Positions 1-34,993 of a DNA stretch of 34,993 nucleotides are shown in pieces; positions within the stretch are counted from its first letter, which is position 1, and every line of letters begins with the position of its first letter. Source of the DNA: a virus. Location of the stretch: the IMG/VR virus record IMGVR_UViG_3300030380_001335, positions 1-34,993 of that record; one strand, written 5' to 3'. The notes beneath the pieces are model-generated. The model saw nothing but the letters and a program-made list of their open reading frames with translations, was not told the DNA's origin and did not search any database. A program made the position numbers and the translations under genes.

Positions 1-99
1 TACTCCAGATAAAGTTGCCTCAGCATCATCAGTATTCCATAGTAATCTTTTGTTATTAGGATTATTTGGTTGTCTTGCACTATCCCATACATGCCAAGC
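1..99. repeat. Left copy of the 99-bp direct terminal repeat of the contig
   Basis: Bases 1-99 are identical to 34895-34993. Both copies lie inside one open reading frame that stays in frame when the copies are merged. This is what a circular or circularly permuted genome gives when an assembler leaves a k-mer-sized overlap. A genuine T7-type terminal repeat would be expected outside coding sequence. Confidence 0.95.
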
Positions 100-1557
100 A
101 CCTGCACTATTTGTACATTTAGCCATTACAAGCCTAGGTCTAAATCCAGTTGTGATAGTAGGTCCAGTTGTACTTCCGTTACCTGTATAAGAACCTATTT
201 TTTGATAGCCTGTTACACTGTGGAATGAATATACAACATATGTTCCTCCATCAACATTTAAACCAGCTCCTCCAGATGAAATATATTCTGTAGTAGATGT
301 TGGAGCATAACTTCCAACATCTAATTTAGTATTTGTAAGATTTAATAACATAAAATCTACACTACCATCACCAATAGTATATTGTACTCCCCAGTTAGAA
401 GTACTATCTCGTCTTTTCCATATGTAGAGTTCAGGTGCTTGAGATAATCCATGACCAATAGTTTGACCTGAAAGACCATTTCCTGTAAAGGTAGCAATAG
501 AAAAACCATAGTCTTGGTTAGCTTTTACAGTAGATGTAATATCTCCATCAGTATTAGAAGCTGCAGCAGTATCTCCTGCATCCCAACACCATGCTACATA
601 GTTTTGCCCTGAAGCATTTGTTTGAGTTCCTGTATCAGTTAAGGTAAATCCTGTAGAAGTAAAAGATAAATCATTACTGCCAAATTGATATTCTGCTGCC
701 GTTCCGTTTGCAGATAAAGCATTAGCACCTCCCCTAACGCTATCAATTAATGTATTGTCATTACTCCCTGTTCTTCTTTTGTACCAAACTAAATCAGGAG
801 CAAAGCCAACATTTGTCATAGTTTGTGATGCTGAATTTCCTGCATATAAAACTGTGTTAAATCCTGTAGCTTGTGTAGTAGGTTTCATAGGTAAGTAGAA
901 ACCATTAGTGCCATATGTACCTGTGTATTTTTTAGGAATCCAAGTGCCGTTATTGTCAGTTTCACCAAAGTCTGATGGTGATAATGCTGTGCCGTCTACA
1001 AAATTTACTTCTGTAAGATAACCGTCCAGAGTAGGTCCTCCAGTATCTGTACTTCTACCTAAATTATGGTCAGTTACTGTATTAACTTGTGTTGTAACAT
1101 CTGAATCAAAAGCACCTGAGGGATTAGTTACTGATTGTCTTACACCATTAACATATACAATTGCTCTATCAGCTTGAGTTGAATCAGGAGTATTTATTAC
1201 TAAAACAATGTGATACCAAGCAGAAGTATCTCTATATACTGCATCTGTTAGTAGACTATAATCAACAAATACCCCTGGATTTTCACAACTATAAAGAGAA
1301 AGTTTATCAGCTGCATCAAATTGAAATTGAAAAAAGTCATTCCCGCCACCATACGCGTCAAATATACCTTGAACAACACCTAATTGACCTCGCTTAATCC
1401 AAGTGCTTAATGTAAAAGTTTTACGATTTCCTTCTGTAGATGGAGTTCTATTTAAATAAGCACCAGCACTTTTACGAAAGCGTAAGCTATCATCTAAGAA
1501 ATATCCACCTGCTTGACCAGATGCGCCACCCAGTTGGTTATTATTTAAGACAGCCAT
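1..1557 (-). CDS. Receptor-binding-type tail protein, N-terminal 519 residues (gene continues across the contig join)
   Basis: This is the 5' part of one 1249-codon gene. It reads from the ATG at 1557 down to base 1 and continues in the same frame at 34894 (bases 34895-34993 repeat 1-99). Residues 1 to about 215 look like a LamG/concanavalin-A-type beta-sandwich, with YLNRTPS, FTLSTWIKRG, WYHIVLVIN and VYVNGVRQ motifs. From about residue 235 a module starts (GFAPDLVWYKRRTG, YVAWCWDAGD, KIGSYTGNGS, TGFRPRLVM) that recurs near the C-terminus. Glycan-binding folds at this place in a podovirus operon suggest a receptor-binding or fibre-tip role; that is inference. The ATG lies one base after the stop of the upstream tail-fibre gene, so the two are probably co-translated. 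Confidence 0.85.
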   Translation of the reverse strand, partial: MAVLNNNQLGGASGQAGGYFLDDSLRFRKSAGAYLNRTPSTEGNRKTFTLSTWIKRGQLGVVQGIFDAYGGGNDFFQFQFDAADKLSLYSCENPGVFVDYSLLTDAVYRDTSAWYHIVLVINTPDSTQADRAIVYVNGVRQSVTNPSGAFDSDVTTQVNTVTDHNLGRSTDTGGPTLDGYLTEVNFVDGTALSPSDFGETDNNGTWIPKKYTGTYGTNGFYLPMKPTTQATGFNTVLYAGNSASQTMTNVGFAPDLVWYKRRTGSNDNTLIDSVRGGANALSANGTAAEYQFGSNDLSFTSTGFTLTDTGTQTNASGQNYVAWCWDAGDTAAASNTDGDITSTVKANQDYGFSIATFTGNGLSGQTIGHGLSQAPELYIWKRRDSTSNWGVQYTIGDGSVDFMLLNLTNTKLDVGSYAPTSTTEYISSGGAGLNVDGGTYVVYSFHSVTGYQKIGSYTGNGSTTGPTITTGFRPRLVMAKCTNSAGAWHVWDSARQPNNPNNKRLLWNTDDAEATLSGV

Positions 1558-1558
1558 G

Positions 1559-3349
1559 TTAGCTGTATGCTAGAGTAGCTACTGCATGGATAGATGTTGA
1601 CGTTCTGACTACATAATCTATTCGATCAACGGCAGATGCAGTGGTAGTTAATGTAGGAGCAGTGCCATCAACAAAGTCATAGTAAGAACCAAATGCTAGT
1701 GTTCTCGATCCTGAACCATCCTGTGCTATAAAGATAGAGCCACATTGTCCTACTGCTATGTTAGATGGGTTAGCTAATGTTCTGTTGCCACCCAGAGTTA
1801 CTGAGAAGTTATTAGAGTCATTCATGTCTGGAGTAATTGTTGCGCCATCACTAAGTGCTGTTATCTCACCACGTTGTCCAGCTGTAAATGTTTGTGCTGC
1901 ATCGGTTACTGCATTGTCAGCATCAAATGCTTGTACGTTTGTACCAATAGCAAGACCTAGATTAGTCCTAGATGTGCCAGCATTTGCAACGTCTGATAGG
2001 TTGTTAGCAGCAGTTAATAATCCAGATGCAGATACTGCGGCAACTTGCCAAGCAGAACCATTGTAAACTTTTAACTGATTAGTAGATGTATTAAAATATA
2101 AATCACCAGCATCTAATCCAGATGTAGGATCAGAACTTGCAGCTCCATGATACTGTCCTTGGAATGTACTTAAACTAGAGGCAGCAGAAGTCGCTGATGA
2201 TGCAGCGGCAGTCGCTGACGTAGCAGATGCAGTAGCCGATGTAGCGGCAGAAGTTGCGGAGGTCGCAGCAGCAGTGGCTGAAGTCGCAGCTTCACCCGCC
2301 TTGGTTGTAGCAGTTGATGCCGAAGTCGCAGCTTCACTTGCTTTCGTTGTCGCAGTTGAGGATGAGGAAGTAGCGCTGGTTGCTGATGATGCAGCAGCTG
2401 TTGCGCTAGAGGCAGCGGCAGTTGCAGAAGTGCTTGCTTCTGATGCCTTAGTGGTTGCAGTTGAGGCAGAGCTTGTTGCCGAAGTAGCAGAGGATGCTGC
2501 GCCAGTTGCAGATGTAGCCGCTTCGCCCGCTTTTGTAGTGGCAGTTGTAGCAGATGATGCAGCACTGGTCGCACTCGTAGCCGCAGCAGTCGCACTCGTA
2601 GCCGCAGCGGTTGCACTTGCAGCAGCAGCAGCCGCACTGGTTGCAGCATTAGCATCACTTGTACTAGCAGATTCAGCATCTATAATTAAATCCCATTTAG
2701 CTGCATCCGTATTGGTTGTTAATGGTTGTGAACCACTCGATGTATGAGCAGTGTTAGCCATAAATATATTATTAGTTGATGTATCTTTTACTAAATCACG
2801 CTTGTTGTATGCTGTACTTGCTGCCCAGTTACCACGATTATCACCAATCTGTTCACCGATAACAGGATCACCATTAGCATCAAACGCTAGTGTTTTGTTT
2901 GCTCGTGTTGTATTGTCAGGCAACTCCATGTTAACTGTAGTAGGATCTGTATTTGGCGCACGCAGACCTCGGTTAGATTGTTCTAGGTTTTGTTGGGTAA
3001 AGATAGTAAGACTGTCTAACTCATCATTTAGTGATGCAGCAAACAGTGGGCCACCTGTAGTAAAGTCAGTGGTTCTTTGTATGGTTCTGTTACCAACAAT
3101 AGTAACTCGGTTAGAACCTGTTGGTGTGCTTGGTACTTTTGCACTACCCCCTACAATAATAGTTACACTACCTGTCCCATCAGCACTAATGGCTACAGTA
3201 TAATCAGTAGTCAGCGTTAGCTCTGTATCATCAAAAAATACAGCTACGTCAGTATTAGCTAATATATTAAACGCAAAAGTATACGGGCCAGTGCCTGCTG
3301 AACCAGTATAGACGATACGTCTTGAAGTTGCTGAAATGTCAATTGCCAT
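1559..3349 (-). CDS. Tail fibre with T7 gp17-type N-terminus and Ala/Ser/Thr-rich stalk
   Basis: 596 residues. Roughly residues 1-140 resemble the T7 tail-fibre (gp17) N-terminal anchor that binds the tail tube (RRIVYTGSAGTGPYTFAFNI, DYTVA, NRTIQRTTDF, LNDELDSLTIFTQQ). Roughly residues 225-395 are almost wholly Ala, Ser and Thr in short near-repeats (SATAAASSATSA, TTKAGEA/TTKASEA), as expected for a trimeric coiled or beta stalk. The C-terminal 200 residues contain YHGAASSDPTSGLDAGDLYFN, followed by a beta-rich end. The start has an AAAGAGG-like ribosome site. The gene follows the internal virion proteins and precedes the large LamG protein, the usual place for fibres. Confidence 0.85.
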   Translation of the reverse strand: MAIDISATSRRIVYTGSAGTGPYTFAFNILANTDVAVFFDDTELTLTTDYTVAISADGTGSVTIIVGGSAKVPSTPTGSNRVTIVGNRTIQRTTDFTTGGPLFAASLNDELDSLTIFTQQNLEQSNRGLRAPNTDPTTVNMELPDNTTRANKTLAFDANGDPVIGEQIGDNRGNWAASTAYNKRDLVKDTSTNNIFMANTAHTSSGSQPLTTNTDAAKWDLIIDAESASTSDANAATSAAAAAASATAAATSATAAATSATSAASSATTATTKAGEAATSATGAASSATSATSSASTATTKASEASTSATAAASSATAAASSATSATSSSSTATTKASEAATSASTATTKAGEAATSATAAATSATSAATSATASATSATAAASSATSAASSLSTFQGQYHGAASSDPTSGLDAGDLYFNTSTNQLKVYNGSAWQVAAVSASGLLTAANNLSDVANAGTSRTNLGLAIGTNVQAFDADNAVTDAAQTFTAGQRGEITALSDGATITPDMNDSNNFSVTLGGNRTLANPSNIAVGQCGSIFIAQDGSGSRTLAFGSYYDFVDGTAPTLTTTASAVDRIDYVVRTSTSIHAVATLAYS

Positions 3350-3399
3350 AGTTTAATCCTCTTTTAGATGGTAGCATATTTTGCCTGTTTTTAATAGGG

Positions 3400-5931
3400 T
3401 TAATTAAATGGATCTGTACGAGGACTTTCGTCTCCGGGCATCCACCAATATTCTTTTCCTTCTTTAGCATCACGTCTAATTCCTTTTTGTAACTGCTTCA
3501 TATAAGTAGGGTCATTCCATAACAAGACTCTTTCCCATACCATTCTGCGTAGCATAAGGTTTAGCATCCAATTACTTTGGTAAGGTGTGTTATTAATTAC
3601 TTCCTTCATAATTCTTGTTCCAGCTTTTGCTGGCTCTTGATCAAAAAAAGCTTCTTTAGCAGACCCAAATAAAGCATAACTTAATTGATCTAATGAGCCA
3701 ATAACTGGGCCTGAGGTATAGCCTGATAGTCCTTGTCTGTAATCTCCAAGTCCAACAGCTATATCGAATAGCGGACCGAAACCTCCTGACCTAACCATTG
3801 CGTTACCCCAAAATCTTCTTGCTTCTTCAGGGTCTTCAAATGGGTTAAACTCCATAGGCTTACGCCCTCTAGTAATCTCCATTAACTGCACACCTAAGGC
3901 TCCCATCAAAGTCATATATAGTACTGTGTCAGCTATAGCTTTAGTTTTTGCAAAGGGAGTCCCTAACTCTCCCGCCTCTCTCCATGCACGTTCAAGATGA
4001 TTGTGATAAAACGCCATAGGCCAAGATTTAAACATAGCAAAAGATCTAGTAATTTCTCCTGCTATAGTTCCCGGTTGTGTAGTGCCTGCTAATACAGCAC
4101 GCTCTCTGTAGTTTACTGTTGGAACGCCTACTTCAATCTCACCAAAAATCATTTGCATGTATTTGTCTGCAATCTTTCTAGCTTCACCAGTTTTTAGTCC
4201 GGGCAACTGAGCAATGTCTTCACCTCTTAAATAAGTAACATCACGACCAGAATAGTTCTTTACAAATGCTTTAGCTTTTCTTATTTTGTTCCACTCGTCA
4301 CCAGTAATACTATATCTACCTAATGCTACTTGCATTTGTCTAGATAGTTGGTCAAAAGATTTTGTTTGTACATCTGCCCAACCAGACATTAAAAACATAC
4401 CTGACATGTTTCTTCCTGATGCCGTAATGTGAGTTAAGCCATTCATCCTTAAAGACGAATCAACAACAAACTGAAAGAATGGACTTGCATTATCTTCATG
4501 CAAATATCGTGCCAATGCAGCAGAAGTTCCGTCCATCATATGCTCATTCATTAATCCAAGTTCGGCAGCTACTTGTTCTCTTTCTCCCGGATTTAGTTTA
4601 AATATTTCTTTAGCATAATTGTTAATAGCTTTCATCTGACTCATACCATTGTACTTAGCCATTTTACGTACAGTCATCATGTCAGTTGGTGCAGCAATAA
4701 GTGTGGTAGAGCCTAGCCTTGTAGCCATAATCAATGCATTATAGTTACGCATAATTTTACTAAAGGTAGGTCTTACTGACTCAGGAAGTCCTTTGTGCAG
4801 CTTCCACATATCATCAAATGTTGCGGCTGCTTTGTTTGCTTTTAATATATTCTTTGTTTTGCCTGTTCCTTTATCCTTTTCATCAGCTATTTGTTTTACT
4901 CTTAGCTTTAAAAATTCTACTGTAGACTCTGGGTCAGCACCTAAAACCTGTAAAGATGAAATGTCTTTTGACATAGTACGTAAATGATTAAGCATAATGT
5001 CGTATATATTAGAGTCACTAAATTCAGCTTGATAAGCAATCCATGCTTCACCGCTTTTAAATTGCAACACTCTGTTTTCTTGATGACGTTTAGCAATAGA
5101 GGCTCCTGTGCCAAACCTATCAGCAGTAAGTCCGTCTAGTTTATTTCTTCCTTCTTCTGTAATACTTTTATAAACAGATTCTAATACTTCATCTAACTCT
5201 TCATCTGTTAATGGAATGCCTGTTCCTTTATTAACCATAGCCTCACGATCTAGTAATGATTTAGTAGCCTTACTCCATTTATCATAACCTGCTGCAATAA
5301 TTCTTCCAGCATGATGATGTTGTGGTAGATAGCCACCAGCCTTTGCAACAGGAATAGCACCACCAGATTGATTAAATAACAACCTTGCATGTTCTGAAGC
5401 ATCAGTGTATGCAAGTGCTAATTCTTTTGCTTTTTTATTACCTGTGGTTCCGGGGTTAAATATTTCCTTTACAACCAAATGAAGCATGTCGTGTTTTTCT
5501 TTTTGTCCGGGAACAATCTTTCTTGTTGCATCTGTGCCAGCTCTTGAACCTGTTAACCCGCCTTTTCTAAATGTATAAAAGAATTGATCTAATGGCGCTT
5601 TAATTTGGCTCATAACTACTTTTTCTTGTTGAGCAAGTCTTATATTACCTACATCTATTAAAGCTTTGTATGGGTCTTTAGCATTTTCTAGAAAGTCATT
5701 TAACTCTAACTTAGCCATCATAGTTTGTAGCTTAATACGTTTATTCTGAAGTATGTTACCTTCCATAATTACTAATGTTTCTTTAGATGCTTTATCAATA
5801 GCAGAAGCTCTATCTTGTATAAGATTATCTGTTTCTTTGTAATATTGATTAAATAGGTCTATAGCGTCATCAGAAAACTTTTTGCTAACTTCGTCTCCAG
5901 CATTGGCTAAACATGTTCTTATATCACTCAT
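3400..5931 (-). CDS. Large internal virion protein (gp16 position)
   Basis: 843 residues, mostly helical and charged, with hydrophobic stretches near the C-terminal third (for example VLYMTLMGALGVQLMEI). By position (third of three large genes after tail tubular B and before the fibre) and size it corresponds to the ejected internal virion protein that helps carry DNA across the envelope in T7-like phages. I see no clear lytic transglycosylase motif such as T7 gp16 has, so the functional label rests on context. Its start overlaps the stop of the preceding gene by one base (TAATG), giving translational coupling. Confidence 0.65.
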   Translation of the reverse strand: MSDIRTCLANAGDEVSKKFSDDAIDLFNQYYKETDNLIQDRASAIDKASKETLVIMEGNILQNKRIKLQTMMAKLELNDFLENAKDPYKALIDVGNIRLAQQEKVVMSQIKAPLDQFFYTFRKGGLTGSRAGTDATRKIVPGQKEKHDMLHLVVKEIFNPGTTGNKKAKELALAYTDASEHARLLFNQSGGAIPVAKAGGYLPQHHHAGRIIAAGYDKWSKATKSLLDREAMVNKGTGIPLTDEELDEVLESVYKSITEEGRNKLDGLTADRFGTGASIAKRHQENRVLQFKSGEAWIAYQAEFSDSNIYDIMLNHLRTMSKDISSLQVLGADPESTVEFLKLRVKQIADEKDKGTGKTKNILKANKAAATFDDMWKLHKGLPESVRPTFSKIMRNYNALIMATRLGSTTLIAAPTDMMTVRKMAKYNGMSQMKAINNYAKEIFKLNPGEREQVAAELGLMNEHMMDGTSAALARYLHEDNASPFFQFVVDSSLRMNGLTHITASGRNMSGMFLMSGWADVQTKSFDQLSRQMQVALGRYSITGDEWNKIRKAKAFVKNYSGRDVTYLRGEDIAQLPGLKTGEARKIADKYMQMIFGEIEVGVPTVNYRERAVLAGTTQPGTIAGEITRSFAMFKSWPMAFYHNHLERAWREAGELGTPFAKTKAIADTVLYMTLMGALGVQLMEITRGRKPMEFNPFEDPEEARRFWGNAMVRSGGFGPLFDIAVGLGDYRQGLSGYTSGPVIGSLDQLSYALFGSAKEAFFDQEPAKAGTRIMKEVINNTPYQSNWMLNLMLRRMVWERVLLWNDPTYMKQLQKGIRRDAKEGKEYWWMPGDESPRTDPFN

Positions 5932-8231
5932 TAAGATTTCCTACATGCATTAATAAAGTCAATCTCATTTGCATCGCCTGTTGCAATATCGTCTAAAGCT
6001 TGCCTTAGTGTTATTCCATTGCCTTGCGCGTCAAAGTCTATAACCCTATTAGCTATCTCAGGGCTTATATCAGCTCTTCCATTTAATATGTTGTTAGCTG
6101 TTTGTACGTCAAGGTTTATTTGTTTTGCAACTAATCCTTCACTGTAAGCTATGAGTTCTTTGTTTCGTTTCTTAAAATCTTCTGAGACTCGATTAATTTG
6201 CGCTGCAGCATTGCTTTCAGCGAGCTGACCATTGTAGTAGAGGCCATCATAGCGGCCTTCGTCAATTGCTGTTCTGATATCGTTAAGGGCGTTTCCAACT
6301 GCTTCGTCTGTTTTGCTTCCGCTGCTAATTGCTTGCGCTGCTTTTGTGATTTGTCCATAGAGTTCACTTTCTTTGTTGCCATATTCTTCGATGATTTGGA
6401 TCGCTTTGCCATTTTGTTCTCTCCTAGTTTTACTTGCTTTGTCTTTTTTGTTTTTAAGGGTAATATTTTCCTTACGTAATCTTGATAGTACGCCGTCAAT
6501 AATTTGTTTTCTTTCGCCTTCTACAAACAATGATTTAATACTTTGTTCAGCATTAGCCATATCATATTCTTTTAATGATCCATCTTCTATAGAATCAAGA
6601 ATAATCTTTGTAACGGACTCATCATCAGTAACATTTGCTTTCTTAATTTTGTCTATAACAGCTAGTTGTTCTATTGGGTCATCTAAGTATTCGCCTACCA
6701 ATATTCCTATGTTTGGATCTACTATATCTCTATCCATAGCTACTATAATTCTTGGACCTAATTTAGCTAAGTTTTTAGTTTGCTTGACTAGCGGATCAAA
6801 TCTAGCTAACGCTTCTACCATTTCAGGATATTTTGCGAGTATATCCATGTCATATGCCTTTATGGTTCCGTCATAGTAATTTCTTATGCGACCCATCATT
6901 TCAGCCATTTCTCTAGTAAAGCCTTCTGTTTCCCTAATTACTCGACCATACATTTTCTTTTGACCAGCTTTAGCAGCAGCCTTAACTCTTTGGTTTCCGT
7001 CAATAATAGTTCTATTACCAGCAACATCCTCATAAACTAATATCTGTCCTTGCTGTACTTCATCAACAGCTTCTCCAGTAACTTTAGTATTAGGGTCTAA
7101 ATCTTTTACTTCAAATTCATCTACTATGCCTTGCTTTTCTATAGTGTATATATCATCAACATCTATCTCTGTTGTAATTGGTCGTAGTGCATTTTCATCA
7201 TTGCGCATTACAGCACTAATAGTTTCTTTTACCTTTTTATTGTGTTTAGTATTGCTAACATCATTTTCTAAAAAGTTTTCTTTGTTAGTAATATCATCCA
7301 TAGACTCTTTGTTATTAATCTGTTCTAAAGTCTTGTCATCAAGCCATTGCTTACCTTCATTTTCTTTTGTTACTTCTTTAATTATTTCAATAAACTCTAG
7401 CTCTTCTTTTGGTGCTAACGCCCTTCCAGCTCTATCTTTAATTTTTGCAATCATTGATCTAACAGGAATGTTTGTCAGGCTAACCAATCCAGCGGTACCT
7501 GCTGTTATAAGCCCAGCATCTCTAATAAATTCTTTTGATGTATATGGACTGCCAGTAACTTTCTTAGTCCATGCATTAACATTAGGATAGTCTAATACTT
7601 CTACCCCTACGTTAATAGCTGATGCCTGTGCAATCTTAGTAAGTAATTTTGCTTTACCACTAACACCAATAAACAGAGAAGCTATATCTGTTGGGTCTGT
7701 CATGAATGACACCATGCTTCCAGCAAAATCCCCTAATGCTCCTGTAGCAGCTTGTTTATTTGCTGTATTGTTATATTGTTCTTGATACGCTTGTGATCTT
7801 TCTATCATGCCTAGTTGTATAGTATCGTAAGCATTTTGTCTGCTAGACATGTCATACCCTAAAGCTTCAAATTTTTGTTTTACTTCTTCGTTTTCACTAG
7901 CTAAATCATATAGCCTAGATATTGGTAAGGGTATTACTTCGCCAGTAACTGATAGTTCTCGCTCTGGGGCTACATATTGACCTTGACCATAACTTATATT
8001 TCCTTGCCACATAGTATATGAATTGTCATCAAATCCTAAAGATTCTTTAGCAATTTCATGTAATGCTTCAGTTTCTTCATTCATCATATCTGTTTGACTG
8101 CCAGAGTTTTGTAATGATTTAGTTGCATTATATGATGCTGCAAAGTTTTCTAAGAACCCAGTATATTCTCCCGGTTCTACTGAAGGGGATAATAATGCTT
8201 CTGTTATGTCTGTTTTAGTAGATAAGCGCAT
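5931..8231 (-). CDS. Internal virion protein with a ParB-like domain
   Basis: 766 residues. Around residues 365-450 is a segment resembling the ParB/sulfiredoxin N-terminal fold: a strand-rich lead-in (QGQILVYEDVAGNRTIIDG), the motif GNQRVKAAAKAG, then YGRVIRETEGFT. This matches the family pattern DGxxRxxAAxxxG. The rest is charged and helical, with a Gly/Ala-rich segment near residue 170-260. It sits between two other large virion genes, so it is probably packaged and ejected. What the ParB-like part does (DNA or nucleotide binding, or only structure) is not shown. It is coupled by one-base overlaps on both sides. Confidence 0.7.
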   Translation of the reverse strand: MRLSTKTDITEALLSPSVEPGEYTGFLENFAASYNATKSLQNSGSQTDMMNEETEALHEIAKESLGFDDNSYTMWQGNISYGQGQYVAPERELSVTGEVIPLPISRLYDLASENEEVKQKFEALGYDMSSRQNAYDTIQLGMIERSQAYQEQYNNTANKQAATGALGDFAGSMVSFMTDPTDIASLFIGVSGKAKLLTKIAQASAINVGVEVLDYPNVNAWTKKVTGSPYTSKEFIRDAGLITAGTAGLVSLTNIPVRSMIAKIKDRAGRALAPKEELEFIEIIKEVTKENEGKQWLDDKTLEQINNKESMDDITNKENFLENDVSNTKHNKKVKETISAVMRNDENALRPITTEIDVDDIYTIEKQGIVDEFEVKDLDPNTKVTGEAVDEVQQGQILVYEDVAGNRTIIDGNQRVKAAAKAGQKKMYGRVIRETEGFTREMAEMMGRIRNYYDGTIKAYDMDILAKYPEMVEALARFDPLVKQTKNLAKLGPRIIVAMDRDIVDPNIGILVGEYLDDPIEQLAVIDKIKKANVTDDESVTKIILDSIEDGSLKEYDMANAEQSIKSLFVEGERKQIIDGVLSRLRKENITLKNKKDKASKTRREQNGKAIQIIEEYGNKESELYGQITKAAQAISSGSKTDEAVGNALNDIRTAIDEGRYDGLYYNGQLAESNAAAQINRVSEDFKKRNKELIAYSEGLVAKQINLDVQTANNILNGRADISPEIANRVIDFDAQGNGITLRQALDDIATGDANEIDFINACRKS

Positions 8232-10609
8232 TAGTAACCTATTTTACTTTTTCTAGTATTTAAAGTTTCTTTCTTTCCTGTTTCTATTTCTCTACGTCTT
8301 CTATTTCCTACCTCTTCTTGCCTTCTCATTCTTGCTTTATCTAAACCTCTACCAGTTGCTCTAGAGATAGGTTTGTCTACAACACCATATATTTTTTGTG
8401 TTTCATATCGTGTTTTTAATTCTTGTAAATCAATTATAATTGGATTGCCGTTAATGTCGTGAAAAGGTTTATTGTCGTCTCCAACTAGCATATAATTATC
8501 ATCTACCCTCATTAAACTAGCATCTTGCAAATCTTCAATATTGTAAGATTTTGTCTCTCCTGTTGCAGAACTTCTTCCTTCTATTGTCGATCCTGTTTGG
8601 TCTGGGTTATTTATAACAGCAGCAGCAAAAGACGCTAGTGTTGATTTTTCAATAATATCAGGCACCTCATCTGTTTTAAACTCATCACCAATCATAACTA
8701 ACTTATCTCCAATGTTTGCTACACCACCATACTTTTCACCATCAGCCCCAATATATCCTCCAGATGAAGCCCATAAAGCTTGCTCCATTAAATCTTCGTC
8801 TATTGTAGTTGTGTCTCCTCCAGATCCTATATAGTAAGCATTGGCAGATGCAAGAATCCTGTTACTATCTTCTTTATTTCCAACGCTATTAATTATAAAT
8901 GATTGTCTAGATTGACTTGTTCTTATCTGAGTCTCTGGTAATTTTATGCCTTGATCTATAAGTTTTTGACCTTTTATTATCGTCGTTGCAGTTCCTAATG
9001 TTCCGTTAGGGTTGTCTACTAACAAATACCCTACATTAGCAAATATAGGATCTTTAGGAGCTATTTGTTTAAATACACCAAAAGCATTTTGTCCAAAAGT
9101 ATCTATAATTTGTGTTGCTAATGTTGCCTTACTTGCATCAGTCAAAGCATCTGGTGATGTTAATTTAGACACAAGGTCGTTTACTTGTGCTTTTGTTAAT
9201 ATTTCACTGTTTGGAGTATAGTCAGGTGCATTAGTCATTGTATCAATTTGATCTTTAAATCCTACAAGCCCTATGTTTTGCGTTTCTGCATCATATATTA
9301 TTTGACCCGGAACTCCTTTAGTTTTTCTTAATGTATAACTTACTGGATCTTGATTAAATGCTTTTTCTGCTTTATCTCTGTATGTTTCAGCTTGTTCTAA
9401 TATAAACTCTGGAGAATCTTCTTCTCCTCTAATTGTTTCGACGTAAGCATCCATTGCAGAGATTGACATAACTTGCATATCAGTTGCTATTTTCCTAGTA
9501 GCTTCTAATTTAGCAATAGATGTTTCAGCAGATTCTTTTGCAGGCCCAGACAAGTTTGCTGCCTGTGTTTTTAATTCAACTATGTCATCGTTATACCTTG
9601 TGATTTCTTGATTATCTAATAGCTTTCCTGTAAGGTCTTTAACTGTATTTTCTATTGATGTAAGTTGTTTGCTAGTTGCAGCATCAATCTTTGTAAATTC
9701 TTGAGTAATATCTGTTTCTAAAGCATCTTTTTGTGTTGGGTCTAATTCATTCCATATATCAGTATACTTTCCTAGCTCACCTTTTCTTATAGCTTCCATT
9801 GCTTCTTCAGAAGAACCAAACTCTTTAGTAACTTCTACCGCTATATGTCTGTATAACCCTTCACTAAATTGTTTTTCAATTTGCGCTTCATATGTTGCTT
9901 TTTTACTACTATTAGCAAATAATGCTTTAGCATTTTCCATATCAGATATATATTTTGCCAATAAAGCAGAAGGTTCAAGGTTTTCTTGTAACTCTAATTG
10001 AAATTGTTTTAACATCCCTTGATAGTTAGTTTCTGCTATAGCGTCTTGTCTTTCTTGTTCTTTAGATCTTAACTCGCTAAGAGATTTTCTGTAGTAAGCG
10101 CTACCATTATTTGTAGTTTGAGCGTAAAAGCGTTGAGCTTCTTCCGGGTCTATTTGAGCTATAACACTTTGCCATGCTTTTAGCGGACCATTTAATGCTT
10201 CTTCTACTTGAGATGCATCTGCTAATTCACCAGCTTCTACGCGAGCTAATGTATTATCAAAATGTTTATAAGCTTGACTATTAAGTTCAGTAGAGGCCTG
10301 TTGTGCATATAATTTATTAACGGCTTCATTCCAAACCATACCACCATTTAACGCCTGCTCAATAGGATTGATACCACTTGTCTTGGCAGCTTCTAGTTGG
10401 TCCATAGTTAATGGATTGGCTACTGTATATTCTGCTGCTTGTTTTAATACTTGTTTTTCTGCTTGACTTTGTGCAAATTTAGTAATGACATCCAAGCTAC
10501 CTTGTATACTTTTTGACCTATTAATCTGCTCTCTAAACTGTGGAGTTTGCAGTTGTGGCACATCAGCCATTAAAGGTGCGCGTCTTTCGTATTGTGGTAG
10601 TTTAGCCAT
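8231..10609 (-). CDS. Internal virion protein (gp15 position)
   Basis: 792 residues, rich in Gln, Glu and Ala, with long predicted coiled helices. The C-terminus is strongly basic (RATGRGLDKARMRRQEEVGNRR region). Its position and size match the second internal virion protein of T7-like phages, which forms part of the ejected trans-envelope channel. No enzymatic motif is seen. The start has a clear AAGGA ribosome site seven bases upstream. It lies nine bases after the gp14-like gene and overlaps the next gene by one base, so the three large genes form one translational block. Confidence 0.7.
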   Translation of the reverse strand: MAKLPQYERRAPLMADVPQLQTPQFREQINRSKSIQGSLDVITKFAQSQAEKQVLKQAAEYTVANPLTMDQLEAAKTSGINPIEQALNGGMVWNEAVNKLYAQQASTELNSQAYKHFDNTLARVEAGELADASQVEEALNGPLKAWQSVIAQIDPEEAQRFYAQTTNNGSAYYRKSLSELRSKEQERQDAIAETNYQGMLKQFQLELQENLEPSALLAKYISDMENAKALFANSSKKATYEAQIEKQFSEGLYRHIAVEVTKEFGSSEEAMEAIRKGELGKYTDIWNELDPTQKDALETDITQEFTKIDAATSKQLTSIENTVKDLTGKLLDNQEITRYNDDIVELKTQAANLSGPAKESAETSIAKLEATRKIATDMQVMSISAMDAYVETIRGEEDSPEFILEQAETYRDKAEKAFNQDPVSYTLRKTKGVPGQIIYDAETQNIGLVGFKDQIDTMTNAPDYTPNSEILTKAQVNDLVSKLTSPDALTDASKATLATQIIDTFGQNAFGVFKQIAPKDPIFANVGYLLVDNPNGTLGTATTIIKGQKLIDQGIKLPETQIRTSQSRQSFIINSVGNKEDSNRILASANAYYIGSGGDTTTIDEDLMEQALWASSGGYIGADGEKYGGVANIGDKLVMIGDEFKTDEVPDIIEKSTLASFAAAVINNPDQTGSTIEGRSSATGETKSYNIEDLQDASLMRVDDNYMLVGDDNKPFHDINGNPIIIDLQELKTRYETQKIYGVVDKPISRATGRGLDKARMRRQEEVGNRRRREIETGKKETLNTRKSKIGY

Positions 10610-10618
10610 TTATATTCC

Positions 10619-11149
10619 TTATGTCTTCAAGTGTGAAGGATAGGGTTTAAACTTTGTTACTGAAGCTGGAGTACCCGGCATTAACGCATAAGTACTTATA
10701 GCTGCTGTTGTTATTCCTGTTAGCGCATCAAATGTTGAGCTATCTTTTGCAGCATCTCCTGCTTCTTTAAACATTTGTGATTGTATGTCACCAAATGATC
10801 TTCTTTCCTTTGCTGTAGTTTGTAATTGCGTAAAGTCTCTACCTGCATATGTTTCATTGACAGTCTGTACTAGCTTAGCTGACCCAGAAAATCCACTAAC
10901 ACCTCCAGCAAATCCTCTAGCTACTGCTGCTGCATTAGTTTGTCTTAGTTTGAGTAATACATTATTTGCTTCTATTTCAGCATTTACTGCTTCTCTTTCT
11001 GCTTTAGCTTTTGCTTGTGCTGCTTTTACTTCATATTCAGCTTCTGCTGCTGCTCCTTGTCTTATAGACTGTACTGCGCTAAATACACCTGAAGCAACTT
11101 GTATTGCCATCATTGGGTTTGCTGCAATCATTCCTATAGCTGCTGTCAT
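10619..11149 (-). CDS. Internal virion protein (gp14-like)
   Basis: 176 residues. The N-terminus is hydrophobic and Ala-rich (IGMIAANPMMAIQVASGVFSAVQ), followed by a long Ala/Glu/Lys helix (AEYEVKAAQAKAKAEREAVNAE) and a Gly-rich segment (ARGFAGGVSGFSGSAKL). This is the layout usual for gp14-type small ejection proteins in T7-like phages, and the gene is in the usual place straight after the tail tubular B-like gene. It has a GGAAG ribosome site before the ATG. The assignment rests on layout and context rather than a diagnostic motif. Confidence 0.7.
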   Translation of the reverse strand: MTAAIGMIAANPMMAIQVASGVFSAVQSIRQGAAAEAEYEVKAAQAKAKAEREAVNAEIEANNVLLKLRQTNAAAVARGFAGGVSGFSGSAKLVQTVNETYAGRDFTQLQTTAKERRSFGDIQSQMFKEAGDAAKDSSTFDALTGITTAAISTYALMPGTPASVTKFKPYPSHLKT

Positions 11150-11151
11150 AA

Positions 11152-13110
11152 CTATCTTCCTTGATAAACTGATACTTTATATTCTAAACCTAGTAAAGTA
11201 AGCTTTAATGGCGCATTTTGCGTCACTGTGATTTGCCCATCCGTACTATACCCAAGTATACCATGTAGCACCTTCGTTCCTGTAAATGGTACTACTGCTG
11301 TATCTAATGCTCCTGCTCCTAAAGTTCTAATTGGCACTGGATTATTATTTATAACTATATTCTGTGTTTGATGCAATAATGCATTTACTTCTAACACTCT
11401 TTTTCTAAACCCTATTCTTGTTCCTGCTTGTGCTTTTACATTTAACGGCATAGTTTTAATTTCAACAGATATAGGTAATCCACACTCTGAGTTTGAAGCG
11501 GGTGGATTTACAAAAGTTACAGTGCCTCCTCCCGGAACCACCTGATTAGCTTCTACATATCCATCTGATAATACATTTACTGTAGCACCTTCTAGATGGG
11601 CCATATTGGCAGTTGCTGATGTTGTACCAATCACACCACAATCTGTTAGTGAATTGTCATCAAACACTTCTACATAGTATTTTGTAGAACCACTGTCTGT
11701 TCTTGTTGTTACTACATATATATCTGTAATGTCTACACCAACATCCTGATAAGTTCCTGTTGTTGTAAACTCTGATGGAGCTATAACATCCTGCGCTCTT
11801 AGCAAAGAAAATACTGCTAATGACCCATCATCACTATTTACTATTAGTAATAAATCATTTTCATCTGTTGCAACTGCACGCCTTATATCCATGCGTTTAG
11901 GATTTTTTAACAAATGCCCAGCAAGTAATGATATTTTAGAAGTAAGGTAAGTAAGTTGTGTATCTGAATATGCTATTTCTGATAATGCTTTACCTTGCCT
12001 TTGTATAAATAATGTTCCGGATTCTAATTGCTTTACTCTAACTCCTTCTTTACTTCCGTTCCTTGATGTCGTTGACAAAAAGAAATCTGCTGGAGTAATT
12101 GGACTAAGCCCTTCTTGCGGAACATAGAACTCACCACCTGTAGTAAATATTTGCAAATCTCTACCAGAAATAATATCAGTGATAGCATTAAAAGTATTAG
12201 TATCGAGAGTAGCTTCAACAGCATCATCATCTAAGCCCTCCACAGCTTCAAAATCAAAAAACAACCCTACTTTAGATCCCCACACAGTTGATGGCCTAGA
12301 TTTACTACCACCAAAAAATAAACGACCTTGATGAAAAGTAACAGTTCTTGGGTATCCACGAGTAGCTGACCACACTGTTTCATATCCTGTTTCTAGTTCC
12401 CAATCAGCATTTGCAATTTGTGATGTATCAAAAAATGGAAACTCTGTAACTACATTTACTTTTGTTGCTGAAACAAGCTCTACAATTCTTGCACGCCCTT
12501 GTGGTTGTACATTAATATACTGCCCTACATGAGCAGATGTAAATATAGAGTGTTGAGAAGTTAATTCTACTTTGCCTGTTACAGCACTTGGTGTAAGATG
12601 CCCAGCAGAGCTAGTATCAAAAATAACTAAACTAAATGCATATTTAGGAACAGAATCAAACGTAATAGTACTAATTGTCCAATCTGTATCAGATGCTCCA
12701 CGTACTATTTTAACGGGAGGATTATCTTCATGGACTACAATTAATGTGTCAGCAGACTGTGTCCAACACATGTTATCTAATAAAGCACTGGTTATATTAG
12801 TCCCTGATTCTGTATGTACCAATGCTTTGTTTTTGTATACAAACATCGTATCGTTTGTAAAACACAACATATAACTATCGTTTACAGAAAACTCAAATGG
12901 AACTAAACGTACACCATTGGCAGGCGTTCCTGTTAATTCATTAATAAATTTAGTTCCGGGTCTACGAGTTACACCGCCTTGTGGTTGACATATTACATTT
13001 TGTGCAGCTTCTAATGCATTGTCATAGGCTTTTAATTCTACTCTTGCTCTAACTAAAGGGTCTAACTCACCTGTAGTAAAATTAGTTTGTATATCTACAA
13101 AGCGAGCCAT
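11152..13110 (-). CDS. Tail tubular protein B-like / tail nozzle protein
   Basis: 652 residues, beta-rich. The N-terminus (FVDIQTNFTTGELDPLVRARVELKAYDNALEAAQNV, read as separate short motifs, then GGVTRRPGTKFINE) is the signature start of nozzle or stabilisation proteins of podoviruses related to Bordetella phage BPP-1 and T7 gp12. RLVPFEFS and MLCFTNDTMFVY strands follow. It probably forms the distal tail tube. Its ATG overlaps the stop of the tail tubular A gene by one base (TAATG). Confidence 0.85.
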   Translation of the reverse strand: MARFVDIQTNFTTGELDPLVRARVELKAYDNALEAAQNVICQPQGGVTRRPGTKFINELTGTPANGVRLVPFEFSVNDSYMLCFTNDTMFVYKNKALVHTESGTNITSALLDNMCWTQSADTLIVVHEDNPPVKIVRGASDTDWTISTITFDSVPKYAFSLVIFDTSSAGHLTPSAVTGKVELTSQHSIFTSAHVGQYINVQPQGRARIVELVSATKVNVVTEFPFFDTSQIANADWELETGYETVWSATRGYPRTVTFHQGRLFFGGSKSRPSTVWGSKVGLFFDFEAVEGLDDDAVEATLDTNTFNAITDIISGRDLQIFTTGGEFYVPQEGLSPITPADFFLSTTSRNGSKEGVRVKQLESGTLFIQRQGKALSEIAYSDTQLTYLTSKISLLAGHLLKNPKRMDIRRAVATDENDLLLIVNSDDGSLAVFSLLRAQDVIAPSEFTTTGTYQDVGVDITDIYVVTTRTDSGSTKYYVEVFDDNSLTDCGVIGTTSATANMAHLEGATVNVLSDGYVEANQVVPGGGTVTFVNPPASNSECGLPISVEIKTMPLNVKAQAGTRIGFRKRVLEVNALLHQTQNIVINNNPVPIRTLGAGALDTAVVPFTGTKVLHGILGYSTDGQITVTQNAPLKLTLLGLEYKVSVYQGR

Positions 13111-13724
13111 TAATACCTCACATCAATAAGTGTAAAGTCCTGTATTGCATTTGTTGGTTGTCCTTGCCCATCTATATTCATAGCTTGGCGCATGTAACCA
13201 CCACGACCATTTTCTCCCGGAGTACCTTGTGCTACTGTTCTCCAATAATCTGTTTTTTCTATTTGATCGGTTATAGGCATAGCTAAATGCCATGCTAATT
13301 GATACTTCATGTTTTGCACAAAATAATGAGGCATTTCATATTCTTCTACTGCAAATTGATAATCAACATACACTGTTTCATAATCTGTTAATAATTTACC
13401 ACCTGATAATTTATATTCTCTTTGTGGCACTGCTCCTGCTGTACTACTTATAAATACTGCTCTTGGGGTTCCAATCATATCTGCTGGTAAAGCGTATTCA
13501 TATTTATATTCGGTTGCTGGGGTTGTTATCAATCTAGCTAACTGCACTTTTTTAAATGAAAAAGACCAAGGGTAGCTTGCTAAAGTTTTAATTTTTATAT
13601 CTGGGTATAAACTATTACAAATGTTTGCTTCATCAGTCCCTTCTGTAAAAGATGATATAGGACTAGCTCCAAGCATTAATAATGCGTCAGAACAAATCGA
13701 TAATGATGTATCTCCAGATGCCAT
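13110..13724 (-). CDS. Tail tubular protein A-like (adaptor)
   Basis: 204 residues. The N-terminus (SLSICSDALLMLGASPISSF, then CNSLYPDIKIKTLASYPWSFSFKKV) matches the gp11/tail tubular A adaptor family, which binds the portal ring and carries the nozzle. The gene begins a block with the nozzle gene (one-base overlap), preceded by a GGAGA ribosome site. A hairpin (13749-13770) separates it from the decoration-like gene upstream, so this block may be expressed at a different level from the capsid genes. Confidence 0.85.
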   Translation of the reverse strand: MASGDTSLSICSDALLMLGASPISSFTEGTDEANICNSLYPDIKIKTLASYPWSFSFKKVQLARLITTPATEYKYEYALPADMIGTPRAVFISSTAGAVPQREYKLSGGKLLTDYETVYVDYQFAVEEYEMPHYFVQNMKYQLAWHLAMPITDQIEKTDYWRTVAQGTPGENGRGGYMRQAMNIDGQGQPTNAIQDFTLIDVRY

Positions 13725-13748
13725 TTACTGTCTCCAAATATGCAAATA

Positions 13749-13770
13749 GGTAGAGGCCGAAACCCCTACC
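13749..13770 (-). terminator. Hairpin after the capsid genes (possible attenuating terminator)
   Basis: On the transcribed (minus) strand the RNA reads GGUAGGGG-UUUCGG-CCUCUACC, an 8-bp stem with one G-U pair and a 6-nt loop. It is followed by UAUUUGC rather than a clean U-run. It lies between the decoration-like gene and tail tubular A, the same place as T7's terminator after gene 10. Partial read-through attenuation is therefore likely, but unproved. Confidence 0.55.
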
Positions 13771-13792
13771 AAATGCACGATTATTACTACAA

Positions 13793-14065
13793 CTAAGCTA
13801 CAGAAATATCTGTACCTGCTGACACATCTACAACGCCTGCTGCACTGTTGCTTAACACAACGTGCAAAGTAGCGCTGACAGTAGAGTCAGTTTTGTATGC
13901 AAAAATTAAGTCACCAACTTTTAATAAAGATGATGCGCTATTAAAATAACCAGATGCTGCTACTGTTGCTTTTGCATCTGTACTTGAGTAAGTCCACATT
14001 TGAGGAGCTGTACCCGCTTTGGATTGTGCGCCAGCTGGCGACAATTTATCTACATCATAAGCCAT
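13793..14065 (-). CDS. Small capsid-associated (decoration-like) protein
   Basis: 90 residues, Ala/Ser/Thr/Val-rich and apparently all beta. It opens with AYDVDKLSPAGAQSKAG and contains SGYFNSASSLLKVGDLIF and AAGVVDVSAGTDISVA. Small proteins of this pattern commonly follow the major capsid gene in podoviruses, and some are head decoration proteins. The distinct role here is inferred from position. The ATG has a GGAGAAAATT ribosome site. It ends just before the hairpin that closes the capsid block. Confidence 0.6.
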   Translation of the reverse strand: MAYDVDKLSPAGAQSKAGTAPQMWTYSSTDAKATVAASGYFNSASSLLKVGDLIFAYKTDSTVSATLHVVLSNSAAGVVDVSAGTDISVA

Positions 14066-14082
14066 GTAATTTTCTCCTTAAA

Positions 14083-14910
14083 TTAAGATTCGTCTGCTTG
14101 AACTTCAACAATACCTTCGCCATCAATAGCAACTGAGCAAGCAGAAAGCATTGCGTTTACTAAGTGTGATGTTTTTTCAGGTACATAGTTGATTTCAGTT
14201 TTAGGGCCGATGCCTTCGCCATAACCAATAGCAGTCTTATGGAATGCTAAACAAGAACGAATGTTTGATCCATCAATAGAAATACCACCTTCAGTACGAT
14301 CACCTAAAGTATGGAATTTAAAGCCTAAGAATGTATCAAGCTCACCAGATACTAACGCACGAACTGTATTGAAATCAGCAGATGTTACTGATGTTTCGCT
14401 AAGTAAGCTTGCTAAGTTATTCGCATGAATAATCATGTGTCTATCTTCTGGTGGGACATTGTTTTTGTCCATTGTTTTTTTAGTGTCACGAAGTTTAGCA
14501 ACTGTTAGGTTTGTAGAGCCGTGAACAACTGTAGAACCTTTACCTGCTAAAAGTGCATCAAGAATAAGTTGATCTTGTCGTCTGCCAATAGCGTTCGCTA
14601 CTACTTGAACTAACTCTTGTCTTTCTTCAAAATTAACTTTTTGTTGCATAAAGATGTCTGAATACTCAGCAGCGTTCCAATCTTGCATTGTTGCAGTAAC
14701 TTGTGAGAAATCAGTATTTAATGGTACAACGTCAGTTTGCGGTACACGGAGTGTAGCCACACCTTTCCCAACTTTCGGGAATTTTACTATATTGCCTTCA
14801 ACGCCTCGTCTTTGTCTTGTAGCTTCTACAAGAGCAGCTTTACCTTGGTAAGCCTGTTTAACTTCGGCATCAAAGAGCGTAACAAATGCGGGGGATAATC
14901 CAATCGACAT
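14083..14910 (-). CDS. Major capsid protein
   Basis: 275 residues, short for an HK97-fold coat protein but typical of the compact capsid family seen in BPP-1-like and marine podoviruses. It is recognised by SPAFVTLFDAEVKQAYQG at the N-terminus, the long helix region (FEERQELVQVVANAIGRRQD), the strand pair FLGFKFHTLGDR, and a C-terminal domain ending in VNAMLSACSVAIDGEG. The position after scaffold and before tail genes agrees. It has a strong AAGGAGAAG ribosome site and is preceded by an unusually long, hairpin-filled 172-bp leader (14911-15082). Confidence 0.85.
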   Translation of the reverse strand: MSIGLSPAFVTLFDAEVKQAYQGKAALVEATRQRRGVEGNIVKFPKVGKGVATLRVPQTDVVPLNTDFSQVTATMQDWNAAEYSDIFMQQKVNFEERQELVQVVANAIGRRQDQLILDALLAGKGSTVVHGSTNLTVAKLRDTKKTMDKNNVPPEDRHMIIHANNLASLLSETSVTSADFNTVRALVSGELDTFLGFKFHTLGDRTEGGISIDGSNIRSCLAFHKTAIGYGEGIGPKTEINYVPEKTSHLVNAMLSACSVAIDGEGIVEVQADES

Positions 14911-15082
14911 TTATCTTCTCCTTAGAAATTAATAAATAAAAATTAATCGCTTTGGTATGCCAGAGGTCTGGGCCGGTGCTTGCTACTTACGATAGCCATA
15001 CGACAAGGTTACTTGTGTTAAGGGTTGCAGAATTGCAATAAGCCTTACCAGCTATCCTACCACAGATAAGGCTTTTGAGCAA
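14911..15082 (-). promoter_or_regulatory. Structured leader of the major capsid gene
   Basis: This 172-bp gap holds a ladder of inverted repeats: CCAG-AGGT-CTGG (14960-14971), GCTA-N7-TAGC (14982-14996), ACAAG-GTTA-CTTGT (15003-15016), TTGCA-GAAT-TGCAA (15025-15038) and AAGCCTTA-N19-TAAGGCTT (15040-15074). No open frame and no convincing sigma70 promoter are seen. In the otherwise tightly packed operon this suggests RNA-level control: processing, 5' stabilisation or attenuation for the most abundant protein. Confidence 0.6.
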
Positions 15083-15889
15083 CTATCCAGTAAAGTTTTG
15101 GGCGAATGCCTTTTCTACCTTGGCTCGGTAGACTGGATCAGTTTTGTATCTTTCATCGCCAACCATAGCGTAAAGCTCTTCTTTAGATGGCGCGCCTTCT
15201 ACAGGCACTGTTTCTACAGGCAATCTACCTTCGTAGGATTGTCGTATTTTTTCAATAACAGAAATGCCTTGCGCAGTTCCTGCCATAAACTTAAACTCCT
15301 CAAAGTCTTCTTTACTTAGTACGCCTTTTTGCACCAAGCTTCCTCCCCATTTTGCAATGCCATTAATTCTTGCATCGGCGTTAGGTCCTAGTTGTTTCTT
15401 TTCTTCTTCAAGATTAATCTTTGCAGTTTCTGCTTCTTGTTGATTCATACCTACTACTTCACTTACTAACGAATCTAATGCTGCTTGACTAATGCTGTTT
15501 TCTTTTGCCCAGTTCATAACATGATTCCGAATAGGGTCATCTTCAGGGGTTTCACCAAAAGCTTCTGTATCATAGTTTCCATCTTCTGGGGCTTTGTGTT
15601 TACCTTGAGATATTTGTTTGCGTAAGTCCATCCAAGATTTAGCTATACCTTCTAGGTCAGGCTCTGCTCCATCTTCTTTCCAAAAGTTTTCAGGCCACCA
15701 TTCTGGTCTTTCTAATGGGCCATCATCATCTTCGGCTTCTTCCGCTGCTTTTACTTCATCAGCAGAACGATGTTCTATTTCTGTTTCTTTTGGATCTGTA
15801 CTGACTTCCTCTTCTGGTGTTGCATTGTCGAGTAGGCCAGTTGCTTCTTGAGTTTCCTCAGTCGTACTAGGCTCGATTGCTTCTTCCAT
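15083..15889 (-). CDS. Capsid assembly scaffolding protein
   Basis: 268 residues. The first 75 residues are extremely acidic (runs of Glu, Asp and Thr, EEAEDDDGPLERPEWWPENFWKEDG), followed by helical segments (LRKQISQGKHKAPED, EEEKKQLGPNADARI) and a C-terminal helix (LYAMVGDERYKTDPVYRAKVEKAFA). Composition, length and place between portal and coat genes are those of T7-like scaffolds, which guide procapsid assembly and then leave. It is coupled to the Bbp19-like gene by a one-base TAATG overlap. Confidence 0.8.
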   Translation of the reverse strand: MEEAIEPSTTEETQEATGLLDNATPEEEVSTDPKETEIEHRSADEVKAAEEAEDDDGPLERPEWWPENFWKEDGAEPDLEGIAKSWMDLRKQISQGKHKAPEDGNYDTEAFGETPEDDPIRNHVMNWAKENSISQAALDSLVSEVVGMNQQEAETAKINLEEEKKQLGPNADARINGIAKWGGSLVQKGVLSKEDFEEFKFMAGTAQGISVIEKIRQSYEGRLPVETVPVEGAPSKEELYAMVGDERYKTDPVYRAKVEKAFAQNFTG

Positions 15890-16152
15890 TATAATTTCCT
15901 TGCTCTAATTATCCTTGCCTCTAAATCTCTAATTATTGAATTTTGCCCTTCTCTATAAAATGCGTAACTAGAGTCGCTACCCGGCAAGGCTACGGGTTGC
16001 TCTAAGATGTTTTGGCGTAGCCATTCCATCATTTCTTTTCCATCTTTAGTTTTAAATACTCGTAGGCAGAGACGATCTGTGTCATCTCTCTTATCTTTAA
16101 CATCACCAATCTCTAATGGCAATGCTTGTTCTAAATCATCCCATCCAGCCAT
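15889..16152 (-). CDS. Bbp19-like small head protein
   Basis: 87 residues. The C-terminal part (SSYAFYREGQNSIIRDLEARI) is the hallmark of a small family I recall from Bordetella phage BPP-1 gene 19 and relatives, always between portal and scaffold. Function is unknown; a head-assembly role is inferred from constant position. The ATG has an AAGGATAAATT ribosome site three bases after the portal stop. Confidence 0.65.
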   Translation of the reverse strand: MAGWDDLEQALPLEIGDVKDKRDDTDRLCLRVFKTKDGKEMMEWLRQNILEQPVALPGSDSSYAFYREGQNSIIRDLEARIIRARKL

Positions 16153-16155
16153 AAT

Positions 16156-17736
16156 TTATCCTTGTTGTTGCATCGCAGCTTCTGCCATAGCAGGTACAGC
16201 TTCTGGAGCTTCTTGTGCTACTTGTTGTGCCATCTCCATTGCTTGCTGTTGCGCCATCATTCTTTCCATTTCAGTAGTTAAGATAGACTGTGGTATACCT
16301 AATTGTTCTGCAATAAAGTCCATCATCTTAGTCATCTTCAATGTTGACATAGCTTCTGGTCCAGATGATTGTGCTATCTGTGCATACTGCATTACTTTCT
16401 CAACCTCTTCCATAGCTTGTGCTTGTGCTAATGGAGCCGATGCTGCAATTTTAATCTCTAATCCATTTACTTTTAATGGTAAATCAATAAGTCCTTTTTC
16501 ATCCATTACTGCTAAAATCTTAGTTACTAAAGGAATCATAGTTTCATTAATTAGTCTACCAAAAGCAGAGCCTAAGTTTTGTGATAACTCCTTCATACGT
16601 TCTACTACTTCTGTTGCACTTCTAGCACTCATATTATCAGGTGGTAGTGACTCGTCAAGCAATATACGTTTAATATTTTTTCTTAAATCGTCCATGATAA
16701 TTTGTGACACATTAAAATCACCCGCTCTAGGTAGTGGTCGTAAAGACTCGCCCTGTGGTCCACCATTTCGAGCAACAGGAATAATGGCTCCCGGCATAAT
16801 CTTGACTGTGTTTGGATTTAGCACACCATCGTCGGCAGCTGTATATACACCACTAATAGATAATGATGCATTTTTTAATAGTAACTCTAATGTTTTGTTA
16901 AGTGTTTTAATATCAGGTAGTGCGGTAATCAGTGGTCCTCTACCATAAATCTCACCTGCAACCTTGGAGTATCTAGAAACAATCCATGGACTTGTATCCA
17001 TGCGTCTATATACTAATTCTTCTTTTGTTCCTTTATGTACAACATGATAACAATAGTCGCCACGTTTTTGATCTTGTACAGTAGCCTCAATAAGCTCTAC
17101 TTCATCAGTGGGTTTATTATCTATTTGTTTTTGTAATTCTTCTGGAATCTTTATATCAGGCCATTGTCTTTTTAATACTTCTCCCTTGATACGCATACGT
17201 CTATATACGTTATCTACTTGACCATCAGCACCTTCTTCAAATGCAACTAAGTATTGTGGGACAGGAATAAAGTTAATAGCATTTACATCGTCACCCGGCT
17301 GTACCATCATTACAGCAGTTCCTACTGACAAGTCTAATAAAAACTCACCAATAGCTACATCAAAATTAGATTGCTTCAATGCATCAAACATTCTATCTGA
17401 GTATACATCAAGTGCTGCCTGTGCTTCTTGTTTGCGGTCAACTGGTATATCAGATCCCGGCTCTAGGCGACACCACTTTCTTTGTGGAGGGAATATGCCT
17501 GATTGCATTCTATTAGCAAATCTTTGTGTAGAGTTGATAGCGGTTGAATCAAATACACGATTCATTTTTTTTTGCCCAGACACTCCTCCATCATAATATC
17601 CGTCATATAAGTTTCTTTGTGGCAGCGCAAATTCATAAGCCTCTTCATAAAGATCCCTAAAGTTTTCTTTTCTTGTAAGGGCTTTATCATGCCTACTAAT
17701 AATGTCCTTCGCTGTTAATCTCATCATCGCTACCAT
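16156..17736 (-). CDS. Portal (head-tail connector) protein
   Basis: 526 residues. It matches the podovirus head-to-tail joining protein family (T7 gp8 type): the N-terminal helix ENFRDLYEEAYEFALPQRN, the segment VFDSTAINSTQRFANRMQSGIFPPQRKW, an ARSATEVVERMKELSQNLG stem region, and a C-terminal Gln/Met/Ala-rich helix (MAQQQAMEMAQQVAQEAP). It forms the dodecameric vertex through which DNA is packaged. The annotated start (MVAMMRL) follows the ribosome site AAAAAGGGGTAATT, which also precedes the next upstream gene. An internal ATG three or four codons in is possible. Confidence 0.9.
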   Translation of the reverse strand: MVAMMRLTAKDIISRHDKALTRKENFRDLYEEAYEFALPQRNLYDGYYDGGVSGQKKMNRVFDSTAINSTQRFANRMQSGIFPPQRKWCRLEPGSDIPVDRKQEAQAALDVYSDRMFDALKQSNFDVAIGEFLLDLSVGTAVMMVQPGDDVNAINFIPVPQYLVAFEEGADGQVDNVYRRMRIKGEVLKRQWPDIKIPEELQKQIDNKPTDEVELIEATVQDQKRGDYCYHVVHKGTKEELVYRRMDTSPWIVSRYSKVAGEIYGRGPLITALPDIKTLNKTLELLLKNASLSISGVYTAADDGVLNPNTVKIMPGAIIPVARNGGPQGESLRPLPRAGDFNVSQIIMDDLRKNIKRILLDESLPPDNMSARSATEVVERMKELSQNLGSAFGRLINETMIPLVTKILAVMDEKGLIDLPLKVNGLEIKIAASAPLAQAQAMEEVEKVMQYAQIAQSSGPEAMSTLKMTKMMDFIAEQLGIPQSILTTEMERMMAQQQAMEMAQQVAQEAPEAVPAMAEAAMQQQG

Positions 17737-17752
17737 AATTACCCCTTTTTAT

Positions 17753-18022
17753 TTATCCCAATAAACCTCTACCTAGACCTCTGCCACGCCTAGCTCTACG
17801 TGAAGAAGCAGATATAGCAGCAGTTTTTGACTCTGATCTTCTTGTTGCACTTACTCTTTTTTTGTTTTTTTCTGCATTAGTAGGAAGTGAAGCTTCAGCT
17901 TTGTCTAACATATTTATTTGAGCTGATGACAAGTTTTTCTTTTTTCTAAAAAAATGACTCATCAGTCTAAACATTATATCTTTACCATACAATCCACCAC
18001 TACTAAAATCTGGTTTTGTCAT
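17753..18022 (-). CDS. Small basic protein with C-terminal RRARRGR motif
   Basis: 89 residues, strongly basic, no known family recognised. It ends in SRRARRGRGLGRGLLG. The same RRARRGR core occurs in the 84-residue protein at 19624-19878, and a looser Arg/Gly version in the 80-residue protein at 19888-20130, so they may be related by duplication. The leader AAAAAGGGGTAATTATG is identical to that of the portal gene. Its position just before the portal suggests a virion or DNA-associated role; that is inference. Confidence 0.6.
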   Translation of the reverse strand: MTKPDFSSGGLYGKDIMFRLMSHFFRKKKNLSSAQINMLDKAEASLPTNAEKNKKRVSATRRSESKTAAISASSRRARRGRGLGRGLLG

Positions 18023-18024
18023 AA

Positions 18025-18297
18025 TTACCCCTTTTTATTTTTTGCTGCAAAATTACGAGCAGCCTCTTTACTACCGAAACCCCACTTCTTTAATGCAAGT
18101 TTTAATCTAGTTGGTCTGCCTTTTGAATCTTTTAAAGGGCCAGCCATCCCCCCAAAACGAGCAGCAAAAGACACGCGCCTGCCGTCACTCCCAGTCCTTT
18201 GGGGGCGTTTAAGATTTGAACCTTCAGTTCTTTTAAAATGTTTTCGACCTGCTTCATTGAGTCCTCCACTTGGGTTTTGATGTTTTTTTGCTACCAT
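18025..18297 (-). CDS. Small basic phage protein of the DUF6321-like type
   Basis: 90 residues with the pattern QNPSGGLNEAGRKHFKR, RRVSFAARFGGMAGP and PTRLKLALKKWGFGSKEAAR. I recognise this as a common, functionally uncharacterised small protein of marine phages (DUF6321-type, from memory). High Lys/Arg content suggests nucleic-acid contact. Its ATG overlaps the stop of the preceding 50-residue gene by one base, the last link in a chain of TAATG couplings. Confidence 0.65.
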   Translation of the reverse strand: MVAKKHQNPSGGLNEAGRKHFKRTEGSNLKRPQRTGSDGRRVSFAARFGGMAGPLKDSKGRPTRLKLALKKWGFGSKEAARNFAAKNKKG

Positions 18298-18449
18298 TAT
18301 GTACCTACTTTTTTTATAGCTTTTTTATGTGCTTGAGTAAAAGTATCTCCATTCATCATATCTTTTTTCATCATAGCCATATGTTTTTTACTATGATGTT
18401 TTGCATGTTTTTTTAAAGTAGCTTTTACTCTTTTAGTAAATTCATTCAT
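18297..18449 (-). CDS. 50-residue Lys/His/Met-rich protein
   Basis: Small frame starting MNEFTKRVKATLKKHAKHHS and ending KAIKKVGT. It contains clustered His (HAKHH, KKH) and Met (HMAMMKKDMMNG), a composition that could bind metal or nucleic acid. No family is recognised. The one-base TAATG overlaps at both ends (stop and start shared with neighbours at 18449 and 18297) are strong evidence that it is translated. Confidence 0.6.
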   Translation of the reverse strand: MNEFTKRVKATLKKHAKHHSKKHMAMMKKDMMNGDTFTQAHKKAIKKVGT

Positions 18450-18592
18450 TAGGCTGTACTCTTTTTCTTTTTCTTAGGAAAACCAGCTAACATATTTTTA
18501 TATGCTTTGTCTGATATAGTAGAATTTTTTTTAGATCTACTAGTACCTGCTTTTTTTCTTGCATTTATGTTTGCATATAAACCTTTACCCAT
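18449..18592 (-). CDS. 47-residue basic protein (KGLYANI family)
   Basis: Begins MGKGLYANINARKKAGTSRS and ends in a poly-Lys tail (FPKKKKKSTA). Short proteins with the KGLYANI(N/H)A(R/K)KK start are frequent in phages and uncharacterised. One-base TAATG overlaps on both sides couple it to its neighbours. Its role is unknown; the charge suggests DNA or RNA contact in the head. Confidence 0.6.
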   Translation of the reverse strand: MGKGLYANINARKKAGTSRSKKNSTISDKAYKNMLAGFPKKKKKSTA

Positions 18593-18741
18593 TACGCTAC
18601 TCCTTTTTTCATATTTTTTTGAATTGCATTAGATCTTGCAGTTTCATAAGAACTCATTTTGCCGTCCTTATTTAAATCTCCCTTTTTTTTTCTCATAATT
18701 TTTTTTGCTTTATTTTTCATTCCACCATATTTGCCTAGCAT
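18592..18741 (-). CDS. 49-residue protein with a single EF-hand-like loop
   Basis: Starts MLGKYGGMKNKAKKIM, then a Lys-rich stretch, then DLNKDGKMSSYE. That segment fits the 12-position calcium loop with Asp at 1, Asn at 3, Asp at 5, Gly at 6 and Glu at 12. A lone EF-hand would need to pair with another copy to bind calcium well. It heads the TAATG-coupled chain of four small basic genes. The function is not known; a virion-associated role is possible. Confidence 0.6.
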   Translation of the reverse strand: MLGKYGGMKNKAKKIMRKKKGDLNKDGKMSSYETARSNAIQKNMKKGVA

Positions 18742-18750
18742 ATTATTCCC

Positions 18751-18996
18751 CTAAAATTTATAATTTAATGATATACCTTTATAATCTACACCTTTGTCAG
18801 TACCCCAATCGCCAGTTGCATAATGACCTGCGGCACCAATAGTAAGATCTAGTTTTTTATTTATAATAGGCTGAGTATAACTAATATACCCCCCAACAGA
18901 TTTAGTTCCTCTTGCGTTTTTAGAGCCACTAAAATCAATATTCATTCTACTAAGCATTTTTATTATTTGATCTTGTGTTAGTTTGTTATCTGCCAT
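18751..18996 (-). CDS. Small outer-membrane-barrel-like protein
   Basis: 81 residues. An N-terminal helix (KLTQDQIIKMLSRMN) is followed by alternating polar/aromatic beta strands (SVGGYISYTQPI, KLDLTIGAAGHYATGD, YKGISLNYKF) that end in a terminal Phe. This is the pattern of the last strands of Gram-negative outer-membrane barrels. No signal peptide is present and it is too short for a full barrel, so it may be oligomeric, a fragment, or a non-membrane beta protein. It overlaps the lysozyme gene by 11 bp, which hints at a lysis or envelope role. Confidence 0.5.
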   Translation of the reverse strand: MADNKLTQDQIIKMLSRMNIDFSGSKNARGTKSVGGYISYTQPIINKKLDLTIGAAGHYATGDWGTDKGVDYKGISLNYKF

Positions 18997-19603
18997 ACTT
19001 ATAAAACTCTACAAATTTATCAAACATTCCTTTGTTGTTTTCTTTGTTAATGCTAATTTTACTTTGCATTGATTGAGCTTCTACTCCATTTCTAAAATTT
19101 ATAATGGCTTTTTCAAAATCATTAACGCGAGTTTTAGTTTGCTTATACCAATCAGAATGCATGCCGGGTTTATTTGTAGGGTCAGCAAATTTTATTTCTT
19201 GAATAGCTTTATTATACTTTCCATTCTTTAAATGCTTCCATGCAGTAGGAAACTTGCTAGTCCAATTTTGACCTAATTGAAAGTTAACACTAACTAAAGC
19301 ATTTTCAAATTCCTGTGTTGCTGGATTACTTAGTTGAGATGCTTGTTTCTTAGCAGCTTTTTTTGCTGTAGCTAAATCTTTTTCTAACCAAGCATTAACA
19401 ACACTTTCTGGAATAGGTGTTCCAATTGGGTACTTTCTAACTTCTTCATCACTCAACAAATGACCAACGCCACCTGTAGGCTTATCAAGACTATCAAGAT
19501 AGCTTGCATACACAACACCTTCTCTATCTTTTATATGCTTAACTAAATCCATACTATACCCTTGGAGCGTTATACAAATTAATAGGAGGAAGATTATCTT
19601 CAT
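18986..19603 (-). CDS. T4-type lysozyme (endolysin) with N-terminal export or anchor segment
   Basis: 205 residues from the ATG at 19603; an in-frame TTG nine bases upstream is possible. Residues 1-18 are hydrophobic (MKIIFLLLICITLQGYS), a signal peptide or signal-arrest-release anchor. The catalytic triad is visible as Glu28 (KDREG), Asp37 (SYLDS) and Thr43 (KPTGG), with the 9- and 15-residue spacings of T4 lysozyme Glu11/Asp20/Thr26. The FENALVSVNFQLGQNW region fits the C-terminal lobe. It should cut peptidoglycan after host-mediated export. It lies among head genes, far from the LydA-like holin at 31821-32168. Confidence 0.85.
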   Translation of the reverse strand: MKIIFLLLICITLQGYSMDLVKHIKDREGVVYASYLDSLDKPTGGVGHLLSDEEVRKYPIGTPIPESVVNAWLEKDLATAKKAAKKQASQLSNPATQEFENALVSVNFQLGQNWTSKFPTAWKHLKNGKYNKAIQEIKFADPTNKPGMHSDWYKQTKTRVNDFEKAIINFRNGVEAQSMQSKISINKENNKGMFDKFVEFYKYGR

Positions 19604-19623
19604 GCCATTCAATCATTCTTGCA

Positions 19624-19878
19624 TTAACCTAATCTTGTCTTATCTATACCTAAGCCAGTTTCGCCTAATGCTGGTAATCCAGTTCCTGCAACGTCAGCTA
19701 CTACATCAGAAGCTGCCATTAACCCTCCAGCTCTACCACGTCTAGCTCTACGTCTTGCTGCTGCCGCCTCAGCTGCTGCATCACGACCTGCTATTTTTTT
19801 TGGTTCCGGTGCTGGTTTTGGTGCTGGTGCTGCTTTTGGTTTAGATGGTGATATTATTTTTTTTACTACGCCGCCCAT
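19624..19878 (-). CDS. Small Ala/Pro/Arg-rich protein with RRARRGR motif
   Basis: 84 residues: a Pro/Ala/Lys linker (KPKAAPAPKPAPEPKKI), an Ala/Arg helix (AAEAAAARRRARRGRAGGL), and a Gly-rich end with LGETGLGIDKTRLG. The RRARRGR core is shared with the protein at 17753-18022. It has a strong AGGAG ribosome site. No known family is recognised. Position between gp13-like and lysozyme genes suggests a minor virion component; uncertain. Confidence 0.55.
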   Translation of the reverse strand: MGGVVKKIISPSKPKAAPAPKPAPEPKKIAGRDAAAEAAAARRRARRGRAGGLMAASDVVADVAGTGLPALGETGLGIDKTRLG

Positions 19879-19887
19879 ATTGCTCTC

Positions 19888-20130
19888 CTATGAATATGTA
19901 CCTAAAGTTTCGTCTTCTTCAATACCAGTTTCTGGTGACAGTCTAGTATCAGCTAACAACATACGCTTACCGCCTCTAGCAGATGCACGTCTTTTTGATG
20001 CCATTTTTTCAGATAGATCACGTTTTTCTTTTTCACTTTCTAAACGCATTCTTTCTGTTTCTTTTCTTTGCTGTTCTATTTGTGCCATTGCAGCAGAGTT
20101 GTCTGGTTTACTACCTAATAATGAACCCAC
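19888..20130 (-). CDS. Small coiled-coil protein
   Basis: 80 residues, apparently starting at GTG, whose G is the last base of the upstream TAG; AGGAGAAAATA gives the ribosome site. It contains a charged coiled helix (MAQIEQQRKETERMRLESEK) and then an Arg/Gly-rich stretch (KRRASARGGKRMLLADTRLS). The LLADTRLSPETG end recalls the LGETGLGIDKTRLG end of the next gene. Function unknown. The tight coupling to the gp13-like gene suggests a shared virion-assembly role. Confidence 0.55.
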   Translation of the reverse strand: MGSLLGSKPDNSAAMAQIEQQRKETERMRLESEKEKRDLSEKMASKRRASARGGKRMLLADTRLSPETGIEEDETLGTYS

Positions 20131-20621
20131 TATTTTCTCCTCATAATAAAAGTATCTTCCTTGTCTGCGCTATATTCCTTCATCAAACCTTCCGACACAA
20201 ATCCTAAGTAATGCGCCCAAGCTAAAGCGCGCTGATCTTCTGATATTACTGTAATTTGTATGCGATGTAAAGAAAACAATATCTCTGCGATATCAAAGAA
20301 TGCAAATGCTCCCTTAGTCATAGCTATTGGATATCGTCTAGCTTTCTCATCGAATAAAGCCCACGCCTCACCAACCCCATGCCAAAGAAGGCCACAACCA
20401 AAGATAGCGATAGGATTGTTATTAAGCAGTGCAGTAATAGTTGGGCCAATCTGAGACTGGTAATTAGTATGCTGCTTTCTATCTTGTTCCGATAATCGTG
20501 AAACCCCATAAGCCTGTAATCCTTTAAATTTTTCTATATGGTCTGGATGATAGTTTCTATATACAACTCCTTTTACTTTAGGCATGTATTTATCTAAATG
20601 TTCTTGCTCAATCAAAAACAT
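20130..20621 (-). CDS. gp13-like (GNAT-fold-like) internal virion protein
   Basis: 163 residues from the ATG at 20621, preferred over an in-frame GTG at 20630 because its ribosome site has better spacing. The central segment (IAIFGCGLLWHGVGEAWALF) and the C-terminal part (DQRALAWAHYLGFVSEGLMKEY) look like a GNAT acetyltransferase fold. This is typical of the DUF2833/T7 gp13 family found next to terminase genes in T7-like phages, where it has a structural rather than proven catalytic role. It overlaps the end of the terminase gene by 14 bp. Confidence 0.7.
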   Translation of the reverse strand: MFLIEQEHLDKYMPKVKGVVYRNYHPDHIEKFKGLQAYGVSRLSEQDRKQHTNYQSQIGPTITALLNNNPIAIFGCGLLWHGVGEAWALFDEKARRYPIAMTKGAFAFFDIAEILFSLHRIQITVISEDQRALAWAHYLGFVSEGLMKEYSADKEDTFIMRRK

Positions 20622-22164
20622 CAAAATCACTCTTTGCTAAGGTAGGTGCTATTAATGTACTTGCTTGCAATGGACTTTTAGTCATACGCCTATGTTCACC
20701 ACCACCTAACATCAGATACCCAAAAGCATCCCCAATGTGAGAGTGTTCGTTTTTATTAGGGCTATCTTTAAATCGTTCATGTCCTGCCCCAACAGCAATA
20801 CGCTTAAAATGATACCCGCCTGCTAAAGACTTTCTTAATAACTTACACTTTGTGTGTATCATTAGCCCGGGCTTTCCTTCTATTAATCTTTGCATAGGTG
20901 CCGCTGCACCCTCTCGTCTTACCCTAAAATTGTTTGATGCAGTAGGCTGTGCTTTTAATCCTAGTGTACGTAAATAATCAAATGCCGTTACTTCGTAGAT
21001 TGCATCTCGTTGCATACCAGCAGGGTCACCCCATATTAATATTTGTGCTTTAGGATATTTAGCATTTATTTCGCCTAGCAACTGCTGACCAAATCTTTCT
21101 AGCCCCATGTCTTCAGTTACTATTTCATCTAGCACAACCCATCTTCCATTACTTAACTTTTGTCCTATAGCTGCGGCTGGCGTTAAACCAAAGTCAAGGC
21201 CTATATGTATAGGTTGCGATGGATCATACTCTATATCTAATCCACTCATTAAATGGTCATCATACTCAGGCCATACAGGTCTGCCTTCTTGCACATAGGT
21301 GTATCGACCTTCCGCGTAGCAACGCACCCAATCTAGATTCTTACCACCTAACATTTGTGAATAATATCCAGTTGGTAAATTTCTTACATTCTCTGCTCTA
21401 TCATTTAGTTTCCACCATCGGCCACTAGCAAATATATGGTCGTTTGCTTCTGGGTTTTCTGGTAAGTCATCTATAGGCACTTCAACTACACCGCCGGGCT
21501 GACTAAAAAAATCCCATCCATATTTTCCGGTAATAGGTTCTTTCTCTGCTAAACGATGCCACCAATGATCGTCATCCATGGGGTTGGTATCCATCCATAC
21601 TCCATGCCATGTAGGACCGCCATCACGCTTAGTAGGATAACGACCCACACGATGAGTAAGCCCGTCAATAACTGCCTTAGGAAGTTCTCTAGCTTCATTT
21701 ACCCATGCTCCTGTTAGTTCTAATGACAAAAGTTTTCGCACATCTTTAGGTTGATCCAATGCTAAAAAAATTACTTCACAATCTATGCCTGCGGCATCAC
21801 CTCTGGAAGGTAGGCGTATGTGATGTGTAATTGGAGGAGTATATAACATTGGACCAAAAGTATTTTCAGGAAATAATTCCTGCCAAGTTTTTATTGTGGT
21901 AGTCTTTAATTCTGGATACGAGTTTCGTACAATAACAAATCGAGTATAGCGAATGCCATCTTGAGGGGAGGGCTTTTGCTTAACGGCACGCATCATAATC
22001 TCAGCTGCACAAGCGTAGGATTTACCTGACCCTACTGGTCCCATAAGACCGCGAACAAACTTATTACTTTTTAAAAAATTATATACAACAGGACTAGTAC
22101 TAAAATCTAAATCAATGCCCGGGCCTGACAGTTCTTTTTTGCTGCGGACTTTTTTATTGCTCAT
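20608..22164 (-). CDS. Terminase large subunit
   Basis: 518 residues. The N-terminal ATPase has the Walker A motif GPVGSGKS at residues 42-49 and a Walker B-like TGAWVNEARE. The C-terminal nuclease has three acidic metal sites: HIGLDFG, ILIWGDPAG and HSHIGDAFGYLML. It is the packaging motor and genome-cutting enzyme, acting with the small subunit at 22498-22914 and docking on the portal. It overlaps the preceding 53-residue gene by 11 bp. Confidence 0.92.
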   Translation of the reverse strand: MSNKKVRSKKELSGPGIDLDFSTSPVVYNFLKSNKFVRGLMGPVGSGKSYACAAEIMMRAVKQKPSPQDGIRYTRFVIVRNSYPELKTTTIKTWQELFPENTFGPMLYTPPITHHIRLPSRGDAAGIDCEVIFLALDQPKDVRKLLSLELTGAWVNEARELPKAVIDGLTHRVGRYPTKRDGGPTWHGVWMDTNPMDDDHWWHRLAEKEPITGKYGWDFFSQPGGVVEVPIDDLPENPEANDHIFASGRWWKLNDRAENVRNLPTGYYSQMLGGKNLDWVRCYAEGRYTYVQEGRPVWPEYDDHLMSGLDIEYDPSQPIHIGLDFGLTPAAAIGQKLSNGRWVVLDEIVTEDMGLERFGQQLLGEINAKYPKAQILIWGDPAGMQRDAIYEVTAFDYLRTLGLKAQPTASNNFRVRREGAAAPMQRLIEGKPGLMIHTKCKLLRKSLAGGYHFKRIAVGAGHERFKDSPNKNEHSHIGDAFGYLMLGGGEHRRMTKSPLQASTLIAPTLAKSDFDVFD

Positions 22165-22315
22165 CGTCTATATCTTTGAACTTCATTGTCATCATGCGTT
22201 TGAGTTCTAAGTTTTCTTGATATAATGTATCTATAATTTCCATAACCCTAGAGTTATTAAGATGCGCCATTTTAAACTCTTCACGTAATTGATCAATCGC
22301 TTGTTTTATGTCCAT
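22154..22315 (-). CDS. 53-residue helical protein between the terminase genes
   Basis: Starts MDIKQAIDQLREEFKMAHLN and ends KFKDIDDEQ. It appears as a single amphipathic coiled helix, with AAGGGGAG as ribosome site. It overlaps both neighbours (22 bp upstream, 11 bp downstream), which supports translation. No family is recognised. A terminase accessory role is only suggested by place. Confidence 0.55.
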   Translation of the reverse strand: MDIKQAIDQLREEFKMAHLNNSRVMEIIDTLYQENLELKRMMTMKFKDIDDEQ

Positions 22316-22508
22316 CGCTATCAACTCCCCTTAAATTATTAGGATCTAATGCTTTCTTTGCCATAGCAATACCAACCTTATAAGTGTAGTTAGGATCTGC
22401 TAAAATATCTTTAGCCCATTTTTTTGGGTCTTTAGATTTAGTTAGTTTGTCTATAATTTGTTGTAATCTTTTTTTAATTTTAGGGTTTATTTTATTGTTA
22501 TGTCTCAT
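22293..22508 (-). CDS. Small Lys-rich protein downstream of terminase small subunit
   Basis: 71 residues from the ATG at 22508 (an in-frame TTG at 22514 is less likely). It is strongly basic and helical: KINPKIKKRLQQIIDKLTKS, KKWAKDILADPNYTYKVG. It overlaps the terminase small-subunit gene by 11 bp and the next gene by 23 bp. No family is recognised. The charge suggests nucleic-acid contact. Confidence 0.55.
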   Translation of the reverse strand: MRHNNKINPKIKKRLQQIIDKLTKSKDPKKWAKDILADPNYTYKVGIAMAKKALDPNNLRGVDSDGHKTSD

Positions 22509-22914
22509 TATCAATTATCTCCGGAGCTTTTACATTAATACCAATAACACTTGGTTTATCCGATTCTTCTGGGTTATCTAACATACCACTGGCTTTTGCT
22601 AATATTCTTAATATAGCTGGTTTATCCCAAAACTCTATGGCTATATCTCCATCTTGATTTATTTTAATAGATTTTATAGCTTGCATTGCTGATGCAGGTA
22701 TATCCTTACTTGCTTTTACTTTAACTCTTCCAGTTTCGTCCCATTCCATTACGTCACTAATTTTAGTATTAGCTATAGATAAAAGACTGTATGCAACTTG
22801 CTCTCTGTTTGCAGCAATAGTCGTACTGCGCTCTAAATTTCTTTGTAGCGTTTTAACACCCCCATACCCAGCAAGACTAGGTATAGGTTTGTTTTTGTTT
22901 TTAGATTCAGCCAT
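22498..22914 (-). CDS. Terminase small subunit
   Basis: 138 residues. The N-terminus is helical and basic, followed by the pattern WDETGRVKVKASKDIPASAM, AIKSIKINQDGDIAIEFWDK and PAILRILAKASGML. This resembles the central and C-terminal region of the Terminase_2-type small subunits (strand pair, then a helix for oligomerisation). It should recognise phage DNA for packaging. A one-base TAATG overlap couples it to the SSB-like gene. Confidence 0.75.
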   Translation of the reverse strand: MAESKNKNKPIPSLAGYGGVKTLQRNLERSTTIAANREQVAYSLLSIANTKISDVMEWDETGRVKVKASKDIPASAMQAIKSIKINQDGDIAIEFWDKPAILRILAKASGMLDNPEESDKPSVIGINVKAPEIIDNET

Positions 22915-23222
22915 TAGAAATCAAAATCGTCCTCAAGTTCGTTAATGGATTCAGCCACAGGTTGACTCGCCGGCTGCGTATCTTGTACTGGTGCGGATGG
23001 TTTGTCACCGGTATTCTCTCCAACAGGTTTACCCATCTTAATTTTAAGCCATCGGTTTCCAGTAGCTTGCGAAGTGTTTTCATAGATATTAAAGTATCTG
23101 ATAACCCCGTCTGCACATAACAGTTGTCCTTGAAAGTCGGCCATCCAATCCTCTGTCTTATCCTGTATAAATGCCTTTCCTTCAGCGCCTTCTTTTAGTT
23201 CTAGTTTATTTGGTTGAGCCAT
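22914..23222 (-). CDS. SSB-like protein with acidic C-terminal tail (putative)
   Basis: 102 residues. The first 65 are strand-rich with aromatic and basic residues (MADFQGQLLCADGVIRYFNIY, then RWLKIKMGKPV), compatible with a small OB-fold. A disordered Pro/Gln/Ser linker follows, and the protein ends ELEDDFDF. Acidic tails closing in Phe are the protein-docking tip of bacterial SSB and of T7 gp2.5. It lies directly after RusA and before terminase, which suits a recombination or replication role. Family membership is inferred, not certain. Confidence 0.5.
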   Translation of the reverse strand: MAQPNKLELKEGAEGKAFIQDKTEDWMADFQGQLLCADGVIRYFNIYENTSQATGNRWLKIKMGKPVGENTGDKPSAPVQDTQPASQPVAESINELEDDFDF

Positions 23223-23589
23223 GCTCTTCTCCTATAAAATCATATAAATGTATTACAGCCGCGCCTTTTGGTACCGCTTCGCCTCTAGCAATTTCAATAT
23301 AATCTATTTGACTATCATCATTATACATGCCAGCCTTCATTAGTGCATCAAGGATAGCTTTTAAAGTATTATCAAGGTCAAACTTTCTTTTCGACCTAGG
23401 ATGTATCATCACGCTAATAGCAACTCGATTTTCGCCAAATGACTTGGCCCCGCTTTGTTTAACAATAAGATCAACTTCCTTAGTAAATGCAACCCCTTCC
23501 TTGCTAATAAACCTACGATGGCCATTTGCGCGCCAATAACTATTAACACTTGGTGGGTAAGGTAGCTGTAACCTTACTGTTGGTCTCAT
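23206..23589 (-). CDS. rusA: RusA-family Holliday junction resolvase
   Basis: 127 residues. Motifs: the N-terminal PPSVNSYWRAN strand, RRFISKEG, and the catalytic block RKFDLDNTLKAILDALMKAG followed by YNDDSQI. The Asp pair in DLDN and the later Asp correspond to the metal-binding Asp70/Asp72/Asp91 of E. coli RusA. It cuts four-way and branched DNA, either to resolve recombination intermediates made by the early exonuclease and annealing protein or to debranch DNA before packaging. It is coupled to the RHH gene by an ATGA overlap. Confidence 0.88.
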   Translation of the reverse strand: MRPTVRLQLPYPPSVNSYWRANGHRRFISKEGVAFTKEVDLIVKQSGAKSFGENRVAISVMIHPRSKRKFDLDNTLKAILDALMKAGMYNDDSQIDYIEIARGEAVPKGAAVIHLYDFIGEEHGSTK

Positions 23590-23747
23590 AACCTATTTAA
23601 CCGACTACGAATGTCTTTAGTTAAATGTGCTTTGAGTGCTTCATTAATGAGAGACGATTTTGTTTTTTCTTGTTCCTTTGCTGCTTGGTCTAATAACTCT
23701 TTACTTTGCGGTGTTAACCTTACTAAAAATGGTGTTAAATCACTCAT
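23586..23747 (-). CDS. Small ribbon-helix-helix-like DNA-binding protein
   Basis: 53 residues: MSDLTPFLVRLTPQSKELLD, QAAKEQEKTKSSLINEALKA, then HLTKDIRSRLNRL. A short beta strand (PFLVRLT), helix, Thr/Lys-Ser turn and second helix are the CopG/Arc RHH arrangement. As a dimer it would insert the ribbon into the major groove. It has a strong AAGGAG ribosome site and ATGA overlaps at both ends. It is a candidate repressor of its own operon or of the early unit. Confidence 0.65.
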   Translation of the reverse strand: MSDLTPFLVRLTPQSKELLDQAAKEQEKTKSSLINEALKAHLTKDIRSRLNRL

Positions 23748-24001
23748 GACACTTCTCCTTCTAATGGAGGTAGTTCTTCCTCAATTACTACATCAGTCCA
23801 TTCAAGTACAGGATCTGTGTTGCCATCTAGGTCTACTACATCTACTAATGGTGGTAATACTGTTTCTTCTACTACCCGTATTTCTGGCAACGGTTCAAAC
23901 ACACCAACATCAATACCTCTTTCCTTACTGTTATAAACTATAAGTGCAAGTACAACTATAAGTCCTACTGATATTATTGCTAATTGCGTGTCTTTTGACA
24001 T
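23744..24001 (-). CDS. Single-pass membrane protein with acidic C-terminal domain
   Basis: 85 residues. Residues 6-23 form one membrane segment (QLAIISVGLIVVLALIVY), then a short basic stop (NSKERG) and an acidic Pro-rich outer or cytoplasmic part with repeated VVE/VVD/LPPL motifs. No family is recognised. The topology would suit a host-envelope or superinfection function or a spanin-like role, but there is no lipobox. It is coupled to the RHH gene by an ATGA overlap. Confidence 0.6.
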   Translation of the reverse strand: MSKDTQLAIISVGLIVVLALIVYNSKERGIDVGVFEPLPEIRVVEETVLPPLVDVVDLDGNTDPVLEWTDVVIEEELPPLEGEVS

Positions 24002-24002
24002 A

Positions 24003-24254
24003 CTAATCTCCTTTGTATTTAATATATGGTTTTTTCTTTTTCTTGCTTGGTTTTGCTTTTTGCTGATCTTTTTTCATTGCTCTCTCCTGTAAAATATGTT
24101 CCGCTAAAATATGTACATAGACTCCTTTGTTAGGACCACTAAAAAACCCCTTAGTCATTTTCCAGTAGCCATCTTTTCTAGTCCATTTATACTCTAGCGG
24201 CTTACCTTTGTTAAACTCTTTGCATATAAACTTATAAAACTCTTTTAATGTCAT
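24003..24254 (-). CDS. Small basic protein of unknown function
   Basis: 83 residues from the ATG at 24254, which shares its A with the upstream TGA (TGATG coupling); an in-frame TTG nine bases earlier is less likely. The first half is aromatic and mixed (LKEFYKFICKEFNKGKPLEY, WTRKDGYWKMTKGFF); the tail is Lys/Gln-rich (KPSKKKKKPYIKYKGD). No family is recognised. As the second gene after the strong promoter it is probably made early. Confidence 0.55.
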   Translation of the reverse strand: MTLKEFYKFICKEFNKGKPLEYKWTRKDGYWKMTKGFFSGPNKGVYVHILAEHILQERAMKKDQQKAKPSKKKKKPYIKYKGD

Positions 24255-24478
24255 CAATACCAACGAGATGTTTCTGTCATCTTAATATACTTGTGCTTAA
24301 ATCCTTTAGGAAGCTTTACATACTCAGGTAACATACACCTTGTTTCCAAATAATCTAAGTCACTATATTTTAAATCAATCCATATCTGAGCGTGATGACA
24401 TGATTCAAACGTACCTACGTAATGATCCTCTCTGCAACAAGGTTCATTTACTGCTACTAATAAAATATATTCAAGCAT
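24254..24478 (-). CDS. First gene of the long minus-strand operon, unknown function
   Basis: 74 residues: MLEYILLVAVNEPCCREDHY, then VGTFESCHHAQIWIDLKYSD and MLPEYVKLPKGFKHKY. Four Cys and several His make a metal site possible. No family is recognised. It has the best expression signals in the window: TTGACA-16-TATACT, and AAGGAGG eight bases before the ATG, which argues for early, abundant synthesis of a host-directed or regulatory protein. Confidence 0.6.
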   Translation of the reverse strand: MLEYILLVAVNEPCCREDHYVGTFESCHHAQIWIDLKYSDLDYLETRCMLPEYVKLPKGFKHKYIKMTETSRWY

Positions 24479-24499
24479 AACTTATACCTCCTTGTATTG

Positions 24500-24527
24500 A
24501 GTATATCTTATAGATACCCTGTGTCAA
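24500..24527 (-). promoter_or_regulatory. Strong sigma70-type promoter of the minus-strand operon
   Basis: Reading the minus strand: TTGACA (24527-24522), a 16-bp spacer, TATACT (24505-24500), then AAGGAGG (24493-24487) and the ATG at 24478. It is back-to-back with the plus-strand promoter at 24531-24559, the two -35 boxes being three bases apart. With no phage RNA polymerase gene, this host-type promoter probably drives much of the 29-kb unit. Confidence 0.8.
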
Positions 24528-24530
24528 TAG

Positions 24531-24559
24531 TTGCATTACAATAAGTTTAGTAGTATAGT
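24531..24559 (+). promoter_or_regulatory. Divergent sigma70-type promoter of the putative structured RNA
   Basis: TTGCAT (24531-24536), a 17-bp spacer, TATAGT (24554-24559), predicting a start near A24566. There is no open frame downstream, but a structured segment and a terminator follow. The -10 box matches consensus at five of six positions; the -35 is weaker. Confidence 0.65.
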
Positions 24560-24565
24560 TCTATT

Positions 24566-24804
24566 ACGGGGCCATAACCCAGCCCACCGGCGGTAGAGCA
24601 TGACCAATGGTATAAACGAGTTGAATCAGAGGTATCCTTACAGGTACAGTACTCTGGGTATGTAGGTAGACGCTACATATAAACACGATAAACGAGAATG
24701 CTCACACTCTATGTGTTCTTCCTGTTTTTTTAACGGGTGAGATTCTAGTTGTCTGTAGAAACATGTACACAATAACAGGTTGGCTCTTTTGGTTAACCTT
24801 TTTT
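24566..24804 (+). ncRNA. Putative structured non-coding RNA, about 239 nt
   Basis: A promoter lies just upstream, an intrinsic terminator closes it, and no usable reading frame is present. Helices seen by eye: CAGAG[G]TA with TACTCTG capped by CCT-TAC-AGG (24627-24656); TATGTAG-N7-CTACATA (24659-24679); AGAAT[G]CTCAC with GTGAGATTCT (24695-24705/24737-24746) enclosing CCTGTT-T5-AACGG(G); TTGT[CT]GTA with TACACAA (24749-24772); then the terminator. The 9-mer ATAAACGAG occurs twice (24612-24620, 24688-24696), once before the first helix and once overlapping the start of the third. No known RNA family is recognised. The boundaries are inferred. Confidence 0.6.
24777..24804 (+). terminator. Intrinsic terminator of the putative RNA
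   Basis: AGGTT (24777-24781) pairs with AACCT (24795-24799) across a 13-nt loop, and six T follow (24799-24804). The stem is short but the T-run is clean. It faces the 3' end of the winged-helix gene. Confidence 0.6.
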
Positions 24805-24960
24805 ATAAAAAAAAAGTAAAGCGGTCCTGCTGATCACCGGTTTGGACTATCTGAAAAACCCAGCAAAAATTTGTGTGAGAGAGGTGTGGGTGTGCGCATG
24901 GGGTAGTGGGGGGCGATATGTCACTTTTCTAGGATGTCAATAGCTAAACGGGCGTTTAGC
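24805..24960. other. Gene-free segment with G-rich run and perfect inverted repeat
   Basis: No frame is supported. It contains an A9 tract, a G-rich run on the plus strand (24871-24915), and a perfect inverted repeat GCTAAAC-GGGC-GTTTAGC (24943-24960). That repeat includes the stop codon of the winged-helix gene, so on the minus strand it forms a 7-bp hairpin at that gene's end. A replication origin next to the winged-helix protein is possible, but there are no obvious iterons or DnaA boxes. Confidence 0.4.
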
Positions 24961-25588
24961 CCTTGTAAGATAGTACGCTTAAACCCTTGTCAATATGCAT
25001 TCGCAACGATTCGAGAGGGGTCCCCGATTCAATTAAGATAGTAAGCCGCGCAAGTTCGGACTCACTTGAGACACTCATCAACAAACTAGTTACTTCCTCG
25101 TTATATATTTGCTTTGATTGCTTCGAGTCTTTACTCTTCGCTTGTTTGCTTATGTCTTTGTTTTTATTCATACGCTTCGCTTTAATCATCATGTTTATTT
25201 CAGCGTTATTATATGGCTCAATTGGGGCTTGAGCTATCCGGCTGGCATCTTCATTACTAATATTATCATCGTATATTATGCGCCGTGTTGCGCCCTTAAT
25301 CATCGTATAATGTCCGCTTATCTTTTTAACTATCTTCAATCTTTGAAGCCGGCTCATGTGATAACTAACAGTTTGTGAAGTAACGCCCAGGTCGTTAGCG
25401 ATTCTATTCAACGATACATGCGAGAAACCCGCCTTATTGCAATAGCTGGATAGTACAATTAATACGCGCAAGCTTCCAAAAGTAAGCGGCTTTTCTAATA
25501 TATGAAGCGGGACTACTGCGAATTTTCTTTGGTCCGGGGCCGGTGTTTTTTCTTTAATCTTTTTTTTCTTTGGGAGGTTGTATTCCAT
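24956..25588 (-). CDS. Winged-helix DNA-binding protein (regulator or replication initiator)
   Basis: 210 residues. A basic N-terminus is followed by a winged helix-turn-helix at about residues 28-95: LTFGSLRVLIVLSSYCNKAG, FSHVSLNRIANDLGVTSQTV, SYHMSRLQRLKIVKKI. This is like HTH_36 domains found in phage and plasmid initiators (lambda O-like) and in some repressors. The C-terminal half has a Lys/Ser/Gln linker and a helix pair. The phage has no other replication initiator and no CI-like repressor, so either role is open. A -10 box (TATAAT) ends six bases before the ATG, so the mRNA may be nearly leaderless. Confidence 0.65.
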   Translation of the reverse strand: MEYNLPKKKKIKEKTPAPDQRKFAVVPLHILEKPLTFGSLRVLIVLSSYCNKAGFSHVSLNRIANDLGVTSQTVSYHMSRLQRLKIVKKISGHYTMIKGATRRIIYDDNISNEDASRIAQAPIEPYNNAEINMMIKAKRMNKNKDISKQAKSKDSKQSKQIYNEEVTSLLMSVSSESELARLTILIESGTPLESLRMHIDKGLSVLSYKG

Positions 25589-25589
25589 A

Positions 25590-25646
25590 CTTTAATTATA
25601 CCTATTCTATTAAAGCTTGCTATATTCGATATCTTTCCGGTATAAT
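25590..25646. promoter_or_regulatory. Divergent early control region with overlapping promoters and inverted repeat
   Basis: Plus strand: TTGCTA (25617-25622), 18-bp spacer, TATAAT (25641-25646) for the early genes. Minus strand: TATAAT (25600-25595) for the winged-helix gene, its poor -35 overlapping the other one. The inverted repeat CTTTAAT-N12-ATTAAAG (25590-25596/25609-25615) straddles the minus -10 box, a natural operator position. Binding of the winged-helix protein here would couple its own control to the early unit; that is inference. Confidence 0.55.
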
Positions 25647-25682
25647 CTTAATATAGGCGCATGGCTTGCCGCGCGTCTTATC

Positions 25683-25700
25683 TTAATAACTATATAAGGA
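25683..25700 (+). repeat. Early leader element, copy 1
   Basis: TTAATAACTATATAAGGA, ending in the AAGGA ribosome site, nine bases before the ATG at 25709. It is identical over 18 bases to 26801-26818 and nearly so to 28835-28851. Confidence 0.8.
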
Positions 25701-25708
25701 CTAAGAAA

Positions 25709-26014
25709 ATGTATCCTAAAAAATTTAATTTTTATCAAGATCCGGGCCATGCGTGGCTGCGGGTTCCATTATCAGAATTGCGCCGTGGCAATTTAATTTC
25801 TAAAATAAGCTCATATTCTTTTATGAATGGAAAATGGGCTTATCTTGAAGAGGATCAGGACGCGCCTCTTTATTTGAATCGACTAGAAGAAGATGGATAC
25901 AAGCCTTTTATTACTTTTGGTTGTATTAATAGAATTATAAGTAATAAACCATCTAAAATTAGAAATTATGCTCGTTTTAATTATATTAAGATTATTTCTA
26001 AGGGGGCTATATAA
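25709..26014 (+). CDS. Early protein of a widespread uncharacterised small family
   Basis: 101 residues from the ATG at 25709, chosen over an in-frame ATG at 25661 because AAGGA of the shared leader stands at the right distance. The pattern QDPGHAWLRVPLSELRRG, KISSYSFMNGKWAYLEED and a central DAPLYLNRLEEDG recalls a small protein common on phages and plasmids (DPGHGWLxVP...YLEEDCDA). It has no known function that I can name. It is the first gene after the early promoter, and it overlaps the next gene by one base (TAATG). Confidence 0.65.
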   Translation: MYPKKFNFYQDPGHAWLRVPLSELRRGNLISKISSYSFMNGKWAYLEEDQDAPLYLNRLEEDGYKPFITFGCINRIISNKPSKIRNYARFNYIKIISKGAI

Positions 26015-26736
26015 TGCAGAATTCTATAATATATCAAGGCCCATCATTGCTAGACGGCTCGCCTATTGTTGTTGTTGCGCTGGTAAAATCTAGCAATAAA
26101 AAAACCGGTGATATGGTCCAAACTTATATCATCCGGGCGGATATGGACCCGCTTAAAGCTTCAAAGTATGGCCTTGATTTTGCCGTATGCGGCGATTGCA
26201 AACACCGGGGCGAAGCGGATCCGGACGGAACCGGGAAGCAAGCTAAAAAACGCTCATGTTATGTAACGTTATTCCATGGCCCCTTACAAGTATATAAAAG
26301 CTTTAAAAAAGGGAACTATAAACCCGCCGGGGATATATCAGGCCTTGCACGTGGCCGCATGGTTCGCCTTGGGACTTACGGCGACCCCGCCGCGGTTCCC
26401 TCGCATATATGGGATGCTTTGCTTAAAGATAGCGCGGGCCATACCGGCTACACTCACCAAAATAATGCACCGGGTGCAGATGTAAGGCCCGACCTTACCA
26501 TGATAAGCGCGGATAGTTTACAAGATGCAAAAATAGCATGGCAAAGCAAGCGCCGCACTTTTAGGATCATAACGGCTGTTAGTGATAAGCAATCGAATGA
26601 AATATTATGTCCCGCATCTGAAGAAGCCGGGCGCAAGGCTCAATGCAATACTTGCAAACTTTGCATGGGATCGCATCAAACTGCGCCCAGCATTGCAATA
26701 GTAGCCCACGGAAACGGCGCCGCTTACATTAATTAG
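26014..26736 (+). CDS. Cys-motif early protein (DUF7227-like)
   Basis: 240 residues. Two Cys groups stand out: CGDC at 59-62 with Cys82 (RSCYVT), and Cys199 with CNTCKLC at 211-217. With MVRLGTYGDPAAVP, HTGYTHQ and SIAIVAHG they match a phage family I recall as DUF7227, of unknown function. The Cys pattern suggests bound zinc or iron-sulfur. Its codons are visibly richer in G and C (GGC, CCG, GCG) than in most of the genome, hinting at recent transfer. It is co-translated with the preceding gene. Confidence 0.65.
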   Translation: MQNSIIYQGPSLLDGSPIVVVALVKSSNKKTGDMVQTYIIRADMDPLKASKYGLDFAVCGDCKHRGEADPDGTGKQAKKRSCYVTLFHGPLQVYKSFKKGNYKPAGDISGLARGRMVRLGTYGDPAAVPSHIWDALLKDSAGHTGYTHQNNAPGADVRPDLTMISADSLQDAKIAWQSKRRTFRIITAVSDKQSNEILCPASEEAGRKAQCNTCKLCMGSHQTAPSIAIVAHGNGAAYIN

Positions 26737-26746
26737 AGTGTTAACT

Positions 26747-26797
26747 CATAAGGTCTGTTATGTTCGGGCCTTATGGGATTATCATTTTAAGATAATC
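26747..26797 (+). promoter_or_regulatory. Tandem perfect hairpins in the early intergenic gap
   Basis: CATAAGG (26747-26753) pairs with CCTTATG (26769-26775), and GATTATC (26777-26783) with GATAATC (26791-26797). Two 7-bp perfect stems stand one base apart, immediately before leader copy 2. There is no T-run, so they are attenuator, processing or protein-binding candidates rather than a standard terminator. A recombinase site is also possible because the recombinase gene is close. Confidence 0.55.
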
Positions 26798-26800
26798 ATA

Positions 26801-26818
26801 TTAATAACTATATAAGGA
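26801..26818 (+). repeat. Early leader element, copy 2
   Basis: TTAATAACTATATAAGGA, the same 18 bases as copy 1, placed eight bases before the ATG at 26827. The following bases are also alike (ATTAATAAAATG versus CTAAGAAAATG). Confidence 0.8.
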
Positions 26819-26826
26819 TTAATAAA

Positions 26827-27027
26827 ATGAATTACAGAAAATTATATTTAGACTTAGCCGATATTATTCTGGCGGATAGCATCGACCGAACCCCGCTCAA
26901 TGTTAAAACATTAGCATATAAAGCCCGGGAAGCTTTAAACCAAAAAGAAAACGCCCCGGCGTTTGATATGGAAACTGAAATCATAGCAATGAATAGATAT
27001 TATAATAAAGGGGTAGATAATGGCTAA
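26827..27027 (+). CDS. Small early protein preceding the recombinase
   Basis: 66 residues: MNYRKLYLDLADIILADSID, then RTPLNVKTLAYKAREALNQK and an acidic end. It is helical and has no known family. The shared leader supplies AAGGA at a good distance. Its last 8 bp overlap the start of the serine recombinase, so it may couple or modulate translation of that gene. Confidence 0.6.
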   Translation: MNYRKLYLDLADIILADSIDRTPLNVKTLAYKAREALNQKENAPAFDMETEIIAMNRYYNKGVDNG

Positions 27028-27739
27028 TTATGTAACTTACTTGCGCGTCTCAACCGATGCGCAAAAACAAAGCGGCTTGGGTATAGACGCACAGCGAGCG
27101 CTTGTGATGTCGCATATAAAGCAGCATCACGGAGAACTTACGGCTGAATTTATCGACTATGAGTCAGGACGGAAAACTAGCGAAATTTCTCGGCCAAATC
27201 TTCATACGGCTTTGCAGTTGGTAGAATATACGCCGGGTTGTAAGTTATTGCTTGCAAAAACAGATAGGATAGCTCGAGACTTGCATTTTATCTCGGGCTT
27301 ATTAAAGCGTAATGTCCCGCTAATTGTTGCCGGACATGAGCAGATGAGCAAGCTTGAATGGCATATGCACGCTATGATAGCTGAACACGAAGCGGATATG
27401 ATATCTCAGAGAACTAAGCAAGCCCTTGCAGAAGCAAAAAAGCGTGGAGTTATACTTGGTGCGCCAAGAGATAAAATAGCCGAGATAAGCGCAAAAGGTG
27501 GAGCATCAACGCATCGCAAGGCTATGGACTATAGACGCAGTGTAGCCCCTCTTATTTTGCAATGTATGAACGATACTACATTACGTAGAACTAGCGACAA
27601 GCGCAGGCCTGACCTTTTCAAGATAGCAGACAGGCTCAATACTTTAGGCATTAAAACAGCAAATGGACGTGAGTTTAACAACTCGCATGTACGTAGAATA
27701 ATTAACTTGGAGAACTTATACAATGCATACAACAGATAA
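27020..27739 (+). CDS. Small serine recombinase (resolvase/invertase type)
   Basis: 239 residues. The catalytic domain is clear: YLRVSTDAQ with Ser11 as nucleophile, GLGIDAQRALV, ESGRKTSEISRPNL, LLLAKTDRIARDLHF with the catalytic Arg, and EWHMHAMIAEHEADMISQRTKQA forming the long E-helix. A short C-terminal helix-turn-helix-like part follows (IADRLNTLGIKTANGREF). It lacks the large zinc/coiled-coil domains of phage serine integrases (over 400 residues), so resolution or inversion is as likely as integration. An attachment site was not identified. Confidence 0.88.
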   Translation: MANYVTYLRVSTDAQKQSGLGIDAQRALVMSHIKQHHGELTAEFIDYESGRKTSEISRPNLHTALQLVEYTPGCKLLLAKTDRIARDLHFISGLLKRNVPLIVAGHEQMSKLEWHMHAMIAEHEADMISQRTKQALAEAKKRGVILGAPRDKIAEISAKGGASTHRKAMDYRRSVAPLILQCMNDTTLRRTSDKRRPDLFKIADRLNTLGIKTANGREFNNSHVRRIINLENLYNAYNR

Positions 27740-28694
27740 AAAAGTAGCAGAAGGTAAACTAACGCCGGATGACATTATGACCGGCAGCACTAGCGCAGCT
27801 ATTATGGGCCACAATCCATTTATGACTGCGAATGATTGTTTGCAAACTGCGATGGATGCAGTAAGCGGCAAGCCCCGGAAAGAACTAACCTTTGAAGCTT
27901 TGCATTGGGGTACACAATTCGAGGTAGATATAATTAAGGAAGCCTGCAAAAGACTTCAAGTTGATGATTATCAAACAAAGTTTGCTAGAGGTTTTACTGC
28001 TGATGATGCCCCTATGGCAGTTAGTCTTGATGCTACGGCAAAAGGGAATGACCAAGTGTTAAATAGTGACTACGAAAATAATATTGTTTGTTACTCTAAT
28101 AACATAAAACTAAGCGGGCGCGGGATCATTGAAGCAAAACTAACCTCGCATGATTCTGAGTTAGAACTGCCTATGTATCGTGGACGTGTGCAATTGCAGA
28201 TGGCTATGGAGATTATGAATTGTGACTGGGGTGTAGTTGCCGTCTTGCATCGTGGCATAAAACTAGTACTACATGTATTTCAACGAGACAAAGAACTTAT
28301 TGAAGACATTAAAGTTGCTGCAATAGACTTTGACCGCAGAGTGCAAAAGTACAAGCAAAACGAAGAGATAGAATGGTATGATTTTACTACTCCAAAATCT
28401 GCTGCTAAGGTATTTGACGAAGCTACCGATGATACTGTAGACTTATCTGACATGGAAAACGATATACAAACCATACAAGAAACTCGCCAAGATATGAAGG
28501 ACTTACAAGAACTACATGATGTAACCACGGCGCGTGTTATGGCCCGTATGGGAGACGCTAAGTACGCCAAGGCAGGCAAATATAATGTGACTTGGGGTGA
28601 GATAAACTACAAGGCAAAACCAGAGACAGTGGTTCCGGCTAAGGAAGCAAGAACTATTCGTGTTAACAAACTGAAGGTAAAAGAAAATGTTTAA
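27723..28694 (+). CDS. YqaJ/lambda-exo-type recombination exonuclease
   Basis: 323 residues. Motifs of the YqaJ viral recombinase nuclease: GSTSAAIMGHNPF near residue 21, FEALHWGTQFE (about 57-67), AVSLDATA with Asp103, IIEAKL with Glu137 and Lys139, and VQLQMAMEIM (about 156-165). Asp103, Glu137 and Lys139 form the PD-(D/E)xK metal site. It would resect double-strand ends 5' to 3' and hand the single strand to the ERF protein two genes downstream. A helical C-terminal extension follows the core. It overlaps the recombinase gene by 17 bp. Confidence 0.85.
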   Translation: MHTTDKKVAEGKLTPDDIMTGSTSAAIMGHNPFMTANDCLQTAMDAVSGKPRKELTFEALHWGTQFEVDIIKEACKRLQVDDYQTKFARGFTADDAPMAVSLDATAKGNDQVLNSDYENNIVCYSNNIKLSGRGIIEAKLTSHDSELELPMYRGRVQLQMAMEIMNCDWGVVAVLHRGIKLVLHVFQRDKELIEDIKVAAIDFDRRVQKYKQNEEIEWYDFTTPKSAAKVFDEATDDTVDLSDMENDIQTIQETRQDMKDLQELHDVTTARVMARMGDAKYAKAGKYNVTWGEINYKAKPETVVPAKEARTIRVNKLKVKENV

Positions 28695-28887
28695 AACAAA
28701 AGATGAGCAAGATGATCACGATTGGTTAGAAGTTATAGCCGGTCGTGAACCAAGTAAAAATGCTGACCCAATAATTATTAGGCAAGCAAAATTAGTAAGG
28801 CAAGCTATTAGAAATAATAAAATGAGAAACATCGTTAAAAACTATATAGGAGATACAGATGGAACAGACAACCTCGGAGATTGCTAA
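28687..28887 (+). CDS. Small protein between exonuclease and ERF
   Basis: 66 residues: an acidic N-terminus (FKTKDEQDDHDWLEVIAGRE), then a basic helix (IIIRQAKLVRQAIRNNKMRN). No family is recognised. It overlaps the exonuclease by 8 bp and ERF by 29 bp, and carries leader copy 3 near its 3' end. A recombination accessory role is suggested only by place. Confidence 0.55.
   Translation: MFKTKDEQDDHDWLEVIAGREPSKNADPIIIRQAKLVRQAIRNNKMRNIVKNYIGDTDGTDNLGDC
28835..28851 (+). repeat. Early leader element, copy 3 (variant)
   Basis: TTAAAAACTATATAGGA, one substitution and one deletion from copies 1 and 2. It lies inside the 3' end of the 66-residue gene, with AGGAG seven bases before the ERF ATG. Confidence 0.7.
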
Positions 28888-29329
28888 GGCATTCGTAGCA
28901 GCACAAAAACAATTTGAAAAAACAGGGTTAGATAGTAAGAACCCACACTTTAGAAATGATTATGCAAGTCTTGCTGCATGTATTGGTGCGGTAAAAGAAG
29001 CCTTAAATGAAAACGGCATAGCATTGGTACAAAAAACCCATGAGTGTGATAAGGGAATAAAAATAGAATCTATATTTTTGCACGAGTCCGGGCAAACTAT
29101 ATCTGGAGGAATATTGATTTTACCTGCTGAAGCAGAAACGCCACAAAAGTATGGTTCAGCGCTTACGTACGCGCGCAGATACTCATTGTTAGCTGCTTGT
29201 GGCATACCGCCAGAAGATAAGTTAGATGATGATGCTGAAATAATAGAAGCAGACGAGAGGAAAAAAGAAGAGGAGCAACAAAAAAAAGAAACAAGGACTC
29301 CTCCACCAGCAAAAAAGTCTGGAGCCTGA
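28859..29329 (+). CDS. erf: ERF-family single-strand annealing protein (zero frame)
   Basis: 156 residues in the unshifted frame. ERF core: IAKAFVAAQKQFEKTGLDSK, NPHFRNDYASLAACIGAVKE, ALNENGIALVQ, then SGGILILPAE and PQKYGSALTYARRYSLLAAC. It anneals complementary single strands, working with the YqaJ nuclease. After the core there is a charged linker (EEEQQKKETRTPPPAKK) and the frame stops at once, giving a shorter C-terminus than usual. A slippery A AAA AAG in phase at 29311-29317 would shift ribosomes into an 80-codon -1 frame, for a 233-residue product. Confidence 0.88.
   Translation: MEQTTSEIAKAFVAAQKQFEKTGLDSKNPHFRNDYASLAACIGAVKEALNENGIALVQKTHECDKGIKIESIFLHESGQTISGGILILPAEAETPQKYGSALTYARRYSLLAACGIPPEDKLDDDAEIIEADERKKEEEQQKKETRTPPPAKKSGA
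29311..29317 (+). promoter_or_regulatory. Candidate -1 ribosomal frameshift site A AAA AAG
   Basis: The heptamer lies in the correct zero-frame phase (GCA AAA AAG). Upstream is an AAGGA that could act as an internal Shine-Dalgarno element. Downstream a hairpin is possible: TGGA(29320-29323)/TCCA(29346-29349) around GCC/GGC. The alternative is a one-base error in the A6 run. Confidence 0.55.
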
Positions 29330-29373
29330 ATCTGCCGGGCAAAGATCCAAAAGTATTAGCAGATGAGTACGAA

Positions 29374-29559
29374 GTGGCTCCTGAGTTTATTAGGGTTGCA
29401 AACGCCTGTGAGGTATCTAGCAAGATTGACCAAAATAAAAAGAAAGCTTATATTAAAAAGCTTATAAGTATTAACAAGCTTAATTTTGAAAGATTAATAG
29501 ATTCTGAGCAATTAAGAATTACAAATGAAATTGACGACATAATACGGAGATTGAAATGA
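29374..29559 (+). CDS. Downstream frame: ERF C-terminal extension by frameshift, or separate 61-residue protein
   Basis: As an independent gene it would start at GTG 29374 without a good ribosome site. The same frame is open back into ERF and reads VWSLNLPGKDPKVLADEYE before the GTG, which looks like protein sequence joined to the ERF linker. The body is helical and basic (SSKIDQNKKKAYIKKLISIN, RITNEIDDIIRRLK). It ends in an ATGA overlap with the next gene, so translation does seem to reach this stop. A frameshift fusion, or a sequencing indel restoring one gene, explains it better than an independent start. Confidence 0.55.
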   Translation: MAPEFIRVANACEVSSKIDQNKKKAYIKKLISINKLNFERLIDSEQLRITNEIDDIIRRLK

Positions 29560-29822
29560 ATACTAATTTAGATGAATCTTTGTCAATACAAGCTACCCCT
29601 TTACTAGATATTCCTATGGCTCCTTTGTTGCAATCAATATTAAATCAGGCAGTGCATGATGCAATTAGGTTAAAAATTACTAATCAACACAAAATTGACG
29701 CAACTGAATGGTTATGTGATGAAGACAATCCAATGTTGCAATTATGTTTGTCTGCGTGTAGTCTAAACTATGAATACATTATAAGGAAAGTAGCAAAACA
29801 AGGATGGAACCTCAATTTGTAG
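29556..29822 (+). CDS. Small early protein, unknown function
   Basis: 88 residues: SIQATPLLDIPMAPLLQSIL, NQAVHDAIRLKITNQHKIDA, TEWLCDEDNPMLQLCLSACS. It is mainly helical with three Cys. No family is recognised. It is coupled to the frame upstream by ATGA and overlaps the next small gene by 19 bp. Confidence 0.55.
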   Translation: MNTNLDESLSIQATPLLDIPMAPLLQSILNQAVHDAIRLKITNQHKIDATEWLCDEDNPMLQLCLSACSLNYEYIIRKVAKQGWNLNL

Positions 29823-29974
29823 TTGTCGATGAGTATGGTGAAAGTCTTCGTGCATTTTATACACGAGAATCTGCGGAGGCTTTTGTCAAATTACGTCCAG
29901 AATGTAAGATAAATGAGCCACATGTCATGTCACAAGAAGAATTTGATACATTATTTGGCGACCCCCCGTTCTGA
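29804..29974 (+). CDS. 56-residue last gene of the early unit
   Basis: Starts MEPQFVVVDEYGESLRAFYT, continues RESAEAFVKLRPECKINEPH and ends FGDPPF. It looks like a small mixed alpha/beta fold. AAGGA is immediately before the ATG, inside the preceding gene. No family is recognised. It ends the plus-strand unit about 70 bases before a terminator. Confidence 0.5.
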   Translation: MEPQFVVVDEYGESLRAFYTRESAEAFVKLRPECKINEPHVMSQEEFDTLFGDPPF

Positions 29975-30045
29975 GCTGTCACAAAGCCCACCACGCAACT
30001 TTAGTAATAATATGATAGTAACCCCTCAAGTACATAAAGAACGTG

Positions 30046-30075
30046 CGACAGAGGCTTATGTGTGAGGTCGTTTTT
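30046..30075 (+). terminator. Early-unit terminator between converging units
   Basis: CGAC (30046-30049) pairs with GTCG (30067-30070), followed by T5 (30071-30075). The stem is only 4-5 bp with a long loop, so strength is doubtful, but the site is right: the plus and minus units converge here. The 99-bp gap 29975-30073 shows nothing else. Confidence 0.45.
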
Positions 30076-30292
30076 AGTGTATAGCCTTAGGTTTTGGCTC
30101 AACGAGATATAAATCTGCACCTTCGCAGTGAATCAGTAAATAATCATCCTCTTGATCGGAAAAAAATATTCTAATCATAGATTGTTTATCATCTTCTAAC
30201 AATTCTACGTTCCAAATTTTCTTACCAGTCAATTTATCTAAAGTTTCTGCTTGATTTTCATCGGCTTCGTTTATACTATTTTCTTGATCCAT
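30074..30292 (-). CDS. Small acidic protein, last gene of the minus-strand operon
   Basis: 72 residues from the ATG at 30292; a longer in-frame start at 30349 would overlap the phosphoesterase by 79 bp and is less likely. It is acidic: ENSINEADENQAETLDKLTG, KKIWNVELLEDDKQ, then strands MIRIFFSDQ and DYLLIHCEGADLYLVEP. No family is recognised. It overlaps the phosphoesterase gene by 22 bp, so it may be a partner or simply share its mRNA. Confidence 0.55.
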   Translation of the reverse strand: MDQENSINEADENQAETLDKLTGKKIWNVELLEDDKQSMIRIFFSDQEDDYLLIHCEGADLYLVEPKPKAIH

Positions 30293-30972
30293 CTTCCACC
30301 ATCTTTTAAAACCATCGGCATTAGTTTGGGTTGACCTGAAATTATACAAGCACAGCCTATGACAAATCGGGACTTAAAATTTCTAGCATATTCAAAGGCA
30401 AGCTCTTTTTGATTTATAAGGCATCCTGTTTGTAATCCCCATACTAATTTGTCAGGGTTAGAATAATAACCAATACTAAACTTAGAATGATAGTGACCTT
30501 GTACAGCGTTCATACCATATTGCTGCGCTACCTTCATAACATCAGCAGCCATGCCATGCGTAAAAAAACATTTCTGTCCATCTGATAAAGTAACTGTTAG
30601 ATTATCTACCCATTGCCATCCGGGACCTACTTGTAAAAATTCATTGTATGACTTTAAATATTCTAAACTTAATCCTGTAGCAACTGCTTTACGATACACC
30701 AGTGATGAATGGTTAGAGTGAACTAGCGTCATTTTAGGAAAAATTTTCTCTAACTCTTTGACATACTTTCTAGCTGCACGCAACTCATCGCCCGGTGATT
30801 TTAGGTCAGGATGATGGCTATGAAAACTGATAGAGTGTTGATCGATTTCATCACCAATGTTTACCACAAGGTCAGGCTTGTATTTCTTTTTGAGTGCAGT
30901 TAAGAATGCAAATGCATCTGGGTGATGGTAGGGAATATGTAAATCTGATATAACTAGTACAGACTTATACAT
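30271..30972 (-). CDS. Calcineurin-like metallophosphoesterase
   Basis: 233 residues with the metal-site motifs in order: SDLH (Asp10, His12), NIGDE (Asp41), HSNHS (Asn87-His88, in place of the usual GNH), THG (His139) and GHYH (His160, His162). The family cleaves phosphomono- or diesters, including nucleotides and nucleic acids. In phages the substrate is usually unknown. A possible -10 TATAAT lies upstream at about 31007, and AGGAT precedes the ATG. It is separated from the 3-TM gene by 43 bp, a longer gap than most here. Confidence 0.85.
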   Translation of the reverse strand: MYKSVLVISDLHIPYHHPDAFAFLTALKKKYKPDLVVNIGDEIDQHSISFHSHHPDLKSPGDELRAARKYVKELEKIFPKMTLVHSNHSSLVYRKAVATGLSLEYLKSYNEFLQVGPGWQWVDNLTVTLSDGQKCFFTHGMAADVMKVAQQYGMNAVQGHYHSKFSIGYYSNPDKLVWGLQTGCLINQKELAFEYARNFKSRFVIGCACIISGQPKLMPMVLKDGGRWIKKIV

Positions 30973-31015
30973 AATGTAATCCTATATGATTGATACATAA
31001 AGTTATTATATATGT

Positions 31016-31441
31016 TTATCTGCCCTTGGCAAGCTGACCACCAAAGTAGAACTCTACAATCATAGTAGCCCATGTAAATATTTCATCAAACTTATACAGC
31101 CCATCTACTACTTTTATTTCGGTGCCACCACCAAATTCAAACCATAAAAATTTAAACGGCTCTATATCTACAGGAACCACTGTTTGTACACCAAGTAATC
31201 CAGCGATAGGATAGATAGCTACAAGAGCTAAAATAACAAACATAAGAATACGTCTGTTCCATGCAGCCATTGGTGATTCATTGTTAGATTGTTCTCGTGC
31301 TTTTTGTAACTCACCTGACTTAGCAGCCAAGGCCTGTAACATAAGTTTGTTCTGATCGTGCGCTTGCTGGGATTTTATAGCCATTAGCTTGGCAAAAAAA
31401 CCAAGAGCTATAGGGATAATATGTTGTAATGCAGTTAGCAT
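31016..31441 (-). CDS. Multi-pass membrane protein, possible holin
   Basis: 141 residues. It has an N-terminal hydrophobic helix (LQHIIPIALGFFAKLMAI), a charged coil (QQAHDQNKLMLQALAAKSGE), a central membrane segment (RRILMFVILALVAIYPIAGL) and a weaker C-terminal one (WATMIVEFYFGGQLAKG). The order resembles phage and GTA holin-type 3-TM proteins. With the LydA-like holin nearby it may be a second holin or antiholin. Its ATG directly follows the stop of the 24-residue frame. Confidence 0.6.
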   Translation of the reverse strand: MLTALQHIIPIALGFFAKLMAIKSQQAHDQNKLMLQALAAKSGELQKAREQSNNESPMAAWNRRILMFVILALVAIYPIAGLLGVQTVVPVDIEPFKFLWFEFGGGTEIKVVDGLYKFDEIFTWATMIVEFYFGGQLAKGR

Positions 31442-31516
31442 CTAGCAGCAATCCCCAGTCCACCAATCATCTGGTCTTTTATTCTGCTGCTCTTCTTTTT
31501 TCTTTTCTTCTGTCAT
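31442..31516 (-). CDS. 24-residue charged peptide (putative)
   Basis: MTEEKKKEEQQNKRPDDWWT then GDCC. It is hydrophilic with a CC end. The start overlaps the previous stop as ATGA and the stop abuts the next ATG. The ribosome site is weak. Coupling is the only evidence that it is made. Confidence 0.4.
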   Translation of the reverse strand: MTEEKKKEEQQNKRPDDWWTGDCC

Positions 31517-31614
31517 TTTGTCCACGCTGAAATAATACACATAATCATTAATATAATTGGTGATATAGGTAATACTGCTAACAGTATTGCTATGTTACAT
31601 ATAGTTTTGAACAT
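31513..31614 (-). CDS. 33-residue membrane peptide (putative)
   Basis: MFKTICNIAILLAVLPISPI then ILMIMCIISAWTK: almost entirely hydrophobic, one long or two short membrane segments. It overlaps the 23-residue frame by 20 bp and the next by ATGA. It lacks a good ribosome site, so it would depend on coupling. Confidence 0.42.
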   Translation of the reverse strand: MFKTICNIAILLAVLPISPIILMIMCIISAWTK

Positions 31615-31666
31615 ACGTATATAATAATACTAAAGTCAAAGATACAATAACTGCTTGTTCTTTCAT
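31595..31666 (-). CDS. 23-residue membrane peptide (putative)
   Basis: MKEQAVIVSLTLVLLYTYVQ then NYM, a single membrane span. AAGGA precedes the ATG at a good distance, and the start overlaps the stop of the 53-residue gene as ATGA. Confidence 0.45.
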   Translation of the reverse strand: MKEQAVIVSLTLVLLYTYVQNYM

Positions 31667-31824
31667 AGTTTCCATCCTTGTGATGTAGCCCATAGGTATA
31701 CTAATGCTGCAAGTAATAAGGCTAAAATTCCTCTAGCAGATAACTTTCCAAACTCAGTGAACTTGTCATCAAGCCATTCACTTAGGCCCTCTTTAATAGC
31801 TTGCTTTTGTTCTTCTTGGTTCAT
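31663..31824 (-). CDS. 53-residue single-pass membrane protein
   Basis: An amphipathic N-terminal helix (MNQEEQKQAIKEGLSEWLDD) leads into a membrane segment (ARGILALLLAALVYLWATSQ). It is coupled to the LydA-like gene by ATGA and has an AAGG ribosome site. Place and topology suit a holin partner (antiholin or small second holin); this is inference. Confidence 0.6.
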   Translation of the reverse strand: MNQEEQKQAIKEGLSEWLDDKFTEFGKLSARGILALLLAALVYLWATSQGWKL

Positions 31825-32168
31825 ATTTTCATTACCTTATCTAAAGCGTTATTTAATTTCTTTTCTATAGCAGGCAATAAACGTAAGCCACTATATCCAA
31901 TAAAGAATGCAATGGCTGGACCTGCCAACATACTTAACCCAAATATTTCTAGCAGTGGTGGGATAAAAAATTCTGCACTAATAACTGCAATGATGATTGA
32001 TAAGCCAAGCTCTTGTCTTGCACGTTGACGATCTACTAACCAAGAAATATGTCCACCTTTTGGAGTCTTAGACTTTAGTTTCTTAGTGTTGTAATTGAAC
32101 AGTCCCCCTAAAACAGAAGCAACTATGCAACATAACTTACCACCATATTGTCCTATAAAGTATTCCAC
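31821..32168 (-). CDS. LydA-like holin (holin superfamily III type)
   Basis: 115 residues from a GTG at 32168 with the ribosome site AAGGGGC. The frame is open further upstream, but only over the neighbouring gene. Membrane segments: LCCIVASVLGGLF, LGLSIIIAVISAEFFIPPLL, and the family-like ending GLSMLAGPAIAFFIGYSGLR, similar to the GYSG(P/T)R end of LydA-type holins. It would permeabilise the inner membrane or collapse its potential, activating the exported lysozyme encoded at 18986-19603. It overlaps the chaperone-like gene by 16 bp. Confidence 0.65.
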   Translation of the reverse strand: MEYFIGQYGGKLCCIVASVLGGLFNYNTKKLKSKTPKGGHISWLVDRQRARQELGLSIIIAVISAEFFIPPLLEIFGLSMLAGPAIAFFIGYSGLRLLPAIEKKLNNALDKVMKI

Positions 32169-32692
32169 GATGCCCCTTGCATAACATCTATTAAACCCTC
32201 CACGTCTGCACATGCTGCAATAGCTTCTTCTAATCTATTACATTCTGCTTTTACTTCCGCTCTGTAATCTACTACTTTGCTAGGCATAGCTACATCATGC
32301 TCGTACTTTCTAATTACATACCAATCAGTTGGGGCAAGTAATGTGTTGGTTGTGTGTTTTACTTCTGCAATCTTTGTAGACTTTAATCCTTTAGTTACTA
32401 ATCTTTCGTCAGTATCTTCCATTGTTTCAGTTTCTGGATTATATACTTGTACCCATACTGGATTACCATCTTTATCTACTGCATCTACATCCTCCATAGC
32501 TTTAGGGTTATCTATCTCACCATTCCAATAGTATCGATCATCAGCTCGTACAGGATCGGCTTCCCATGTTATACCAATAGCAGTACGTTCCTCTTCTGAA
32601 GATAACTGTAACCAGTTCCTAGGATATAATATTTCGTTATGTGAAAACCCCCTATCCATAATAAGAGTTTTCCCGTTTAATTTATATGCCAT
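32153..32692 (-). CDS. Tail fibre assembly chaperone-like protein
   Basis: 179 residues. Motifs: HNEILYPRNWLQLSSEEERT, RYYWNGEIDNPKAMEDVD, GLKSTKIAEVKHTTNTLLAP, TDWYVIRKYEHDVAMPSKVV, DYRAEVKAECNRLEEAI. The TDWYVIRK and AIP/AMPxxVxxYRAxV pattern is that of proteins placed after tail fibres, related to tail-fibre assembly proteins. It would help fold or trimerise the 1249-residue protein encoded just upstream. It has a clear TAGGAG ribosome site, nine bases after that gene's stop. Confidence 0.7.
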   Translation of the reverse strand: MAYKLNGKTLIMDRGFSHNEILYPRNWLQLSSEEERTAIGITWEADPVRADDRYYWNGEIDNPKAMEDVDAVDKDGNPVWVQVYNPETETMEDTDERLVTKGLKSTKIAEVKHTTNTLLAPTDWYVIRKYEHDVAMPSKVVDYRAEVKAECNRLEEAIAACADVEGLIDVMQGASWNTL

Positions 32693-32701
32693 AATATTCT
32701 C

Positions 32702-34993
32702 CTATCGGGCGTTTGAGTTTTTAAAAGGGTTCTCGGCAAATGCCATGTATATTATTGTATTACCACTACCATTACTTCCAGGGTCTGTTGTAACAGGTCT
32801 AAATCCATTAGAAAATATATCAAAGTCATCAGAAGTATTTTCAGCATTAGATGTGCTAGGCTCTAATGTTGCATTAGTTTGGTTATATGTACTTCGTGCT
32901 GTATCTACAATACCCCATTGCCTAGTATCACTTGCATTTTTAAACATAATAAATCTAGGTCTAAACCCTGTGTATACAAATGTTCCATTAGCAGAGCCAT
33001 TACCTGTGTAGCTACCAAATTTACTGTAGCCTTCTACTGGTGCAAAACAATATAATACTTGATTATTTGTACCACTTAAATTAGTACCATGATTGCCCAA
33101 AGTAACTACAGTAGCACTAGGTGCAGTACCATTATATTTATTAGTTTCTGTTCCTGCCGCAGAAGTTAAATTAAGAGTTAATGTTTTTGAAGTATCTCCT
33201 AGAGCAGTAACATAAACAGGCCAATCATAACCACCTGTACTTAAAGTTTTACCTATAACAATTTCAGGAGCGACACCTAACCCATGTCCTACTGTAGCCC
33301 CTGAAGTAGCATTTCCAGAATATATTACAATACTAAATCCAGCAGTTGGGTTAGGAGATACCGTGGATATTATAGAACCATCAAAATTAGAAGAGCCTTT
33401 AGTTGCATTTGTATTTGCTTGGCCTCCCATGCCAGAATGAACTGAGCAATAGTAATATAAAGTTGGTGCAGAAGCTGCTACTACAATAACTGTTTTAGCT
33501 CCAGCAGTACCTGGTGTTCCTGTTATTGTAACGCCAGTAGTATACTCAGAACCTCCTCCGTGAGTGCCATCAGATGTAGTAGAAAATCTTAATGGATGTC
33601 CTGAGTTAGAACTGTCTGATTGGTCAAAAGTATAAGTCCCTGATTCATGTAAATTTAAAGTAACAGCACTTGTACCATAATTGTCAAATCTATATTTATT
33701 ACCACTATCACTAACTACTTTAACAGTATAGGTTTTAGCTGTTGTATCTTCGGTTTTCCAACTCCATGCAACCATTGGTCTACTACTTTCATTTACTTCT
33801 CTATCGCTAGGTCCTGCTGAATCTGCGCCAAGAGTAAATCCATCAGAAGTAAACGCTGTAACTTGGTCAGTAGATGTTTGTTCTGCGTCTGTTCTGTTAG
33901 ACATTATAAACTTATTATTACCTCTAACTGCATCTACTAAATGATGACTATAGCTACCTCCAGTTCTTGCTTTTAACCATAAAAAATCAGGTTGAAATTC
34001 TAAACCTGTAATGCTTTGTGTACTACCAGTACCTGTATATAATGCTGTATCAAAACGCTCACTACCATCTTTAATAGTAGAGTCAGGTAAGTTAAATGTA
34101 TTTATCTTTTTAAAACCACTAGGTGGTGTGTAGGTAAATGGTTGCTGACCAAAGTTTACTGTCCATGTACCTCCAGCTACATAAACAAACGGAAACATTT
34201 TAGTGCCATCTGTTAAATCATATGAGGGGTTTGTACCACTTGCAGGATCTCCATCTGTTCCCCAATCCGCTGCATACCAAGTATTATCTCTACCAAAGTA
34301 ATATTTAGCTGCATCAAAATCTATAGCTACTTGAAATGTAGAAGTTGTATTATTTAAATTAGAACCATAAGCTGTGTTAGTAGTTTCTACAATTCTATAA
34401 GCATTACTATTGTTTAAATAATAATAGTACTTATTAGCTTCATCAGAGTAAGCTGATTCTACTTTATTAGTATCTGTTCTAAATCCTAAACCTAATACTG
34501 CATTCACAGCCATCTTACATTCAAAATAATACTTGCCTGTTGTAGGCATATTTGTAGGGAACATAGTTGCATGATTTACAGAGTTAGATGCTTTTAAGTT
34601 CCCGTCAGTCATTGTAGTGTTGACTGCCATATTATTAGGATTTAATGTAGCAAAGTTACTTGTATCTTCATCTGTTAGTGTAGGTACATCTGACATCAGA
34701 TCATAAGTAGATTCGCCTGAAGCATTACTGTTTATGTTATTAGGTGTCCAGTTGTTTTTATTACCACTTGCATCAAAGTTAAACTTAGCATTTGTAGTGT
34801 CTGCAATAGCTAGAAAAATATAAGTATCTCCTGAACCATTCAATGCACCATCTGAAGTTTTTAATTGAAATCCATTATCATTAAAATCTATGTCTACTCC
34901 AGATAAAGTTGCCTCAGCATCATCAGTATTCCATAGTAATCTTTTGTTATTAGGATTATTTGGTTGTCTTGCACTATCCCATACATGCCAAGC
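32702..34993 (-). CDS. Receptor-binding-type tail protein, C-terminal 730 residues (continues from base 1)
   Basis: This is the rest of the junction-spanning gene; true coding resumes at 34894, since 34895-34993 repeat 1-99. Whole-protein numbering: first repeat module ends near 551; SPRY-type sandwich at 636-772 (TGKYYFECKM, FQVAIDFDAAKYYFGRDNTW, WTVNFGQQPF); second copy of the repeat module from about 790 to 1245 (FQPDFLWLKARTG, MVAWSWKTED, KFGSYTGNGS, TGFRPRFIMF). A cupredoxin-like domain at about 907-1014 is inserted, with GHPLRFS and CSVHSGM. No frameshift is seen. The gene as a whole is 3750 bp. Confidence 0.85.
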   Translation of the reverse strand, partial: AWHVWDSARQPNNPNNKRLLWNTDDAEATLSGVDIDFNDNGFQLKTSDGALNGSGDTYIFLAIADTTNAKFNFDASGNKNNWTPNNINSNASGESTYDLMSDVPTLTDEDTSNFATLNPNNMAVNTTMTDGNLKASNSVNHATMFPTNMPTTGKYYFECKMAVNAVLGLGFRTDTNKVESAYSDEANKYYYYLNNSNAYRIVETTNTAYGSNLNNTTSTFQVAIDFDAAKYYFGRDNTWYAADWGTDGDPASGTNPSYDLTDGTKMFPFVYVAGGTWTVNFGQQPFTYTPPSGFKKINTFNLPDSTIKDGSERFDTALYTGTGSTQSITGLEFQPDFLWLKARTGGSYSHHLVDAVRGNNKFIMSNRTDAEQTSTDQVTAFTSDGFTLGADSAGPSDREVNESSRPMVAWSWKTEDTTAKTYTVKVVSDSGNKYRFDNYGTSAVTLNLHESGTYTFDQSDSSNSGHPLRFSTTSDGTHGGGSEYTTGVTITGTPGTAGAKTVIVVAASAPTLYYYCSVHSGMGGQANTNATKGSSNFDGSIISTVSPNPTAGFSIVIYSGNATSGATVGHGLGVAPEIVIGKTLSTGGYDWPVYVTALGDTSKTLTLNLTSAAGTETNKYNGTAPSATVVTLGNHGTNLSGTNNQVLYCFAPVEGYSKFGSYTGNGSANGTFVYTGFRPRFIMFKNASDTRQWGIVDTARSTYNQTNATLEPSTSNAENTSDDFDIFSNGFRPVTTDPGSNGSGNTIIYMAFAENPFKNSNAR
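34895..34993. repeat. Right copy of the 99-bp direct terminal repeat
   Basis: Identical to 1-99; remove one copy to obtain the 34,894-bp circular form. Confidence 0.95.

Follow-up and report, generated by a model that had tools for sequence, protein, structure and literature searches.

A large family of structured RNAs absent from Rfam in environmental phages, with a possible link to replication origins

The window analyzed here is the full 34,993 nt of IMG/VR record IMGVR_UViG_3300030380_001335, and positions 24566-24804 of its plus strand encode a member of a large family of structured RNAs that is absent from Rfam. The gene, drawn from its predicted start to its terminator, is preceded on the plus strand by a sigma70-type promoter, TTGCAT-17-TATAGT (24531-24559), with TTGCAT at 24531-24536, a 17-nt spacer, and TATAGT at 24554-24559. 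The +1 position is predicted from sequence, without transcript data, to be A24566, immediately 5' of a conserved CGGGG. At the other end lies a plus-strand intrinsic terminator (24777-24804; scan hit 24777-24799 plus the T run), and no usable reading frame was found in between, the longest plus-strand ORF inside the RNA being 21 codons. Divergent from the RNA promoter, and back to back with it, is the promoter of the minus operon (TTGACA-16-TATACT, 24500-24527, minus strand).

These features bear out most of the original prediction, which had proposed a promoter-to-terminator unit for a highly structured RNA of unknown type. The unit is supported, but transcription of the locus and an RNA end at the terminator remain inferences, as no transcript was measured. 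The sigma70-like promoter claimed at 24531-24559 held, but it matches only 8/12 consensus bases in the window, under the scanner threshold, and hence was not listed by the scan; close relatives have stronger versions in the same place, TTGCAA-17-TATAAT or TTGACA-16-TACAAT. The claimed absence of a usable reading frame also held, as did the terminator at 24777-24804, which is kept in close relatives only and is not a family-wide feature. A strict terminator scan around all loci showed no enrichment, and since it excluded loops >9 nt it was uninformative. The further claim that the RNA stands head-to-head with the strongest promoter of the genome held in part: the minus-operon promoter is the top match within 22.0-27.5 kb, which was the range scanned rather than the whole genome, and the arrangement is divergent. 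A weak minus-strand promoter-like site was also seen at 24769-24742 (9/12), and such sites occur at chance level in this region.

Beyond the terminator, a family-wide element survey identified an origin-like element, AAAAATTTGTG (24865-24875, plus strand), followed by a G-rich tract at about 24883-24914. It overlaps the 3' remnant of a DUF1289-like gene (24842-24879, plus strand, within a wider remnant region of 24842-24943), a small Cys-rich gene that is intact in the cultured phage MEP301 and many other relatives and of which the window has only the last few codons, keeping the TCTGAAAAA..AAAAATTTG block. Next, on the minus strand, is a gene for an O-like replication initiation protein (24956-25588), assigned through its homologues, of which 16/16 aligned matched PHROG replication initiation families (best 1.8e-11); its AlphaFold model was modest (pLDDT 71.7) and was left out of the evidence. 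An inverted repeat, GCTAAACGGGCGTTTAGC, occupies 24943-24960 at the 3' end of this gene, with similar repeats in MEP301, L020, L031 and L044; it could be an initiator binding site or a hairpin. A plus-strand gene farther along (26014-26736) strongly matches PHROG 2554, which is of unknown function (E 3.9e-70).

Distant blastn searches recovered one cultured relative, MEP301, whose match covered 54% of a 481-base query at 82.7% identity. A search with the neighboring protein found 39 IMG/VR loci, many of which keep the intergenic region, and the RNA region is conserved even in some loci where that protein is only ~45% identical. From these relatives a shared core was read, CGGGGCCAU..CCCAGCCC...AUAAAC...GAUAAACGAGA, and pattern scans of IMG/VR returned 91, at least 120, and 33 matches. 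After a loop-complementarity filter the IMG/VR set comprised at least 224 loci with 133 distinct cores. The filter relies on pseudoknot 1, described below, and the evidence for that pseudoknot was therefore drawn from a set not so filtered.

Outside phages, no member of the family was found in the collections searched. A pattern covering part of the family's length range found no real member in a bacterial genome collection of 84,980 species; the hits it gave (L130-L137) were rejected as chance, as they lacked the rest of the core and received no covariance model score. A blastn search of a plasmid collection (word 11, E 0.01), with a query of several family members, gave no match. The only carriers found in the phage collection were MEP301 and MW202825. 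The RNA was absent from the sequence searched of Pelagibacter phage Hodr and MW202753, and from the parts searched of Cronobacter phage Ss1 and Vibrio phage VA-RY-3, all of which share the terminase or exonuclease. In MEP301 (MW452941) an annotated hypothetical gene, gp54 (33584-33730, minus strand), overlaps the RNA in antisense orientation and is likely a spurious gene call; the paper describing that genome does not mention any promoter, intergenic region or terminator (PMC8024684).

Searches against Rfam 15 gave no matches for the whole window at the gathering threshold, and none for 24480-24960 up to E = 5, in agreement with the original prediction, which recognized no known RNA family. 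In 20 relative loci Rfam matched only tRNA and hammerhead models, both away from the RNA, and ARAGORN found no tRNA or tmRNA genes. The literature searched had the core motif only in unrelated papers. None of the resources searched thus contains this RNA class, which could nonetheless be listed in a large published compilation of candidate viral RNA structures. Any novelty concerns the RNA class; its mechanism may yet prove to be of a known kind.

The RNA core measures ~130-185 nt, and the 3' strand beyond it folds back. In an alignment of 32 sequences, standard pairs filled 91.7% of pair cells, compared to 70.4% in shuffles, and when partners were slid by 1-3 columns as a control only 33-44% were paired. 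Changes on both sides of a pair were seen in 135 cells (42 in shuffles), and the covariation score was 0.562 (shuffles 0.180). No consensus pair placed on the window is nonstandard. The original prediction had named in advance what would refute it, a lack of covariation and of helix conservation in relatives, and the RNA passed this test strongly. The folding of a single sequence, also proposed as a check, was dropped as evidence: the folding energy was not unusual (z = -0.18), and the minimum free energy structure misses helices P1 and P2 and both pseudoknots. With energy uninformative and covariation strong, the structure is proven by comparison rather than by folding energy.

All coordinates of the structure are on the plus strand. 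The 5' end forms hairpin P1 (24569-24585; 24569-24572 with 24582-24585), the loop of which holds the 5' strand of pseudoknot 2, and which takes the compensatory forms GGGC/GCCC, GGAC/GTCC, GAGC/GCTC, GGGA/TCCC, GGGG/CCCC, and GGGT/ACCC. It is followed by stem P2 (24586-24611; 24586-24588 with 24609-24611), which encloses hairpin P3 (24592-24605, GGU/ACC); the P3 loop, 24596-24601, supplies the 5' strand of pseudoknot 1. Pairing is 100% in each of P1, P2, and P3, and the numbers of pairs with compensatory changes are 3, 4, and 1, respectively; in P2 both sides have changed in all 4 aligned pairs. P2 also holds many G-U pairs on the plus strand, which would be A-C mismatches on the opposite strand, indicating that the plus strand is the RNA.

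An invariant AUAAAC (24612-24617) follows P2, and leads into the P4 domain (24617-24687), which carries hairpins P5 (24627-24656) and P5b (24659-24679); its window pairs were checked. The closing C-G pair of P4 is invariant in 32/32 sequences, a tandem mismatch is frequent, and the interior is highly variable in length. The domain is followed by the invariant GAUAAACGAGA (24687-24697), 11/11 columns of which do not vary in the 32 sequences. Most members were found with a search pattern that included AUAAAC, and GAUAAACGAGA also belonged to it, but GAUAAACGAGA is equally present in loci found via the neighboring protein. These two segments mark the first and second copies of the repeated 9-mer of the original prediction, a claim that also held: ATAAACGAG has exactly two copies in the window, at 24612 and at 24688, and each falls within the invariant core of the family. 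A further hairpin, P7 (24721-24737), rests on window pairs only, and its covariation was not counted; because it shares bases with pseudoknot 2, it could represent an alternative state.

Two long-range pseudoknots clamp the 5' half of the RNA to its 3' half around the invariant AUAAAC...GAUAAACGAGA core. In pseudoknot 1 the P3 loop (24596-24601, GAGCAU) pairs with the bases right after GAUAAACGAGA (24698-24703, AUGCUC). In the unfiltered set, all 5 bp could form in 18 of 19 distinct loop/partner combinations, and the paired share of cells was 91%, whereas shuffles averaged 51% and never exceeded 69%. Pseudoknot 2 forms between the P1 loop (24577-24580, ACCC) and GGGU at 24735-24738, and five co-varying forms of it were found (ACCC/GGGU, GCCC/GGGC, AGCC/GGCU, CACC/GGUG, and AUCC/GGAU). 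P1 loops with GCCC had a GGGC partner in 9/9 cases and GGGU in 0/9. A downstream-context test caught only 1/8 of the CACC class, since the motif there is followed by different bases; the GGUG partner was nonetheless present in all. One locus, L185, had no pseudoknot 2 partner in the searched span, and the motif is located farther downstream.

A covariance model (R1) comprising P1-P2-P3-P4 and the invariant core, without either pseudoknot, matched 99 loci at about 80-136 bits (lowest 79.9), and scored none of the chance pattern hits tested, separating members from chance. Its match to the window spans 24564-24706 (104.6 bits, E 4.9e-26), and the window (L040) was among the 32 sequences used to build the model; sequences outside model building also scored, such as L053 (135.7 bits) and L158 (95.7 bits). 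The window also carries both of the pseudoknots left out of the model, with 6 bp in pseudoknot 1 and 4 bp in pseudoknot 2.

The RNA is found in at least four gene contexts, indicating that no single downstream gene accounts for the family. In context i, the window type, it adjoins the O-like initiator gene; in context ii it lies upstream of genes for a YqaJ exonuclease and a RecT-like protein; in context iii (L046, L062) it is upstream of a small HNH-like gene and what was read from sequence, with no library match, as a primase-helicase-like protein; and in context iv (L054, L076) it is flanked by terS and terL and lies on the opposite strand. Terminase genes are within ~5 kb of the RNA in several contexts, and a small CxxC-type ORF lies downstream in 52/113 loci by a loose test that includes chance ORFs. 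A promoter site matching at least 9/12 bases was found just upstream of the RNA in 41% of 123 loci, compared to 6.7% of shuffled sequences. The promoter is conserved in context i loci, but many loci of contexts ii-iv have no recognizable promoter. Six loci (L046, L062, L063, L091, L143, and L238) have a terminator-like T-run ~20 nt upstream of the RNA and no clear sigma70 promoter, which suggests that the RNA 5' end may arise differently there.

Sequence signals suggest that the RNA adjoins or overlaps apparent replication origins in two of these contexts. Bacterial origins generally have an AT-rich unwinding stretch beside DnaA boxes (PMC13220808). Exact DnaA boxes are rare around the family loci, with 61 in 1,132 kb around 133 loci, and 40 of the 61 lie 100-600 nt downstream of the P3 reference point. 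In context i they form arrays just past the G/C tract (L104, L085, L183, L239), and in context ii they fall inside the 3' half of the RNA (L050, L063, L117, L143). Because the loci are related, the box counts are not independent events. The AAAAATTTG[A/T]G element is downstream of the RNA and on the same strand in all 48 of its copies in family loci, and in 40 of 42 complete cases AAAAATTTG[AT]G is followed by a run of five or more G or C. A DnaA box follows the window-type element in only 8/42, and no DnaA box within one mismatch was found near the RNA in the window, where the element and tract would thus need the O-like protein or degenerate sites.

Several observations on this element and tract are recorded here for their own sake. 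An origin-like element occupies the matching place in 46 family loci, some of which then have DnaA box arrays, and in L168 and L160 the AAAAATTTGAG element is present in two tandem copies. G and C runs swap between relatives while the flanks keep their orientation. Six contigs (L002, L006, L008, L009, L017, and L024) stop within or beside the G-rich tract at variable positions; an assembly break or cos site at the tract was considered and, on limited evidence, rejected on account of this variability, which looks like sequencing or assembly difficulty rather than a fixed terminus.

The reading we favor is that the RNA has a role in the initiation of phage replication, although in the absence of expression or functional data this is an inference that we consider slightly more apt to fail than to hold. 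The RNA would be transcribed towards or across the phage origin, where the folded molecule might keep the transcript in place as a pre-primer or R-loop former, or might serve as a cofactor or regulator during DNA opening by host DnaA or by the phage O-like initiator; the choice between these options is unresolved. The terminator ahead of the origin element in the window favors a discrete RNA over a simple read-through primer, and a simple rG/dC R-loop, or any mechanism needing a G-rich RNA, is disfavored by the C-rich tract seen on the RNA strand in some cases. A replication role is supported by the clustered DnaA boxes, the AAAAATTTG[AT]G element, the O-like neighbor, and the replication and recombination genes of several contexts; against it, no DnaA box was seen near the RNA in context iv (L054, L076), and a location close to an origin is not proof of acting there. 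The original prediction had argued that the transcript must have a use, in regulating the minus operon, host RNA or protein, or replication, and among these replication is best backed by context, the function itself being inferred. A bolder version, in which we place less than even confidence, makes this new RNA class a working part of the origin. The RNA would be transcribed into the origin and folded by two pseudoknots, would have no sequence relationship with plasmid RNA II, and would cooperate with host DnaA or a phage O-type initiator in opening or priming the DNA.

The main rival, which is possible, is a trans-acting RNA with a host target, such as a defense nuclease, RNA polymerase, or the ribosome, for which it might serve as decoy or inhibitor; it would lie near origins only since early genes sit there. 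This would fit the stand-alone unit in the window, the compact double-pseudoknot fold with its invariant core, the differing gene contexts, and the failure to find the family in plasmids or, over part of its length range, in bacterial genomes. It leaves unexplained why DnaA boxes concentrate, and the origin-like element occurs, beside or inside the RNA, and no host target was identified, none having been sought.

We consider it unlikely that the RNA is a cis-acting leader (a riboswitch, attenuator, or antiterminator) of a downstream gene. In its favor, the RNA runs into the DUF1289-like gene without an obvious terminator in L020, L034, L035, and L056, genes for small Cys-rich proteins lie downstream in other loci, and the bases shared by P7 and pseudoknot 2 are switch-like. 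Against it, the downstream gene varies by context, and the window has lost the DUF1289-like gene yet keeps the RNA, with the next gene on the opposite strand. As a general explanation a DUF1289 leader was rejected, the gene being absent in many loci, the window included.

A packaging RNA that works with the terminase, like phi29 pRNA, is very unlikely: terminase genes are within ~5 kb in several contexts and flank the RNA in L054 and L076, but other contexts are among replication and recombination genes, and no Rfam match at all means none to the phage pRNA family. That there is no RNA, only conserved DNA such as a binding or packaging site that merely resembles structure, gains from the DNA-level elements adjoining the locus and the lack of a measured transcript, but is all but excluded by compensatory changes in P1, P2, P3, and both pseudoknots, the many P2 G-U pairs on one strand, and the promoter conserved in context i.

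Several known systems invite comparison with this RNA. The ColE1-type RNA II is a structured plasmid pre-primer heading to an origin that has a DnaA box as well as a G-rich stretch, and by analogy, in manner of working only, the present RNA would likewise be a structured transcript heading to an origin with these features. It differs in that no related sequence was found in the plasmid collection by blastn (word 11, E 0.01), no antisense RNA I has been shown, the window has a terminator before the tract, and the tract of some relatives is C-rich. Transcription of OOP and of the origin in lambda and the R-loop origins of T4 also place an RNA beside a phage origin, and the lambda origin is paired with an O-type initiator, as in the window. 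The present RNA has not been shown to be antisense or a primer, and to our knowledge no conserved folded RNA family of this kind occurs at lambda or T4 origins. The pRNA of phi29 is another small structured phage RNA that uses loop pairing; the pairings inferred here are within one molecule, the context is mainly replication and recombination, and the Rfam covariance model of phi29 pRNA matched neither the window nor the 20 relative loci. GOLLD, ROOL, and similar ornate RNAs are structured, bacterial or phage-associated, found by comparison, and of unclear function (PMC2864571; PMC12286853), but the RNA described here is much smaller and has no Rfam match.

The family is large and well supported in environmental phages, and includes MEP301, a cultured phage of a marine methylotroph. 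We conclude that the RNA is real and important to the phage; its job is unproven. The MEP301 genome has no DNA or RNA polymerase gene (PMC8024684), which makes it dependent on the host replisome, and if the origin link is true, phage replication initiation would have an RNA component open to direct tests in a laboratory host, with implications for the way in which small phages that encode no polymerase of their own take control of that replisome. Whatever its function, the consensus and model enable annotation of the RNA in many viral contigs. One such contig, L034, has in addition to the new RNA a match to the Type I hammerhead ribozyme at 642-693 on the minus strand (37.7 bits, above the gathering threshold).
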